Assembly (NCBI RefSeq): GCF_018279705.1
Contig: NZ_CP036498.1
Span: 186,001-250,000 of the forward strand
Origin: Tardiphaga alba
Lineage (GTDB): Bacteria; Pseudomonadota; Alphaproteobacteria; Rhizobiales; Xanthobacteraceae
Direction: 5' to 3'
DNA length: 64,000 nt
In this document: positions 1 to 64,000 of the stretch, piece after piece
How positions within the stretch are numbered: the stretch's first letter is position 1
Layout: the number at the start of each line of letters is the position of its first letter
The notes under the pieces: model-generated
The model's input: the letters and a program-made list of their open reading frames with translations, nothing else
What the model was told of the DNA's origin: nothing
Databases searched by the model: none
Translations under genes and position numbers: made by a program

Positions 1-1
1 A

Positions 2-1144
2 CTTGCTGCCATCAATCTCGACTGGATGTCGAACCTCATGAGCAATCTTGGCGAACGGCCGGGCGTCACCGCGCTGCTCGTCGATCACGCCGGCACCGTA
101 CTGGCAGCACCACCTGGCAGTATCGGCCAGGTCGGTCGTCCAATGGACGATCTCGCTGTCTTGCCGCTGATCGAAACCAATCTACGCAATTCGCAGCGAC
201 AATCCGGCTCGCTATCGTTCCGGGCAGACGACGGTGCACGACGCGCGGTGTCGTTCGCGATGATCCCCGGCACCAGCGCACAACTCATTGTCAGTATCGA
301 TGAAGCGCGCGTGTCAGCCGTGGCCGACCAGGACATCCGCACGGCCTATATCCAACTCGCGATCGTCTGCCTGTTCGTTCTGCTCGGCGCGCTCGTTGTC
401 GCTGAGCGGATGATCATCAAGCCGATCCGCACCATGGAAACCATGGCGAAACGATTCGGCCGCGGCGACTGGTCCGCACGCATGCCCGGCAATCGGCTGC
501 CGGCGGAATTCGTACCGCTTGCCCGCGCCTTCTACGGCATGGCGGCACAGCTGCGGGGGCGCGAACGCGAGTTGCGCGCCAGCAACGAGCAACTGACCGT
601 GCTCGCCTCGGTGGACATGCTGTCGGGCCTCGCCAATCGCCGCGGCTTCCAGGGGCGGCTCGACTTCGAATGGCTGCGCGCCCAGCGGTCCGGCGACGAC
701 CTGGCGCTGTTGATGATCGACGTCGATCACTTCAAGCTGTTCAACGACAGCTATGGCCATCCCGAAGGGGATGCCTGTCTGGCCCGAGTCGGCGCGGAGT
801 TATCGGCACTGGCCGATCGTGTTTCCGGCTTTGCCGGCCGCTATGGCGGTGAGGAATTCTGCCTGCTGCTGCCGGATACCGATACGAACCGCGCCATCCA
901 GATCGGCGAGATGGTGCGTGCGGCCATCTGGAGCATGATGGTCCCCCATGCCACGAGCACCCATCAGCGCGTCACCGTCAGCGTCGGCGTCGCCTCCGCT
1001 GCGCCCGCCACGCTGGAGACCGCCCGCGACCTGATCGAGGCGGCAGATGCGGCGCTTTATGCCGCCAAACGGCGCGGCCGCAACACGGTGGTGGAACACG
1101 GTTTTGTGCGAACCTACGGGACCGCCGTGTCGCTCAGCGCGTGA
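2..1144 (+). CDS. Diguanylate cyclase, membrane sensor with HAMP and GGDEF domains (5' end outside window)
   Basis: The reading frame is open to the window edge, so the N-terminus lies upstream. The visible part starts inside a periplasmic Cache-like sensor domain (start of window to about base 330). One membrane segment follows (about 346-403), then a HAMP-type linker with the pattern IKPIRTMETMAKRFGRGDW, a short coiled coil, and a C-terminal GGDEF domain. The active-site motif is GGEEF (codons at 845-859), which is a catalytically competent variant, and the DMLSGLANRR signature precedes it. The inhibitory RxxD site upstream of the motif is not conserved. Inferred role: converts two GTP into cyclic di-GMP in response to an extracellular signal. 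The ligand cannot be read from the sequence. It is not obviously co-transcribed with leuS, which starts 186 bases downstream. Confidence 0.9.
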   Translation, partial: LAAINLDWMSNLMSNLGERPGVTALLVDHAGTVLAAPPGSIGQVGRPMDDLAVLPLIETNLRNSQRQSGSLSFRADDGARRAVSFAMIPGTSAQLIVSIDEARVSAVADQDIRTAYIQLAIVCLFVLLGALVVAERMIIKPIRTMETMAKRFGRGDWSARMPGNRLPAEFVPLARAFYGMAAQLRGRERELRASNEQLTVLASVDMLSGLANRRGFQGRLDFEWLRAQRSGDDLALLMIDVDHFKLFNDSYGHPEGDACLARVGAELSALADRVSGFAGRYGGEEFCLLLPDTDTNRAIQIGEMVRAAIWSMMVPHATSTHQRVTVSVGVASAAPATLETARDLIEAADAALYAAKRRGRNTVVEHGFVRTYGTAVSLSA

Positions 1145-1330
1145 GCCCGGACGCCGCCTCCCGCCAGAAGGTCTTTCCCGTCTTAAACCATTGACCCAAC
1201 GCAGCCTTTTATGGCCTAGTCCCCGCGCATTTCGCGCGATTTGGGCCAAGCCTGCACCGGTTTGCGGCCTCGCCCCTCGCGTCCAGAAACGAACAAGCGC
1301 CCGAGCCGGCCTGCGGATTTCAAGAACACC

Positions 1331-3940
1331 ATGAGCAACGAACGTTACAACGCCCGCGAGACCGAACCGCGCTGGCAGCGCGTGTGGGACGACAAGGCGA
1401 TCTTCGCCACCAAAAACGAAGATCCCCGGCCGAAATATTACGTGCTCGAGATGTTCCCCTATCCGTCCGGGCGCATCCATATGGGCCATGTCCGCAACTA
1501 TACCATGGGCGACGTGCTGGCGCGGCTGAAGCGCGCCAAGGGTTTCAACGTCCTCCATCCGATGGGCTGGGATGCCTTCGGCCTGCCGGCGGAAAACGCC
1601 GCCATCGAGCGCAAGGTCGCGCCGAAGGCATGGACCTATGAGAACATCGCTTCGATGAAGAAGCAGTTGCAGACCATGGGTCTGTCGCTCGACTGGGCGC
1701 GCGAATTCGCGACCTGCGACCCCAGCTACTACAAGCATCAGCAGAAGATGTTCACCGACTTCCTCGCCGCTGGCCTGGTGGAGCGCAAGAAGTCGAAGGT
1801 TAACTGGGACCCGGTGGATCACACCGTGCTTGCCAATGAGCAGGTGATCGACGGCCGCGGCTGGCGCTCGGGCGCCGTCGTCGAGCAGCGCGAGTTGACC
1901 CAGTGGTTCTTCAAGATCACCAAATACTCGCAGGACCTGCTCGACGCGCTGGAGAAGCTGGATCGCTGGCCGGACAAGGTCCGCCTGATGCAGCACAACT
2001 GGATCGGCCGCTCGGAAGGTCTGCATTTCGAATTCGGTCTGGTCGGCGCACCCGCCGGCTTCGAGAAGCTGCCGGTGTTCACCACGCGGCCCGACACGAT
2101 GTATGGCCCGACCTTTGCGGCGATCTCGCCGGATCATCCGCTGGCCAAGAAGCTGGCCGAGAGCGATCCGAAAGTCGCGGCCTTCATCGACGAGTGCCAC
2201 AAGCTCGGCACCTCGCAGGCCGAGATCGACACCGCGGAGAAGCTCGGCTTCGACACCGGCATCAAGGCGTCGCATCCGGCTGACGCGAACTGGCACCTGC
2301 CTCTTTACATCGCAAACTTCGTGCTGATGGATTACGGCACGGGCGCCGTCATCGGCTGTCCCGCCCATGACCAGCGCGACCTCGATTTCGCGCGCAAGTA
2401 CGGCATCGACGTTCTCGATGTTTTCGTACCCGTCGGCAGCGACGAGCGCGTCGGCAACACGGCCTTTGTGCCGGCCAAGACCGACACCGTGCAATATATC
2501 CGCTGGGTCGGCGAACCCGGCGTGATGACTTGCGAAGAAGCGATGAAGAAGTCGCTGGCGATCTTCGAGAAGGACGGCTGGGGCAAGCGCGAAGTGAATT
2601 TCCGCCTGCGCGACTGGGGCATTTCGCGCCAGCGCTATTGGGGCTGCCCGATCCCGGTCATCCATTGCGAAAAATGCGATGTGGTGCCGGTGCCGGCGAA
2701 AGACCTGCCCGTGGTGCTGCCGGAGGACGTGACCTTCGACAAGCCGGGCAATGCGCTGGACCATCACCCGACCTGGAAGCACGTGACCTGCCCGCAATGC
2801 GGCGGCAAGGCGCGGCGCGAGACCGACACGATGGACACGTTCGTGGACTCGTCCTGGTATTTTGCGCGCTTCACCGATCCGTGGAATGAGGATGCACCGA
2901 CCACGCGCGCCGTGGCCGATCGCATGATGCCGGTGGATCAGTATATCGGCGGCGTCGAGCATGCGATTTTGCATCTGCTCTATAGCCGCTTCTTCACCCG
3001 CGCGATGAAGGCGACCGGGCACGTCAGTATCGACGAGCCGTTTGCCGGCATGTTCACGCAGGGCATGGTGGTCCACGAGACCTACAAGAAGCAGGACGGC
3101 ACATTCGCTTCGCCGGCCGAGATCAACATCACCGGCGATGGCACGACCCGGTCGGCGACGCTGCTGAGCGACGGTTCGGCGATTGAGATCGGCTCCATCG
3201 AGAAGATGTCGAAGTCGAAGCGCAACACCGTCGATCCCGACGACATCATCGGCACCTATGGCGCCGATACCGCCCGCTGGTTCATGCTGTCAGACTCGCC
3301 GCCGGATCGCGACGTGATCTGGAGCGAGGAAGGCGTCAAGGGCGCATCGCGTTTCGTCCAGCGCCTGTGGCGCATGGTCAACGATGCTGCGGCTCACGGT
3401 AAGTCCGCGCCATCAGCCAAGCCGGCGGCGTTCAGCCCCGAGGCGCTGGCGGTGCGCAAGGCCGCCCATGGCGCGCTCGACAAGGTCTCGACCGGCGTCG
3501 AAAAGCTGCAGTTCAATGTTTGCCTCGCTTATATCCGCGAATTCGCCAATGCATTTGGCGAAGCGCTGGCCAAGCCGGGCACCCCGGCGCCGGACATTTG
3601 CTGGGCGCTGAACGAGGCCGCCGTCATCCTGACGCAGCTGTTCGCTCCCATGATGCCGCATCTGGCGGAGGAATGCTGGACCGTGCTGGGCCAGCCGGGC
3701 CTGGTCTCCGAGGCCGCCTGGCCGCAGGTCGAGGCCGATCTGCTGGTTGAGGACTCGCTGACCCTTCCCGTTCAGGTCAATGGCAAGAAGCGCGGAGAAG
3801 TCACAGTTCCGCGCGAAGCGTCCAATTCGGAAATTGAGGCTGCCGCTCTGGCCCTTGATGCTGTAAAACAGGCGCTGGACGGCAAGCCGCCCAAGAAGAT
3901 TATCGTGGTGCCGCAGAGGATCGTGAATGTTGTCGGCTAA
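1331..3940 (+). CDS. leuS: Leucine--tRNA ligase
   Basis: Cytoplasmic class I aminoacyl-tRNA synthetase that charges tRNA-Leu with leucine. The 869-residue length is normal. The HIGH-type motif HMGH is at residues 50-53 and the catalytic loop KMSKS at 625-629. Between them are the CP1 editing domain, with the threonine-rich [12 protein letters not shown] motif around residue 250, and a zinc-binding insertion with CEKC and CPQC pairs. The ATG at 1331 starts the conserved MSNERYN N-terminus. The frame stays open upstream to 1241, but that extension is not conserved in the family as I know it. The 3' end overlaps lptE by 14 bases, so the two genes are probably co-transcribed. Confidence 0.98.
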
Positions 3941-4481
3941 GTTCCGTATCGCTGCCCGGCTCACGGCCGTTATTGCTCTTGGCGCCCTCACGGCCGGCTG
4001 CTTCCAGCCGATGTATGCCGCCAAGACGGCGGACGGCTCCCCCGCGCTGCGCGAAAAGCTGGCCTCGGTCGAGGTGCCGCCGCTCGATTATCCCACCGCG
4101 TCGCCACTGGCGCGCGTCGGCGTCGAAATTCGCAACGCGCTGATGTTCAAGATGTACGGCGCCGCCACTGGCATGCCGCCGCTCTATACGCTGAAGATCC
4201 GCTTCACGCCGAACCGGACTTCGCTGATCGTCGATCCCAATACGGCACTGCCGACATCGGAGAATTATGGCATCGACGCCACTTACGGCCTGATCGAGAT
4301 CGCCACTGGCAAGCAGGTGATGACCGGCTCGACCTTTGCCCGCGTCACCTATGATATCCCCGGCGGCCAGCAGCGCTTCGCCCGCACCCGCGCCTATCGC
4401 GATGCCGAGAACCGCGCTGCCGGCGAGATCGCCGATAACATCAACACGCGTCTGGCGTCGTTCTTCTACAAGGGCAGCTAA
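3927..4481 (+). CDS. lptE: LPS-assembly lipoprotein LptE
   Basis: Predicted outer-membrane lipoprotein of 184 residues that plugs the LptD barrel during delivery of lipopolysaccharide to the cell surface. A type II signal peptide ends in the lipobox LTAGC, with the lipidated cysteine at residue 25, followed by FQPMYA, a typical alphaproteobacterial LptE start. The body has the family's mixed beta/alpha pattern, but I identify it mainly by its position between leuS and holA, which is characteristic of LptE in this class and also in E. coli. It overlaps the end of leuS by 14 bases. Sequence conservation in LptE is low, so the context carries much of the weight. Confidence 0.9.
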
Positions 4482-4490
4482 ATACTCCGC

Positions 4491-4600
4491 CCTCATCCTG
4501 AGGAGCCGCGAAGCGGCGTCTCGAAGGATGGCAGCACGCGCCAGTGCCAAACATCTCATGGTTCGAGACGCGCGCAAATGCGCGCTCCTCACCATGAGGG
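4491..4600. repeat. Palindromic intergenic repeat, family A, copy 1
   Basis: A roughly 110-base element bounded by CCTCATCCTGAGG on the left and CACCATGAGGG on the right, with internal GTCTCGAAGGATGG and CATGGTTCGAGAC halves that pair with each other. Close copies lie at 12003-12109 and 32032-32140 and partial ones near 8631-8840 and 45238-45280. It fills the gap between lptE and holA and could form a long hairpin in mRNA. It codes for nothing recognisable. Confidence 0.85.
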
Positions 4601-4630
4601 ACTGAGTCGATTGAAGCCCAGGACATCACC

Positions 4631-5659
4631 TTGGTCGCCCTCCGCGGAAAAGACATCGACCTCTTCCTGAACCGACCGGATTCCACCCGGCCGATCATCC
4701 TGCTTTATGGCCCCGACGCCGGCCTGGTGCGCGAGCGCGCCGAGGCGCTGGTGAAATCGGCGGTCGATGACGTCAATGACCCGTTCTCGCTGGTGCGCAT
4801 GGATGGCGACGACCTCGCCGCCGAACCCTCGCGCCTGGTCGAGGAAGCGATGACGATCCCGATGTTCGGCGGGCGACGCGCCATCCGCGTCCGCGCCGGC
4901 TCGAAGAACTTTTCCAGCGGCGTCGATACGCTCAGCGAGATGGCGGTTCGCGATTGCCGCATCGTCATCGAGGCCGGCGAGCTCAGGCCGGAATCGCCGT
5001 TACGCAAAGTGTGCGAGAAGGCAAAGACGGCCGTTGCCATTGCCTGCTATCCGGACACCGAACGCGACCTGACGAAGCTGATCAATGACGAGCTGCAGCT
5101 TGCCAATCTGCGTATGGCCAACGACGCGCGCGCGACCTTGATGTCCCTGCTCGGTGGCGATCGCCAGGCCTCGCGCAACGAGCTGCGCAAGCTGATGCTC
5201 TATGCGCATGGTACCGGCGAAGTAACGTTGGACGATGTGATGGCCTGCGTGGCGGACGCGTCCGAGCTGAAGATCGACCCGATCGTGGACGGCGCCTTCG
5301 CCGGCAATCCGACACTGGTCGAGACCGAATTCAACAAGGCGATGATCGCCGGGACTTATCCCGGCATGATCATGATGGCGGCTCAGCGGCAGGCCGCGGC
5401 GCTGCATAAAGCGAGCCTGCTGGTGGAGGCTGGTACGTCGCCATCGGCTGCCGCCGAGAGCGGATTTCCGCGTTTGCACTTTTCCCGCAAGGGCGCAGTG
5501 GAAGCCGCGCTCCGCAATTTCACCACACGACGACTGGCAGCAATCATCGATCAGCTCGCAGTGGCCGCGCTCGACGTCCGCAAACAAAACACCCTCGGTG
5601 CGGTGATCGCACAGAGGGCATTGATGTCGATTGCCGTGAATGCAAGGCGGCGCTCTTAA
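4631..5659 (+). CDS. holA: DNA polymerase III delta subunit
   Basis: Clamp-loader subunit that opens the beta sliding clamp. The 342-residue length is normal. The N-terminal domain carries the sequence ILLYGPDAGLVRERAEALV, the degenerate P-loop-like segment of delta subunits, and the C-terminal helical collar region ends with LDVRKQNTLGAVIAQRAL. A TTG start at 4631 (MVALRGKDID) has AGGA eight bases upstream. The next stop upstream in this frame is at 4595, so an ATG start is not available. The order leuS-lptE-holA is conserved, but here a family A repeat separates lptE and holA. Confidence 0.95.
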   Translation: MVALRGKDIDLFLNRPDSTRPIILLYGPDAGLVRERAEALVKSAVDDVNDPFSLVRMDGDDLAAEPSRLVEEAMTIPMFGGRRAIRVRAGSKNFSSGVDTLSEMAVRDCRIVIEAGELRPESPLRKVCEKAKTAVAIACYPDTERDLTKLINDELQLANLRMANDARATLMSLLGGDRQASRNELRKLMLYAHGTGEVTLDDVMACVADASELKIDPIVDGAFAGNPTLVETEFNKAMIAGTYPGMIMMAAQRQAAALHKASLLVEAGTSPSAAAESGFPRLHFSRKGAVEAALRNFTTRRLAAIIDQLAVAALDVRKQNTLGAVIAQRALMSIAVNARRRS

Positions 5660-5897
5660 CCTCTCCCCGCATCTTGCGCGGGGAGAGGTCGAGCGGCGTA
5701 GCGCAGCGGAGCCGATCGGGTGAGGGGCATGGCACAAGGCCATCTCACAACCATAGAAGCGAAAAGTTTTTATGCAAGATTGAGTGCCGGTCAGGTCGGA
5801 GAGATCCGACGGACCGGGCACGTGGTGAGTGCGTGCCATGCCCCTCACCCGCCGCGAAGTCGCGGCGACCTCTCCCCGTGAAGTACGGGGAGAGGTT
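5658..5897. repeat. Palindromic intergenic repeat, family C, copy 1
   Basis: Left part reads as a hairpin of CTCTCCCCGC and GCGGGGAGAG, followed by a GAGGGGCATG segment. The right part mirrors it with CATGCCCCTCACCC and a second CTCTCCCC/GGGGAGAG hairpin. The whole 240-base block is a large imperfect palindrome lying between the convergent ends of holA and parB, where it may work as a two-way terminator. Related copies are at 19061-19275 and 49968-50096. Confidence 0.85.
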
Positions 5898-5915
5898 ATC
5901 GAGCGTCGCGGATAA

Positions 5916-6803
5916 TTACTTATCCAGCCGCTTCAAAATCTCGTCGAGCTGATCGAGATCGCTATACTTGATCACCACGGTGCCGCCGGGATCGCGGTGA
6001 TCGACCGACACTTTCAGCCCGAGCACATCACTCACCCGCTTCTCCAGAGCGATGGTGTCGGCGTCCTTCGCGACCTTCGGCGCCGAACCCGCGCGCGGCT
6101 TTTGCGGCGCGCGCTCCGGCACGCCTTCTTCATGCGCAAGCGCTTCGGTCTGGCGGACGTTCAGGCCTTCTGCAATCACGCGCTTCGCGGCAGCGGACGG
6201 ATCGGGCAGCGAGATCAGCGCGCGGGCGTGACCATTCGAAAGCTGGTTCGATGCGATCAGCGCCTGCACGTCTTCCGGCAGTTTGGTGAGGCGCATCATG
6301 TTGGCCACATGGCTGCGGCTCTTGCCGACGATCTTTGCGATATCGTCCTGGCTGTGTTTGTAGGTCTCGGCGAGCGCGTGATAGCCCTGCGCCTCTTCCA
6401 TCGCGTTGAGGTCTTCGCGCTGGATGTTTTCGATGATGGCGATTTCCATCGCCGCGGCATCGGTGACATCCACCGGCACGACCGGCACTTCATGCAGACC
6501 GGCGAGCTGCGACGCACGCCAGCGACGCTCGCCAGCGATGATCTCGAACCGATCATTGGTGCCCTTCACGGCACGCACCACGATCGGCTGGATCACGCCG
6601 TGCTGCTTGATCGAGGACGCCAGCTCGTTCAGCTCCGCATCTGCAAACGTGCGGCGCGGATTGCGTGGGTTCGGCTTGATGAATTCGATCGGCACCTTGC
6701 GTTGGCCACGCGCCGGACGCTCGGTCTGCGCGGCTTCGCCGCCGACATCACCGATCAGACTTGCCAGGCCCCGGCCCAACCGCGAACGCGCTTCATCGGC
6801 CAT
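5916..6803 (-). CDS. parB: Chromosome partitioning protein ParB
   Basis: CTP-dependent DNA clamp that loads at parS sites and marks the origin region for segregation by ParA. At 295 residues it is of typical chromosomal ParB length. The N-terminal lysine/arginine-rich stretch is followed by the ParB/Srx CTP-binding fold with the GERRWRAS motif at residues 91-98 and ENIQREDLNAMEEA after it. The helix-turn-helix that reads parS follows (SQDDIAKIVGKSRSHVANMM), and a C-terminal dimerisation domain ends in LDQLDEILKRLDK. The ATG at 6803 has an AAGGGGA ribosome-binding site. A TTG seven codons upstream is less likely. Five parS-type sites lie 1.6-5.3 kb away in this window. Confidence 0.97.
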   Translation of the reverse strand: MADEARSRLGRGLASLIGDVGGEAAQTERPARGQRKVPIEFIKPNPRNPRRTFADAELNELASSIKQHGVIQPIVVRAVKGTNDRFEIIAGERRWRASQLAGLHEVPVVPVDVTDAAAMEIAIIENIQREDLNAMEEAQGYHALAETYKHSQDDIAKIVGKSRSHVANMMRLTKLPEDVQALIASNQLSNGHARALISLPDPSAAAKRVIAEGLNVRQTEALAHEEGVPERAPQKPRAGSAPKVAKDADTIALEKRVSDVLGLKVSVDHRDPGGTVVIKYSDLDQLDEILKRLDK

Positions 6804-6854
6804 TGCCAATCCCCTTGAACTCATGGGTCACTCCAAAACTCGAAACTCAGTACT

Positions 6855-6960
6855 CGTAGGATGGGTCGAGCGCAGCGAAACCCATCAGTCCGTCATCGCG
6901 GCAAACTCCGCCGATGGGTTTCGCGTCGGCGCGATGCGCCTACGCTCTACCCATCCTACG
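6855..6960. repeat. Imperfect palindrome in the parA-parB gap
   Basis: The ends CGTAGGATGGGT and ACCCATCCTACG are exact inverted copies about 80 bases apart, with inner arms AAACCCATC and GATGGGTTT. It separates parA from parB, which in many relatives are closer together. It belongs to the same broad class as the element at 47115-47206 (GTAGCCCGGATGG...), though the two differ in sequence. Confidence 0.8.
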
Positions 6961-6973
6961 GACGACACGCGCG

Positions 6974-7840
6974 TTACGCCGCGTCGCCCGGTGCCGCGCG
7001 GATATCACGCTCGCGCTGGATCACTTCGGTGGCAAGGCGCAGATAGGCCTCGGAGCCGGCGCACTTCAAATCATAAACCAGCACCGGCTTGCCGTAGGAC
7101 GGCGCTTCCGAAATGCGGACATTGCGCGGGATCATGGTGTCATAGACCTTGTTGCCCATGAATTCGCGGACGTCGGCAACAACCTGGTTCGACAGGTTGT
7201 TGCGCGCATCGAACATGGTCATGACGATGCCATGGATGGTCAGGCTCGGGTTCAGCGTCGAGCGCACCTGCTCCACCGTCTGCAGCAGTTGCGACAGACC
7301 TTCGAGCGCGAAGAATTCGCACTGCAGTGGCACGAGGATCGCGTCCGACGCGGCCATCGCATTGACGGTGAGAAGATTGAGCGACGGCGGACAATCGATC
7401 AGCACATAAGTATAGTCCGAGCCCGGCGAGACATTGTTGTTCAGCTCACCGATGGCATCGCGCAGACGGAAGGCGCGATCGCGGGCGCCGCCGATTTCCA
7501 GCTCGAGGCCGGAGAGATCCATGGTGGAAGCCGCGATATGCAGACGCGGCACCGCGGTGACGACGACGGCATCGCGCAGCGGCGCGTCGCCGGTCAGCAC
7601 GTCATAGGTCGAACAGGCGCGATCGCGGCGATCGATGCCGAGGCCGGTGGAGGCATTGCCCTGCGGATCCAGATCGACGATCAGCACGCGCTCACCGATA
7701 GCGGCGAGTGCGGTGCCGAGATTGATCGCGGTGGTGGTCTTGCCGACGCCGCCCTTCTGATTGGCCAGCGCCAGGATGCGCGGGTGGCCAGGGGTCGCCT
7801 TCGTGCTATCCTCTTGATGTTCCTGATCAATTACGGTCAT
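6974..7840 (-). CDS. parA: Chromosome partitioning ATPase ParA
   Basis: Deviant Walker-A ATPase that binds DNA as an ATP dimer and moves ParB-parS complexes towards the cell pole. The motif KGGVGKTT is at residues 29-36, with VLIVDLDPQGNAS and the YVLIDCPPSLNLLT Walker B segment following. The 288-residue length fits a chromosomal Soj/ParA without an N-terminal regulatory HTH. Its start overlaps the end of rsmG by 14 bases, so rsmG-parA are probably translated from one message, with parB downstream after a repeat. Confidence 0.98.
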   Translation of the reverse strand: MTVIDQEHQEDSTKATPGHPRILALANQKGGVGKTTTAINLGTALAAIGERVLIVDLDPQGNASTGLGIDRRDRACSTYDVLTGDAPLRDAVVVTAVPRLHIAASTMDLSGLELEIGGARDRAFRLRDAIGELNNNVSPGSDYTYVLIDCPPSLNLLTVNAMAASDAILVPLQCEFFALEGLSQLLQTVEQVRSTLNPSLTIHGIVMTMFDARNNLSNQVVADVREFMGNKVYDTMIPRNVRISEAPSYGKPVLVYDLKCAGSEAYLRLATEVIQRERDIRAAPGDAA

Positions 7841-8537
7841 TTGCGTGGGCCATCATGGTATCTGCGGACGGGTCGCGCCGCTCGATCTTGTCCAGTTCGA
7901 CGATCCAGCCTTGTCCGCCGGTAAGGCTCGCATGCAGGCGTGGGCTTATATTCCAACATTTAGTAGCTTCGGTCAATTCCGCGTCTACATCTTGACCCTT
8001 TAGAAACAGCGCCTTGGTGCTGCCGTTCATGTGGGGAGCCGCGAAACCGAGAATGATATCTAGCGACGCCACGGCGCGTGCGGTGATGCAATCGACGCGC
8101 TTTGGAAAACTATCCACACTATCCCCGATGTCCGCGAGGTGCACCGAACCTGGGGCTTGCGTCACACGTAATGCTTCGCGCAGGAAAGCCGCCTTCTTGG
8201 CATTGCGCTCGACGAGATGAACGTGGCCGCCGACATCACCCATGGCACAGGCCAGCACCACACCGGGAAAACCACCGCCGCTGCCGAAGTCGAGCCAGAT
8301 GCGCGCATCCGGCGCCAGCCTCAACAGCTGCAGCGAGTCAGAGATATGGCGCGTCCAGAGATGCGGCAATGTCGTCGGTGAAATGAGATTGGTCTTGGCC
8401 TGCCATTGCAGCAGCAGCGCAACATAGCGATCGAGCCGCGCTTCTGTTTCATGTGAAACAGGTGTCAGGCGGAGTGCTGCGGCTTTGTCGCTGTCGAGTT
8501 GCGGAGCGGGAGCAGATGGCTGGGAACGTTGCGCCAT
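7827..8537 (-). CDS. rsmG: 16S rRNA (guanine-N7)-methyltransferase RsmG (GidB)
   Basis: Methylates a conserved guanine in the 530 loop of 16S rRNA (position 527 in E. coli) using S-adenosylmethionine. The SAM-binding glycine loop LDFGSGGGFPG is at residues 82-92, followed by LVERNAKKAAFLREALRV. The 236-residue length is slightly long because of an N-terminal tail of about 25 residues. In relatives rsmG usually follows mnmG directly; here a 1.5-kb insertion with three genes separates them. A parS-like sequence lies inside its coding region near codons 26-31. Confidence 0.97.
   Translation of the reverse strand: MAQRSQPSAPAPQLDSDKAAALRLTPVSHETEARLDRYVALLLQWQAKTNLISPTTLPHLWTRHISDSLQLLRLAPDARIWLDFGSGGGFPGVVLACAMGDVGGHVHLVERNAKKAAFLREALRVTQAPGSVHLADIGDSVDSFPKRVDCITARAVASLDIILGFAAPHMNGSTKALFLKGQDVDAELTEATKCWNISPRLHASLTGGQGWIVELDKIERRDPSADTMMAHANDRN
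8445..8460. other. parS-like site 1 (inside rsmG)
   Basis: The 16-base sequence TGTTTCATGTGAAACA differs from the chromosomal parS consensus TGTTTCACGTGAAACA at one central position, which breaks the perfect palindrome. It lies in the rsmG coding sequence, 1.6 kb from parB. Coding-region parS sites with single mismatches are known in other bacteria, so binding is plausible but less certain than for the other four sites. Confidence 0.7.
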
Positions 8538-8630
8538 GGATCGGTATCAGTGCATCATGAAGGGAGTGATTAGTCTTACTCCGAGTCCATGACGGCGGCT
8601 ATCGAAATGCAGCCGGTTAAGAGCTTGCGG

Positions 8631-8840
8631 CCATCCTTCGAGGCTCGCTGCGCTCGCACCTCAGAATGAGGACGGAGTAAATGGCTGGATAAGCAAAGTG
8701 AGCGAAGGTGTCGTAACGACATCGCTGGAACGCTTTGGCTTGTCGAGCTCTTGCCCAGCCCTCATGGCGAAGAGGCGCGACTTGTCCCGCCGAAGCTCGA
8801 AGAGCGAAGGCGGAAGCGCCGTCTCGAACCATGGAGACAA
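8631..8840. repeat. Decayed family A repeat fragments between rsmG and the DUF4269 gene
   Basis: This 304-base gap (8538-8841) between divergent genes holds broken pieces of the family A palindrome: CCATCCTTCGAGGCTCGC with CCTCAGAATGAGG at 8631-8672, and CCCTCATGG with GTCTCGAACCATGG at 8757-8833. The pieces are in altered order and not full length. I see no gene in the gap. Promoters for rsmG and for the DUF4269 gene must lie here, but no clear -35/-10 pair stands out. Confidence 0.6.
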
Positions 8841-8841
8841 C

Positions 8842-9369
8842 ATGACGTCGCTATCCTACGAAGCCGTCATCGATCGCATCGGCATCCTCGATATCCTCGC
8901 GCCGTTCGACCCTCATGTCGTCGGTACCCTGCCGCTCGGCATCGCCCTGCCCAATAGCGATATCGATATTGTTTGCCAAGCCTCGGACCCTGATGTGGTC
9001 GCCAACCTGCTATGGACAGCTTTCAGCTCGGCCGATGATTTCACTCTGTATCGGTGGTCGGCCAGAGGCCGACCTTTGATCGCGAAGTTCAAAGCCGAGA
9101 GCTGGCCGTTCGAGATCTTCGCCAGCACCGAACTCGTTGCTGAACAGTCCGGTTGGCAGCATTTCGTCGTAGAGCGACAGCTTCTGGACCTCGCAGGTTT
9201 CGCTCTAAGGGACCAGATCATGGCGTTGCGGCTCCAGGGCATGAAGACCGAGCCCGCTTTCGCTACTGCGCTTGGACTCCCCGGCGATCCCTATGAAGCG
9301 ATGCGTGCCTTGTACTGGCTCTCGGAGATGGAATTGGCCGAGATCATCTCCAATTCGCCGGAGCTTTAG
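8842..9369 (+). CDS. DUF4269 family protein, nucleotidyltransferase-like
   Basis: Protein of 175 residues of the uncharacterised DUF4269 type. It carries GTLPLGIALPNSDIDIV, with G28, T29, D40 and D42 in the spacing of the GS-x10-DxD signature of the nucleotidyltransferase fold, which transfers a nucleotide to a protein or small molecule. A second acidic residue follows in WPFEIFAS. No substrate can be named. The ATG at 8842 is preceded by GGAGA at a short spacing; the frame stays open upstream only through repeat sequence. It sits with a YjbR-like gene, 14 bases downstream, inside a small insertion between rsmG and mnmG. Confidence 0.75.
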   Translation: MTSLSYEAVIDRIGILDILAPFDPHVVGTLPLGIALPNSDIDIVCQASDPDVVANLLWTAFSSADDFTLYRWSARGRPLIAKFKAESWPFEIFASTELVAEQSGWQHFVVERQLLDLAGFALRDQIMALRLQGMKTEPAFATALGLPGDPYEAMRALYWLSEMELAEIISNSPEL

Positions 9370-9383
9370 AGGATCGATCCGCC

Positions 9384-9713
9384 ATGGCCGATGCATCTTC
9401 TCTTCGCGAGCTGGCTCTTGCGCTGGATGGCGTGACGTCCGCTCCGCATTTCGATCGGACGGCGTTCAAGGTGAAGCGGATATTCGTGACTCTGGCCGCG
9501 GACGGGCTCACCGCGAACTTCAAACTCACCCCGGACGAACAAGCCCTGAAGTGCGAGGTTATGCCTGACGCATTTTCGCCAGTGCCAAATGCTTGGGGCC
9601 AGCAGGGTTGGACGGTGGGCACCTTGGCGAAGCTGAAGACAATCGAACTGGCAGCAGCGCTGGAGATGGCATGGCAACATGCGCTGCCAGCTCCCAGAAA
9701 GCAGAAGCCATAA
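9384..9713 (+). CDS. MmcQ/YjbR family protein
   Basis: Protein of 109 residues with the YjbR/MmcQ double-wing DNA-binding-like fold pattern: an N-terminal helix with LALALDGVTSAPHFDRTAFKV, the strand pair KRIFVTLAADGLTANFKL, and a C-terminal WTVGTLAKLKTIELAAALE stretch. The family is small and its cellular role is not settled; structures suggest DNA binding but no regulon is established. The start is 14 bases after the DUF4269 stop, so the two are probably one transcript. A perfect-core parS site starts 3 bases after its stop codon. Confidence 0.8.
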   Translation: MADASSLRELALALDGVTSAPHFDRTAFKVKRIFVTLAADGLTANFKLTPDEQALKCEVMPDAFSPVPNAWGQQGWTVGTLAKLKTIELAAALEMAWQHALPAPRKQKP

Positions 9714-9716
9714 GCC

Positions 9717-9732
9717 TGTTTCACGTGAAACG
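9717..9732. other. parS site 2
   Basis: TGTTTCACGTGAAACG matches 15 of 16 bases of the parS consensus, with the full inner palindrome GTTTCACGTGAAAC intact. It begins directly after the YjbR-like gene. Confidence 0.9.
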
Positions 9733-9820
9733 ACTTCAGATCGGCCCGTCCGGCTTGAGCCGTATCAATGACCCGTCCCTAAATACCGCAATGATGATCT
9801 CATCCTCGGAGGATGAGACC

Positions 9821-10000
9821 ATGGAACTGATTACTCGGCTATTCCTGGTATTGGCAGCGCCTATTACCGCGCTCTTTGTGTCCCGCGATGCGCTAAACTT
9901 CGGCGTTATTCAGGTGATGGTCGCGGTGGCGCTATTTGTCCTGATGGTCGCGGCCTTGGCCTTCTGGCCCCGGCGGGAATCCGGCAATACCGAGATCTAA
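9821..10000 (+). CDS. Small hydrophobic membrane protein, unknown function
   Basis: A 59-residue protein with two predicted membrane helices (about residues 5-22 and 28-49) and a charged tail RRESGNTEI. The ATG at 9821 has a strong GGAGG ribosome-binding site at 9808-9812, eight bases upstream, which favours this start over the in-frame ATGs at 9791 and 9794. It lies between two parS sites. I do not recognise a family. The good ribosome-binding site and the clean two-helix pattern argue that it is real. Confidence 0.6.
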   Translation: MELITRLFLVLAAPITALFVSRDALNFGVIQVMVAVALFVLMVAALAFWPRRESGNTEI

Positions 10001-10005
10001 CCGTC

Positions 10006-10021
10006 CGTTTCACGTGAAACA
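10006..10021. other. parS site 3
   Basis: CGTTTCACGTGAAACA matches 15 of 16 bases of the parS consensus, with the inner palindrome GTTTCACGTGAAAC intact. It lies in the 23-base gap between the convergent small membrane-protein gene and mnmG. Confidence 0.9.
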
Positions 10022-10023
10022 GA

Positions 10024-11898
10024 TCAAGCGACGCTGATCGTCGCGGTCCTGCGGGCATCCCGGCGTAGATAAGCGGTCAGGATCGCCAAAGCGGCTGGTG
10101 TGACACCATCCAGACGACCCGCCTGCCCGACGGTCCGCGGCGAAGCCGCCTTGAGCTTCGCACGGGCCTCGTTCGAGAGCCCGGGCACCAAGTCGTAATC
10201 GACATCGGTCAACAATAGACCTTCATCGCGGCGGAAAGCCTCGACGTCGGCCGTCTGGCGCTTGAGATAGACATCATATTTGGCGTCGATCTCGATATGG
10301 GTGCCGATGGCTGGGTCAATGGCCGAGAGTTCGGGCCAGATTCGGATTACGGTAGACCACTCACTCTCCGGATAAGAGAGAAGATCGAACGCCGATCGGC
10401 GCTGGCCATCGTGATTGAGGGACAGGCCATGCTTCGCCGCCCCGTTCGGGGTGATCGACAGCTCCTTGGTCAGAGCCTTGCCGGCCGCCAGCGCATCCAT
10501 CTTCGCCGTATGGCGGGCAATACGGGCGCTGCCGACACAGCCAAGAGCAATACCCTTGTCGGTCAAGCGCTGATCAGCATTGTCAGCGCGAAGAGTCAGG
10601 CGATATTCGGCCCGGGACGTGAACATCCGATAGGGCTCTGAGATGCCGCGGGTCACGAGATCGTCGATCATCACACCGAGATAGCCATCTGCGCGGTCAA
10701 ATACGGCCGGCGCCGAGCCCGACGCGGCAAGCGCTGCGTTCAGACCAGCCACAAGGCCCTGGGCGGCGGCTTCTTCATAGCCTGTGGTGCCGTTGATCTG
10801 CCCGGCCATAAACAGGCCCGGCATCCGCTTCGCCTGAAGAGTCGGATCGAGTTCACGGGGATCGACATGGTCGTATTCAATAGCATAGCCGGGCTTGATC
10901 ATCCGCACACGCTCGAGACCGGGGATCGAAGCCAGGATCGAAACCTGAACCTCTTCCGGAAGCGAGGTGGAAATGCCGTTGGGATAGACGGTGTCGTCAT
11001 CGAGCCCTTCGGGCTCCAGAAAGATCTGATGACCATCGCGATCGCCGAAGCGAACGATCTTGTCCTCGATGGACGGGCAATAGCGCGGGCCGGAGCTCTT
11101 GATCTGGCCGGAATACATCGGTGAGCGATGCACATTGGCGCGGATCACTTCGTGGGTGGCCGGCGTCGTGCGGGTGATGCCGCACTGGATCTGGGGCGTG
11201 GTGATACGGTCGGTCATCACCGAGAACGGCTCCGGCGGATCATCCGCCGACTGCATCTCGACCGCGGACCAGTCGATGGTCTTGCCGTCGAGGCGCGGCG
11301 GAGTGCCGGTCTTGAGACGGCCGAGGGTAAAGCCGATGCGCTCGAAGGCTTTTGACAAGCCGAGCGCTGGCGCTTCGTCGATGCGACCGGCGGGCCAGTT
11401 CTTCTCGCCGAGATGGATCAAGCCGCGGAGGAAAGTTCCCGTAGTGATCACCACGGCGCCGGCGCTGAGTTCCCGGCCATCGGCCAGGCGGATACCCGTC
11501 ACCCGGCCATTGGCCGTGAGGAGATCGTCGGCCTCGCCTTCAATGACACTGAGATTTTCGGTTGCGGTGATCGCAGCCTGCATGGCGGCGGCGTATAGCT
11601 TGCGGTCGGCCTGGGTGCGCGGCCCCCGGACGGCCGGACCCTTCTTACGATTGAGCATGCGGAACTGGATGCCACCGGCATCCGCAACGCGGCCCATCAG
11701 CCCATCAAGAGCATCGACCTCGCGGACAAGGTGGCCCTTACCCAGACCACCTATCGCAGGATTGCAGGACATGGCCCCAATGGTGGCGAAGCGATGGGTC
11801 ACCAACGCCGTATGGGCGCCCATGCGCGCAGCCGCGGCCGCAGCTTCGCAGCCGGCGTGTCCACCACCGATAACGATGACATCGAACTTGTCTTGCAT
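10024..11898 (-). CDS. mnmG: tRNA uridine-5-carboxymethylaminomethyl modification enzyme MnmG (GidA)
   Basis: FAD enzyme that, with MnmE, installs the carboxymethylaminomethyl group on uridine 34 of several tRNAs. The FAD-binding motif [12 protein letters not shown] is at the N-terminus (residues 9-20), followed by [19 protein letters not shown], a family signature containing a catalytic cysteine. The 624-residue length is normal. The ATG at 11898 begins [13 protein letters not shown], which fits the family; an in-frame TTG at 11928 would add ten residues. Its partner mnmE lies upstream on the same strand, separated by two parS sites and a family A repeat. Confidence 0.98.
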
Positions 11899-11954
11899 GG
11901 GCGCAGCTTCTACCGCGCCTGTGGACAAGATTGAAGGAGATTCTGAGAGGGCCG

Positions 11955-11970
11955 TGTTTCACGTGAAACA
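11955..11970. other. parS site 4 (perfect)
   Basis: TGTTTCACGTGAAACA is a perfect match to the chromosomal parS consensus. It lies in the gap between mnmG and mnmE, 5.2 kb from parB. Confidence 0.95.
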
Positions 11971-12002
11971 GGGAAACTAATTCATATTCCTTTCCACCGA
12001 CC

Positions 12003-12109
12003 CCTCATCCTGAGGAGCCGCGCAGCGGCGTCTCGAAGGATGGCGGCTTGGCAGGATCCAAGCGATTTCATGGTTCGAGACGGCGCTACGCGCCTCCTCA
12101 CCATGAGGG
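12003..12109. repeat. Palindromic intergenic repeat, family A, copy 2
   Basis: Full-length copy with the CCTCATCCTGAGGAGC left end, GTCTCGAAGGATGGCGG and CATGGTTCGAGACGGCG inner arms and CACCATGAGGG right end. It is flanked on both sides by perfect parS sites. Confidence 0.85.
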
Positions 12110-12117
12110 CAGAGAAA

Positions 12118-12133
12118 TGTTTCACGTGAAACA
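12118..12133. other. parS site 5 (perfect)
   Basis: TGTTTCACGTGAAACA is a perfect match to the parS consensus, 15 bases downstream of the mnmE stop codon in the mnmE direction. Confidence 0.95.
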
Positions 12134-12148
12134 CAGTGATAGGATTTA

Positions 12149-13474
12149 TTACTTACCTATGCAAAAATCCCTAAATATGCTATCGAGCACATCTTCCACA
12201 TCGACCCGCCCGAGCAATCGCCCGAGCTGATGCGCGGCGGCGCGCAAATCTTCTGCGACCAGCTCGTCACCTTGTTGCGCTGATCTTGCGGCATGCTGCA
12301 GCAAATTGGCCGTGCGACGAAGCAGGTCGCGTTGACGATCGCGGGTGATGAAACCTGCTTCGCCCTGCCCGAAATATTGGGATGCGAATGCGACCAGTGC
12401 GGACATCAGCTCGCTCATGCCGTCGCCGCGCTCGGCCGAAATCGAGAGCGTTGCGTCTGCCGAGCTAATAGTAGCTACATCGGTCTTCGTCCTAATGACC
12501 CAGACCGGCGCATCGCTTTCGGTCAGCCAACCTTCCGGCCGCGCGGCATCAACTGAATCCACCAGCCACAAAACGAGATCCGCTTCGACGGCTCGGGCGC
12601 GCGCGCGACGAACGCCCTCTTCTTCTACGGGATCGATGGTTTCACGAATACCGGCGGTGTCGATCACGGTGACCGGGTAGCCGTCGAGATCGAGCTGCAC
12701 CTCGATCACATCGCGCGTTGTCCCCGCATGCGGTGAGACGATCGCGACATCGCGACGGGCAAGCTGGTTCATCAAGGTGGACTTGCCGACATTGGGCTGG
12801 CCGGCGATGGCAACGACGAGACCGCCGCGCAGTCTTTCGCTGCGACCCTGCGCCGATAGGACCTGCTCGATTTCACGATGGAGCGCTGCGGCCTTTTCGA
12901 GCGCGGGCGCCATCAGCTCGGTTGAGACATCGCCCTCGTCGGAAAAGTCGATTCCGACTTCGACCAACGCAAGAGCTTCGATGATCTGCTGGCGCCAGTT
13001 GCGGGCCTTGTCGCCGAGCAGGCCCTTGAGCTGGCGAAGCGCCTGCCTCCGCTGGCGGTCAGTGTCGGCATGAATGAGATCGTCGAGGCCCTCGGCTTCG
13101 GTGAGATCGAGCTTGCCGTTCTCGAAAGCGCGGCGGGTGAATTCACCGGGCTCTGCCGGACGGAGACCATCGATGGACGCCAGCGCTTCGAAGAGGGAGG
13201 TGAGAACCGCGCGGCCACCGTGGATGTGGAATTCAGCAGTGTCCTCGCCGGTCGCGCTGGCAGGTCCGGGAAACCAAAGCACTACGGCGTCGTCGATGGG
13301 ACCGAGCTTGTCGTCGGCGAGCAGCACATGGGTGGCCATGCGCGGTATCGGGATTTTCTTGGCGAGGCGTTCAAGCGTCGCGCCGGCGCGCGGACCCGAG
13401 ACGCGCACGATGGCGATCGCGGTCGGGGGCCGGCCGGAGGAGAGTGCGTAAATGGTCTGATCGCGCGGATGCAT
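12149..13474 (-). CDS. mnmE: tRNA modification GTPase MnmE (TrmE)
   Basis: Potassium-dependent GTPase partner of MnmG in wobble-uridine modification. The N-terminal tetrahydrofolate-binding domain carries [17 protein letters not shown] helical region follows, with an inserted Ras-like G domain: G1 GQPNVGKS at residues 225-232, then TTRD, the G3 DTAG, and RTKTD in the place of NKxD. The protein ends in the catalytic CIGK tetrapeptide. At 441 residues it is of typical alphaproteobacterial length. mnmE and mnmG lie on the same strand with mnmE upstream. Confidence 0.98.
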
Positions 13475-13531
13475 CTCCTATTTGACGATGGTGGGGGTGA
13501 GGTGCAACGGGATTCTCACGTGCCCCTCTTT

Positions 13532-13632
13532 TGTCATCGCCCGCGAAAGCGGGCGATCCAGTAGACACTGACGGCAGTGATCAAAGCGACAGCCAATGTT
13601 TACTGGGTCGCGCGCTTTCGCGGGCGATGACA
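13532..13632. repeat. Palindromic intergenic repeat, family D, copy 1
   Basis: Bounded by TGTCATCGCCCGCGAAAGC and GCTTTCGCGGGCGATGACA, which are exact inverted copies, with a middle containing CCAGTAGACACTGACGG and TGTTTACTGGGTCGC. Related copies are at 23252-23370 and 30804-30905, each with the GATCCAGTA/TACTGGATC type centre. It lies between the mnmE start and the rho terminator. Confidence 0.85.
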
Positions 13633-13647
13633 ACGGAGTGGGTGGCC

Positions 13648-13682
13648 AAAAACAAAAAGGCGCCGCTGTTTCCAGCGACGCC
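13648..13682 (-). terminator. Intrinsic terminator downstream of rho
   Basis: On the minus strand, a ten-pair stem (GGCGTCGCTG pairing with CAGCGGCGCC, one T-G wobble) around a GAAA loop is followed by TTTTTGTTTTT. It starts 24 bases after the rho stop codon. It is the clearest factor-independent terminator in the window, which is notable because it ends the gene for the factor-dependent terminator. Confidence 0.85.
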
Positions 13683-13705
13683 TTCATCGTCAGAGCTTCT
13701 CGCCC

Positions 13706-14971
<1,266 letters not shown>

Positions 14972-15256
14972 TGGGAGTGGTCCTGTGGAAGATCGGAGGG
15001 GGAGTGCAAGCTGCTGGAGAAGGTGCGGACGCTCAAAAGAGTCACGAAAGTCCGCAGGTCTCCGGCAGAGAAGTCTTGAGCGGTTAAGGTGCTGAAGAGA
15101 CTTCAAGCCTGATGTGGCGGCCGGCGGATTTAAAAGCCGGGTCGAACCGCATCGCCTGCGTCGGGTGGGAGAACTCGAACATATGGGACATCCGCTCAAC
15201 GCGCAAGATCGCCGGAAGTGCCGGCATGATCGAAATCTGAGCGGCGAAAATTATTC
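14972..15256 (-). promoter_or_regulatory. Leader region of rho
   Basis: The 285 bases between the hemJ stop and the rho start contain no supported gene. Near the rho-proximal end there is a seven-base inverted repeat (GAAGTCT and AGACTTC, around 15070-15103) enclosing about 21 bases. Long leaders that let Rho limit its own expression are established in E. coli and others; whether this one does so is inference from its length and position. Confidence 0.4.
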
Positions 15257-15679
15257 TCAGAACGGCTTCACCACCACCAGGATCACGATCAGGATCATCA
15301 GGACGGTCGGTACCTCATTGAGAATCTTGTAGAATTTCGCGCTTCGCGTGTTGCGGTCAAGCGCGAAGTCGCGCACCCGGCTGGTCAGGAAGCCATGAAC
15401 GCCGGACATCACCAGCACTAGGAAGAGCTTCGCGTGAAACCAGCCTGATGTGAACCAGCCGCCGGACCACGCCAAATAGAGACCAAGGATCCAGGTGACC
15501 ATCATCGCTGGATTGATGATGGCCTTGAGCAGCCGTCGCTCCATCACCTTGAAGGTCTCGGACTGCTTGGAGCCAACCTCGGCATCGCAGTGATAGACGA
15601 ACAACCGTGGCAGATAGAGCATGCCCGCCATCCAGGAGATGACGGCGACGATGTGCAGAGCTTTCGCCCATTCATACAT
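15257..15679 (-). CDS. hemJ: Protoporphyrinogen IX oxidase HemJ
   Basis: Integral membrane enzyme of 140 residues that oxidises protoporphyrinogen IX to protoporphyrin IX, the penultimate step of heme synthesis. Four membrane segments are visible. The conserved histidine in KALHIVAVISWMAG near the N-terminus, the LPRLFVYH segment, the MERRLLKAIINPAM lysine region and SGWFHAKLFLVL are characteristic of the HemJ/YgiZ family. The ATG at 15679 is the only reasonable start. It borders the proposed origin, where Caulobacter and Rickettsia carry another heme gene, hemE. Confidence 0.93.
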   Translation of the reverse strand: MYEWAKALHIVAVISWMAGMLYLPRLFVYHCDAEVGSKQSETFKVMERRLLKAIINPAMMVTWILGLYLAWSGGWFTSGWFHAKLFLVLVMSGVHGFLTSRVRDFALDRNTRSAKFYKILNEVPTVLMILIVILVVVKPF

Positions 15680-16144
15680 TGCTAAGCCTTAGCCTCTATC
15701 AGGAGGATACGCGGGATCGTTGGGGAACATCTGACCCGCATCGCCGTTGCCCGCAAGCGCGATCAACGCGGTTATCCGTGCTCTATCCGCACGAACCTCT
15801 TCCCTCAATCTATTATTAGATTCTTAAGGTTTGAGTCTGTTTGACCGTGGATTTGGCGGACACAACGTCATCCCCGTGTCATCCCATGCTTGTGCACACC
15901 GCCATCTGAATCTTCTGCGAGTCCTCTTGCGATCCATAAAGATAGGCGGCGTCGAGCTTTGCGGGACGTCCGGGCGGGATTCCGGAGAGACAAATCCACA
16001 TAACCCCATTATCATTGTGAACGTCGCCAAACGGTGTCCCCGCAGGCAGGCCTGTGTAGAAGAATCCGGGTTATCCCGGCCGCCTCGCCACCGCCGCCGA
16101 TTCCGCTGAAAATCTCCACAGCGATCCACAGAACACACAGGGTT
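15680..16144. other. Candidate chromosomal replication origin (oriC)
   Basis: A 465-base gap with no supported gene between hemJ (leftward) and ppsR (rightward). It holds an AT-rich tract at 15807-15830, imperfect DnaA-box-like nonamers (TTATCCGTG 15772, CTATCCGCA 15783, AAATCCACA 15992, TTATCCCGG 16071, CGATCCACA 16122), and seven GANTC sites, the target of the CcrM methylase (starts at 15819, 15833, 15908, 15919, 15978, 16062, 16099). Its place beside the ppsR/RP001 homologue, maf, coaE and dnaQ, and 8-10 kb from parAB, matches the origin of Caulobacter crescentus. No perfect TTATCCACA box is present, so the call rests on the combination. Confidence 0.7.
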
Positions 16145-16987
16145 ATGGTGCATACCACCGGCAGCTTTTTTCACCTTCATCTCGTCTCCGATTCCACCGG
16201 TGAGACGCTGATCACGGTCGCCCGCGCCGTGGCCGCGCAATATTCGAACGTGACGCCCGTCGAGCATGTCTATCCGCTGGTGCGCAGCCAGAAGCAGCTC
16301 GACCGCGTGTTGACCGAGATCGAGGAAGCGCCGGGCATCGTGCTGTTCACGCTGCTTGAGAAGGATTTGGTCGAACGGCTGGAAGCCAAGTGCCAGGAGA
16401 TCAATTCGCCGAGCCTTTCGATCATCGGGCCGGTGATGCAGCTGTTCCAGAATTACCTCGGTGCCTCCACCTCCGGCCGTGTCGGCGCGCAGCACGTTCT
16501 CAACGCGGAATATTTCAAGCGGATCGACGCGCTGAATTATTCGATGATGCATGATGACGGGCAGCATACCGACGGGCTGGAAGAGGCCGATGTGGTCCTG
16601 GTCGGCGTGTCGCGGACGTCGAAGACGCCGACCTCCATCTATCTGGCAAATCGTGGCATCCGCACCGCCAATGTTCCGCTCGTCCCCGGAATCCCTATTC
16701 CGAAGCAGCTCGAGTCGCTGAAGAAGCCGCTGGTGGTCAGTCTACATGCGACGCCGGAACGTTTGATCCAGATCCGGCAGAACCGGCTGCTCTCGATCGG
16801 TAGCGATACGGCGAATGACGATTATATCGACCGTCAGGCGGTGACCGATGAAGTCACCTATGCGCGCAAGCTCAGCGCCAAATATGGCTGGGCTCTGCTC
16901 GAGGTGACGCGCCGCTCGATCGAAGAGACCGCTGCGGCGATCATGAAATTGCTGGCGGACCGCCAGCGACAACGGATGCAGGAATGA
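16145..16987 (+). CDS. ppsR: Pyruvate, water dikinase / PPDK regulatory protein (DUF299 kinase-pyrophosphorylase)
   Basis: Bifunctional regulator that switches phosphoenolpyruvate synthase or pyruvate phosphate dikinase off by ADP-dependent threonine phosphorylation and on by phosphate-dependent removal. The 280 residues include the P-loop GVSRTSKT at 154-161 followed by [11 protein letters not shown] and the VPLVPGI segment, all diagnostic of the family. The ATG at 16145 opens [20 protein letters not shown], the conserved start. The gene abuts the proposed origin, as its homologue RP001 does in Rickettsia. Its stop overlaps the maf start in an ATGA, so translation is coupled. Whether the target is PpsA or PpdK cannot be decided here. 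Confidence 0.93.
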
Positions 16988-17592
16988 CCATCTGGCGCGG
17001 CGAACAGCCGCTGATTCTGGCGTCGCAAAGTGCGGCGCGACGCATGCTGCTGGCCGGTGCCGGCATTACCTTCGACGCAGCTCCCGCGGATATCGACGAA
17101 CGCGGCATTCAGCAGCGTTCCAATCTGACCGCGCCTGGCGACATCGCCGCTTTGCTCGCCGAGCAGAAGGCGGCCTTCGTCTCGCTGCGACACCCCGGAC
17201 GCTATGTGGTCGGCGCCGACCAGACATTGTCGGTCGGCGACCGGCTGTTCAACAAGCCGACCGGCCGCGACCAGGCGGCGCAGCAATTGCGTGACCTCTC
17301 GGGCAAGACGCATGAACTGCATTCGGCGATCGCGGTGGCCTGCGACGGCGCGACCTTGTTCTCACATGTCTCGGTGGCGCATATGACCATGCGCCAGCTC
17401 GACGATGCCGCCATCGACGCCTATCTCGATGCCGCCGGCGACAGGGTGACGACCAGTGTCGGCGCCTATCAGCTCGAAGGCCTGGGCGTGCATCTGTTCG
17501 AGCTGATCGAAGGCGATCATTTTACGATCCTTGGCCTGCCGCTGCTGCCGCTTTTGAAATTTCTGCGCGGCGAAGGCATGATTGGAATTTAA
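16984..17592 (+). CDS. maf: Maf-like nucleoside triphosphate pyrophosphatase
   Basis: House-cleaning pyrophosphatase of 202 residues that hydrolyses non-canonical or modified nucleoside triphosphates. The N-terminal [19 protein letters not shown] motif, [15 protein letters not shown], the [21 protein letters not shown] region and [20 protein letters not shown] at the C-terminus are the family's motifs. The subfamily (dTTP/UTP or m7GTP) is not certain; the motifs resemble the YceF group. The start overlaps the ppsR stop by four bases. In Caulobacter aroE follows maf; here a repeat and then coaE follow. Confidence 0.93.
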
Positions 17593-17597
17593 TTCAC

Positions 17598-17692
17598 CGT
17601 CATTGCAAGGAGCCGAAGGCGACGAAGCAATCCAGAAGCCAAGTGAAGAAAGAGCTGGATTGCTTCGTCGCTGCGCTCCTCGCAATGACGGC
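17598..17692. repeat. Palindromic intergenic repeat, family B, copy 1
   Basis: Bounded by CGTCATTGCAAGGAGC and GCTCCTCGCAATGACG with inner arms GACGAAGCAATCCAG and CTGGATTGCTTCGTC. It forms one long imperfect hairpin between maf and coaE, where other alphaproteobacteria keep aroE. Copies lie at 26700-26777 and 52398-52474; this copy has a longer loop. Confidence 0.9.
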
Positions 17693-17705
17693 ATAAAATG
17701 AGGGA

Positions 17706-18311
17706 ATGGGAATGCGCGTCTTGGGGCTGACCGGCTCGATCGGCATGGGGAAATCGACCACCGCAAAACTGTTCGTGGAAGCCGGCGTGCCCGTCTATGA
17801 CGCCGATGCCACCGTGCACATGGTCTATGAAAATGAAGCGGTGCCGCTGATCGAAGCGGCGTTTCCCGGCACCACGGTGGATGGCAAGGTCGATCGCACA
17901 AAGCTCTCGCCGCTGGTCGTGCACGACGCGGATGCGATGAAGAAGCTGGAAGGCATCGTGCATCCCCTGCTCGCCAAGCATCACAAGAAATTCCTCGATG
18001 ATGCCGAAGCTTCCGGCGCTGACATTGCCGTTGTTGATGTGCCGCTGCTGTTCGAGACCGGTGGTGACAAGCGCGTCGATGGGATCGTCGTCGTCTCCAC
18101 CGATGCGAAGACCCAGCGTGAGCGGATCCTGGCCCGTGACGGCATGACCGAAGAAAAGCTTGACGCCATTCTGGCGCGGCAGCTGCCCGATGCGGAAAAG
18201 CGCAAACGCGCCGACTTCGTGGTGGATACCTCACACGGGATCGAGCCCGTGCGCGCCCGGATCGCTGAAATTCTTGTCGAGGCTGCTAAGCTGCCTAGAC
18301 GTCGCCCTTAA
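17706..18311 (+). CDS. coaE: Dephospho-CoA kinase
   Basis: Catalyses the last step of coenzyme A synthesis, ATP-dependent phosphorylation of the 3' hydroxyl of dephospho-CoA. The P-loop GSIGMGKS is at residues 10-17, followed by DADATVHMVYE and the DVPLLFETGGDKRVDGIVVV segment, with a lid region rich in arginine (ILARDGMTEEKLDAILARQ). The 201-residue length is normal. ATG 17712 (MRVLGLTG) is an equally plausible start two codons in. Upstream lies a family B repeat, so it probably has its own promoter or depends on read-through from maf. Confidence 0.96.
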   Translation: MGMRVLGLTGSIGMGKSTTAKLFVEAGVPVYDADATVHMVYENEAVPLIEAAFPGTTVDGKVDRTKLSPLVVHDADAMKKLEGIVHPLLAKHHKKFLDDAEASGADIAVVDVPLLFETGGDKRVDGIVVVSTDAKTQRERILARDGMTEEKLDAILARQLPDAEKRKRADFVVDTSHGIEPVRARIAEILVEAAKLPRRRP

Positions 18312-18344
18312 AATTCCTGCCTGATTTGCTGAGTCGATACACCA

Positions 18345-19058
18345 ATGCGCGAAATCGTCATGGATACGGAAACCACCGGCCTCGATCCGCTACGCGGCGA
18401 TCGTCTGGTGGAAATCGGCTGTCTCGAAATCTTCAATCGCCTGCCGACCGGCCAGACGTTTCACGTCTATATCAATCCCGAGCGCGACATGCCGCAGGAG
18501 GCGTTCAACGTTCACGGCCTGTCAGCGGAATTCCTGTCCACCAAGCCGCTCTTCCATGAAGTGGCCGACGACTTCATGGCCTTCATCGGTGATTCGCCGC
18601 TGGTGATGCATAACGGCTCGTTCGACCTTGGCTTCATCAATATGGAACTTGATCGCATCAAGCGTCCAGCAGTGCCGCGTGATCGTCTGGTCGATACGCT
18701 GCTGATCGCCCGCCGCAAGCATCCCGGCGTATCGAACAAGCTCGATGATCTCTGCGTCCGCTATTCCATCGATATTTCCCGCCGCACCAAGCACGGCGCA
18801 TTGCTCGATTCCGAGCTTCTGGCCGAGGTCTACATCGATCTGGTCGGTGCGCGGCAGTCGTCGCTGATTCTGGCGGATGATGCGCCGATACTCGTCCGCA
18901 GCAATGTCGGTGATGCGCCGCGCCGTCAGCGTGAGGTGGCCCTGGCGCCCCGCGTGACGGACGATGATCGCGCCACGCATCGTGCCTTTGTCGGCACGCT
19001 CGGCGACAAACAAATCTGGTCGGAATTCTGGGGCGAGCCGGACAAGGCGGCTGGGTAA
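18345..19058 (+). CDS. dnaQ: DNA polymerase III epsilon subunit (proofreading exonuclease)
   Basis: 3'-5' exonuclease of the replicative polymerase, 237 residues. Exo I is MDTETTGLD, with the metal-binding aspartate and glutamate close to the N-terminus. Exo II is HNGSFDLGFIN and Exo III is HGALLDSELLAEVY, with the H-x4-D pair, so all catalytic residues are present. The C-terminal tail likely binds the alpha subunit. It follows coaE after 33 bases and probably shares its transcript; the coaE-dnaQ pair is conserved near the origin in alphaproteobacteria. It converges on secB, with a family C repeat between them. Confidence 0.96.
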   Translation: MREIVMDTETTGLDPLRGDRLVEIGCLEIFNRLPTGQTFHVYINPERDMPQEAFNVHGLSAEFLSTKPLFHEVADDFMAFIGDSPLVMHNGSFDLGFINMELDRIKRPAVPRDRLVDTLLIARRKHPGVSNKLDDLCVRYSIDISRRTKHGALLDSELLAEVYIDLVGARQSSLILADDAPILVRSNVGDAPRRQREVALAPRVTDDDRATHRAFVGTLGDKQIWSEFWGEPDKAAG

Positions 19059-19060
19059 TT

Positions 19061-19275
19061 CCTTCTCCCCGCTCTTTGCGGGGAGAAGGTGGCCGCGCGA
19101 AGCGCGGTCGGATGAGGGGCATGCTCGGGAGATGAGCCAATAAAGGTATCTCGGATCCCAAATCTTCGATCCGATGGATGTGAGATCGATTGCACATAGT
19201 GCCTCGCCCTCACCCGACGCTCTCATGCTTCGCATGCGAGCATCGACCTCTCCCGCGCAGAGCGGGGAGAGGTTA
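19061..19275. repeat. Palindromic intergenic repeat, family C, copy 2
   Basis: Starts CCTTCTCCCCGC/GCGGGGAGAAGG and ends CCTCTCCCGC/GCGGGGAGAGG, with GATGAGGGGCATG and CGCCCTCACCCG in between. It lies between the convergent ends of dnaQ and secB, the same type of setting as copy 1 between holA and parB. Confidence 0.85.
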
Positions 19276-19281
19276 AGAAGC

Positions 19282-19757
19282 TTAATTCGCCTGGCCGGCT
19301 TCAGCCTGCTGACGCTCGAGGTTCTGGCGATACAGGCCGACGAAATCGACCGGGTCCAGCATCAAGGGCGGGAAGCCGCCGTCGCGCACGGCGGTGGCGA
19401 CGATTTCGCGGGCGAACGGGAACAGCAGGCGCGGGCACTCGATCATGATCAGCGGGTGCAGGTTTTCCTGCGGCACGTTGACGATGCGGAATACGCCGGC
19501 ATAGGCCAGCTCGAACGAAAACAGCACCGAACCATTGGCGTCGGCCTTGCCCTCGATGGACAGGGTCACTTCATATTCGGTGTCCGACAGGTTGTTGGCG
19601 CCGACATTGATCTGGATATTGATGTTCGGCTGCTGCTGCTGGGGAGCCAGCGAGCCCGGGGCATTCGGGTTCTCGAAGGAGAGATCCTTGGTGTACTGGG
19701 CCAGTACGTTCAGCTGGGGGGAGACGCCTCGGGAGCGTTGCCGTTGCCATTTGCCAT
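19282..19757 (-). pseudogene. secB: Protein-export chaperone SecB, broken by one missing base
   Basis: SecB is a tetrameric cytoplasmic chaperone that keeps exported precursors unfolded and hands them to SecA. The N-terminal 14 codons (ATG at 19757, [14 protein letters not shown]) are in one frame, and the rest ([17 protein letters not shown] through [17 protein letters not shown]) is in another. The frame changes at a run of six G on the plus strand (19716-19721). Without one added base, translation stops right after the run. Adding one base restores a 158-residue protein of normal length that begins as SecB should. The rest has no other damage, so a sequencing indel is more likely than a dead gene. 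Confidence 0.9.
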
Positions 19758-20185
19758 GTCGAAAATCTCCTGAAGCGCCGCCGGGCGGCTTTGGCCGATT
19801 CGCCGCGAAAAGCCGCGTCAGGCGGCCCCTCTATGGGGGCGAGTGGCTATCATATGGCTGCGGGTTTCGACAAGGACAGCAACGCCCGATTGGACTGGTT
19901 CAATGGCCGACTTTGGCACCCGTTACAGCGGTTGATTCGTCCTAACCGGCTGATATGCCGCGCCTTCCGCGCCTGCTTGTTGTTTGGGCCAGAGAACTTG
20001 TCGGCCGCTCCGGCGTTATTGCCGTCTGGAGCGGGGCCGCTTTGCCGCAGGCCCCCCGACAGGGCATGCCATTGGCTGGACTAGGTTTCATGTCTAGATG
20101 AGATTGCGCCGCCAATGATGTATCGTGTTCCGCGGCATCTTCTTCCCGGGCCCCAAAACCCGGCATCGATCAGAAAGCGACAGTC
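19758..20185. other. Gap between divergent secB and Tim44-like gene
   Basis: This 428-base stretch should hold the two divergent promoters. Short open frames in it (for example 19791-20084 on the plus strand) have no ribosome-binding site or recognisable family, and I do not call them. A GC-rich region near 19780-19825 contains several short GCCGCC/GGCGGC inverted segments. I see no other structure. Confidence 0.5.
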
Positions 20186-20884
20186 GTGGACATTTACACC
20201 ATCATCTTCCTGGCACTGGCGGTCTTTATCTTCCTGCGCCTGCGCAATGTGCTCGGACAGCGTACCGGAGAGGAACGTCCGCCGTTTGACCGGACCGCCG
20301 CCCGTGAGACGCTGCCGCAGGATGGCAATGTCGTGTCCATGCCTGGAAGCCCGATTGACCAGACCCAGCCTGCCCCGGCGGCCGAAATTTCGCCGGCAGA
20401 GCGCTGGAAGGGGATCGCCGAACCGGGCACGCCGCTGGCCGCCGGCCTCGATGCCATGGTCGAGCAGGATTCGTCCTTCGATGCGCGTCACTTCCTGACC
20501 GGCGCCAAGAGTGCCTATGAAATGATCGTGCTGGCATTCGCCAATGGCGACCGCCGCGCGCTCAAGGATCTGCTCTCCGGCGAAGTGTTCGACAGCTTCG
20601 ACGCCGCCATCAAGGATCGCGAGAGCAATGAGCTGAAGACCGAGACCCGCTTCGTCTCCATCGACAAAGCGGATATCGTCGGCGCGGAAGTGCGCGATCG
20701 CACCGCGCAGCTGACTATCCGCTTCGTGTCGCAGATGATTTCGGCGACGCGCGACAAGGCCGGCAACGTGGTCGATGGCAACGCCGAGAGCGTGTCTGAC
20801 ATCACCGACGTCTGGACCTTTGCCCGCGATCTGTCCTCGCGCGATCCGAACTGGAAGCTGGTTGGCACCGGCGCCGGCCAATAA
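20186..20884 (+). CDS. Tim44/TimA family membrane-anchored protein
   Basis: Protein of 232 residues with one N-terminal membrane helix (MDIYTIIFLALAVFIFLRL) followed by a charged linker and a C-terminal Tim44-like domain (from about residue 90, AKSAYEMIVLAFANGDRRALKDLLS to the end). In alphaproteobacteria this is the TimA type, related to the mitochondrial import motor subunit Tim44; a role at the inner membrane is likely but the partner is unknown. The start is a GTG at 20186. It sits next to secB and mltA, a neighbourhood seen in relatives. The downstream mltA reading frame overlaps its end. Confidence 0.85.
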   Translation: MDIYTIIFLALAVFIFLRLRNVLGQRTGEERPPFDRTAARETLPQDGNVVSMPGSPIDQTQPAPAAEISPAERWKGIAEPGTPLAAGLDAMVEQDSSFDARHFLTGAKSAYEMIVLAFANGDRRALKDLLSGEVFDSFDAAIKDRESNELKTETRFVSIDKADIVGAEVRDRTAQLTIRFVSQMISATRDKAGNVVDGNAESVSDITDVWTFARDLSSRDPNWKLVGTGAGQ

Positions 20885-22649
20885 GCTACGGCGACACGCG
20901 GCGCTTGCTGCGTGTGCCTCGGCATGCGTCGTCACTCTGCTGGCGGGCGCCGCCGACGCGCGCAGCCTCAATCACAAATATAAAAGCCGCGGACATTCCG
21001 AGGCTTATGTCCCGCGCTACAATCCGGTGCGCGAATCTCCGTTCGAGTTTCCTGGCAGCCAATATATGCCGGTGCCGTGGTCGGAAATCGCAGGCTGGAG
21101 CGAGGACGATCCGCGCGAGGCCTTTGCGGCATTCCAGGCGAGCTGCCGCCCGATCTCGGCTCAGCGCAAACCATCCACCGATTCCAAGACCCTCGGCGAT
21201 TCCCTGCGTGATGCCTGCGCCGCTGCGAAATCGGCGGATGTGAGCGACGCCGCGAAGACGCGCGTTTTCTTCGAAACCAATTTCCGGCCTGTTCGCATCT
21301 CGCGCCTCGGCGAGCCCGAAGGTTTTGTCACCGGTTACTATGAGCCCATCGTCGATGGCTCGAAGACGAAAACCGATGTCTATACGGTGCCGGTCTATCG
21401 CCGGCCGTCGAACCTGTTCGTGCGCGGATATAGCCAGGCGTCACCCAGCCTGCCCAATAGCGGCGATGTCTTCCGCAAGATCGGCCGCCGCAAGCTTGTC
21501 CCTTATTATGATCGCGCGCAGATCGAGGATGGCGCCATTGCCGGTCGCGGACTGGAGATCGCCTGGCTGAAGAGCCAGACGGATCTCTTGTTCTCGCAGA
21601 TCCAGGGCTCCGCGCGCGTGCGGATGGAAGATGGCAGCTTCGTTCGTATCAACTACGATTCCCACAACGGCTACCGCTATACGCCGGTCGGCCGCGTGCT
21701 GATCGATCGCGGCATCATTCCGCGCGAGCAGATGTCGATGCAGCGCATCCGGCAATATTTTGAGGAAAATCCGGACGCGGCCAATGAAGTGCGCCGGCAG
21801 AATAAGGCGTTCGTGTTCTTCCGCGAAGTGCAGCTCTCCGAGAAAGATGAGGCGGTGGGCGCGCAGGGCGTGCCGCTGACGCCGGGCCGCTCCATCGCCG
21901 TCGACAAGGCGCTGCATGTCTATGGCACGCCGTTCTTTGTCGAAGGCGAATTGCCGATCGAAACCGAGATCTCGAAGACGCCATTCCGCCGCCTGATGGT
22001 GGCGCAGGATACGGGCTCGGCGATTGTCGGCCCGGCCCGCGCCGATCTCTATTTCGGCGCCGGCACCGAGATGGGCCGGATCGCCGGCCGCATCAAGCAT
22101 CCCGCGAAATTCGTCATGCTGGTGCCGAACAGCCTCGATCCCTCCGCGCGTGGCCACAATATGCCGCTGCCGGATATCAGGCCGTCGGCGAAGATCGCAA
22201 AACTGTTTCCGCAGACACCGGTGACCGAGCCGGCGAAGGTCGAAGTTGCGAAGGCGGAGCCGCCGAAGACAGAGGCCGTGAAGCCCGAACCGCCGAAAGC
22301 GGAGACTGCGAAACCGGAAACAGCAAAGGCGCCTGCGGCAACGCCCGAGAAGCCTGCTGCCGCCAAAACCGAGCCCGTATCGGAGGCCAAACCGGCAATC
22401 CCTGCTGCGACCACCGTGCCACTGCCCGCGCCGAAGCCGGCCGAGATTGCAGCGATTGCCGTTCCGGCGGCTGCCGTTGCCGCCATCCCGATGCCGGAGG
22501 CGCGGCCGACATCGGCGCCACAACTCGCCAAGAATCCTCCGCCAGAGGCGAAACAGGAAGCCAAGCCGCAGCGTGCCAAGTATAAGCGTCGTGTCCATCG
22601 CCGCGCGCCGGCGCAGCCGTCGTCGTTCTTCCGCTTCCCCTGGCAATGA
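20862..22649 (+). CDS. mltA: MltA-type lytic transglycosylase with long alanine/proline/lysine tail
   Basis: Cleaves the glycan strands of peptidoglycan with formation of 1,6-anhydromuramic acid. After a signal peptide (KLRRHAALAACASACVVTLLAGAADA) come the MltA domain (FVTGYYEPIVDGSK, PNSGDVFRKIG) and the 3D domain with MVAQDTGSAIVGPARADLYFG, whose aspartate is catalytic in the family. From about base 22210 the protein continues for roughly 145 residues of low-complexity A, P, K and E, ending in KRRVHRRAPAQPSSFFRFPWQ. No ATG precedes the signal peptide closely; the TTG at 20862, with GGAAG upstream, is my choice, overlapping the previous gene by 23 bases. The stop overlaps the smr start (ATGA). 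Confidence 0.85.
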   Translation: MAPAPANKLRRHAALAACASACVVTLLAGAADARSLNHKYKSRGHSEAYVPRYNPVRESPFEFPGSQYMPVPWSEIAGWSEDDPREAFAAFQASCRPISAQRKPSTDSKTLGDSLRDACAAAKSADVSDAAKTRVFFETNFRPVRISRLGEPEGFVTGYYEPIVDGSKTKTDVYTVPVYRRPSNLFVRGYSQASPSLPNSGDVFRKIGRRKLVPYYDRAQIEDGAIAGRGLEIAWLKSQTDLLFSQIQGSARVRMEDGSFVRINYDSHNGYRYTPVGRVLIDRGIIPREQMSMQRIRQYFEENPDAANEVRRQNKAFVFFREVQLSEKDEAVGAQGVPLTPGRSIAVDKALHVYGTPFFVEGELPIETEISKTPFRRLMVAQDTGSAIVGPARADLYFGAGTEMGRIAGRIKHPAKFVMLVPNSLDPSARGHNMPLPDIRPSAKIAKLFPQTPVTEPAKVEVAKAEPPKTEAVKPEPPKAETAKPETAKAPAATPEKPAAAKTEPVSEAKPAIPAATTVPLPAPKPAEIAAIAVPAAAVAAIPMPEARPTSAPQLAKNPPPEAKQEAKPQRAKYKRRVHRRAPAQPSSFFRFPWQ

Positions 22650-23238
22650 AACGCTCGCGTCCGCCACAGATCATCGATCCGCCCCGCCGTCGTCATCGTC
22701 CCTCAGCGAGGACGAACGCGTGTTGTGGGAAGGTGTCGCCAAACAAGTGAAGCCGCTGCGCAAGCGGACGCGGATCGTGAAGCCGGACCCCGTGGTGATC
22801 GAGGCCGCGCCGCCGCCGCCTGCTCTGCCCATGTCGCGCAAACTGGTGGAGGCGCCGCCGGCCAAAGTAGTGAAGCATGTTGCTCCGACGATGCCCCCAT
22901 TGGCGGTGCTCGGTCGTCGCGAACGCTCGCAGTTGTCACGTGGCCGCAGGGAGATCGATGCGCGGCTCGACCTGCACGGCATGACGCAGGAGCGTGCCCA
23001 TCGTGCGCTCGCCACGTTCCTGCAGCGTGCGAGTTACGACGGCATGTCCTTCGTGCTGATCATCACCGGCAAGGGCCGCACCGGCAGCCTCGAATCCGAA
23101 CGCGGCATTTTGCGGCGTCAGGTGCCGATCTGGCTGGGCCTGCCGGAGTTTCGCGCGTTGGTGGTGGGATTCGAGGAAGCGCATATCGGGCACGGCGGTG
23201 CCGGTGCGCTTTATGTCAGGGTAAGGCGGGCGAGGTAG
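22646..23238 (+). pseudogene. Smr-domain protein, apparently frameshifted by one missing base
   Basis: The ATG at 22646 overlaps the mltA stop and starts MKRSRPPQIIDPPRRRHRP. This frame then ends early, while LSEDERVLWEGVAKQVKPLRKR continues in the next frame from 22702. The junction is at CCC (22700-22702); one extra base would join them into a 197-residue protein. The C-terminal Smr domain is intact, with DLHGMTQERAH and ITGKGRTG, the motifs of Smr/MutS2-type nucleases. Alternatively translation could begin at GTG 22720, which has GAGGA seven bases upstream, giving a protein without the basic N-terminus. The function of single-domain Smr proteins here is unknown. Confidence 0.75.
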
Positions 23239-23251
23239 CTTGCGCTCCGAT

Positions 23252-23370
23252 TGTCATCACCCGCCCTGGCGCGCAATTGCGCGCTTGGAGCGGGTGATCC
23301 AGTAAACACCGACAGAGTGTATCATCGAGATCGCGTTTACTAGATCGCCCGGTCGAGCCGGGCGATGACA
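23252..23370. repeat. Palindromic intergenic repeat, family D, copy 2
   Basis: Ends TGTCATCACCCGCC and GGGCGATGACA, with internal GATCCAGTAAACACCGAC and GCGTTTACTAGATCGCCC. It lies between the convergent smr and hslU genes. Confidence 0.85.
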
Positions 23371-23384
23371 GTGAGAGTGTTCGG

Positions 23385-24686
23385 TTACAAAATAAACCGG
23401 CTCAGATCCGTATTCTTCGACAGATCGCCCACATGCTTTTGCACATAATCGGCATCGATGCGGATGGTCTCGCCATGCTTGTCCGGAGCGGTGAAGGAAA
23501 TCTCGTCCAGCACCCGCTCCATCACCGTCTGCAGACGCCGTGCGCCGATATTCTCGACGGTTGAATTCACTGCCACAGCCACATCTGCCAGTGCATCGAT
23601 GGCATCATCAGTGAATTCCAGCGTCACGCCTTCGGTCTGCAGCAGCGCCACATATTGCTTGATCAGTGATGCTTCCGGCTCAGTGAGGATGCGGCGCATG
23701 TTGTCGCGCGTCAGAGCATCCAGTTCGACGCGGATCGGCAGGCGACCCTGCAATTCCGGCAGCAGGTCGCTCGGCTTGGCGATGTGGAATGCGCCGGATG
23801 CGATGAACAGGATGTGCTCCGTTTTCACCGCGCCATGCTTGGTCGAAACCGTGGTGCCTTCGATCAGCGGCAGCAAGTCACGCTGCACGCCTTCACGCGA
23901 GACTTCGCCGCCGCTGCGCCCATCGCGCACGCAGATCTTGTCGATCTCGTCGAGGAACACGATGCCGTTGTTCTCGACCACCGAGATTGCTTCCTGCACC
24001 ACCTGGTCGTTGTCGAGCAGCTTGTCGGCTTCCTCGCTTACCAACGGCTCATGCGCATCTTCCACGCGCAGCCGCCGCGTCTTGGTCTGCTTGCCCATCT
24101 TGCCAAAAATGTCGCCGAGCGAGATGGCGCCCATCTGCGCGCCGGGCATGCCGGGGATCTCGAACATCGACGGGCCGCCCGATGACGCCACCTCGATCTC
24201 GATTTCCTTGTCGTTGAGTTCGCCATTGCGCAGCTTCTTGCGGAACGATTCCTTGGTCGCCGCGCTGGCATTGGCGCCGACCAGCGCATCGACGACGCGA
24301 TCCTCGGCGGCGAGCTGCGCGCGTGCCTGCACATCCTTGCGCTTCTTCTCGCGGGTCTGCGCAATACCGACTTCGAGCAGATCGCGGATGATCTGCTCCA
24401 CATCGCGGCCGACATAGCCGACCTCGGTGAATTTTGTCGCTTCCACCTTCAGGAACGGCGCGCCGGCGAGTTTTGCCAGGCGGCGCGCGATCTCGGTCTT
24501 GCCGACGCCGGTGGGTCCGATCATCAGAATATTCTTCGGCAGGACTTCTTCACGTAGCAAGCCAGTGAGCTGCAGCCGGCGCCAGCGATTGCGCAGCGCG
24601 ATGGAGACCGCGCGCTTGGCGTCGTGCTGGCCGACGATGAAACGGTCGAGTTCGGAAACAATTTCGCGGGGGGAGAAGTCGGTCAT
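23385..24686 (-). CDS. hslU: ATP-dependent protease ATPase subunit HslU
   Basis: AAA+ unfoldase that feeds proteins to the HslV peptidase. The Walker A motif GPTGVGKT is at residues 57-64, the pore loop [11 protein letters not shown] at about 90, and the intermediate domain lies between residues 110 and 230. The Walker B segment reads [11 protein letters not shown], and the C-terminus ends NTDLSRFIL, the tail that docks into HslV. The 433-residue length is normal. It is the last gene of an operon that starts with hslV, with the DUF2585 gene between them, 40 bases upstream. Confidence 0.98.
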
Positions 24687-24726
24687 AGGCTTTACGTAGG
24701 TTTCCAGGGTTACCGGGACAAGCGGG

Positions 24727-25338
24727 TCAGATGATAGGCGGGCCAGCCTGCCAGGTGCGGATCGCTTCGAACGGATGAATCAGCATGATCACGTTCAAAG
24801 TGAGATTGTCGCGAATGTGCAGGCCGACCAGAATTTCGAACAACAGGGCAATGGCGATCGTGAGGGCGACCGGCAGCTTGCGCGCCAGCAGGAAGCCGGT
24901 GATCATCGAAACAGTGTCGGCGATCGAATTGACGATGCTGTCGCCGTAATAGTCGAGCGAGATGGTGCCAGCGCGGTAGCGCTCGATGATCCAGCTCGAA
25001 TTCTCCAGCAGCTCCCAGCCGCCTTCGATCAGCATGGCGACGATCAGGCGCGCCATCCAGGAAAAGCGCGGCATCACCAGCCAGGTCAGTGCATAGAAGA
25101 TGAAGCCGTGCAGGATGTGGGATGGCGTGTACCAGTCGGTGAGATGCTGCGAATTCTCGGAGCTGAGCACCACGCCGTGCCAGAGTTTGATCGTGCCGCA
25201 GGCGCAGATTGGCAGCCGCCCCATCGCGTAGAGGATGACGGCCTGCGCGATCAGGAGGCCGAGGACGATCAGGACAAAGCGCCCGGCGCTGAAGGCGGGG
25301 CGCGCTGAAGAACCTGTTTCGCCCCCGATCGCGGTCAT
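24727..25338 (-). CDS. DUF2585 (UPF0314) membrane protein
   Basis: Membrane protein of 203 residues with four to five hydrophobic segments. Conserved-looking features are the [11 protein letters not shown] loop, [18 protein letters not shown] and the [15 protein letters not shown] stretch, which I recognise as typical of the DUF2585 family of alphaproteobacteria. Function is unknown. It starts 3 bases after hslV and ends 40 bases before hslU, so it is co-transcribed with the protease genes; its position suggests, but does not prove, a link to stress at the membrane. Confidence 0.85.
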
Positions 25339-25341
25339 CGA

Positions 25342-25920
25342 TCAGCCGACATCCAGCGTTTCGATGGTGAGATTGCGGTTGGTGTAGACGCAGATATCGG
25401 CGGCGATATCCAGCGACTTGCGGACGATGCTTTCGGCGTCCTGGTCGGTGGTGTCGGCCAATGCACGAGCGGCCGCCAGCGCGTAGTTGCCGCCGGAACC
25501 GATGGCCATCACGCCCGCTTCGGGCTCCAGCACGTCGCCGGTGCCGGTGAGGACCAGTGAGACCGACTTGTCGGCCACGATCATCATGGCTTCGAGCCGG
25601 CGGAGGTAGCGGTCGGTGCGCCAGTCCTTGGCGAGCTCGACGGCGGCGCGGGTGAGCTGGCCGGGATACTGTTCCAGCTTGGCTTCCAGCCGCTCGAACA
25701 GGGTGAAAGCGTCGGCGGTGGCGCCGGCAAAGCCGCCGATCACGTCGCCTTTGCCCAGTTTACGGACCTTTTTGGCATTGGACTTGATCACGGTCTGGCC
25801 GATGGAGACCTGCCCGTCGCCGCCGACCACGACCTTGCCATTTTTACGGACGGTCAAAATGGTGGTGCCGTGCCAGATCAGGGACGATGCATCGCCGGAG
25901 GCGGAAGAATGGTTGCTCAT
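25342..25920 (-). CDS. hslV: ATP-dependent protease peptidase subunit HslV
   Basis: Proteasome-like threonine peptidase that forms a double hexamer capped by HslU. The ATG at 25920 gives 192 residues. The catalytic threonine is expected at residue 19 in [12 protein letters not shown], so the first 18 residues ([18 protein letters not shown]) form a propeptide, much longer than the single methionine of E. coli HslV but seen in other Hyphomicrobiales. [26 protein letters not shown] and [14 protein letters not shown] are family signatures. It is the first gene of hslV-DUF2585-hslU and diverges from hisB across 179 bases. Confidence 0.97.
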
Positions 25921-26099
25921 GGGTATCCTCGTGAGGGTCTGATCTAGGCACGGTGGCGGATGGATGCAAATGCGGCCCAAAGACCGGATTCCGGTCACCA
26001 TATGCCGCAAGATCGCTTCCGAATCCGCCGCACTGCGGTGGCGTCCCTGTCATCCCCCTGTTAAAAGACCGCGTTTTCAGCCAGCAAGAGGCCCATTCG

Positions 26100-26693
26100 A
26101 TGCGCAAGGCGACGATCAAGCGCGCCACCAAGGAGACCCAGATCGAGGTCTCCGTGAATCTCGATGGTACCGGTGTGTCGAATTCGACCACCGGCATCGG
26201 GTTCTTCGACCATATGCTTGACCTGCTCGCCCGCCATTCGAAGATCGACATCACCGTCAAGGCGGTGGGCGATCTCCATGTCGATTTCCACCACACCACG
26301 GAAGACGTCGGTATCGCCCTCGGCCAGGCCGTGAAGCAGGCGCTTGGCGACATGGCCGGCATCACCCGCTATGCCTCGGTCTATATGCCCATGGACGAGA
26401 CCCTGACCCGGGTGGCGCTGGATATTTCTGGCCGTCCGTTTCTGGTGTTCAAATCCGCCTTCCCGACCCACAAGATCGGTGAATTCGACACCGAGCTGGT
26501 GCGCGAGTGGTTCACCGCCTTCGCCATGCAGGCGGGCGTGACTTTGCACGTCGAAACCCTATATGGCGACAATAGCCATCACATTGCCGAATCCTGCTTC
26601 AAGGGTCTGGCGCGGGCATTGCGGACGGCGGTTGCCATCGATCCGCGCAATGCCGGCGAAGTGCCTTCCAGCAAGGGTCAGCTCGGCGGTTGA
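26100..26693 (+). CDS. hisB: Imidazoleglycerol-phosphate dehydratase
   Basis: Manganese enzyme that converts imidazole glycerol phosphate to imidazole acetol phosphate in histidine synthesis. It is the monofunctional form of 197 residues without the phosphatase domain of enteric HisB. The two metal-binding halves are visible as [14 protein letters not shown] with [10 protein letters not shown] and as the C-terminal [22 protein letters not shown] 26100 gives the conserved MRKATIKR start. It is the first gene of hisB-DUF2628-hisHAFE, separated from the second gene by a family B repeat. Confidence 0.97.
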
Positions 26694-26699
26694 TAGGCT

Positions 26700-26777
26700 C
26701 GTCATTGCGAGCGCAGCGAAGCAATCCAGAAAGCCAAGAACTGGATTGCTTCGTCGCTATGCTCCTCGCAATGACGG
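26700..26777. repeat. Palindromic intergenic repeat, family B, copy 2
   Basis: Compact 78-base hairpin with ends CGTCATTGCGAGCGCAGCG and CGCAATGACGG and inner arms GAAGCAATCCAG and CTGGATTGCTTC. It lies inside the his operon between hisB and the DUF2628 gene, so it will be transcribed and could affect the mRNA. Confidence 0.9.
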
Positions 26778-26796
26778 CTGAGAGGACGGAGTTTGC

Positions 26797-27309
26797 ATGC
26801 CGGTCTATACAGTTCATGCGCCGAAAAGCGCCGAGACATCGCCATTGGCGGCGACGGACAAGTTCGTCTTCGTGCGTGATGGTTTTCACGTCTGGGCTTT
26901 CATCGCCGGCCCGTTCTGGCTGCTGTTTCACCGGCTCTGGCTGGCGCTGATCGGTTATCTCGTGCTGTCCTTCATCGGCGAAATCGCACTGTCGAAGCTT
27001 GGCGTCGGTGCCGGCCTGCGCGGCATCGTGATGTTTCTGGTCGCGCTGCTGATGGGCTTCGAAGCCTCCAGCCTGCGCCGCTGGTCTTATTCGCGTGGCA
27101 AGTGGCAGCAGCTCGATGTAGTCGTTGCCGACAATCCGGAGGCGGCCGAGCGTCGCTTCTTCGATCGCTGGGCATCGAGCCAGCGTGACGATTCCTATTC
27201 GACCGATCGCGGCGCCCCGCCGCCGACCCGGCGCGTCCCGGCCCAGCCGTTTTCCCGCGGGCCCGATGACGTGATCGGCCTGTTTCCGCAACCGGGAGTG
27301 ACACGGTGA
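26797..27309 (+). CDS. DUF2628 membrane protein in the his operon
   Basis: Protein of 170 residues: a soluble N-terminus ([13 protein letters not shown]), two or three membrane helices from about residue 38 to 95 ([20 protein letters not shown] onwards), and a proline/arginine-rich tail. The [21 protein letters not shown] segment is the typical DUF2628 core. The function is unknown; location between hisB and hisH is common in this bacterial group but no histidine-related role is established. Its stop overlaps the hisH GTG start by four bases, so the two are translationally coupled. Confidence 0.85.
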
Positions 27310-27956
27310 CCGTCGCCATTATCGATTACGGCTCCGGCAACCTGCACTCCGCTGCAAAAGCCTTCGAGCGCGCCACCCGCGGCATGGACGTGCCGCCCAA
27401 GATTGTTGTGACCCGTGATCCCGATCAGGTGTTTCGCGCCGATCGTATCGTGCTGCCCGGCGTCGGCGCCTTCGCCGATTGCCGCCGCGGTTTGAACGAG
27501 CTCGACGGCATGGTCGATGCCATGACAGAAGCGGTGCGCGACAAGGCGCGGCCGTTCTTCGGCATCTGTGTTGGCATGCAATTGATGGCGACGCGCGGCA
27601 AGGAGCATGTCACGACGGACGGGCTCAACTGGATCGCCGGCGATGTCGAGAAGATCACGCCGCGCGATGAGAGCCTGAAGATCCCGCATATGGGCTGGAA
27701 TACGCTGGAAGTGCTGCGCGAGCATCCTGTGCTGGACGGCCTGCCGCTCGGTCCGAAAGGCCGCCACGCTTATTTCGTGCACTCCTATCAACTCAATGCC
27801 GTGAACGAGAGCGAAGTGCTCGCGCGCGCCGATTATGGCGGGCCGATCACCGCCATCGTCGGCCGCGACACCGCCATCGGCACGCAGTTTCATCCCGAAA
27901 AGAGCCAGCGATTTGGCCTGGCTCTGATCTCCAACTTTCTGAAGTGGAAGCCGTGA
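27306..27956 (+). CDS. hisH: Imidazole glycerol phosphate synthase, glutaminase subunit
   Basis: Class I glutamine amidotransferase that supplies ammonia to HisF. The nucleophile cysteine is in [15 protein letters not shown], and the catalytic histidine and glutamate are in [13 protein letters not shown] near the C-terminus. The 216-residue length is normal. It starts with GTG at 27306, overlapping the DUF2628 stop, and its own stop overlaps the hisA GTG start. Confidence 0.97.
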
Positions 27957-28681
27957 TCCTCTTTCCCGCCATCGACCTGAAAAACGGCCAGTGCGTTCGC
28001 CTCGAACAAGGCGACATGGCGCGCGCCACCGTGTTCAATCTCGACCCTGCCGCGCAAGCGAAGTCGTTCGAGGATCAGGGGTTCGAATATCTCCATGTGG
28101 TCGATCTCGACGGCGCCTTTGCCGGCAAGCCGGTGAATGCCGGGGCGGTCGAAGCCATGCTCAAGCGCGTGAAGTTTCCCGTGCAGCTCGGCGGTGGCAT
28201 CCGCGATCTCGCAACCGTTGAGGCCTGGCTCGACAAGGGCATCGCCCGCGTCATTATCGGCACCGCCGCAGTGCGCGATCCCGCGCTGGTGAAGGAAGCC
28301 GCGAAGAAATTCCCCGGCCGCGTCGCCGTCGGTCTCGATGCGCGCGACGGCAAGGTTGCGGTGGAAGGGTGGGCGGACGTGTCCACCGTCACCGCGCTGG
28401 ACATCGCGCAGCGTTTTGAAGATGCCGGCGTCGCCGCCATCATCTTCACCGACATCGCTCGCGACGGCATGCTCAAGGGCATCAACTGGGACGCGACGAT
28501 TGCGCTCGCCGATGCGATCTCGATTCCTGTCATTGCATCGGGCGGTCTCGCTTCCATCGCTGACATCAAGGCGATGCTGGCGCCGCGGGCGAAAAAACTC
28601 GAAGGCGCCATTTCCGGCCGTGCGCTCTATGACGGCCGTATCGATCCCGCGGAAGCGCTCGCTCTGATCAAGGCCGCATAG
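27953..28681 (+). CDS. hisA: Phosphoribosylformimino-5-aminoimidazole carboxamide ribotide isomerase
   Basis: TIM-barrel isomerase that opens the ribose ring of ProFAR, the fourth step of histidine synthesis. Of 242 residues, the first strand carries the catalytic aspartate in [15 protein letters not shown], and the second half mirrors it with [14 protein letters not shown]. Half-barrel repeats with phosphate-binding LGGGIRD and [10 protein letters not shown] are clear. The GTG at 27953 overlaps the hisH stop by four bases (GTGA), which favours it over the in-frame codon three residues upstream. Confidence 0.97.
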
Positions 28682-28690
28682 GACAAAACC

Positions 28691-29452
28691 ATGTTCAAGG
28701 TCCGCGTCATCCCCTGCCTCGACGTCAAGGACGGCCGTGTGGTGAAGGGCGTCAATTTCGTCGATCTGCGCGACGCCGGCGATCCCGTCGAAGCGGCGAT
28801 CGCCTATGACGCGGCCGGTGCGGACGAACTGACGTTCCTCGACATCAACGCCACGCATGAAAACCGCGGCACCATGATGGATGTGGTTCGCCGCACGGCG
28901 GAGGCCTGCTTCATGCCGCTGACTGTTGGCGGCGGTGTCCGCACGGTGGATGACATCAAGGCGCTGCTGCGCGCGGGTGCCGACAAGGTGTCGATCAATT
29001 CGGCCGCGGTGGCCAACAAGCTGTTCGTCAAGGAAGCCGCGGAGAAATTCGGTGACCAGTGCATCGTGGTCGCCATCGATGCGAAGCGCTCAGGTTCGCG
29101 CTGGGAAATTTTCACCCATGGCGGCCGCAAGTCGACCGGGATCGACGCCATCGAATTCGCCCAGGAAGTCGTGTCCTTGGGCGCAGGTGAAATCCTGCTC
29201 ACCTCGATGGATCGCGACGGCACCCGCACCGGCTTCGATATCGAACTGACCCGCGCCATTGCCGACAGTGTCGCCGTACCGGTGATCGCCTCGGGCGGCG
29301 TCGGCAACCTCGATCACTTGGTCGAAGGTATCAGGTCCGGCCACGCTACGGCCGTGCTTGCCGCCTCGATTTTTCACTTCGGTGAATTTACCATTCGTCA
29401 GGCCAAGGACCACATGGTGCGCGCCGGGCTGCCGATGCGGCTCGACCCGTAG
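28691..29452 (+). CDS. hisF: Imidazole glycerol phosphate synthase, cyclase subunit
   Basis: TIM-barrel partner of HisH that forms imidazole glycerol phosphate and AICAR. The catalytic aspartates lie in [15 protein letters not shown] at the first strand and in [12 protein letters not shown] at the fifth. Phosphate-binding glycine loops are GGGVRTVDD and [10 protein letters not shown]. The 253-residue length is normal. It starts 9 bases after hisA with an AGGA ribosome-binding site. Confidence 0.98.
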
Positions 29453-29464
29453 AGAGGCTCATCG

Positions 29465-29788
29465 ATGTCCTTCACGCTGCATGATCTGGCCGCCACCATC
29501 GATGCCCGCGCCGCGGCAGCGGATGGTGATTCCTCCTATACGAAGAAGCTACTCGACAAGGGCGCGGTGCATTGCGCCAAGAAATTCGGCGAGGAAGCCG
29601 TCGAGGCCGTCATCGCCGCGGTCGATGACGATCGCACCGACCTGATCAATGAAAGCGCCGACGTGCTGTTTCATCTGCTGGTGCTTTTGAAGTCGCGCGG
29701 CATCACCATTCAGGATGTGGAGGCCGCGCTCGGCGCGCGGACGCATCAATCCGGATTGCAGGAAAAGGCGTCACGCAAGAGCGACTGA
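29465..29788 (+). CDS. hisE: Phosphoribosyl-ATP pyrophosphatase
   Basis: All-helical pyrophosphatase of 107 residues that catalyses the second step of histidine synthesis. The conserved KLLDKGAVHCAKKFGEEAVEAVIAA core with the metal-binding acidic residues is present, and the NESADVLFHLLVLLKSRG segment follows. It is the monofunctional form, not fused to hisI. It is the last his gene of this operon; hisI, hisG, hisD and hisC are not in the window. Confidence 0.97.
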   Translation: MSFTLHDLAATIDARAAAADGDSSYTKKLLDKGAVHCAKKFGEEAVEAVIAAVDDDRTDLINESADVLFHLLVLLKSRGITIQDVEAALGARTHQSGLQEKASRKSD

Positions 29789-29840
29789 CGTTTCAGGGGC
29801 AGAAGTCTGAAGAACTCGGCCTTTCAAGTAGGAAACTCTA

Positions 29841-30797
29841 ATGGATATGCGGGCCCCCGAGCAGAAATACGATCCGTATCGCAACTACACACGCCAACAG
29901 TGGTCGAAGTTGCGCGACGACATGCCGATGGCGCTCAATGCCGATGAGATCGCGGCGCTGCGCTCGATGCATGATCGTCTCGATCTGCGCGAGGTCGAGG
30001 AGATCTATCTGCCGCTGTCGCGCCTGCTCTCGATGTATGTCGGCGCGCATCAGCGGCTCTATATCGCGCAGCGCAAATTCCTGCATATCGAAGATCGCAA
30101 GATGCCGTATATCATCGGCGTCGCCGGTTCGGTCGCGGTCGGCAAGTCCACCACGGCCCGCGTGTTGCAGGCATTGCTCGCGCGCTGGTCGCCGAAGCCG
30201 AAGGTTGATCTCGTCACGACCGACGGTTTCCTGTTTCCGAATGCGGTGCTCGAGCGCAATGGCATCATGCAGAAGAAAGGCTTTCCGGAAAGCTACGATC
30301 TACCGCTGCTTCTGCAGTTCCTCAGCGACATCAAGGCCGGCCGCACCAATGTGCGCGCGCCCGTCTATTCGCATCTCACTTACGACATCGTGCCCGACAG
30401 ATTCGTCGAGATCGATCAACCCGACATCCTGATCGTCGAAGGCGTCAATGTGTTGCAGGCCGGCCGCCTGCCGCGCGACGGCAAGGCGGTGCCTGTCGTC
30501 TCGGATTTCTTCGACTTCTCGGTCTATATCGATGCCGACGAGCCGGTGCTGCGCGAATGGTATGTGAAGCGCTTCCTGGCGCTGCGTGATACCGCGTTCC
30601 ACGATCCGCGATCTTACTTCAATCGCTATGCGCTGCTGTCGGATGAGGAGGCGACGGCAACGGCGCTGGCGATCTGGGAACGCACCAACTTAGCGAATCT
30701 CGAAGACAACATTTTGCCGACACGACCGCGCGCGACGCTGATCCTGAAGAAGGGTGCTGACCACGTGATCGAAAACGTGGCGCTGCGGCGGCTTTAG
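29841..30797 (+). CDS. coaA: Type I pantothenate kinase
   Basis: Catalyses the first and usually rate-limiting step of coenzyme A synthesis, phosphorylation of pantothenate. The P-loop [20 protein letters not shown] lies around residues 92-111, with [13 protein letters not shown] downstream and the [21 protein letters not shown] segment near the C-terminus. The 318-residue length is normal. It follows hisE by 52 bases and has its own AGGA site. Note that coaE, the last enzyme of the same pathway, lies 12 kb away in this window. Confidence 0.97.
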
Positions 30798-30803
30798 TTT
30801 TGC

Positions 30804-30905
30804 TGTCGTTGCCCGGCTCGACCGGGCAACCTAGTACACACTGGCGTTGGCGTGTCGTTATAGACGGCAGCGGTTACTGGATCGCCCGCTTTCGCGGGCG
30901 ATGAC
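30804..30905. repeat. Palindromic intergenic repeat, family D, copy 3
   Basis: Starts with the perfect hairpin GTTGCCCGG-CTCGA-CCGGGCAAC, seven bases after coaA, and ends CGCCCGCTTTCGCGGGCGATGACA. It lies between the convergent coaA and the OlsB-like gene and may stop transcription from both sides. Confidence 0.85.
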
Positions 30906-30918
30906 AAGCGAGGCAAGC

Positions 30919-31878
30919 TCAAGCCGCCTTCGCTTCCCCGCCGAAATGCTCGATATATCTGGCGCCGATCGCCGACACCGGCATCACGATCAGCACATCC
31001 GTCGTGCCGAACTGGTGATCGATGACGGCACCATCGCCGATCATCGCGCCGATGCGCAGATAGCCCTTGATCAGCGGCGGCAGCGCGCGAAGGGCGGCTT
31101 TCTGATCGATGGCCTCCTTCGGCATCCGGTTCATTTCGACATAGCGCGAACCATGCGCACGCGCGCGCCATTCTTCGGGGGCGCGGGCATGGTGATGCAG
31201 GAATGACAGCGGAAGCGCCAGCGCGTCCGGATCGGTGCCTTCGAAGCTGGCGCAGCCGATCATCACATCGAAGCGGTTCTGCTTCACATAGCTCCAGATG
31301 CCCTGCCAGAGCAGCTCGACGGTGCGCTTGGTGCGATACCGCTCCAGCACGCAAGAACGACCGAGCTCTAGGAAGCGCAGGCCGGGATGGCTGTGCAGGA
31401 CGCCATCGAGATCGAATTCGCTCTGGGTATAGAAGCCGCCGTGCTTCATCGCGCTTTCGTGGCGGAGCAGGCGATAGGTGCCGACCACCGGCTGCCGACC
31501 CGACAATGTCGGCTTGGCGGCATGATCGACCACCAGCAGGTGATCGCAGATCTTGTCGAACGCGTCCTTGTCGCGCCGCGCCAGCATGGTGGCGGCGTCG
31601 GCGATGGCGGTGCCGTTCTTGTAGAACACCTTGTAACGCAGGCGCTGCGCGCGCTTCACGTCGCGCTTGTCCTGGGCGAGGCGCACTTCCAGCGGCCCCA
31701 TCCGGCCGAGCGAGGGCGCGCCATTCAGATTGAAATTGGCGGGATCGAAATGGAATGGCGGCTTGAACCAGGTGATCGCGGTTTGCGCCGCCAGTGCCAT
31801 GTTCTGCGGCCGCAACATCTGCATGACGCCCGGCTTGATAGTCGCTGGCTTCGCTCGAACGAATTCATTGCCGTGCAT
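30919..31878 (-). CDS. OlsB-like ornithine-acyl[ACP] N-acyltransferase (GNAT family)
   Basis: Protein of 319 residues with the acyl-transferring GNAT fold often annotated as hemolysin-like. The core from about residue 62 has LEVRLAQDKRDVKRAQRLRYKVFY, VVGTYRLLRHESA, FLELGRSCVLERYRTKRTVELLW and IGCASFEGTDPD, matching OlsB, which attaches a 3-hydroxy fatty acid to ornithine as the first step of ornithine lipid synthesis. An N-terminal extension of about 60 residues precedes it. The ATG at 31878 has a GGGGA site six bases upstream; a TTG two codons earlier is possible. OlsA is not in the window, so the pathway role is inferred from family only. Confidence 0.8.
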   Translation of the reverse strand: MHGNEFVRAKPATIKPGVMQMLRPQNMALAAQTAITWFKPPFHFDPANFNLNGAPSLGRMGPLEVRLAQDKRDVKRAQRLRYKVFYKNGTAIADAATMLARRDKDAFDKICDHLLVVDHAAKPTLSGRQPVVGTYRLLRHESAMKHGGFYTQSEFDLDGVLHSHPGLRFLELGRSCVLERYRTKRTVELLWQGIWSYVKQNRFDVMIGCASFEGTDPDALALPLSFLHHHARAPEEWRARAHGSRYVEMNRMPKEAIDQKAALRALPPLIKGYLRIGAMIGDGAVIDHQFGTTDVLIVMPVSAIGARYIEHFGGEAKAA

Positions 31879-32031
31879 AGCCAATCCCCGACTTCACCCG
31901 GCCGCGGTTAGCCCCACGCGAATCAACGCGGCCTATCCGCTCCAGACATCACGGGTGGTCAACAGAGGTGTGACGGGTGTGTTGCGAAGGGATGACAGGG
32001 AAGCCGGGGGAAAGGTGGTCACAAGCTCGCC

Positions 32032-32140
32032 CCTCATCCTGAGGAGTCGCGAAGTGCGTCTCGAAGGATGGCGGCACGCTCAGGAGCCCGGCCAGTCATG
32101 GTTCGAGACGGCGCCAAGTGGCGCCTCCTCACCATGAGGG
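32032..32140. repeat. Palindromic intergenic repeat, family A, copy 3
   Basis: CCTCATCCTGAGGAGTCGCG left end and CTCACCATGAGGG right end, with inner arms GTCTCGAAGGATGGCGG and CATGGTTCGAGACGGCG. It lies between the divergent acyltransferase start and the histidine kinase stop codon, in a 279-base gap with no gene. Confidence 0.85.
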
Positions 32141-32157
32141 CGGAGTGTGGTCGCTAC

Positions 32158-34386
32158 CTACACCGTCAGTTGCCGGCCGGTGGCCAGATGCTTCAGCGCC
32201 TCTTCCAGCTTCTCGCGATCCAGCGGCTTCAGCAGGAAGCCGTCCATCCCCGCTTCGAAACAGGCATAACGATCTTCCACCAGCGTATTCGCGGTGAGCG
32301 CCAGGATCGGCGTCCGCCGCACGCGCTGGCCGGCTTCGCGGGCGCGGATGCGCTTTGCGGTCTCGATGCCGTCGAGTTTCGGCATCTGGATGTCCATCAG
32401 CACCAGGTCGAACGGTGTCCCTGCCGCATCCGAGGCAAGCCAGGATTCCAGCGCCTGCTCGCCATTGGTCGTCACCACCGTGCGATGCCCCAGCCGCGTC
32501 AGCAGCGAGCGCATCAGGAGCGCATTGATCTCGTTGTCTTCGGCAACGAGGATCGATAGTCCCTCGCCCGCTGTCATCTCGCTGGCCGTAGATTCGGTTT
32601 CCTCGATGGTCGCCTGTGCATGTGCCGGCATGTCGAGCAGCTTCGCGAGGGATGCCGCGCGCAACGGTTTGATCAGATAACCGGTCAGCCCTGTCGTCGC
32701 CGTCGGCTGCAATTCGTGCCGCATTGCTGGCGTGAACAATCCGATGCGTTGCGTCGCGTGCGGGATCGCACGCTCGCTCAGCCGCTCAAATGCATCGGCG
32801 CCGAGCGCGCGATCGATCAGGACTGCGCGCCAGGTGCGTTCCGGCATCAGCGCCAGCGCCACTTCCGGGTCGGACACCATGCAGGTGGCGGCGCCCCAGC
32901 GCTCCAGCCGGCGCGCGATCAACGAGGTCTCGATGCTCTGCGGCGCGACCAGCATCACGGATTGGCCGGTGAGATCCGGTGGCAGGAAGGCCTCGGCACG
33001 GTCGTTGGAGGCAACCAGCGGAATCGAGACTTCAAAGGTCGAACCGATGCCGGGCGCACTTTGCAGCGTAATGCGGCCGTTCATGCGCTTGACGATGCGC
33101 TCGCTGATGGACAGTCCGAGCCCGGTGCCACCGAAATGCCGCGCGGTTCGCTCATCCGCCTGTTCGAATTCGCGGAAGATGCGCTGCTGCGCGTCGGACG
33201 CGATGCCGATACCGGTATCGCGCACGATGAAGCTGATTTCGTTCGGCCAGATACCGGGTTCGACGATGACGGCGACGCCGCCTTTGTTCGTGAACTTGAT
33301 GGCGTTGCCGGTGAGATTGAGCAGCACCTGCCGCAGACGCCCGGAATCGCCGATCACCTCCAGCGGCAGTCGCTCATCGATATAGGCGGCGATTTCCAGA
33401 TCGCGGGCCTGTGCACGAGGTGCCAGCAATTCGGTGATGTCTTCGATCAGCGTGGAGAGCGCGAAAGGCCGGTAGTCGAGATCAATCTTGCCGGCTTCGA
33501 TCTTGGAGTAATCGAGCAGTTCCTCGATCAGCGACAACAGCGACTCGCCGGAGGTCTTCACGGCGCGGGTATAGGTGGTCTGCTCCGGCGAAAGCTGGGT
33601 GTCGAGCAGCAGTCCGCTCATGCCCAGAATGCCGTTCAGTGGCGTGCGGATTTCGTGGCTCGCCATGGCAAGGAAGCGCGACTTGGCGCGGTTCGCGGCA
33701 TTGGCATGGTCGCGCGCATCGGACAGCGCGCGTTCGGTCTCGGTACGATCGGTGACGTCGCGGCCGACGCTTTGCAGTTCGGCCGGGCGGTTGGCATCGA
33801 TCCGCACCATGCCCTCGCGCCACGCGATCCAGCGCGGGCCGGTGGCGCTGGCGATGCATTGATCATGGATCGAGGTGCCGTTCGGCTCATGGGCGCTGTC
33901 ACCCTGCTCCAGCACGGTGAGTTCGAAAGCGCTGCCCACCAGCGCGTCGCGCGGCGTCTCCGCCAGCGTGCAATAGGCGTCGTTGACATAGGTGATGCGG
34001 CCGGCCTGGTCGCGGATGACGATGAGATCGTCCTGCGCCTCGAACAGATGCCGTGCGCGTTCCTCGGCCTCCTTCAGTTCCCAGTTGCGATCGACCAATG
34101 CTTCATTGAGCGCGGAAACCTTGCGCATCCGCTTCTGCAGGAAGCGCATGCGAATGCTCATGGTGACGAGAGCCACGCAGGCCAGTGCGAACAGGAAGCT
34201 GGCGCCGATGGCAAAAGCGTGCGGATCGTAGCCCGCGGTCGGCGAGGCGCTGGCAGAGATGAACCCATAGGCGCCGCCAAAGGCGGCCGAAAACATCACG
34301 AAGGAGCGAATGAGGAAGGCCAGCCACGGAAAGCGGCGGGCGAAGCGGCGCATGAGGACCTTGATCCGGAAAATGCCTCTCTTCAC
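32158..34386 (-). CDS. Hybrid sensor histidine kinase with PAS domain and two receiver-like domains
   Basis: Membrane kinase of 742 residues. Two helices span the membrane (about residues 23-44 and 59-78), followed by a coiled coil, a PAS domain (110-215), the HisKA dimerisation domain with His244 in [17 protein letters not shown], and an ATPase domain with [19 protein letters not shown] and [11 protein letters not shown] receiver-like domain around 455-580 lacks the acidic pocket and phospho-aspartate. The C-terminal true receiver (from about 610) has LVAEDNEIN and Asp665 in [10 protein letters not shown]. The start is GTG with GGAG upstream. The input signal and the output regulator are unknown; no response regulator gene is adjacent. 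Confidence 0.92.
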
Positions 34387-34550
34387 GACGCGCCACTCCG
34401 GCTTGATCGATGCGACGGACGCTGATGTGTGCGTCCGCGGGTCTGGATCGGGGGATAGGACGATGATCGGTGGATCAGATTGCCAACTGATTTCAACGGA
34501 GCGGATGTTACCGCGCCGCTATCGTCATGGTTGATGAAGCGTAAACGCGA

Positions 34551-35021
34551 TTACAGGTTCGCTTCGGCCAGGCGTGCCGGGGCCTTGGTGCGCGCGCCGA
34601 CAATGAGGGCAGCCGCATCGCGAGCGGAAAAGCTGCGTGACTTCACGTAGATCCTGTAATCCGCGCCGTCATTGTCGGACAGGTAGATCACCGGATCCGT
34701 GCTGGCGGCAGATGACGTGATGCCGATGAAACGTGTTGCTGCACTGACCGAGCATGCACCGGGCTCGTCGGTATCCGTGTCATCGATGACCGCAAAGTCG
34801 GCGCTCTCGGCATTATCGACGATCTGCACGCGGATGGTGGCGCGGGCGGGGTCGTCGGTAAAACTCACATGGCTTTGTGCCTGCCATGGCAATGCAGCGA
34901 GTTGTACGGTGGTGTCGCCGGCAGAGATGCAAGGCTGCGTCGAGGCAAACAGCTCGCCGCGGGCGAGGAAGGCCGCAATGGCCAACGGAATCGTCGAAGC
35001 CAAAATCTTGAAACGCAGCAT
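34551..35021 (-). CDS. Exported protein of unknown function
   Basis: Protein of 156 residues with a probable signal peptide (MLRFKILASTIPLAIAAFLARGELFA) from the ATG at 35021. Two cysteines remain (in STQPCISAG and EPGACSVSA), suggesting a disulfide in the periplasm. The body is acidic (DDTDTDEPG, SDNDGADYR) and predicted mostly beta. I recognise no family. It lies alone between the histidine kinase and comM, all on the minus strand, with 103 bases to comM. The frame runs further upstream, but without protein-like sequence. Confidence 0.6.
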   Translation of the reverse strand: MLRFKILASTIPLAIAAFLARGELFASTQPCISAGDTTVQLAALPWQAQSHVSFTDDPARATIRVQIVDNAESADFAVIDDTDTDEPGACSVSAATRFIGITSSAASTDPVIYLSDNDGADYRIYVKSRSFSARDAAALIVGARTKAPARLAEANL

Positions 35022-35124
35022 GATACACAACTCGCTCTCATCCCCGTAATGCGGGGTATGGTGAGCGAAGCGTAAACAAAACTCGTTACCGTCAGGTTGA
35101 CGATACGCGCATTCGTTGCAGCGG

Positions 35125-36660
35125 TCAGGCGGCGTTTCGGACCTCGTCCGCCAAAGCTCGGTAGGACAGTGCTTCGGCGAGATGGAGCCGGCCGATCCTC
35201 TCGGCACGGTCGAGGTCAGCCAAAGTGCGCGCCACACGCAAGATGCGGTGATAGCCGCGCGCGCTGAGCCGCATGGTCTCGGCGGCATCTTTCAGCAGGG
35301 CGAGCCCTTGTGCATCAGGCTGTGCAACGGTCTCCAGCACCGATGCCGGCGCGGAGGCATTCGTATGCGTGCCCGGGAGACCCGTAGCAGCGTAGCGCGC
35401 GGTCTGGATATCGCGGGCTACGGCAACGCGCGCGGCCACCTCGGCAGAGCCCTCCGACGGCGGCGGCAGGATCAGGTCTGCGGCGGTGACGGGCGGCACC
35501 TCGATGCGCAGATCGATACGGTCCATCAGCGGGCCGGAGATGCGGGTCTGGTAGTCCGACGTACAGCGGTCGATCCGTCCGCGCTTGCATGAAAAGCCGG
35601 GCTCGAAGGCGTGTCCGCAGCGGCATGGATTCATGGCCGCCACCAGCATGAAGCGCGCGGGATAGGTGACCCGGTGATTGGCGCGCGAGACCGCAACCTC
35701 GCCATTCTCCAGGGGCGCCCGCAGGGAGTCGAGTACGCGGGGGTCGAATTCGGGCAGCTCGTCCAGAAACAGCACGCCTTGATGTGCGAGCGAAATTTCG
35801 CCCGGCCGCGCACGCAGCCCACCGCCGGTAAGCGCGGCCATGCTGGCGGAATGATGCGGTGCGCGAAATGGCCGGCGGGCCGTCAGCGCACCGTCGCGGA
35901 TTTCCCCGGCAACGGAGGCAATCATGGAGACTTCCAGCAATTCCGCGGGCGATAGCGAGGGCAGGATGGACGGCAGCCGCGCGGCCAGCATGGATTTCCC
36001 CGAGCCCGGACTCCCCATCATCAACAGGTGGTGACCGCCGGCTGCTGCGATCTCCAGCGCCCGCTTTGCGCTCTCCTGCCCTTTGATATCCTTGAGGTCG
36101 AGCAGTGAGTTTTCGCGGGTCTGGACCTTCGGTTGTGGCCGCGACAGCACTTGCGTGCCTTTGAAGTGATTGGCGATCTGGATCAGCGACTGTGCTGCGA
36201 TGATCTGGATGTCCGGGCTTGCCCATGCAGCTTCGGAGCCGCAAACCGCCGGACAGATCAGTCCTTCATCGCGTGTATTGGCGCCGATCGCCGCCGGCAA
36301 TACGCCGGCCACCGGGGCCAGCGATCCATCAAGGCCGAGTTCGCCGAGCACGGTGAAGCCGGCGAGCGCGTCATGCGGGATCGCGCCGATGGTTGCCATC
36401 AGCCCGAGCGCGATCGGCAGATCGTAATGACTGCCTTCCTTGGGGAGATCGGCCGGCGCGAGATTGACGATAATGCGCCGAGCGGGCAGTGCGAGGCCAG
36501 ATGCGGTCAAAGCTGCACGCACCCGCTCGCGTGCTTCAGAGACGGCCTTGTCGGGAAGTCCGACAATGATGAAATTCGGCAGGCCCGGCACGACCTGAAC
36601 CTGCACGTCCACCGCGCGGGCCTCGATCCCCTCAAATGCGACCGTCGCGACATGCTGCAT
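35125..36660 (-). CDS. comM: ComM/YifB family Mg-chelatase-like AAA+ ATPase
   Basis: Protein of 511 residues with an N-terminal Lon-protease-like domain (to about 170), an AAA+ core with Walker A GSPGSGKS at residues 216-223, GVLFLDELPEF as Walker B, and a zinc-finger-like MNPCRCGHAFEPGFSCKRG segment. In naturally transformable bacteria ComM is a hexameric helicase that promotes branch migration during uptake of homologous DNA. Its presence does not show competence here, since the gene is widespread. The ATG at 36660 gives the conserved MQHVATVAFEGIEA start. Confidence 0.93.
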   Translation of the reverse strand: MQHVATVAFEGIEARAVDVQVQVVPGLPNFIIVGLPDKAVSEARERVRAALTASGLALPARRIIVNLAPADLPKEGSHYDLPIALGLMATIGAIPHDALAGFTVLGELGLDGSLAPVAGVLPAAIGANTRDEGLICPAVCGSEAAWASPDIQIIAAQSLIQIANHFKGTQVLSRPQPKVQTRENSLLDLKDIKGQESAKRALEIAAAGGHHLLMMGSPGSGKSMLAARLPSILPSLSPAELLEVSMIASVAGEIRDGALTARRPFRAPHHSASMAALTGGGLRARPGEISLAHQGVLFLDELPEFDPRVLDSLRAPLENGEVAVSRANHRVTYPARFMLVAAMNPCRCGHAFEPGFSCKRGRIDRCTSDYQTRISGPLMDRIDLRIEVPPVTAADLILPPPSEGSAEVAARVAVARDIQTARYAATGLPGTHTNASAPASVLETVAQPDAQGLALLKDAAETMRLSARGYHRILRVARTLADLDRAERIGRLHLAEALSYRALADEVRNAA

Positions 36661-36836
36661 CAAGCCACCTCTGCTATTCAATCAAAGGTAGCAGCGTATC
36701 GCGATGACGACAAGAACGTTAGATGGGCTGTTGCACATCGTCGCGATCGTTATTGATCGGCTTGCAGCAATTCATAAACTCGGCCATGCGAAGCATGACA
36801 AGAATCAAGTGACGACAAAGTCCGAGTCCCCGCCGC

Positions 36837-37943
36837 ATGTCAGATTGCCCGTCCAGGCAAATCGCCGTTTCCGACGACGCCGAGCTGATTGCTACTCTGC
36901 GGGCACAGCTCGCGGCTCAGCAGGCCGAACTCGAACGGCAGGCCGCGAAACTCGCCCATAGCCAGAAGATTTTTGACCGGGCCTCCGCAGCCGCGCGCAT
37001 CGGCGTCTGGGAATGCGAATTGCCGAGCGAAGCGCTCACCTGGACCGATGTGGTCTATGACATCTTCGATCTCCCGCGCGGGGTGATGCCCGAGCGTGGC
37101 GCAACGCTCAAATGCTATCCGGAAGAATCCGTCCGCGAATTGACCAAGCGGCGCAGCAAGGCCATCCAGGACCGCACCGGCTTCACGCTCGATGCTGAAA
37201 TCATCAGCTTCAAGGGTATCCGGCGCTGGATCAGGATCACGGCAACGGTCGAGTCCGTCGATGGTGTTGCCGTCCGTATCTTCGGCATGAAGCAGGACAT
37301 CACCGAAGAGAAGCTGCTCGCCGATCGTACCCGTTATCTCGCCGAATTCGACGTGTTGACGGGTCTCGCCAATCGCAGCCAGTTTCAGTCACGGTTGTCG
37401 TTGCTGGATCATGCATCGCCACAGCGTGTCCGCCCGTTCGGTGCCTTGCTGCTGATCGACCTTGATGAATTCAAGCCTGTGAATGACAGCCTCGGCCATG
37501 CCGCCGGTGACGAATGCCTGAAGCAAGCGGCAGAGCGAATCCGCGATGTCTGCCCTAGTGCAGAGCTTGTCGCGCGAATCGGCGGTGACGAATTTGCCGT
37601 ATTGTTGGGCCCCGATGCCCGGCTTGCCGAAGCATCCGACGCTGCCCGTGCGATCATCGCGCATCTGGGCTATCCCATGGAATATCGCGGCTATCAATTG
37701 AAGATCGGTGCATCCATTGGCATCGCATTAGCGGACCATCATACGCCGTCCGCACAGCTCAATGTGATGGCTGACGCGGCGCTCTATGCAGCCAAGAAAG
37801 CCGGTCGAAATACGTTTCGAATTCACAAGGCCGGTGTCTCCGCACTAGCGGGCAATTCGTTCACGGATCGATCATCGGACGATGCCGCGACGTCTAGCGC
37901 CGCGGGATCGCTATCGACATTTCGCGCTCTTACAGGTTCATGA
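36837..37943 (+). CDS. Diguanylate cyclase with PAS domain
   Basis: Cytoplasmic protein of 368 residues. A short N-terminal coiled coil (residues 15-45) leads to a PAS domain (about 48-155), with the post-PAS signature RIFGMKQDITEEKL, then a GGDEF domain with DVLTGLANRSQF and the intact GGDEF motif at 249-253. The RxxD inhibitory site is missing (PSAE at the position). It should make cyclic di-GMP in response to an internal cue bound by PAS. The last 14 bases overlap the 3' end of the convergent MBL-fold gene. A serine-rich tail of about 35 residues is unusual. Confidence 0.92.
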   Translation: MSDCPSRQIAVSDDAELIATLRAQLAAQQAELERQAAKLAHSQKIFDRASAAARIGVWECELPSEALTWTDVVYDIFDLPRGVMPERGATLKCYPEESVRELTKRRSKAIQDRTGFTLDAEIISFKGIRRWIRITATVESVDGVAVRIFGMKQDITEEKLLADRTRYLAEFDVLTGLANRSQFQSRLSLLDHASPQRVRPFGALLLIDLDEFKPVNDSLGHAAGDECLKQAAERIRDVCPSAELVARIGGDEFAVLLGPDARLAEASDAARAIIAHLGYPMEYRGYQLKIGASIGIALADHHTPSAQLNVMADAALYAAKKAGRNTFRIHKAGVSALAGNSFTDRSSDDAATSSAAGSLSTFRALTGS

Positions 37944-38922
37944 TCATCGGCTCGGCGATGTAGCGGAAGCCATCGCCGGCTTTCACAACATGACCGTAGC
38001 CCGGCCATGCGAAGTGATAGGACATCACGGCGATCTTGTTCGCCGCGAGCATGTCCAGCATCTTCACGCGCGAGGCGGCCGCCATCTTCGGATCGGAGTC
38101 ATAAGAGAACTCCATGCGCGGCTTCTCGAGCAAAAGCACCTGATGGTGGGTGAGATCGCCCAGGAATGCGAAGGACTTTCCTGCGGACGTGATCATGAAC
38201 ATGTGGTGGCCGAAGGTGTGGCCGGGCGCATGCATGGCGGTGATGCCGGGCAGGAACTCCTGATTGTCCTTGAAGAAGACGAGGCGGTCCTTCACCGGCA
38301 TCAGGTTCTTGCGCGCATGGACGATGAAGTCCTTGAGCGGCGAGCCCATCTTGCCCTCGTCGGTCCAGAACTTGAAATCTTCTTCGCTGATATAGACCTG
38401 CGCATTCGGGAATAGCGGCTTGTCGTCGGCACCGACAATGCCACCGATATGATCGATATGCGCGTGCGAGCAGACGATGGCGTCGATCTGCTCGGGCTTG
38501 ATGCCGGCTTCGGCGATGCTCTTCATCAGACGGCCGGTGGTGGGGCCGAAAAGTTTCGACGTGCCCATGCCGGTGTCGAACATGATGAGTTTGTCATTCA
38601 TGTTGATGATCGGCACGTTCTGTTCGAGGATGACGTTGCTGCTCGACAGGAAATTGTCCGTCAGCATTTTCTGCACGTCTTCCTTGGGCACACCGACAAA
38701 GGTGCCGGAGGGATCACCCAGCGGAAGCGGCCCGTCGGACACGACGGACACTTCAGCGTCACCGAAATTGAAGCGATGGAAGTATGGCGCCTGAGTGCCG
38801 AGCTTCGGCGCTTTCGCCGATGCGCTGCCGATCAGGCCGGGAGCGATGAGGTTTGCGCCAAGCCCTGCACCCAGTCCTGCACCGAGTGCGAGCAGCGAAC
38901 GTCGCGAGACGTCTGAAGTCAT
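37930..38922 (-). CDS. Tat-exported MBL-fold metallo-hydrolase
   Basis: Protein of 330 residues with a twin-arginine signal (SRRSLLALGAG, residues 6-16) and a cleavage region near AKAP at 36-39. The metallo-beta-lactamase fold has HAHIDH at residues 153-158 for two metals, with further ligands in APGHTFGHH and FLGDLTHH. Substrate is unknown; related enzymes include lactonases and quorum-quenching hydrolases. The ATG at 38922 has an excellent GGAGGA site; in-frame starts upstream lack one. It lies downstream of the TonB-dependent receptor on the same strand after 224 bases, and both products go to the envelope. Confidence 0.88.
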   Translation of the reverse strand: MTSDVSRRSLLALGAGLGAGLGANLIAPGLIGSASAKAPKLGTQAPYFHRFNFGDAEVSVVSDGPLPLGDPSGTFVGVPKEDVQKMLTDNFLSSSNVILEQNVPIINMNDKLIMFDTGMGTSKLFGPTTGRLMKSIAEAGIKPEQIDAIVCSHAHIDHIGGIVGADDKPLFPNAQVYISEEDFKFWTDEGKMGSPLKDFIVHARKNLMPVKDRLVFFKDNQEFLPGITAMHAPGHTFGHHMFMITSAGKSFAFLGDLTHHQVLLLEKPRMEFSYDSDPKMAAASRVKMLDMLAANKIAVMSYHFAWPGYGHVVKAGDGFRYIAEPMIMNL

Positions 38923-39146
38923 GCGTTCCTCCAACATTATGCTTTTGTTAGCCGTCAGACGACGGGCCACACGATTGATCGCGCGTGCGCCGGCATGCTG
39001 CGCCTACCAGCGCGGGCTGGCAAGCAAAAGCGTAGATGAAGAATCGCGTGTCGCGGCGAGATTGCGATCGCATCGTTGACGCGATGCAGCGAAGCTATTC
39101 CATATCGCGGCATCGCGCAGTGAGAGCACGATGCCACGATATCGAT

Positions 39147-41342
39147 TTACCAGGTGAAGCTGGTGCGCACATAATACAGGCTGTGCGATGGCTCCTCGTA
39201 ATTGGCGACGTTGGTGATGACCCCCGCCGGAGAGTAGGTCGTCTGCCGCGTGCGGAATAGCGGCCGGGTCAGGTTCAGTGCCGAGAACGAGATGCTGGCA
39301 TTCGGCGTCAGCGCGATCTTCATGGAGAAGTCGAGCCTGTTCAGTGCATTGTATTCCGTGCGCTGGTTGAACAGCGTGTTCACCGTTGTGCCGGTCTGCA
39401 GGATATCCTGCGAATAGGCGAAGGACCGATTATAGTTCAGGCCGAACGTCGTTCGCCATGCCTCGACATAGTAGTCAAGGCCAACATTGACGATGGCGTC
39501 GGGCTGTTCGGCGAAACGGCGTGTCTGCAGCGTCTGCGGGTCGGTCAGTTCGGTCTTGATCAGCGTCGCATTCGACCACAGGGTCAGGTTCGGCATGCTC
39601 AACATGCGCAGCGGAATGCGGCCTTCCAGTTCGAGGCCATAGGCATTGCCATTGCCGGCGTTGCGCAGATCGGAAATCCAGCGCGTCGGTTCGCCCGTGT
39701 AGCCCTGGGTCAGTCGGCGCTCCAGCTTGTCCTCGAAGTTGCGCGCGAACACATTGGCTGACAGGATTCCGAGACGATGATAGAAATAGTGATCGACGCC
39801 GAGATCCGCGCCCCAGACCTTTTCAGGGACTGCATTGGGGTTGCCACGCGTATCAGGGTCGCCGGGCGTTCCGCCGCCTCGGCGTACGGTCGGCGTGAGA
39901 TCGCGCAGATCCGGGCGACGTACGGTGCGCGCGATGCCGGCGCGCAGATCGGTGTCCTGTGCCAGTGCGATCTTGTAGTTCAGAGACGGGTTGAGGTTCG
40001 TTTCGGTGCGCTCGGTTTCCAGGCCGCGGAAATCCGTGGTCGCCGTGTTGCTGTGCTCGACGCGAACGGCCGCGGTGAGCTTATCGGTGCCGAGGATCGA
40101 GAAGCTGTCGCTCAGATAGCCGTAATAGACGTCCTCGCGAATGTCGTAGGTGCGTGAGCCGTCGGCGCGGCCGCCGTCGTTCTCGCCGCGTGTCAGGCGA
40201 TTGAGGCCCATTCCGCTTTCGAACGTGTGTCCATCCCACTGCGTGGTGACGGCTGCGCCGGGCGCAACGCGCGTGAGGGTGACGGGATTGAATGTGTAGC
40301 CGGGGACCACGCCGGTCACGATTCCTGTCGCATTGTAGGATGTCTGTATACTGTCGCGCGCAGTGTCTTCACGTGCCTGCTGGACATCCGCAAAGATCTT
40401 GCTGCTGACGAAATTGTTGTGGGTCTGCGCCCATTCGAAATAGCTGCCGTAGTTTTCACGGACGCGGTTGCGCACTTCTGTGGTGTTGCGATCGACAAAC
40501 GTCATCGCCGTATTGGTGCGGTTCTCGCTCTGCGCGCGCCGTTCCTCGGTCTTCAGGTAGGTTGGCGCCACCGTGAACGTATTGACGTCGTTGGCCTTGA
40601 ATTCGAAGCGACCGAGCGCCGTATATTCGTCGAAGGTGCGCTTCTGATCCTGGATCGTCGCGCGGTTTGGCGTCGTTCCGGCTGCGCCTGTGTAATTATA
40701 GGTGTTGTTGCTCTCTTCCAGCAGGCGTCGCTGATAGCCGCCGCCGATGAAGTATTTCACGGGGCCGGTCTGGCCGCCGGTCCAGCCCGACGCATCGCCC
40801 GCGGTGCCGAAATTCTCGACATGTCCGGCACCCAGCGAAATGCCGCCGCCGGAAGGTCCGAAATTGCGCTTGGTGATGATATTGATGGTGCCCGCAGAGC
40901 CTTGCGAGTCCTGCGACGCCAGCGGGCTGCGCGTGATTTCGATGCGCTCGACGAAGATCGTCGGAATGCGATCGACCTCCATGTTGCGGCTGGAATCACC
41001 GTCGATGATCGGCCGACCGTCGAGCAGAACCTGCGTGTATTCCTTGCCCAGCCCGCGCAGCTTGATGTCCCGCGAACGGTTGACGCGCGGGAAGGTGACG
41101 CCCGGCAGGCGACGGATCGCGTCGCCGACGCTCTGGTCGTTGAATTGATTGAGCTGCTCGGCCTCGATGATAATTTTCGAGTTTGGCGCCGCACGTCGCA
41201 GGTCGTTTGCGGTTTGAACTGATGAGGCGAGCGTGCCCTGGACGATAATTTCATTCAGTGGAACGGCATTCTGCGCTGCCGCAGGGAATGCCAGAGATAC
41301 GAGTGCCGTCGTCGCCAAGAAAGTCTTGCTGCTGAAATTCAT
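39147..41342 (-). CDS. TonB-dependent outer-membrane receptor
   Basis: Outer-membrane importer of 731 residues. A signal peptide (ending FPAAAQ, about residue 24) is followed by a TonB-box-like LNEIIVQG, a plug domain with SVGDAIRRLPGVTFPRV and IKLRGLGKEYTQVLLDGR and IEITRSPLASQDSQGSAGTINIITK, and a 22-strand barrel ending in an aromatic-rich strand (YYVRTSFTW). Ligands for this class are siderophores, heme, cobalamin or oligosaccharides; nothing in the sequence decides among them. No TonB/ExbBD or ABC partner is adjacent. An inverted repeat lies about 110-145 bases upstream of its start. Confidence 0.92.
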   Translation of the reverse strand: MNFSSKTFLATTALVSLAFPAAAQNAVPLNEIIVQGTLASSVQTANDLRRAAPNSKIIIEAEQLNQFNDQSVGDAIRRLPGVTFPRVNRSRDIKLRGLGKEYTQVLLDGRPIIDGDSSRNMEVDRIPTIFVERIEITRSPLASQDSQGSAGTINIITKRNFGPSGGGISLGAGHVENFGTAGDASGWTGGQTGPVKYFIGGGYQRRLLEESNNTYNYTGAAGTTPNRATIQDQKRTFDEYTALGRFEFKANDVNTFTVAPTYLKTEERRAQSENRTNTAMTFVDRNTTEVRNRVRENYGSYFEWAQTHNNFVSSKIFADVQQAREDTARDSIQTSYNATGIVTGVVPGYTFNPVTLTRVAPGAAVTTQWDGHTFESGMGLNRLTRGENDGGRADGSRTYDIREDVYYGYLSDSFSILGTDKLTAAVRVEHSNTATTDFRGLETERTETNLNPSLNYKIALAQDTDLRAGIARTVRRPDLRDLTPTVRRGGGTPGDPDTRGNPNAVPEKVWGADLGVDHYFYHRLGILSANVFARNFEDKLERRLTQGYTGEPTRWISDLRNAGNGNAYGLELEGRIPLRMLSMPNLTLWSNATLIKTELTDPQTLQTRRFAEQPDAIVNVGLDYYVEAWRTTFGLNYNRSFAYSQDILQTGTTVNTLFNQRTEYNALNRLDFSMKIALTPNASISFSALNLTRPLFRTRQTTYSPAGVITNVANYEEPSHSLYYVRTSFTW

Positions 41343-41452
41343 GTCCGCCCCAACCAATGCATGCGCGTTTTGTCGCGCCCCATCGGCTATGGGCGATCAG
41401 CATTGCGTTCGGAAGCGGTTTGTGACGATTTTGTGACAAAGATTTCTAGAAT

Positions 41453-41487
41453 AGCTAGACTTTAGGACAGATTGTCGCAGTCTAGCT
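41453..41487. promoter_or_regulatory. Inverted repeats upstream of the TonB-dependent receptor gene
   Basis: An eight-base perfect inverted repeat (AGCTAGAC at 41453-41460 and GTCTAGCT at 41480-41487) with 19 bases between, and an overlapping short one, TCTAG-N5-CTAGA (41445-41459). They lie between the gshB stop and the receptor start, both genes on the minus strand. They could be an operator for an iron or other metal regulator or part of the gshB 3' end. They lack the GC stem plus T tract of an intrinsic terminator. Confidence 0.4.
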
Positions 41488-41495
41488 GGGGTCGC

Positions 41496-42437
41496 TTACT
41501 TCCGTTTGGCCTCGATCACATCCCAGATCCGTGCAGCGACATCCGGACCGCCGAGTTTGGCGATGGCGCGGATGCCTGTGGGCGAGGTGACGTTGATCTC
41601 GGTGAGGTTGCCGTCGATGACATCGATGCCGACGAAGAGCAGGCCGCGCTCGCGCAGCGCCGGGCCGACACGTTCGCAGATCTCGCGTTCGCGCGGGGAA
41701 AGCTCGGTGGATTTCGCAGCGCCGCCGCGCACCATGTTTGAGCGCAGGTCGTCTTCCGCCGGGACGCGGTTCACTGCACCGGCAAACTCACCGTCCACCA
41801 GGATGATGCGCTTGTCGCCATGCTTCACTTCGGGAAGGAAGCGCTGGATGACCCACTGCTCCTTGAAGGTGACGGAGAACAGGTCATAGAGCGAGCCGAA
41901 ATTCATGTCCTGCGGCAGCACGCGGAACACGGCAGCACCACCATGGCCATGCAACGGCTTCATCACCACGGCGCCATGCTCGGCGCGGAAGGCGTTGATT
42001 TCATCCTTATCGCGCGAGATCAGCGTGGGCGGCATCAGGTCGTTGAAGCCCATCACAAAGATCTTTTCCGGCGCGTTGCGGACCGAAGCCGGGTCGTTCA
42101 CCACCAGCGTCTTCGGATGGATGCGTTCGAGGAGATGCGTAGACGTGATGTAAGCGAGATCGAAAGGAGGGTCCTGCCGCAGCAACACGACATCGAAGCT
42201 CTCCATATTCACACGCTCCGAATCGCCCAGCGTGAAATAGTCACCTTCGACATCGCGAACCGTCAGCGGTTGCACCGGCGCCACCACATCGTTGCCACGC
42301 AGCGACAGCTTATCCGGCGTGTAGTAGGACAAGCGGTGACCGCGCCTCTGTGCTTCGAGCAGCATCGCGAAGGTCGAATCGCCCTTGTGATTGATGCGGG
42401 CGATGGGGTCCATCTGGACGGCGATGTTCAGGGTCAT
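41496..42437 (-). CDS. gshB: Glutathione synthetase
   Basis: ATP-grasp enzyme that joins gamma-glutamylcysteine and glycine. Of 313 residues, the N-terminal domain has [20 protein letters not shown] and the [18 protein letters not shown] segment; the ATP-binding part shows [14 protein letters not shown] and the C-terminal [19 protein letters not shown] with metal ligands. The length matches E. coli GshB. It is the last gene of rsmI-yraN-gshB, starting 34 bases after yraN, and this order is common in alphaproteobacteria. Confidence 0.97.
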
Positions 42438-42471
42438 GGGATCATTCCGGAGGTAGGGCGGCAGGATGAAG

Positions 42472-42874
42472 TCAGCTGGCGGCGTCGAATGCCGCTAACA
42501 GATGGCGTGGCAGATGCTTCGGCGCAATCAGGATGACGTCGAAACGCATGTCGAAATCCGCATGCTCGGGATGCGTCATCAGCCAGCCTTGCGCGGCATT
42601 GCTGATGCGCACCTGCTGCTGCGGCGTCACGGCATAAGCGGCATCATCGAGCGTTTCGCGCGCCTTCACCTCGACAAAGGCGATCAGGTTACGTTTGCGT
42701 GCGACGATGTCGATTTCGCCATGGGGCGTGCGGAAGCGGCGGGCGAGAATCCGGTAGCCTTTCGCCAGGAGCAGCGCAGCGGCCCGGCTTTCGGCCGAGA
42801 GACCGGTGGCAAAGGCTGCAACGCGCTGAGGTGATGGCGCTTTGCTCCGGCCCGGCGCGGAAAGCTCGCGGGGC

Positions 42875-42882
<8 letters not shown>
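42472..42882 (-). CDS. yraN: YraN family (UPF0102) nuclease-like protein
   Basis: Protein of 136 residues with a restriction-endonuclease-like core: [38 protein letters not shown], where the D, E and K residues form the metal-binding site of the family. The cellular role is not established. The ATG at 42882 overlaps the rsmI stop by eight bases, fixing the start and indicating coupled translation. The N-terminal 25 residues are basic and serine/proline-rich. Confidence 0.9.
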
Positions 42883-43801
<919 letters not shown>

Positions 43802-44003
43802 GAGGGTAATCTAGAGGGAAACACGCCAAAGAGGGACAGTCGTTTTTCAGCCGTCGTTCCCCGTTACCGGAGTGGTGGTGGCGGCTGCGGCGCCAAATAT
43901 AAACCTTTTGTTGCGGTTAACTAATTCCGAACAATATGTCTGAATCCTTGCTCCCGTTATAGGCTGGGGGTGGCCGGTGTTCCGGCCGAGAAGAAGAGAA
44001 GCG

Positions 44004-45227
44004 ATGGCCGATCCGTTCGATCCAAAATTGACGCCCCGGGGCACCACCCGGCGAACGGCTGTGAAAACAGGCCTGGGCCTCCTGCTAGGTGCGCCGCTGC
44101 TGGCTGCCTGTTCCGGATTGCAGCAGACCTTGACCAACAATTACAGCACCGGCCCGGCTGAACAGCCGGTCCCGGCCGGTCCGGCGCAGCAGCCGCAGGC
44201 CATCGGCACCGGCGGCGTCAAGGTCGGGCTGATTTTGCCGCAATCCGCATCGGGCAATGCCGGCCTCGCCGCGCAGTCCATGAAGAATGCGGCCGAGATG
44301 GCCTATGCCGAATTCCAGAACCCCAACATCCAGCTCCTCGTGAAGGACGATTCGGGGAGTGCCGCCGGCGCGCAGCAGGCGGCGCAGCAGTTGCTTGGCG
44401 AAGGCGCGGAAATCATCCTGGGACCGTTGTTCGCTGTTTCGGTACCGGCGGTGGCGCAGCTCACGCGTGCGCGCAACATTCCGGTCATCGCGTTCTCGAC
44501 GGATTCGAGCGTGGCCGGGCGCGGCGTCTATCTGCTCAGCTTCCTCCCGGAGTCCGACGTCAACCGCATCGTCGATTATGCCTATGGCACCGGCAAGCGC
44601 TCCTTCGCAGCGATGCTGCCGGAGAATGCCTATGGCAATGTCGTCGAAGTCGCGTTCAAACAGGCCGTTGCGCGCAAAGGCGGCCGCATCGTTGCGTTCG
44701 AACGCTATGGCGCAGATCGCTCCAATGCGGCGAGGAACGTCACCGCCCAACTGACGGGCGCGGATGCATTGCTGCTCGCCGATGACGGCGATGCAGTGGT
44801 GGCAACGGCCGAGGCCCTGACGACGGCAGGCGCCAATCTGCGCAATGTTCAACTGCTCGGCACGGGTCTGTGGGACAATCCACGCGTCTTCAACAGCGCG
44901 TCGATGCAAGGTGGTCTCTACGCTGCGCCGGATCCGGCAGGTTTCCGCGCCTTTTCAGGCCGTTATCGCACCAAATACGGCAACGACCCCGTCCGGACCG
45001 CTACGCTTGCCTATGACGCGGTCGCGCTGGTCGCTGCGCTCGCGCGCACGCAGGGCGGCCAGCGTTTCTCGCAGGAGGTCCTGACCAATCAGTCCGGTTT
45101 CGCTGGCATCGATGGCCTGTTCCGTTTCCGCGCCGATGGCGGCAACGATCGCGGACTGGCGGTGATGAAGGTGGCATCGGGTGGAGGCCAGCCGGTCGCG
45201 GGTTCGCCGAAGAGTTTTGGGACGTAG
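44004..45227 (+). CDS. Penicillin-binding protein activator-like lipoprotein (LpoA C-terminal domain type)
   Basis: Lipoprotein of 407 residues with a lipobox LLAAC (Cys36). The signal also carries TTRRTAVKTG, a twin-arginine pair, so export might use Tat. A periplasmic-binding-protein fold of the branched-chain amino acid type fills the rest (GGVKVGLILPQSASGNAG, GAEIILGPLFAVSVPAVAQ, VPEN-like AAMLPENAYGN, TLAYDAVALVAALA). The same domain in LpoA activates penicillin-binding protein 1A in gammaproteobacteria; that role is inferred here. The ATG at 44004 has a GA-rich site. It diverges from rsmI as in other alphaproteobacteria. Confidence 0.85.
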   Translation: MADPFDPKLTPRGTTRRTAVKTGLGLLLGAPLLAACSGLQQTLTNNYSTGPAEQPVPAGPAQQPQAIGTGGVKVGLILPQSASGNAGLAAQSMKNAAEMAYAEFQNPNIQLLVKDDSGSAAGAQQAAQQLLGEGAEIILGPLFAVSVPAVAQLTRARNIPVIAFSTDSSVAGRGVYLLSFLPESDVNRIVDYAYGTGKRSFAAMLPENAYGNVVEVAFKQAVARKGGRIVAFERYGADRSNAARNVTAQLTGADALLLADDGDAVVATAEALTTAGANLRNVQLLGTGLWDNPRVFNSASMQGGLYAAPDPAGFRAFSGRYRTKYGNDPVRTATLAYDAVALVAALARTQGGQRFSQEVLTNQSGFAGIDGLFRFRADGGNDRGLAVMKVASGGGQPVAGSPKSFGT

Positions 45228-45237
45228 TAACTTCGAC

Positions 45238-45280
45238 CCCTCATGGTGAGGAGGCGCGTAGCGCCGTCTCGAACCATGAG
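45238..45280. repeat. Half copy of family A repeat
   Basis: Only one arm of the family A palindrome is present: CCTCATGGTGAGGAGGCGCG with GCGCCGTCTCGAACCATGAG. It can form a hairpin of its own (CTCATGG with CCATGAG). It lies between the convergent lipoprotein gene and hemW. Confidence 0.75.
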
Positions 45281-45311
45281 CTGCTGGGGCTCAGAGCGTG
45301 CGGTGGCCGGT

Positions 45312-46472
45312 CTACGCTGCCAGATCCGCCACCACCGCATCGAGCACCGGGAAACCCTCCTGCGTCACGCGCAGGCGGCCGTTCTCGATGACGATGGCGC
45401 CTTCCTCGCAGAGATTCTGCACGCGCACGGGATCGAACGGCCGACCCGATAGAGCCTCATAGCGCGCGGGATCGATGCCTTCGACTAGCCGAAGCCCCAT
45501 CAGCAGATATTCGTCGGCGCGTTCTTCGCTGTTGAGGCTTTCATCCAGCGTGACGCCATGGCCGGTGGCCTCGACGCGCATCAGCCACGTCTCCGGCCGC
45601 TTCTCGGTCGATGTCGCATGGCGGACGCCGTCGATATCGATGCGGCCATGCGCACCCGGCCCGATGCCGGCATACTCCTGGCCGCGCCAGTAGACGAGAT
45701 TGTGTTTGCACTCGGCGCCGGGCCGCGCGTGATTGGAAATCTCATAGGTCGGCAGACCGTGCTGCGCGCAGACGTCCTGCGTCACGTCGTACAGCACGCG
45801 CGAGAGGCCTTCTTCCGGTGTCCTCAATTTGCCGGCGGCATGCAGGCCGAAGAACGGCGTGCCTTCCTCGATGGTCAATTGATAGAGCGACAGGTGTTCG
45901 GCGGCTTCGGAAATGGCGAGCTTGAGTTCGCTCGTCCACATCTCCGGCGTCTGGTCCGGCCGTGCATAGATGAGATCGAACGAATAACGATCGAAGGCGC
46001 TGCGTGCGATGGCGACGGCATCGAGTGCTTCACGTGCCGAATGCAGGCGTCCCAGCGATTTCAACGAGGCATCATCGAGCGCTTGCACACCGAGGGACAC
46101 GCGATTGACACCGGCGGCGCGATAGCCATGGAAGCGCGTCGCATCGACGGATGTCGGGTTGGCCTCCATCGAGACTTCGACGGCGGAATCGACATTCCAG
46201 TATTTCGCGATGGAATCTAGGATCGAACCGACCGTCTGTGGCTGCATCAGCGACGGCGTGCCGCCGCCGAGAAAGATCGACGTGACCGTGCGGCCGGGAA
46301 TGCGCGACGCCGTGGTTTCGATCTCGCGTGCGAATGCGCGTGCGAAGCGCTCTTCATCGATCTGCTGATGCCGCACATGGCTGTTGAAGTCGCAATACGG
46401 GCACTTCGACAGGCAGAATGGCCAATGCACATAAACGCCGAAAGCGTCTTGCTGTGCGTTAGCGTTGCTCAA
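45312..46472 (-). CDS. hemW: Heme chaperone HemW (radical SAM family)
   Basis: Radical SAM protein of 386 residues, related to coproporphyrinogen dehydrogenase HemN but of the HemW type that binds and delivers heme. The iron-sulfur cysteines are in CLSKCPYC (residues 20, 24, 27), with [10 protein letters not shown] and [10 protein letters not shown] following. It lacks the extra N-terminal residues HemN needs. A TTG start at 46472 (MSNANAQQ) has GGAGA six bases upstream; another TTG lies five codons earlier. It overlaps the end of rdgB by 14 bases, so the two are co-translated. Confidence 0.93.
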
Positions 46473-47100
46473 GGCAGATCTCCGCAAGCTTCACGAAAGC
46501 TTTCGCACGATGCGACAGGCCCTGGCCGAGCGGCGGCAGGCCGTGCTTTTCGACTGCCGTCATCTCGCCGTAAGTGCGCTCATGGCCGTCCGGCAAGAAT
46601 GTCGGATCGTAACCGAAGCCGGCGGTGCCGCGCGGCGGCCAGACCAGCGTGCCATGGGCATGTGCCTCGACTTCCTCGAGATGGCCATCGGGCCAGGCGA
46701 CGCAGAGGGCTGAGACGAAATGCGCAGTGCGCTTGTCAGGCGTGGTCGCGCCGCGCTCCTGCAACAGGCGCTCGATCCGCGTCATTGCGGCGTTGAAGTC
46801 CTTGGACTCACCGGCCCAGCGGGCCGAATAGATGCCGGGCGCGCCGTCGAGTGCATCGACGACGAGGCCGGAATCGTCGGCAAAAGCGGGAAGCTGCGCG
46901 ACATTGGCGGCGGCGATCGCCTTGATCGCGGCATTGGCCTTGAAGGTGTCGCCGGTCTCGTCAGGCTCGGCGAGACCGAGTTCGCCGGCGGACACCGCCT
47001 CGATGCCATAGGGCGCGAGGAGGTCGCGCATCTCGGCAAGCTTGCCGGGATTATGCGTAGCGATCATGAGCTTGCCGGTGATTCGACGATGTTGAGTCAT
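46459..47100 (-). CDS. rdgB: RdgB/HAM1 family non-canonical purine NTP pyrophosphatase
   Basis: Hydrolyses dITP, XTP and ITP so that deaminated purines do not enter DNA or RNA. The 213 residues include [42 protein letters not shown] and [23 protein letters not shown], the substrate pocket motifs. The start is ATG 47100. It lies between rph and hemW; rph-rdgB-hemW in this order is a conserved alphaproteobacterial cluster, here with a repeat between rph and rdgB. Confidence 0.97.
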
Positions 47101-47114
47101 GGGGAATGATAGTC

Positions 47115-47206
47115 CGTAGCCCGGATGGAGCGAAGCGCAATCCGGGGATGTCGAGACAGTTGAAACGCTGGTTCCCGGGTTACGCTGCGCTTCACCCGGG
47201 CTACGC
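47115..47206. repeat. Palindromic intergenic repeat between rdgB and rph
   Basis: Ends CGTAGCCCGGATGGAGCGAAG and CTGCGCTTCACCCGGGCTACG, inverted copies with inner CAATCCGGGG and TTCCCGGGTTACG. The GTAGCCCGGATGGAGCGAAG type of repeat is widespread in proteobacterial intergenic DNA. It sits between two genes of one probable transcript. Confidence 0.85.
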
Positions 47207-47215
47207 GACGGAGGC

Positions 47216-47941
47216 TTACGCCACCGCCATCTTCTGCAAGTCCACCAGCTTACCGACGCCCTGCTGGGCCAGCGCCATCAGCTTCATCAGCTCGTCCTGG
47301 GTGAACGGTTCTTTCTCGGCGGTTCCCTGAATCTCGATGATGCGGCCATCGCCGGTCATGACAAAATTCGCATCGGTATCTGCCTCGGAATCCTCGGCGT
47401 AATCGAGATCGAGCACCGGGGTGCCCTGATAGATGCCGCAGGAGATCGCCGCGATATTGGTGCGCAGCACCTTGTCCGCCGTGTCCTTCTTGAACATGTT
47501 GCGGCTCTTCATCCAGGCGATGCAGTCGGCCAGAGCCACCCAGGCGCCGGTGATCGAGGCGGTGCGGGTGCCGCCATCGGCCTGGATCACGTCGCAATCG
47601 ATGGTGATCTGGCGCTCGCCGAGCGCTTCGAGGTCCACGGCGGCGCGCAGCGAGCGGCCGATCAGGCGCTGGATCTCGACGGTGCGGCCGCCCTGCTTGC
47701 CGGCGGCAGCCTCGCGGCGGGTACGTTCCAGCGTGGCGCGCGGCAGCATGCCATATTCGGCGGTGACCCAGCCGCGGCCCTGGCCCTTAAGCCATGGCGG
47801 CAGGCGCTCTTCCAGCGTGGCGGTGACCAGCACATGGGTGTCGCCAAATTTCACCATGCAGGAGCCTTCGGCGTATTTCACGACGCCGCGTTCCAGCGAG
47901 ACAGCGCGCAATTCATCGGGCGCACGACGGCTTGGCCGCAT
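47216..47941 (-). CDS. rph: Ribonuclease PH
   Basis: Phosphate-dependent 3'-5' exonuclease that trims tRNA precursors. The 241 residues start with [19 protein letters not shown] and show [39 protein letters not shown] and [25 protein letters not shown], which carry the phosphate- and metal-binding residues. Length is normal. It diverges from hrcA across 157 bases, a pairing conserved in alphaproteobacteria. Confidence 0.98.
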
Positions 47942-48098
47942 GAGAAAAATCCTTCCAAATGTTCCGATAAGGTCTGGTTCGCGCGCCTTTTAGGGGCGTG
48001 TGGCGGCAGCGGCAAGGGCAGCGGGGTTCCCGCAACTGCGAAGGTGCTTGTATCCGGCGGCCCGCGACGACAAATTAGGGCCGATAAGGAGTGTCCGA

Positions 48099-49187
48099 GT
48101 GGCGCATCACGATCCGATCGGCCTGATTTCGCCGCGAGCCGGGCTTGCCCAGCTCAATGAGCGGTCGCGCGAGATTTTTCGCCAGATCGTCGAATCCTAT
48201 CTGGCCACCGGCGAGCCGGTCGGCTCGCGCAATATCTCGCGCCTGATCACCGTGCCGCTCTCGCCGGCCTCGGTCCGCAATGTGATGTCGGATCTGGAGC
48301 AGCTCGGGCTGATCTACGCGCCGCACACCTCGGCGGGCCGTTTGCCGACCGAACTCGGCCTGCGTTTCTTCGTCGATGCGCTGATGCAGGTCGGCGATCT
48401 CACCGAGCCGGAGCGGCAGTCGATCCAGCAACAGCTCTCCTCCGTCGGTCGTTCGCAGTCGGTGGAAACCGCTATCGGCGAGGCGCTGACGCATCTCTCT
48501 GGTCTCAGCCGTGCCGCTGCGGTGGTGCTCACCGCCAAATCCAATGCGCGGCTGAAACATATCGAATTCGTCCGTCTGGAGCCGGAAAAGGCGCTGGTGG
48601 TGCTGGTTGCCGAAGACGGCCAGGTCGAGAACCGTGTCCTGACGCTACAGCCCGGCGTGCCCTCGTCCGCGCTCACCGAGGCCTCGAATTTCCTCAATGC
48701 CCGGATTCGCGGCCGTACCCTTGCGGAAGCGCGTCTCGAACTTGAAACCACGCTGAAGCAGAATCAGGCCGAGCTTGATCAGCTCACCCAGAAGGTGATC
48801 GCCGCGGGCCTCGCCTCATGGTCCGGCGGCAATGGCGACGACCGCCAGTTGATCGTGCGCGGACAGGCCAATCTGCTCGAAGACCTGCACGCGCTGGAGG
48901 ATCTCGAGCGCGTACGCTTGCTGTTCGAGGATCTGGAGTCCAAGCGCGAAGTGGTCGATCTGCTCGGCCGCGCCGAAAGCGCCGAGGGCGTGCGCATCTT
49001 CATCGGTTCCGAGAACAAGCTGTTCTCGCTGTCCGGCTCCTCCACCATCATCGCGCCCTATAGCGATGGGGCCGGGCATATCGTCGGTGTTCTCGGCGTG
49101 ATCGGGCCGACCCGGCTGAATTATGCCCGCGTGATCCCGATGGTGGATTACGCTGCCCGGATCGTCAGCCGCATGCTGGGCGGCTGA
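48099..49187 (+). CDS. hrcA: Heat-inducible transcription repressor HrcA
   Basis: Represses groESL and other heat-shock genes by binding CIRCE elements. The N-terminal winged helix-turn-helix ([30 protein letters not shown]) is followed by GAF-like and dimerisation domains ending [25 protein letters not shown] at 48099 with AAGGAG seven bases upstream gives 362 residues starting MAHHDPIG. I found no CIRCE element in the 157 bases upstream, so autoregulation is not evident. grpE follows, separated by a palindrome. Confidence 0.96.
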
Positions 49188-49189
49188 AC

Positions 49190-49238
49190 GCGCATGACCC
49201 CGAAAAGTGGGTACCGGTTTTCGGGCAAGGTCATGCGC
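49190..49238. repeat. Palindromic repeat, family F (single copy in window)
   Basis: A 49-base palindrome, GCGCATGACC...GGTCATGCGC, with inner CCGAAAA and TTTTCGG arms around GTGGGTACCGG. It starts two bases after the hrcA stop. Elements of this GCATGA-CCGAAAAGTGG type are very frequent in Bradyrhizobium-related genomes, by my recollection. It may act as an attenuating hairpin between hrcA and grpE. Confidence 0.85.
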
Positions 49239-49340
49239 AGACAACCGAAAAGGCCCGGATCGGCTTGATTTTTCGGCCGCAAACCAACATATCCGGGGTC
49301 AATAACCCCACAATTTTGCGTGTTTCGAGAAGGCGGCGTC

Positions 49341-49940
49341 ATGACTGAGTCCAACGGGCAGAACGACAACCACGACAAGACGGCCGAGGCCGCAGAGCCG
49401 GTGGTGTCCAAGCCCTACATCATGCCGGACGATCCGGAACCGAATTCGGTCGAGGCCCTGCAGAAGGAAGCCTCGGATGCGCGCGACCGCACGTTGCGGA
49501 CGCTGGCCGAGATGGAAAATCTCCGCAAGCGCACCCAGAAAGAAGTGGCCGACGCGCGCGTCTATGGCGTTTCGAAATTCGCCGGCGACATCGTCGATAT
49601 CGCCGACAACCTGCAGCGCGCCATCGATGCGGTGCCGGCGGACGCGAAGGCATCGGCCGATCCGGGCTTGAAGGCGCTGATCGAAGGCGTCGAGCTCACC
49701 GAGCGGTCGCTGCTGTCAGCGCTTGAAAAGCACGGCGTGAAGAAGATCGATCCGACCGGCGAGAAGTTCGATCCGAATTTCCATCAGGCCATGTACGAAG
49801 TGCCGGATGCATCGGTGGCCTCGGGCACCGTGGTTCAGGTCGTGCAGGCCGGCTACACCATCGGCGAACGCGTGCTGCGCCCAGCGCTGGTCGGCGTGTC
49901 GAAGGGTGGCGCCAAGGCTGCGCCGGCTGCTTCGGAATAA
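49341..49940 (+). CDS. grpE: Nucleotide exchange factor GrpE
   Basis: Thermosensing dimeric factor that releases ADP from DnaK. The 199 residues have a long N-terminal helix region ([37 protein letters not shown]) and the C-terminal beta domain with [20 protein letters not shown] and [19 protein letters not shown]. The ATG at 49341 opens MTESNGQN. It follows hrcA on the same strand; dnaK and dnaJ are not in the window. Confidence 0.98.
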
Positions 49941-49967
49941 ACTGACGTCGTTGCAGTGGTTCTCGTT

Positions 49968-50096
49968 CACCTCTCCCCACCGGGGAGAGGTCGCGCGCTT
50001 TTGCGCGCGGGTGAGGGCTCTTGCTCGGACGGTGTGTGGGGCGCCCCCTCACCCGTCACGCTTCGCGTGCCGACCTCTCCCCGGTGGGGAGAGGTT
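49968..50096. repeat. Palindromic intergenic repeat, family C, copy 3
   Basis: Two hairpins, CCTCTCCCCACCGGGGAGAGG at the left and CCTCTCCCCGGTGGGGAGAGG at the right, with GGGTGAGGGC and GCCCCCTCACCC between them pairing with each other. It lies between the convergent grpE and Ada-like genes, as copies 1 and 2 lie between convergent genes. Confidence 0.9.
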
Positions 50097-50114
50097 TTCG
50101 CGCGTCACTGCTGG

Positions 50115-50996
50115 CTAAGTGCCTCCCACCTGCCCAGCTTCCCACCCAATCATCGCCTGTTTCCGGGTGATGCCCCAGTGATAGCCCGTCAACGCGCCGG
50201 ATTTGCCCATGGCGCGGTGGCACGGCACCACGAAGGAGATCGGGTTGCGGCCGATGGCGCCGCCGACTGCGCGTGAGGCTTTCGGCTTCTCGATCTTGCA
50301 GGCGATGTCCGAATAGCTGACGGCGCGGCCCATCGGGATCTTCAGCAGCGTTTCCCAGACACGGACCTCGAAATCTGTGCCGATCAGCACCACGCGTAGC
50401 GGCTGGTCCGGTCGCCACAGTTTCGTATCGAAGATGCGCCGAGCCAGTGGCGCCGTCGCTTCCATGTCCTCGATCAGCGTTGCGGCAGGCCAGCGGCGCG
50501 CCATGTCGGCGAAGCCGGCCTGCTCCTCGCCAGGGTCGGAGAAAGCGAGGCCTGCGAGACCGCGGTCGCTGGCGATCACGATGGCGGTGCCGAAGGGCGA
50601 GGGATGGAAACCGTAGCGCAGCTCCATGCCGGCGCCGCCGGTCTTCCATTCACCCGGCGACATCGCTTCATGCGTCACGAACAGATCGTGCAGCCGGCCG
50701 GGCCCCGAGAGACCTGAATCCAGCGCTGCATCCAGCACGCTGGCGGAATCGCGCAGCAGCATTTTGGCATGATCCAGGGTCAGCGCCTGCATGAAGGCCT
50801 TTGGGGTCAGCCCGGCCCAACGGCGGAACAGGTGATGCAGCTCGTCGGGCGTCACGCTGGCCGCGTCGGCCACGTCCTCGATGCTCGGCTGGTCCTTCCA
50901 CTGCCCATGCATGAAGCCGATGGCGCGACGGACACTGTCGTAATCACGCAGGGCCGCATCCCGCAGGCCCGGCTTGATGGGGCGATGGTCATTCAT
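50115..50996 (-). CDS. Bifunctional AraC-type / methylated-DNA--cysteine methyltransferase (Ada-like)
   Basis: Repairs O6-alkylguanine by transferring the alkyl group to its own cysteine. The N-terminal half is an AraC-type helix-turn-helix (WKDQPSIEDVADAASVTPDELHHLFRRWAGLTPKAFMQA). The C-terminal half is the MGMT domain, with KIPMGRAVSYSDIA and the active-site VVPCHR. The zinc-binding N-Ada domain that senses methyl phosphotriesters in E. coli Ada is absent, so activation by methylation as in E. coli is not expected. ATG 50996 opens MNDHRPIKPG; ATG 51023 is an alternative nine codons upstream. Neither has a strong ribosome-binding site. Confidence 0.92.
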   Translation of the reverse strand: MNDHRPIKPGLRDAALRDYDSVRRAIGFMHGQWKDQPSIEDVADAASVTPDELHHLFRRWAGLTPKAFMQALTLDHAKMLLRDSASVLDAALDSGLSGPGRLHDLFVTHEAMSPGEWKTGGAGMELRYGFHPSPFGTAIVIASDRGLAGLAFSDPGEEQAGFADMARRWPAATLIEDMEATAPLARRIFDTKLWRPDQPLRVVLIGTDFEVRVWETLLKIPMGRAVSYSDIACKIEKPKASRAVGGAIGRNPISFVVPCHRAMGKSGALTGYHWGITRKQAMIGWEAGQVGGT

Positions 50997-51077
50997 CGCA
51001 ATATCTCGTGCAAGATTCATCATGCTGCCGATCTAGGCCCGGTAGCTCCCACAAACCACCCGATTCCAGATCAGCCA

Positions 51078-51596
51078 TCATGTCACCGGATTATAGCTGG
51101 GGCCGCGCCGGGCATCCTGCAGGGCTTCGAGCAAGGCACTGAGAAAGCTTGCCTTTTCCTCCGCGCCGAGAAACCGGGCGATGGACACCCGACGGCCCCG
51201 CGAGACCAGGAACAGCTGTTCGATGCCGAATTCGGCATGCTCCACGCGATCGACCTGGACCCAGAGCGGATTGAACGCCCATTCCACCACATCGCCAGCA
51301 GGGCTGACGCGCCGGACGCGGATTTCCGAGGCCGTGACGGTGATCTCTTCGGTGGCCTTGGCGCGACGGTCGTAGATTTTGAACGCCACATAGATCGCCA
51401 GCAGGTCGAGGCCGAAAAAGCCGAACACAGGCCAGGCGCCCATCGAGAGAAACACCATGCCGGCACCGAACGAGATGACGCTGAGGCAGGCCATCAGCAC
51501 GAGAAAGCCCTTGCGGCTCAGCGCGCGATGCGGACGCAGCAACGCGGTGAACAGCTTGGGCTCGTCATCGGCGTGAAAGTCGTTGCCCTCGGTCAT
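51078..51596 (-). CDS. DUF2244 membrane protein
   Basis: Protein of 172 residues with two closely spaced membrane helices (about residues 30-75: GFLVLMACLSVISFGAGMVF and PVFGFFGLDLLAIYVAF) and a C-terminal beta-rich part with SEIRVRRVSPAGDVVEWAFNPLWVQV, typical of DUF2244. Function unknown; the family is often near nth or cytochrome oxidase genes. Its ATG is 22 bases from the nth ATG in divergent orientation, so promoters must overlap coding sequence. Confidence 0.85.
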   Translation of the reverse strand: MTEGNDFHADDEPKLFTALLRPHRALSRKGFLVLMACLSVISFGAGMVFLSMGAWPVFGFFGLDLLAIYVAFKIYDRRAKATEEITVTASEIRVRRVSPAGDVVEWAFNPLWVQVDRVEHAEFGIEQLFLVSRGRRVSIARFLGAEEKASFLSALLEALQDARRGPSYNPVT

Positions 51597-51618
51597 GGCT
51601 GCTCAGTATATCCCCCTG

Positions 51619-52389
51619 ATGCCGAAAATCACCCGCCAGCCTGCCGCCAGCGCGAAGAGCTCCGTTGCAAAAGCCGTGGTGGCCAAGAAGACGGTAGCGA
51701 AAGCCAAAGTGGTCAAGAAATCGGTCAAAGCGAAGACCACCAAGCTGAAGCGCTGGACTGCTGCCGAGGTGCATGAAGCCTTCTCACGCTTCCAGAAATC
51801 CAATCCCGAGCCCAAAGGCGAGCTCGAACATCTCAATCCCTACACGCTGCTGGTCGCCGTGGTGCTGTCGGCGCAGGCGACCGACGCCGGCGTCAACAAG
51901 GCGACGCGCGCATTGTTTCCCATCGCCGATACGCCGCAAAAGATGATCGACCTCGGCGAAGAGACCGTCCGCGAATATATCAAGACCATCGGCCTCTATC
52001 GCACTAAGGCAAAGAACGTCATCGCGCTGTCGGAAAAGCTGATCCGCGATTTCGGCGGTGTGGTGCCGCGCACCCGCGCCGAACTTGAGTCGTTGCCGGG
52101 CGCTGGGCGCAAGACCGCCAATGTCGTGCTCAACATGGCTTTTGGCGAACACACGATGGCCGTGGACACCCATGTGTTTCGCGTCGGCAACCGCACCAAC
52201 ATGGCGCCGGGCAAGAACGTGCTCGATGTCGAGCTGGAACTCGAGCGTGTCATCCCGGACGAGTTCATGCTGCATGCCCATCACTGGCTGATCCTGCACG
52301 GCCGCTACACCTGCCTCGCGCGAAAACCGCGCTGCGAGGTGTGTCTGATCAATGATCTCTGCCGGTGGCCGGAAAAGACCGTGGCGTAA
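51619..52389 (+). CDS. nth: Endonuclease III
   Basis: Base-excision repair glycosylase/lyase for oxidised pyrimidines. The helix-hairpin-helix has ELESLPGAGRKTANVVLN with the catalytic lysine, followed by the catalytic aspartate in AVDTHVFRVGNR. The iron-sulfur cluster ligands are C-x6-C-x2-C-x5-C in CLARKPRCEVCLINDLC. Before the enzyme domain there is an N-terminal lysine/alanine-rich tail of about 40 residues (KAVVAKKTVAKAKVVKKSVK), which probably binds DNA non-specifically. I chose ATG 51619 (MPKITRQPA); ATG 51595 is in frame and would overlap the divergent DUF2244 start. Confidence 0.95.
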   Translation: MPKITRQPAASAKSSVAKAVVAKKTVAKAKVVKKSVKAKTTKLKRWTAAEVHEAFSRFQKSNPEPKGELEHLNPYTLLVAVVLSAQATDAGVNKATRALFPIADTPQKMIDLGEETVREYIKTIGLYRTKAKNVIALSEKLIRDFGGVVPRTRAELESLPGAGRKTANVVLNMAFGEHTMAVDTHVFRVGNRTNMAPGKNVLDVELELERVIPDEFMLHAHHWLILHGRYTCLARKPRCEVCLINDLCRWPEKTVA

Positions 52390-52397
52390 CTTTCCGC

Positions 52398-52474
52398 CGT
52401 CATTGCGAGCAAAGCGAAGCAATCCAGAAAGCCAAGAGCTGGATTGCTTCGTCGCTGCGCTCCTCGCAATGACG
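52398..52474. repeat. Palindromic intergenic repeat, family B, copy 3
   Basis: 77-base hairpin with ends CGTCATTGCGAGCAAAGCG and CTCGCAATGACG and inner GAAGCAATCCAG/CTGGATTGCTTC arms, very close to copy 2. It lies between nth and the caspase-domain gene. Confidence 0.9.
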
Positions 52475-52546
52475 GCGAGATGGAACTCGGATTCGACCCA
52501 TTTTCATCACATTGCCGCACCCAAATGCGGCGATTGGGAGAAATGG

Positions 52547-54385
52547 ATGTTCAAGGCCTTTTTGCTGCTGTTCGCATCGCTGCTCGCGATCGCTCCGTCT
52601 TCCACGCCCGCTCACGCCGATTTTGAAAGCGACAAGCGCGCCTGCATCTATCCGGGCCAGGATTTAGACGGCGAGATAGCCGCCTGCGATCGCCAGATCA
52701 CGTCCGGACGCTATCGTGGCAATGATCGCGCCATCGTCTATCGCAATCGCGGAATCAAATTCATGAATCGGTGGAGCCGCCGCAACGCTGCTTCCGACGT
52801 CTCCTTGGCGCTGATGGACTTTTCCCGCGCCATCGAGATGAACCCGCGTTACGCCGATGCCTATGTCAGCCGCGGCAAGGCCTATGTGGCGAAGAACGAT
52901 CCCGATCTCGCCATTTCTGATTTCAGCGAAGCTATCCGCATCGATCCGCGCAACGTCCAGGCTTTCAATAGCCGCGGCGATCTCCTGCGCATGAAGGGCG
53001 ATAACGACCGCGCAATCGCCGATTTCAGTGATGCGATACGGCTCGATGCGAAGAATAATTTTGCCTATCGCAATCGCGGCTTCGTCTACGGTCTGAAGAA
53101 TGAAAATGACCGTGCGATACGAGACTATGTTGATGCCATCCGCATCGATCCCCGTGATGCGCTGGCGCGCAATAATCGCGGTAACATCTATCTGAAAACA
53201 GCGAAATACGCGCTCGCAGTCACTGATCTGTCCGAAGCGATCAAGCTCGATCCATCTTTCGGCGCGGCCTATGCCAATCGGGGTCTCGCGCAGGAGGCGC
53301 TGGGTAATGCCGCCGCAGCGCGCAACGACTTCACCGTCGCGCTGACGCTCCCGGAAAAATACGCCAACGGCAAATGGGCGCAGGACAAAGCACGCGAGCG
53401 GCTGGCCGCGCTGGATGGTGCCAATGCAATGTCGGTGTCGTCCGCCGCGGTGGCAACGGCGAAGCCATCGGCGCCGCCGCCGTCCAGCGCGCCATCGGCG
53501 CCCAGCATCTCGCCATCCTCGATCAAGATTCCGTCGATCGCCTCGAGCATGCCGACCGCAACAGCGCCGCCATCGCCTCCCGTCAATGCTCAGCCAGCCA
53601 CTTCACCCGCCGCTGTGGCAGCGCCGGTGGTTGCTGTCGTCGCCCCGACCGCGATGCCGCCATCCGCTGCGGGCGATCGCCGCATCGCGCTTGTGATCGG
53701 CAATTCCGCCTATACGAACGCCTCAGTGCTCGCCAATCCGAAACGCGACGCTGCGCTTGTGGCCGAGACCCTGCGCAAGACGGGCTTCACGTCAGTCACC
53801 ATGCAGACCGATCTGCGCAAGGATGCGCTGATGGCAGCGCTGCGCGACTTTGCCGTGCAGGCGCAGTCGGCGGACTGGGCTGTGGTCTATTATGCCGGGC
53901 ACGGCATGGAAGTTGGCGGCGTCAACTATCTCGTCCCGGTGGATGCGCGCATCGCCGTCGATCGCGATATCGAATTCGAGGCCGTGCCGCTGGGACAGAT
54001 CCTCAACGCTGCCGAGCGCGCGAAGAAGCTGCGTCTCGTGATCCTCGATGCCTGCCGCAACAATCCGTTCACGGCGAAAATGAAGCGCACGCTGGAAGTG
54101 GCCTCGCGTTCGGCATCGCAGGGGCTCGCCGCCGTCGAGCCCGAGGCAGGGACCATGGTGGTCTATGCGGCCAAGGATGGCGAGGTCGCGCTGGATGGCG
54201 CCGGCGCCAACAGCCCGTTCGCGACGGCGCTGGTGAAGAACCTGCCGACGCCGGGCCTGGAGGTGAGGCGGCTGTTCGACTATGTCCGCGACGACGTGAT
54301 GGATCTCACCAAACGCAAACAGAAGCCGTTCAGCTATGGTTCGATTTCGGGCCGGCAGGATTTTTATTTCGTCGCGGCGAAGTAG
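52547..54385 (+). CDS. Exported TPR protein with caspase (peptidase C14) domain
   Basis: Protein of 612 residues. A signal peptide (MFKAFLLLFASLLAIAPSSTPAHA) is followed by about six tetratricopeptide repeats (residues 60-280, with the AxxDFSxAIxxDP pattern), then about 100 residues of low-complexity serine, proline and alanine, and a C-terminal caspase-like domain (from about 380, DRRIALVIGNSAYTN). The catalytic dyad is His452 in YYAGHGME and Cys503 in LDACRNNPF, both present. The ATG at 52547 has GGGAGA upstream. Such orthocaspases cleave after basic residues in studied cases. The target, and whether it acts in the periplasm, are unknown. Confidence 0.9.
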   Translation: MFKAFLLLFASLLAIAPSSTPAHADFESDKRACIYPGQDLDGEIAACDRQITSGRYRGNDRAIVYRNRGIKFMNRWSRRNAASDVSLALMDFSRAIEMNPRYADAYVSRGKAYVAKNDPDLAISDFSEAIRIDPRNVQAFNSRGDLLRMKGDNDRAIADFSDAIRLDAKNNFAYRNRGFVYGLKNENDRAIRDYVDAIRIDPRDALARNNRGNIYLKTAKYALAVTDLSEAIKLDPSFGAAYANRGLAQEALGNAAAARNDFTVALTLPEKYANGKWAQDKARERLAALDGANAMSVSSAAVATAKPSAPPPSSAPSAPSISPSSIKIPSIASSMPTATAPPSPPVNAQPATSPAAVAAPVVAVVAPTAMPPSAAGDRRIALVIGNSAYTNASVLANPKRDAALVAETLRKTGFTSVTMQTDLRKDALMAALRDFAVQAQSADWAVVYYAGHGMEVGGVNYLVPVDARIAVDRDIEFEAVPLGQILNAAERAKKLRLVILDACRNNPFTAKMKRTLEVASRSASQGLAAVEPEAGTMVVYAAKDGEVALDGAGANSPFATALVKNLPTPGLEVRRLFDYVRDDVMDLTKRKQKPFSYGSISGRQDFYFVAAK

Positions 54386-54399
54386 CGCCCGCCCTCCGA

Positions 54400-55149
54400 T
54401 CAAACAACCGGTGCCTTCACCCGTCCCGGTTCGATCAGCTCCGGCCGCGGCCCGCTTAGTCGCTTGTGCATATGAACCATGAAGGCCATGCCGAATAGCG
54501 GTGTCGCGAGATTGACGATCGGGATCGACACGAAGGCCGCGATGAACAGGCCGGCGGTGAAGACGGTGGGCGCATGCTGCCGTCGCATCGCCTTGGCTTC
54601 TGCCGGTGAGCGGAAGCGCATTGCGGCCAGTTCGAAATATTCCCGTCCCAGCAGCCATGCTGTGGCGATGAAGAAGATGATGAAGCCGATGCCTGCAAAA
54701 AGCACGAATGGCAGCGCGATCAGATAGACTGCGATGGTGAGCAGCGCCGTCTTGCCGCCTTCCCATACGGCCTGACCGAGCGGCAATGCGGTGCCCGGAC
54801 GCTCCGCCGGGTAATGCTCACGCTCGACGATATCGGCGACGTCATCGACAAAGAAGCTTGCGACCAGCGATGTAATCGCCGGCATCAGGAAAATTGCGCC
54901 GGCCACGACGCTCAATCCCGCCGCGATCGAGAGAATCCAGGTCAGAATCGTGACCATGCTGTGATAGTCCGAACCCACCATGCCTTCGGCCCAGACGCCG
55001 CCGGCCGTCGCCGCCCAGTTCAGGAAGCGTTGCATGCCGATCGCCAGCGCGGTGATCATCACCAGTGCAAGGCCGATCGACTTCCAAAGGATGCTGCGCA
55101 TCGGTGGCGACAGAATTTGTGAGAGCGCCTTGGCGGCAGCGGCGAGCAT
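54400..55149 (-). CDS. CysZ/EI24 family membrane protein
   Basis: Inner-membrane protein of 249 residues with four to six hydrophobic segments and the family's LMPAITSLVASFFVDDVADIVE motif and the GREYFELAAMRF segment. CysZ of E. coli transports sulfate, but the family is broad and no sulfur gene is adjacent, so the substrate is not assigned. The ATG at 55149 has a good AGGAG site eight bases upstream. It converges with the caspase gene (14 bases between) and diverges from the ABC transporter genes. Confidence 0.85.
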   Translation of the reverse strand: MLAAAAKALSQILSPPMRSILWKSIGLALVMITALAIGMQRFLNWAATAGGVWAEGMVGSDYHSMVTILTWILSIAAGLSVVAGAIFLMPAITSLVASFFVDDVADIVEREHYPAERPGTALPLGQAVWEGGKTALLTIAVYLIALPFVLFAGIGFIIFFIATAWLLGREYFELAAMRFRSPAEAKAMRRQHAPTVFTAGLFIAAFVSIPIVNLATPLFGMAFMVHMHKRLSGPRPELIEPGRVKAPVV

Positions 55150-55291
55150 CAAAATTTCTCCTTGCGATCACGAACAGGTAACAAGACCAAAGTTGTCAGA
55201 CAAGTGCAGCGCAACATCCACTTCTTCACTGGACGGATAAATAGAAAGGCGTAGTCTCCCCCAAAAAATGATCACCAGGGAGGACGACGTC

Positions 55292-56674
55292 TTGATCACC
55301 AAGGGTACCCGTGCGCTCGTTTTTGCTACCGCTGCTTCTGGCCTGTTTCTGACCACGGCGCCTGCTTTCGCTCAGCAGAGCATCACTGTCTGGTTCAGCA
55401 AGGGTTTCTATAAATCCGAGGATGAGTCGCTGCTGGCAGCGATCAAGAAGTTCGAAGAAAAGACCAAGATCAAGGTCGAGCTCTCGCAATATGCCATTCA
55501 GGACATGATCCCGAAGACGGTGGCCGCGCTGGATTCCGGCACGCCGCCGGACGTCGCCTATGCCGACACCTACGACGTGCAAGCCTCCGGCAAATGGGCC
55601 TTCGAAGGCAAGCTCGAGGACATCACGGACATTCTCAAGCCGATGATGGACAAGTTCGCGCCGAACACGGTGGAAACTGCGTTCCTGATGAACGGCCAGA
55701 CCAAGAAAAAGGGCTATTACGGCTTCCCGCTGAAGCAGCAGTCCATGCATGTGGAGATCTGGAGCGACATGCTCCAGCAGGCCGGCTTCAAGGTCGAGGA
55801 TATTCCGAAGGACTGGAAGGGTTATTGGTCGTTCTGGTGTGACAAGGTTCAGCCCGCCTATCGCAAGGCGTCCGGCAGCCGCGCTTACGGTGTCGGCCAG
55901 CCGATGGGCGTTGAATCCACGGACTCGCTGCAGTCGTTCTACACCTTCATCGATGCCTATAACGTCAAGCTGGTGGATGACGACGGCAAGCTGACGGTGG
56001 ACGATCCGAAGGTCAAGGAAGGCTTGGTTGGCGCGCTGCGCGACTACACGGACACCTATATCAAGGGCTGCACGCCGCCCTCTTCGACGACCTGGAAGGA
56101 TCCCGACAACAATGTCGCCTTCCATAATCGCTCGATCATCATGACCCACAACTTCACGATTTCGATCGCGGCCAAGTGGTATGAGGATTCGCAGAACCAG
56201 ACCCTGACGCCGGAGCAACGCGCGGCCGGCAAGAAGGCGTATGAAGACACGATCATCACCGCCTCGTTCCCGCTGAAGCCGGACGGCTCGCCGATCAAAT
56301 ATCGCTCGGACGTCAAGACCGGCATGATCTTCTCCCAATCGAAAAACAAGGCGGGCGCGCGGGAATTCGTCAAATTCCTGCTCGAGGAAGAGAACCTCAA
56401 GCCTTACGTCGAGGGCGCGCTTGGCCGCTGGTTCCCGGTGACCAAGGAAGGCCAGGCCTCGGCCTTCTGGCAGGCCGACAAGCATCGCAAGGCGGTCTAC
56501 ACCCAGTTCATGGGCGGCACCACGCCGTTCGATTTCACCAAGAACTACAAGTTCACCATTCTCAACAACGAGAATGTCTGGGCCAAGGCGATGAACCGCG
56601 TGGTGAGCGAGAAGGTGCCAGTGGAAAAGGCCGTGGATGAGCTGATCGCGAGGATCAAGGAAATCGCGGGCTGA
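55292..56674 (+). CDS. ABC transporter substrate-binding protein, sugar type
   Basis: Periplasmic binding protein of 460 residues, family 1 of extracellular solute-binding proteins. The TTG at 55292 gives a clean signal peptide (MITKGTRALVFATAASGLFL, cleaved after AFA) and has an AGGGAGGA site seven bases upstream, which is better than the ATG at 55268. The mature part shows TPPDVAYADTYDVQA and the GFPLKQQSMHVEIWSDMLQQ hinge segment. The ligand, probably a sugar or sugar-like compound, cannot be read from the sequence. Two permease genes follow after a repeat. Confidence 0.9.
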   Translation: MITKGTRALVFATAASGLFLTTAPAFAQQSITVWFSKGFYKSEDESLLAAIKKFEEKTKIKVELSQYAIQDMIPKTVAALDSGTPPDVAYADTYDVQASGKWAFEGKLEDITDILKPMMDKFAPNTVETAFLMNGQTKKKGYYGFPLKQQSMHVEIWSDMLQQAGFKVEDIPKDWKGYWSFWCDKVQPAYRKASGSRAYGVGQPMGVESTDSLQSFYTFIDAYNVKLVDDDGKLTVDDPKVKEGLVGALRDYTDTYIKGCTPPSSTTWKDPDNNVAFHNRSIIMTHNFTISIAAKWYEDSQNQTLTPEQRAAGKKAYEDTIITASFPLKPDGSPIKYRSDVKTGMIFSQSKNKAGAREFVKFLLEEENLKPYVEGALGRWFPVTKEGQASAFWQADKHRKAVYTQFMGGTTPFDFTKNYKFTILNNENVWAKAMNRVVSEKVPVEKAVDELIARIKEIAG

Positions 56675-56688
56675 CGATACCAAAACTT

Positions 56689-56830
56689 GTCATTCCGGGG
56701 CGCGCGTAGCGCGAACCCGGAATCTCATGCGGCTCTATCACCTGCGGGAGCTCCAACAGAGCTCCAGCACTTCGAGATTCCGGGCTCGGCCCCGACGCCT
56801 CTGGCGTCGGTCCCGCCCGGAATAACGGGT
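56689..56830. repeat. Palindromic intergenic repeat in the ABC transporter operon
   Basis: Ends TGTCATTCCGGGGCGCGCG and GTCCCGCCCGGAATAACGG, with inner CCCGGAATCTC and GAGATTCCGGG and a centre GGAGCTCC. It lies between the binding-protein gene and the first permease. In many binding-protein systems such hairpins let the binding protein be made in excess of the membrane parts. Confidence 0.8.
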
Positions 56831-56837
56831 AAATCCA

Positions 56838-57710
56838 ATGACGGCGATCACCTACACCAATCCTGACGCCACTTCCCGTTCCCTCTCCGCACGGCTCTCG
56901 ACGCCGCAGGTCTGGGGCATCGTGATGCTGGCGCCCTATGTCCTCGTCTTCCTCGCTTTCGTGGTCTATCCGATCAGTTATGGCCTCTGGCTGGCGCGAC
57001 ATCCCGCGAGCTATGTGGCCCTCTATAACGATCCTGTCTTCGCACGCGCCGTGGTCAACACGCTGATCTTCCTGATCATCGGCATCAATGTGAAGATGAT
57101 GATCGCCCTGTTCCTGTCCGGCTTCTTCGTCCAGTCGCGTAGCTGGATTCGCTGGCTGTCGGTGCTGTTCATCCTGCCCTGGGCAGTGCCGTCGATCCCG
57201 ACCATCCTGTCGGTGCGCTTCATGTTCAATCCCGAATGGGGCGTGATCAATAATCTGATCTTCAAGTTCACGGCAGAAGACGGTCCGAACTGGCTCAACG
57301 ATCCCACCATCGGCCTCACGCTGGCGATCCTCGTCCATATCTGGAAGTCGCTGCCATTCTGGACCATGATTCTGATGACCGGCCGTCTCGCGATTTCCAC
57401 GGACATGTTCGAGGCCGCCGATGTGGATGGCGCCAGCTGGTGGCAGAAGTTTCGTTTCATCACCTGGCCGTCGATGCAGACGCTGTATCTCACCTGCACC
57501 CTGCTCTCGATGATCTGGACGCTCGGTGACTTCAACAGCGTCTATCTGCTCACCGGTGGCGGCCCCGCCGACCTCACCCATGTGCTGTCCACGCTCGGCA
57601 TCCGCTATCTCCGCCTCGACCAGCTCGATCTGGCGATGGCGTCCATCGTCTGCGCGATGCCGCTGGTGCTGCCGCTGGTCTATTTCATGATGAAGAGGCT
57701 GTCGCGATGA
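56838..57710 (+). CDS. ABC transporter permease (MalF type)
   Basis: Inner-membrane protein of 290 residues with six membrane helices. The cytoplasmic EAA loop that touches the ATPase is present as EAADVDGASWWQKFRFITWP (residues about 195-214). The helix pattern and order match MalF/UgpA-type permeases of sugar importers. Its stop overlaps the next permease start by four bases (ATGA). Confidence 0.92.
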   Translation: MTAITYTNPDATSRSLSARLSTPQVWGIVMLAPYVLVFLAFVVYPISYGLWLARHPASYVALYNDPVFARAVVNTLIFLIIGINVKMMIALFLSGFFVQSRSWIRWLSVLFILPWAVPSIPTILSVRFMFNPEWGVINNLIFKFTAEDGPNWLNDPTIGLTLAILVHIWKSLPFWTMILMTGRLAISTDMFEAADVDGASWWQKFRFITWPSMQTLYLTCTLLSMIWTLGDFNSVYLLTGGGPADLTHVLSTLGIRYLRLDQLDLAMASIVCAMPLVLPLVYFMMKRLSR

Positions 57711-58588
57711 AGGCCCAAGCGATCAAAGCCTCAACGATGCGCATGCCCACGCTTCGCGAGATCGGCAATGAAGCAAAGCTGCTGCTGATCGGCATTCCCG
57801 TGCTGATCTGGACGCTGATTCCGATCTATCACATGTTCCTGTTCGCGATCTCGCCAAAGCAGGATGCCTTCGCCGGCAAGCTCTGGCCCGACCATCCGAC
57901 GCTCCAGAATTTTCGCATCGTCTTCAATCAACAGCATTACTTCTTGCGCGATTTCTGGGTGCAGTTCGGCAATTCGGTCGTGATCGCCATTGCCGCTGGC
58001 GTGATCACGCTGATCATCGCGACCATGGCCGCTTTCGCCATTTCCCGACTGCGTATTCGTGGCGGCCGCACGGTGATGAACCTGGCGCTGTTCACTTACT
58101 TCATCCCCGCGGCATTTCTTGCGGTGCCGATGTATCGCACCATGGGCAATTACGGCCTGCTCAACAATCACTGGTCGCTGATCCTGGCGATGGTCACCAT
58201 CGCCTCGCCCTATGCGATCTGGGTGCTGAAGCAGGCGTCGGACAAGCTGCCCGTCGAGTTGGACGAAGCCGCGATCATGGACGGCGCCACGCCGCTGCAG
58301 CTGTTCCGCATGGTCTATGTGCCCTTGATGCTGCCGTCGCTGGTCGCCGTCGGCACCTATGCGTTGCTGCTGGCGTGGAATGAATATCTCTACGCATTCC
58401 TGCTGCTGTCGAAGGACACCGAGATCACGCTGCCGGTGGCACTTGGTAACTTCCTCGCTGCCGATGACTCGCCATGGGAGCTCCTGATGACCACGGGCTT
58501 CATCTATGCGCTGCCGCCGGCTGCAGTGTACTACGCGTTCCGGCGCTACATGGTGGGTGGGCTCACGGCGGGGGCGGTGAAGTCGTAG
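57707..58588 (+). CDS. ABC transporter permease (MalG type)
   Basis: Inner-membrane protein of 293 residues with six helices; EAA loop LDEAAIMDGATPLQLFRMVY at about residues 185-204, followed by PLMLPSLVAVGTYALLLAWN, typical of MalG/UgpE. No ATPase gene (UgpC/MsmK/MalK type) follows: the next gene is on the opposite strand. The importer must use an ATPase encoded elsewhere, as some sugar transporters do. Confidence 0.92.
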   Translation: MKAQAIKASTMRMPTLREIGNEAKLLLIGIPVLIWTLIPIYHMFLFAISPKQDAFAGKLWPDHPTLQNFRIVFNQQHYFLRDFWVQFGNSVVIAIAAGVITLIIATMAAFAISRLRIRGGRTVMNLALFTYFIPAAFLAVPMYRTMGNYGLLNNHWSLILAMVTIASPYAIWVLKQASDKLPVELDEAAIMDGATPLQLFRMVYVPLMLPSLVAVGTYALLLAWNEYLYAFLLLSKDTEITLPVALGNFLAADDSPWELLMTTGFIYALPPAAVYYAFRRYMVGGLTAGAVKS

Positions 58589-58593
58589 CTGAG

Positions 58594-59484
58594 CTACGCC
58601 ACCGCCCTCAGCCCTTCCTGATCCAGCGGCGTTTCTTCCCAAGCGGATTCATGCGTGAACTGCGCGGGCGCGGCCTGTCCGGGGAAATCGGTCCGCCCAG
58701 GAAATGGATCGACCGAACCCGCCACCTCCCGGAGCGGCTTCGGTTTGTCGGCCCAGTGGAGAGCGGTGTAATCGAAGCCGAGTTCGATGGTCGGCTTCAC
58801 CACCTCGAAATAGGGCGAGATGTCGAAGTCGCGCGGCATATAGAGCGATGAATGCCGGATATGCAGGATCTCGCGGCGCGCCTGACGGCTGCCAGCGCGC
58901 GTGATCTTGGGCAGGATCGGATAGCGCACGGCCTCGAAGGCCTGAGCGATCAGGGCCGAACAGATGATCTTGGTTGGATCGCCTGAGCCGATCGCGATCA
59001 TCCGCCGTCGCCAGCGCTGCGGGATCGGCAGCGGGATCAAGAAGCGCATCAGGTCGATGATGTTCTTGGTGTCGTAGCCGAAGCCGACGCGATTGATCGC
59101 ATAACGGCAAACCGTGGTGCGGTCTTCATAGGACAGGCCCACCGGCCGGCACAGCCTTGTATGAAACGCGTAATATTTCGACAGCGGCGCCGTGGTGACA
59201 CCCTCGCCGATATTGGCTTCGATCAGCACATGCGGTTCGCCATTCGGCTCCACGGCGCCGTCGATCGGCCCGACATAGAGAGCAGCATGCGACCAGGTCG
59301 ATTGCGTGAGATATTTGATGATGCCGGAGACGCGGTTGTTGCCTTCGACCAGCAGCACGTCGCCTTCGCGGATGATGTCGTGCAGGCGTTCGGGATCGCT
59401 GGGCGTAAACGGTTCGTAGCCCGGCACTTCCTTCTGCAGATATTTGGCGATCAGTTTCCCGACCGTATCCAGCACGACGCCCAT
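58594..59484 (-). CDS. YiiX/YebB-like permuted papain amidase
   Basis: Protein of 296 residues of the permuted NlpC/P60 (papain-like) superfamily. The N-terminal DVLLVEGNNRVSGIIKYLTQ leads to TWSHAALYVG with the probable catalytic His66, and the nucleophile is probably Cys175 in KIICSALIAQAF; a permuted order of His before Cys defines the group. Members include YiiX and lipid/peptidoglycan amidases. No signal peptide is visible from the ATG at 59484 (MGVVLDTVGKLIAKY), suggesting a cytoplasmic or membrane-surface enzyme. It converges with the second permease, 5 bases apart, and diverges from the amine oxidase. Confidence 0.8.
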   Translation of the reverse strand: MGVVLDTVGKLIAKYLQKEVPGYEPFTPSDPERLHDIIREGDVLLVEGNNRVSGIIKYLTQSTWSHAALYVGPIDGAVEPNGEPHVLIEANIGEGVTTAPLSKYYAFHTRLCRPVGLSYEDRTTVCRYAINRVGFGYDTKNIIDLMRFLIPLPIPQRWRRRMIAIGSGDPTKIICSALIAQAFEAVRYPILPKITRAGSRQARREILHIRHSSLYMPRDFDISPYFEVVKPTIELGFDYTALHWADKPKPLREVAGSVDPFPGRTDFPGQAAPAQFTHESAWEETPLDQEGLRAVA

Positions 59485-59678
59485 GGTGTGAGCCCCTGTC
59501 GCGGTTCGTATCGACCGCTTTGTCCCTGTCTCGATCATGGACGCCAGCCATTGCAATTTGGTTCATGCACAAACGTAAGCATTCACGAGCGATTTACCAT
59601 GAGGGTTGCTGTGCGCAGCCGAATACTGCAAGGTTCGCGAGACGTTCTCATGCTCAGTACACTTTCGGAAACCATGCC

Positions 59679-61109
59679 ATGACTTTCTCACGCCGCGCAT
59701 TTCTATCGGCGTCGGCTGGATTGACGCTTGCGCCATTCACTTCAGCATCATGGTTCGGTGCAAGGGCGCGAGCTGCGACATTGCCGCGCGATGCCGATGT
59801 GGTGGTGATCGGCGCTGGCGCTGCCGGTATCGCGGCGGCGCGGCGCGTTCAGGCGACGGGGCGCAAGGTCATCGTGTTGGAGGCTTCGGGCCAGATCGGT
59901 GGCCGATGTGCGACGGACAGCTCAACCTTCGATGTGCCGCTCGATCTCGGCGCGCGCTGGCTGCATACGCCGGAGACCAACGCGTTGTTCAAGCTCGCGC
60001 GCGGCGTGGGTATCGACGTCACTCCGTCGCCGAACCAGAGGCTGCGCATCGGCCGCCGCAATGCGCGCGCCGCTGAAACCGAGGATCTGCTTGCAACCGT
60101 TGTTCGCGCGACGCGCGCGATCGACGATGCGGCTCGTCGCGGCGACATGTCCTGCGCCTCGGTGTTGCCAAAGGACCTCGGTGATTGGGCGGGTACGGTC
60201 GATTTTGCGCTCGGCGCTTATGCGACCGGCAAGGATTTGAAGGACCTCTCGGCGCTCGATCAGTCACGCGCGGAAGATCGCGCAATCTCGGTCGCCACGC
60301 GACAAGGCCTTGGCGCGTTGATGATGAAGCTCGGTGAGAGCGTGCCGGTGGTGCTGTCGACACCGGCGACGCGTGTGGCCTGGAGTGGTCGCGATATCGG
60401 CGTCGAAACGCCGGCAGGTCGCGTTGCGGCGCGTGCGGTGATCGTCACCGTATCGAGCAATGTGTTGAACTCCGGCGCGATCAAGTTCTCGCCGGAACTC
60501 CCAAAGCGGCAGCTCGATGCCGCGTCGAAATTGACGCTTGGCAGTTACGACCGCATCGCGCTGGAGCTGAAAGGCAATCCGCTTGGCCTCGGCCGCGATG
60601 AATTGATGATCGAGCAGAGCACAAACACGCGTACCGGCGCGCTGTTTGCGAATATCGGCGGCTCGTCGCTCTGCACGGTGGATGTCGCCGGCTCATTCGG
60701 CCGCGGCATCGCGGCGCAAGGCGAAGCCGCGATGACAGGCTTTGCGACGGAATGGCTGACCAAACTCTTCGGCAGCGATGTGAAGAATGCGATCCAGCGC
60801 AGCAAGGTCACGCGCTGGGATGCGTCGCCCTACATCCTCGGCGCAATGTCAGCCGCAGTGCCGGGCGGCCAAGCCTCGCGCCGCGTGCTGGCCGAGCCCA
60901 TGGGCAATCTCTTCATCGCCGGTGAAGCGACGCATGAAACGCTGTGGGGCACCGTCGATGGCGCCTGGGAGACCGGCGAGCGGGCAGCCGATGCGGCATT
61001 GAAGAAGATCGGAGCGGTGAAAAATCCCGAGGCCGAGCCGAAGCCCGCTAAGAAGCAGAAGCGCCGTGCGCCGCAATCCAGCAATGCTGGCGGGTCTGGA
61101 GCGAACTAG
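59679..61109 (+). CDS. Tat-exported FAD-dependent amine oxidase
   Basis: Protein of 476 residues. A twin-arginine signal (MTFSRRAFLSASAGLTLAPF, cut near ARAA) is followed by the dinucleotide-binding motif ADVVVIGAGAAGIAAARRVQ at about residues 38-57 and GRKVIVLEASGQIGGRCATD. The flavin amine oxidase C-terminal segment GNLFIAGEATHETLWGTVDGA is intact. Substrates of this class include polyamines and biogenic amines, and none is assigned. The last 30 residues are lysine/proline-rich (AEPKPAKKQKRRAPQ). It has folded cofactor, so Tat export fits. Confidence 0.88.
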   Translation: MTFSRRAFLSASAGLTLAPFTSASWFGARARAATLPRDADVVVIGAGAAGIAAARRVQATGRKVIVLEASGQIGGRCATDSSTFDVPLDLGARWLHTPETNALFKLARGVGIDVTPSPNQRLRIGRRNARAAETEDLLATVVRATRAIDDAARRGDMSCASVLPKDLGDWAGTVDFALGAYATGKDLKDLSALDQSRAEDRAISVATRQGLGALMMKLGESVPVVLSTPATRVAWSGRDIGVETPAGRVAARAVIVTVSSNVLNSGAIKFSPELPKRQLDAASKLTLGSYDRIALELKGNPLGLGRDELMIEQSTNTRTGALFANIGGSSLCTVDVAGSFGRGIAAQGEAAMTGFATEWLTKLFGSDVKNAIQRSKVTRWDASPYILGAMSAAVPGGQASRRVLAEPMGNLFIAGEATHETLWGTVDGAWETGERAADAALKKIGAVKNPEAEPKPAKKQKRRAPQSSNAGGSGAN

Positions 61110-61171
61110 CTAAGGGAGCGTCTCTGAATTATGCAACCTTGACGAGATTTTGCCTCGTGCGATATTGAGGC

Positions 61172-61414
61172 ATGAAGCAGATCGTCTTCACCCCGGCGAG
61201 CCAACGACAATGGCTGCGGTTATCGCCAGATACACGTAGCCGGATCGATGGGCGATTGAACGAATTTGCATCCACTGGCCATGGCGACGTGAAGCGACTC
61301 AAGGGACGCGATGGTGCCCGGCTCCGCATCGGCGACTGGCGTGTCATCTTCTACGAAGAGCAAAACACGATTATCATAGTCGCTGTCGGCCATCGTCGAG
61401 ACATCTATGATTGA
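61172..61414 (+). CDS. RelE/ParE-type toxin
   Basis: Protein of 80 residues with the RelE-fold signature: an N-terminal strand (KQIVFTPASQRQW), basic helices, VKRLKGRDGARLRIGDWRVIFYEEQ and the C-terminal VGHRRDIYD. This is the type II toxin fold that cleaves mRNA on ribosomes (RelE) or poisons gyrase (ParE); sequence does not decide which. It is followed after 9 bases by its antitoxin, the reverse of the classic order. Confidence 0.85.
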   Translation: MKQIVFTPASQRQWLRLSPDTRSRIDGRLNEFASTGHGDVKRLKGRDGARLRIGDWRVIFYEEQNTIIIVAVGHRRDIYD

Positions 61415-61423
61415 AGGTAGGCC

Positions 61424-61810
61424 ATGAGCGTCAGATTTCAGAAAACGCCCAAAGGCGAAGTCGCCATCCTTCCGCGTGAAGACTACGAGGCGCTTGTCGC
61501 GAAAGCATCGGAAGCCGATGAAGATGCCGGCACCGCGCGCTTGGTAGCCCACGCGAAGGACGATATTGCGTCCGGCGCGCCGTTGTTGCCCAAGAGCGTC
61601 GTGGACCGGCTCGCTAATGGCGAAAATCCCGTCCGGGTCCTGCGCGAATGGCGAGATGTCACGCCGATGTATCTATCGCTCAAGACAGACATCAGTGAGC
61701 GGCATATTGCGGACATCGAGAGCGGCAAGCTCGTCGGCACAGCTGTATGGCTTCTTGCCATCGCGAAAGTGCTGAAAGTGCCGGCGGACCTGCTCCTTCA
61801 GACCGACTAG
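61424..61810 (+). CDS. Antitoxin with N-terminal Phd-like and C-terminal XRE helix-turn-helix
   Basis: Protein of 128 residues. The first 50 residues (VRFQKTPKGEVAILPREDYEALVAKA) resemble the Phd/YefM DNA-binding and toxin-wrapping region. The C-terminal 70 residues (TPMYLSLKTDISERHIADIESGKLVGTAVWLLAIAKVLKVPADLLL) form an XRE-like helix-turn-helix. It should bind the toxin and repress the operon. The gene follows the toxin by 9 bases. The next gene, on the other strand, begins only 11 bases on, so the module is a compact insert between two unrelated genes. Confidence 0.8.
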   Translation: MSVRFQKTPKGEVAILPREDYEALVAKASEADEDAGTARLVAHAKDDIASGAPLLPKSVVDRLANGENPVRVLREWRDVTPMYLSLKTDISERHIADIESGKLVGTAVWLLAIAKVLKVPADLLLQTD

Positions 61811-61821
61811 ATATTTGGAGG

Positions 61822-62588
61822 TCAGCGAATCATCCCGTCGAACAGCGGCAGGCTGACCAGCGCGGATATTGCGATCAGCGTATAGCAGATCTTGCGAAAC
61901 AGCTCATCGCTGGCCTTGCCGAACAGCTTCGATCCGAGCCAAAGGCCGAGGCCGAAAAGTGGACCGGTAATCACGGCAAGTCCGAGGATCGCCGAACTCC
62001 ACAGCCCGCCGATCGTGTAGCTGATGATGATCAGCACGTCGGCAATCGCGAAATAGAGAATGATGTTGGCGCGGACGACCGCGGCGACGGCGGCATCGCG
62101 CAGCCAGTACAGCACCACGGGCGGCCCCCGAGCTGCGCCAGTCCACCGAAGAAGCCGGCGAGACCGCCGACGCCGATCGTGACGGGGATGGTGGGCCTGC
62201 CGGGATAGCGCCAGCCCGAGATGAGCAGGCCGAGCAAGGCGACGATCAGTACGACAATGCCCCAGCGCACCACCAGCGGATCGGCCCATGCAAGCGCCAT
62301 GGTGCCGAGCGGCACGCCGATGAGTGCACCGAGCGAGATGATGCCGACATCGCGTTTGTCGGCTTTTCGCGCAGCGTCTGGGATAAGCGTGAGGGTGGTC
62401 GAGAAATCGACCAGCAGAAGCAGCGGCGATGCGATTTTCGCGCCGACCACGCTGGAGGCCAGCGGGATGAAGATCAGCGCCGAGCCGAACCCGGAAAATC
62501 CGCGGGCCAGCCCGGCGATGAATGCCGTAACGGCGATGACGGTGAGCGACGCTGTCGAGTACTGTGCGAGGCCCAGTCCGTCGATCAT
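61822..62588 (-). pseudogene. TauE/SafE family transporter, broken by one missing base
   Basis: Membrane transporter of the sulfite/organosulfonate exporter family. The N-terminal half (62588 back to about 62130) shows AFIAGLARGFSGFGSAL and ALIGVPLGTMALAWADP, typical of the first repeat. The second half (PPVVLYWLRDAAVAAVVRAN to LVSLPLFDGMIR) continues in another frame. The break is at a run of five C on the plus strand (62125-62129); one added base gives LGGPPVVLYW and a 255-residue protein of family length. The ATG at 62588 overlaps the pheT stop by four bases. As with secB and smr, a sequencing indel is the likeliest cause. Confidence 0.85.
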
Positions 62589-64000
62589 GCGCGCAACACG
62601 CCGCCGGTCTTCTTGGTCACCTCAGCCACGATCTTGGTGGCGACCGCATCGATCTCCTGATCGGTCAGCGTCTTTTCGCGCGGCTGGATGGTCACGGCGA
62701 TGGCCACCGACTTCTTGTCGTCGTCGATGCCCTTGCCTTCATAGACGTCGAACACGGTGACGGATGTCACCAGCTTCTTGTCCACGCCGGCCGCGGCCTT
62801 GACGATATCGCCGGACTTCACCTTGCGATCGACGATGAAGGCGAAGTCGCGCGAGACCGGCTGGAACGCGGAGAGCTCAAGCAGCGGCTTGGCGCGGGTC
62901 GCCTTCTGCTTCGCATCCGGAATGCGATCGAGGATCACTTCGAACGCCATCAGCGGGCCATCGGCACCGAGTGCTTCCAGCGTGCGCGGATGCAACTCGC
63001 CGAAATAGCCCAAAATGTTCTGCGGCCCGATCTGGATCGTGCCGGATCGGCCGGGATGCAGCCAGTCGGCGCCGCCCGGAACGATCTGCAGCGCCTGCAT
63101 CGGCGCGCCCGCGGCAGCGAGAACGGCGAAGGCATCGGCCTTGGCGTCGAGCGCGTTCGCAGCGCTGGCGCCGGTCCAGTGACGCCCGGTGCCGTGCGAG
63201 GATGCGAGACCACGGCGGACGCCGCTCGCTGCCATGAACTGATCCTGCGGGCGATCGCCTTTGAAGATCTGGCCGACTTCGAACAGCGCGAGATCGGACG
63301 AGCCGCGATGCGCATTGGCCTGGGACACGGCGATCAGGCCGGGCAGCAGGCTCGGCCGCATGTCGGAGAGATCGGCCGCGATGGGATTGGCCAGCGCGAG
63401 CTCCGGCTTGCCGCCGCCGAACACTTCGGCATGTGGCTTCGAGATGAACGACCAGGTCACAGCCTCAACCAGACCATGGGCTGCGAGCCCGCGTTTGGCG
63501 CGGCGGGTGCGCTGCTGGATCTGGGTCAGCACCGGCTTGCGCTGAGCGTCACCGCGCGGGAACGGCGTCAGCGGCACCTTATCGACGCCGACAATGCGCA
63601 TGATTTCTTCGACGATGTCGGCTTTGCCCGTGACATCCATACGCCATGACGGCACCGCGACCTTCACCACGGGGCCGTTGCCGGCGACGGAGAAGCCGAG
63701 CCGATTGAGGATCATCCGCATTTCCGGAAACGGCACGTCGATAGCGGCGAGGCGCTTCACTTCCGCAATCGGGAAATCGATGAGACGATCGTCGCCGTAG
63801 CTCTTGCCGACGACGATGCTTTCCGACGGCGTGCCGCCGCACAGCTCCATGACGAGCTTGGTTGCGAGTTCGAGGCCGGGCACCATGAAGACGGGATCGA
63901 CGCCGCGCTCGAAGCGATAGCGCGCATCCGAATTGATGCCGAGCTTGCGGCCGGTCTGCGCGATGTTGATCTCGTTCCACAGCGCGGATTCGATCAGCAC
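62585..64000 (-). CDS. pheT: Phenylalanine--tRNA ligase beta subunit, C-terminal part (5' end outside window)
   Basis: The 3' 471 codons of pheT; the gene continues past 64000, so the N-terminal tRNA-binding OB domain is missing. Visible are RYRFERGVDPVFMVPGLELA (end of the B3/4 region), the B5 domain (ADIVEEIMRIVGVDKVPLTP), the catalytic-like B6/B7 core with LALANPIAADLSDMRPSLLPGL, and the C-terminal FDX-ACB anticodon-binding domain (LSAFQPVSRDFAFIVDRKVK to AEVTKKTGGVLRA). It charges tRNA-Phe together with the alpha subunit, which should lie upstream. The stop overlaps the TauE/SafE start. Confidence 0.97.
   Translation of the reverse strand: MLIESALWNEINIAQTGRKLGINSDARYRFERGVDPVFMVPGLELATKLVMELCGGTPSESIVVGKSYGDDRLIDFPIAEVKRLAAIDVPFPEMRMILNRLGFSVAGNGPVVKVAVPSWRMDVTGKADIVEEIMRIVGVDKVPLTPFPRGDAQRKPVLTQIQQRTRRAKRGLAAHGLVEAVTWSFISKPHAEVFGGGKPELALANPIAADLSDMRPSLLPGLIAVSQANAHRGSSDLALFEVGQIFKGDRPQDQFMAASGVRRGLASSHGTGRHWTGASAANALDAKADAFAVLAAAGAPMQALQIVPGGADWLHPGRSGTIQIGPQNILGYFGELHPRTLEALGADGPLMAFEVILDRIPDAKQKATRAKPLLELSAFQPVSRDFAFIVDRKVKSGDIVKAAAGVDKKLVTSVTVFDVYEGKGIDDDKKSVAIAVTIQPREKTLTDQEIDAVATKIVAEVTKKTGGVLRA

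Follow-up and report, generated by a model that had tools for sequence, protein, structure and literature searches.

The gap between the divergent genes hemJ and ppsR (15680-16144) is very probably the chromosomal replication origin, oriC, of Tardiphaga alba, and of the usual alphaproteobacterial kind, as judged from its sequence and from those of related genomes. It lies in a window of 64,000 nucleotides (G000:C1:186001-250000), by which we mean the whole stretch of DNA that was analysed, from a closed chromosome of 5,857,905 bases (5.86 Mb). The assignment draws on GC skew, parS-like sites, a dif-like site, synteny, DnaA-like boxes and an unstable tract, and the same evidence supports the candidate chromosome origin that a sequence-only reading had proposed at this place.

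The names hemJ and ppsR that this reading had given to the flanking genes were borne out by family matches (Table 1), and ppsR shared 98% identity with its counterpart in a metagenome assembly of Tardiphaga (L001). Because NF003742 is the PEP synthase/PPDK regulatory protein, the window's ppsR is not the photosynthesis repressor that bears this name. Downstream of ppsR, maf-like, coaE and dnaQ genes were found on the plus strand; rho lies past hemJ on the minus strand, and further left are mnmE, mnmG, rsmG, parA and parB. An Rfam search of 13000-19000 gave no structured RNA at the gathering score.

Table 1. Features in and around the hemJ-ppsR gap (window positions; GANTC row counts refer to the 79-row family alignment).
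Feature	Position	Strand	Remarks
parB	5916-6824	-	PF02195, PF17762, PF23552
parA	6974-7840	-	PF13614
Five parS-like sites	8445, 9717, 10006, 11955, 12118 (8445..12133)	.	at most one mismatch to pattern
hemJ, left flank	15257..15679	-	TIGR00701 match
Predicted oriC, hemJ-ppsR intergenic region (divergent genes)	15680..16144	.	GC-skew switch, parS, dif-like site, synteny
Weak DnaA-box-like CTATCCGCA, left of unstable tract	15783..15791	+	2 mismatches; TATCCGCAAG in many relatives
AT-rich tract, predicted DNA unwinding element	15803..15846	.	34% G+C, window 62%
20-base element AGATTCTTAAGGTTTGAGTC, two GANTC sites	15818..15837	+	strongly conserved family block; single genome match at no more than 3 mismatches
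GANTC site 1 (GATTC), conserved	15819..15823	.	same column in 69/79 rows; within one column in 78/79
GANTC site 2 (GAGTC), conserved	15833..15837	.	68/79 rows; 11/79 without
Weak DnaA-box-like TTGTGCACA	15890..15898	+	2 mismatches; TTGTTCACA in many relatives
GANTC sites 3 and 4, not conserved	15908, 15919 (15908..15923)	.	same column in 5/79 and 3/79 rows
Weak DnaA-box-like CGATCCATA	15930..15938	+	2 mismatches; poorly conserved in rows shown
GANTC site 5, not conserved	15978..15982	.	3/79 rows
Weak DnaA-box-like AAATCCACA	15992..16000	+	2 mismatches; exact 9-mer, either strand, in 62/80 gaps
Weak DnaA-box-like TTCTACACA	16053..16061	-	2 mismatches; block conserved as TGTGAAGAA
GANTC site 6, not conserved	16062..16066	.	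4/79 rows
GANTC site 7, not conserved	16099..16103	.	same column in 2/79 rows; within one column in 6/79
Box-like word array by ppsR: ATCTCCACA, CGATCCACA, AACACACAG, 10 bases apart	16112..16140	+	
ppsR (PEP synthase/PPDK regulator), right flank	16145..16987	+	NF003742

The origin was placed on the chromosome by GC skew in a sample of 2.42 Mb (41%), which was made up of evenly spaced pieces and of near-contiguous stretches at the record start and the terminus; it is not a random sample, and it is denser near origin and terminus. A circular model with two switches, fitted in 5-kb blocks, put the switch to G-rich at 195 kb and its reversal at 3,135 kb. The gap, at 201.7-202.1 kb of the chromosome, is 7 kb from this best-fitting switch. 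Moving the breakpoint cost 1.42 log-likelihood units at 185 kb, 0.48 at 190 kb, 1.56 at 200 kb, 2.09 at 205 kb and 2.21 at 210 kb, and an origin at dnaA (record positions 16-1413) fitted 27.4 units worse. In the near-contiguous stretch over the record start, the cumulative skew had its minimum at 193,085. The proximity of this minimum speaks for an origin in the gap, whereas its offset of about 9 kb to the left, like the shallow skew around the origin, counts against it. A minimum at the record end (5,855 kb) in the linear interpolated cumulative curve was discarded as an artefact of cutting the circle and is superseded by the circular fit.

The genome's only five parS-like sites within one mismatch are located at 194.4-198.1 kb, 3.5-7.2 kb from the gap, and the reversed parS pattern, which served as the control, had zero matches in the genome at one mismatch. 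A dif-like site with one mismatch, the best of 11 strand matches at no more than three mismatches, was found at 3,184,765, nearly opposite the gap. The two arms from the gap to this site measure 2.98 and 2.88 Mb (ratio 1.04), whereas the ratio from dnaA is 1.19. The gap thus shows the skew switch opposite the terminus that characterizes alphaproteobacterial origins of the Caulobacter type. Among the matches listed for the KOPS-like word GGGNAGGG all were forward, and counts in the sampled pieces switch sign at about 3.2 Mb and are uninformative at the origin. A parS site here reads TGTTTCACGTGAAACA, the first nine letters of which are TGTTTCACG. A methylation study of Bradyrhizobium diazoefficiens, in its accessible part, used 'DnaA binding boxes (TGTTTCACG)' to locate the origin (PMC4840208); since this word begins the parS site, it may have marked parS and not oriC.

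Conservation of the locus was examined with ppsR relatives from a contig scan, in which 257 were found and 80 were kept. hemJ was upstream of ppsR on the opposite strand in 79 of the 80, the contig of the remaining one (L009) stopping before hemJ, and the gap was 426-575 bases long in 78. The family alignment comprised 79 rows, the window and 78 relatives, with L009 and L037 (hemE inside the interval) omitted; because many rows are closely related to one another, row counts do not equal independent events. The conserved footprints were TATCCGCAAG, the AT-rich tract with TAGATTCTTAAGGTTTGAGTC, GTGGATT, TTGTTCACA, ACAAATCCACATAACCCC, CCTGTGAAGAA, GGTTATCCC and, reaching up to the first base of ppsR, the array CTCCACAG-CGATTCACAG-GATACACAG.

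That alphaproteobacterial origins adjoin COG1806 and hemE is already known from PMC1914354, whose accessible text takes either hemE or COG1806 as the criterion. In Caulobacter crescentus, Cori is located between hemE and the COG1806 gene CC_0001, next to the ppsR homologue as the sequence-only reading had also stated (PMC1914354). The gap in the window likewise adjoins a COG1806-type gene, ppsR, but it has hemJ in place of an adjacent hemE; because one flank is enough, the window still fits the description in PMC1914354. The gap also shares with Cori weak DnaA boxes, an AT-rich tract and GANTC sites, as far as the accessible parts of PMC1914354, PMC3973325 and PMC4468827 describe them. In L037 (Bradyrhizobium sp. 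U87765), hemE is retained (TIGR01464; 8602-9642) and separates hemJ from the origin; the 358 bases from hemE to ppsR hold the conserved blocks and five GANTC sites. This genome thus bridges the hemJ arrangement and the hemE-COG1806 arrangement of Caulobacter, and since hemE is kept at its origin, the hemJ flank of the window probably resulted from the loss or move of hemE. A Bradyrhizobium genome paper, in its accessible part, predicted the origin by skew and signature sequences (PMC4036050).

Nine nonamers in the gap differ from TTATCCACA or TGATCCACA at no more than two positions, whereas shuffles gave 1.9 on average and none of 500 reached nine; the shuffles in this study are first-order Markov resamplings and not exact dinucleotide permutations. 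The DnaA-box-like nonamers described by the sequence-only reading are therefore present, though just one of them is at one mismatch, CGATCCACA at 16122-16130. There were zero exact boxes, and 75 of the 500 shuffles reached the one-mismatch count, which is thus not significant. The family as a whole had 513 words within two mismatches of the DnaA box in the 79 rows, versus 152 in shuffles. The third word of the array by ppsR, AACACACAG, was assigned by eye and has more than two mismatches from the box. The gap accordingly contains the DnaA-box cluster of a Caulobacter-type oriC, with all boxes weak.

The AT-rich tract mentioned in the sequence-only reading was also recovered (Table 1). The least stable 30 bases among 63,971 window positions start at 15807, and for windows of 40, 60 and 100 bases, 6, 38 and 40 positions, respectively, were less stable than the best of the gap when overlaps were counted apart. 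An A+T content above the genome average combined with an unstable tract, as in Caulobacter-type oriC, was hence observed in the gap.

The seven GANTC sites reported between 15819 and 16103 were all found, and their exact positions are given in Table 1. The window contains 131 GANTC sites in total against a shuffle mean of 356, which indicates that GANTC is generally depleted in the window and agrees with the depletion published for Ensifer (PMC8725594, accessible part). The window rate corresponds to 0.58 GANTC per 285 bases, from which a Poisson model predicts about 0.004 clusters of this kind in a window and about 0.07 in the whole genome. Such a model understates the clustering in real DNA: four places with at least seven GANTC in 285 bases were detected in 2.42 Mb (41%), namely the gap, 330111, 3751733 and 5856871. 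The statement that nothing else explains such a dense cluster was thus not upheld, since three other places in 41% of the genome are equally dense and five of the seven sites occur in their own column in no more than 5 of the 79 rows. Site 1 read GATTC in 59, GAATC in 14 and neither in 7 of 80 rows, some of the last from a missed anchor, and the spacing between sites 1 and 2 shifts by single bases between rows. Selection for a methylase target would leave such a pattern, in which GA and TC are kept while the middle base and the spacing vary.

As to the other clusters, the one at 3751733-3751899 is upstream of an ORF that resembles RpsL by eye, and the one at 330111-330373 separates a dUTPase-like ORF from the following ORF, which has the same orientation. 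The rpsT-dnaA gap (G000:C1:5856630-5857905, 1276 bases) contains an exact box TTATCCACA and 11 GANTC, of which 7 fall in a stretch of 285 bases. A same-genus genome, L284, likewise reaches 7 GANTC per 285 bases upstream of dnaA. A dnaA-upstream cluster is a feature of the Dam/SeqA type, and it was present at this density in the window's genome and one same-genus genome, whereas the family was not above controls. GANTC upstream of dnaA was considered as a second conserved methylation hub and rejected: its density there was 1.80-fold over coding DNA in 29 loci, while TC.GA reached 1.80 and CT.AG 2.58.

For comparison among loci, the tract was taken as the AT-richest stretch of 40 bases, extended by 8 at each end, a definition made after the first alignments had been viewed. 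The 79 family gaps had two to nine GANTC each, with a mode of four. Over the whole gap in the 78 relatives, GANTC reached 1.79 times the shuffle mean and was top of eight palindromic five-base words, the next being at 1.38 and 1.31. In the tract, GANTC was present in 79 of 79 rows (shuffle mean 20.1, maximum 30) with 185 sites (shuffle mean 23.1, maximum 36).

The order was sampled by searching ppsR in 61 genomes including the window's own, with a match in 53. Thirty loci and 20 fetched later, less the window and one same-family genome, made a set of 48; G007 was excluded for too little upstream DNA, and G010, G055 and a second copy in G020 as weak matches. Upstream of ppsR the GANTC density peaked, with 12.1 per kb in the bin of 300-350 bases and 16.2 per kb in that of 350-400 bases, while ppsR itself had 2.5 per kb. 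In the same two bins, seven control words with G or C were at no more than 5.8 per kb, and four A/T-only words were at up to 11.7, as is expected from an AT-rich tract. In the segment 300-450 bases upstream, 41 of 48 loci had GANTC (shuffle mean 25.6, maximum 34), with 82 sites (mean 37.6, maximum 53). In the tract it occurred in 35 of these 48 loci from other families (shuffle mean 10.8, maximum 21), 13 having none, with 56 sites (mean 13.0, maximum 24). Since the idea arose from the first 30 loci, the 20 later ones are a cleaner test; their tracts had GANTC in 12 of 20 (shuffle mean 4.3, maximum 9) with 16 sites (mean 5.0, maximum 11), and the control word AG.CT was also above shuffles there (9 sites, mean 3.7, maximum 8). 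By a loose rule, 28 of the 48 order loci have a GTGGATT-like box, and the preceding 60 bases held GANTC in 24 of these 28, the best control reaching 10. For the class, 28 loci were returned from 49 other-order genomes with a ppsR match. GANTC was in 11 of their 28 tracts, with 15 sites (mean 6.0, maximum 13), which is weaker than in the order; the 300-450 segments had 30 sites (mean 17.1, maximum 30), and 20 of 28 segments had GANTC against a shuffle maximum of 21.

The tract counts in the family rows and the order loci, compared with their shuffles, suggest that the methylase target within the unwinding element is order-wide, or at least it appears so in these genomes. The enrichment of a methylase target, here GANTC, in oriC and its unwinding region is a property of Dam/SeqA-type origins. 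The literature covered, which comprised the accessible parts of papers and left most subscription papers outside its scope, contained no statement of GANTC conservation in the unwinding element across the order.

Other motifs were compared in the same sets. The gap has one CtrA near-match, at 15813-15827. CtrA-like matches numbered 154 in the family gaps against a shuffle mean of 32 (maximum 46) and occurred in 58 of 79 rows. In the tracts alone they were little above tract shuffles, with 15 of 79 rows in the family against 6.3 (maximum 13), 13 of 48 loci in the order against 4.5 (maximum 9) and 3 of 28 in the class against 1.6. Most other alphaproteobacterial origins are described as being without visible CtrA sites in the accessible part of PMC4468827. 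The box-like word CTATCCGCA (15783-15791) is followed after 18 bases by CTATTATTA (15810-15818), immediately before the first GANTC. This pair resembles the DnaA box and DnaA-trios of the basal unwinding system and lacks conservation in most rows shown; its spacer of 18 bases compares with the 16 or fewer allowed in PMC8287927, as far as its text was accessible. In L256-L283, TAG/TGG runs were seen 260-460 bases upstream of ppsR, several of them by CTGTGGATAA-like boxes, as with DnaA-trios. TAG/TGG-type runs occurred in 18 of 28 loci of other alphaproteobacterial orders (shuffle mean 4.9, maximum 10), and TTG-type runs in 21 of 48 loci of the window's order (shuffle mean 8.4, maximum 16), the patterns TTG and TAG having been picked after the sequences were inspected.

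Three other explanations were weighed. If the true origin were at dnaA, at record position 1, the hemJ-ppsR gap would be merely a conserved promoter region. The GANTC cluster and the exact TTATCCACA of the 1276-base rpsT-dnaA gap would suit this explanation, but we consider it highly improbable: besides the loss of 27 log-likelihood units in the skew fit, the cumulative skew, despite local rises, declines overall between the record start and 193 kb, the genome search at no more than one mismatch found no parS near dnaA, and the arms to the dif-like site are less equal. Moreover, the exact box or its TTTTCCACA variant was present in 0 of 29 relatives' dnaA-upstream regions, three of which end short of rpsT. 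It is also improbable, although less so, that the abundance of GANTC in the tract is a mere consequence of AT-rich composition. In Ensifer, intergenic DNA has about double the GANTC frequency of coding DNA (PMC8725594, accessible part), and the 1.80-fold enrichment upstream of dnaA in the family is matched or surpassed by other five-base palindromes, both of which would agree with a compositional origin. However, in none of the four sets (family, order, later-fetched order loci and class) did a composition-matched shuffle yield as many GANTC sites in the tract as were observed. The seven control words, counted in the tracts of the last three sets, stayed within their shuffles with one exception, AG.CT in the 20 later-fetched loci. 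The family controls cover the whole gap only, where GANTC stands above the next word as given above.

The strongest rival concerns the GANTC sites themselves and is a promoter role of the GcrA type, shared or sole. The conserved pair would then be part of a promoter, of hemJ or of a regulatory transcript, that GcrA or RNA polymerase recognizes, and would not serve replication. We take this as a serious possibility, though a somewhat doubtful one. GANTC works via GcrA at promoters according to the accessible text of PMC8116508, the pair is 140-158 bases upstream of hemJ, and the other dense GANTC clusters are in apparent intergenic DNA, including the one upstream of the ORF likened by eye to RpsL. 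A hemJ promoter is made less likely by the 28 loci of other families that were fetched first: their flanks, up to 1.5 kb long, gave no match to hemJ, but GANTC is retained in the tract in 23 of them. This argument is limited in that a promoter may overlap the unwinding element or be used by another gene.

With the gap as oriC, DnaA, which is encoded 200 kb off, would bind the weak boxes on both sides of the tract, mostly on the right and up to ppsR, and would open the tract. Two forks would depart from the opened tract toward the terminus near 3.13-3.18 Mb, and ParAB with the nearby parS sites would then separate the new origins. The two conserved GANTC sites in the opening tract would be CcrM targets, and because they are inside it, they should be hemimethylated after each round, for as long as CcrM has not acted. 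The genome encodes one CcrM-type RAMA domain protein (378-residue frame) and two GcrA-like proteins, one of them strong. A RAMA match was found in 73 of 77 relatives (72 over the cut-off); since just 4 of the 77 genomes are without one, they provide no presence/absence contrast of CcrM against GANTC.

In E. coli oriC, the GATC sites of Dam, an orphan methylase, are in and around the unwinding region, and the GANTC sites in the window are likewise placed. In contrast to E. coli, the methylase here is CcrM, the effect of methylation is putative, and we know of no SeqA in the window's system. The location, the conserved anatomy and the excess of tract GANTC over composition can be read directly from the sequences. 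That methylation makes the tract easier or harder to open, or that a protein recognizes it, as happens with GATC in E. coli, is a guess, and an unlikely one. It is equally unlikely, in our estimate, that throughout the order (Hyphomicrobiales) the unwinding element is built around CcrM sites and the methylation state directly sets opening by DnaA. Agrobacterium tumefaciens belongs to the same order as the organism of the window. In that species, depletion or overproduction of CcrM changed the RepC-dependent second origin, and CcrM levels were without significant effect on the DnaA-dependent first origin (PMC11514494, accessible part); the direct control of opening by methylation was rated lower because of this result. 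PMC3973325, as far as accessible, mentions several GANTC in the Caulobacter origin (attributed to Shaheen 2009), normal initiation in the delta-ccrM mutant and reported extra chromosomes upon CcrM overexpression. CcrM is apparently essential in alphaproteobacteria other than Caulobacter (PMC6090056, accessible part). The data from Caulobacter and Agrobacterium speak against methylation having a simple role in initiation, and the tie of GANTC methylation to replication timing named by the sequence-only reading is conjectural for this origin.

Since the record begins at dnaA, 200 kb from the predicted origin, the oriC placed here would be the reference for work on gene dosage and segregation. 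If the methylation state does set opening by DnaA, a fresh hemimethylated origin would be hard to open until CcrM appears, and the tract would be a convergent counterpart of E. coli GATC. The GANTC sites in the tract offer a testable hook for distinguishing a direct action of CcrM at the alphaproteobacterial origin, like that of Dam in E. coli, from one through transcription only.
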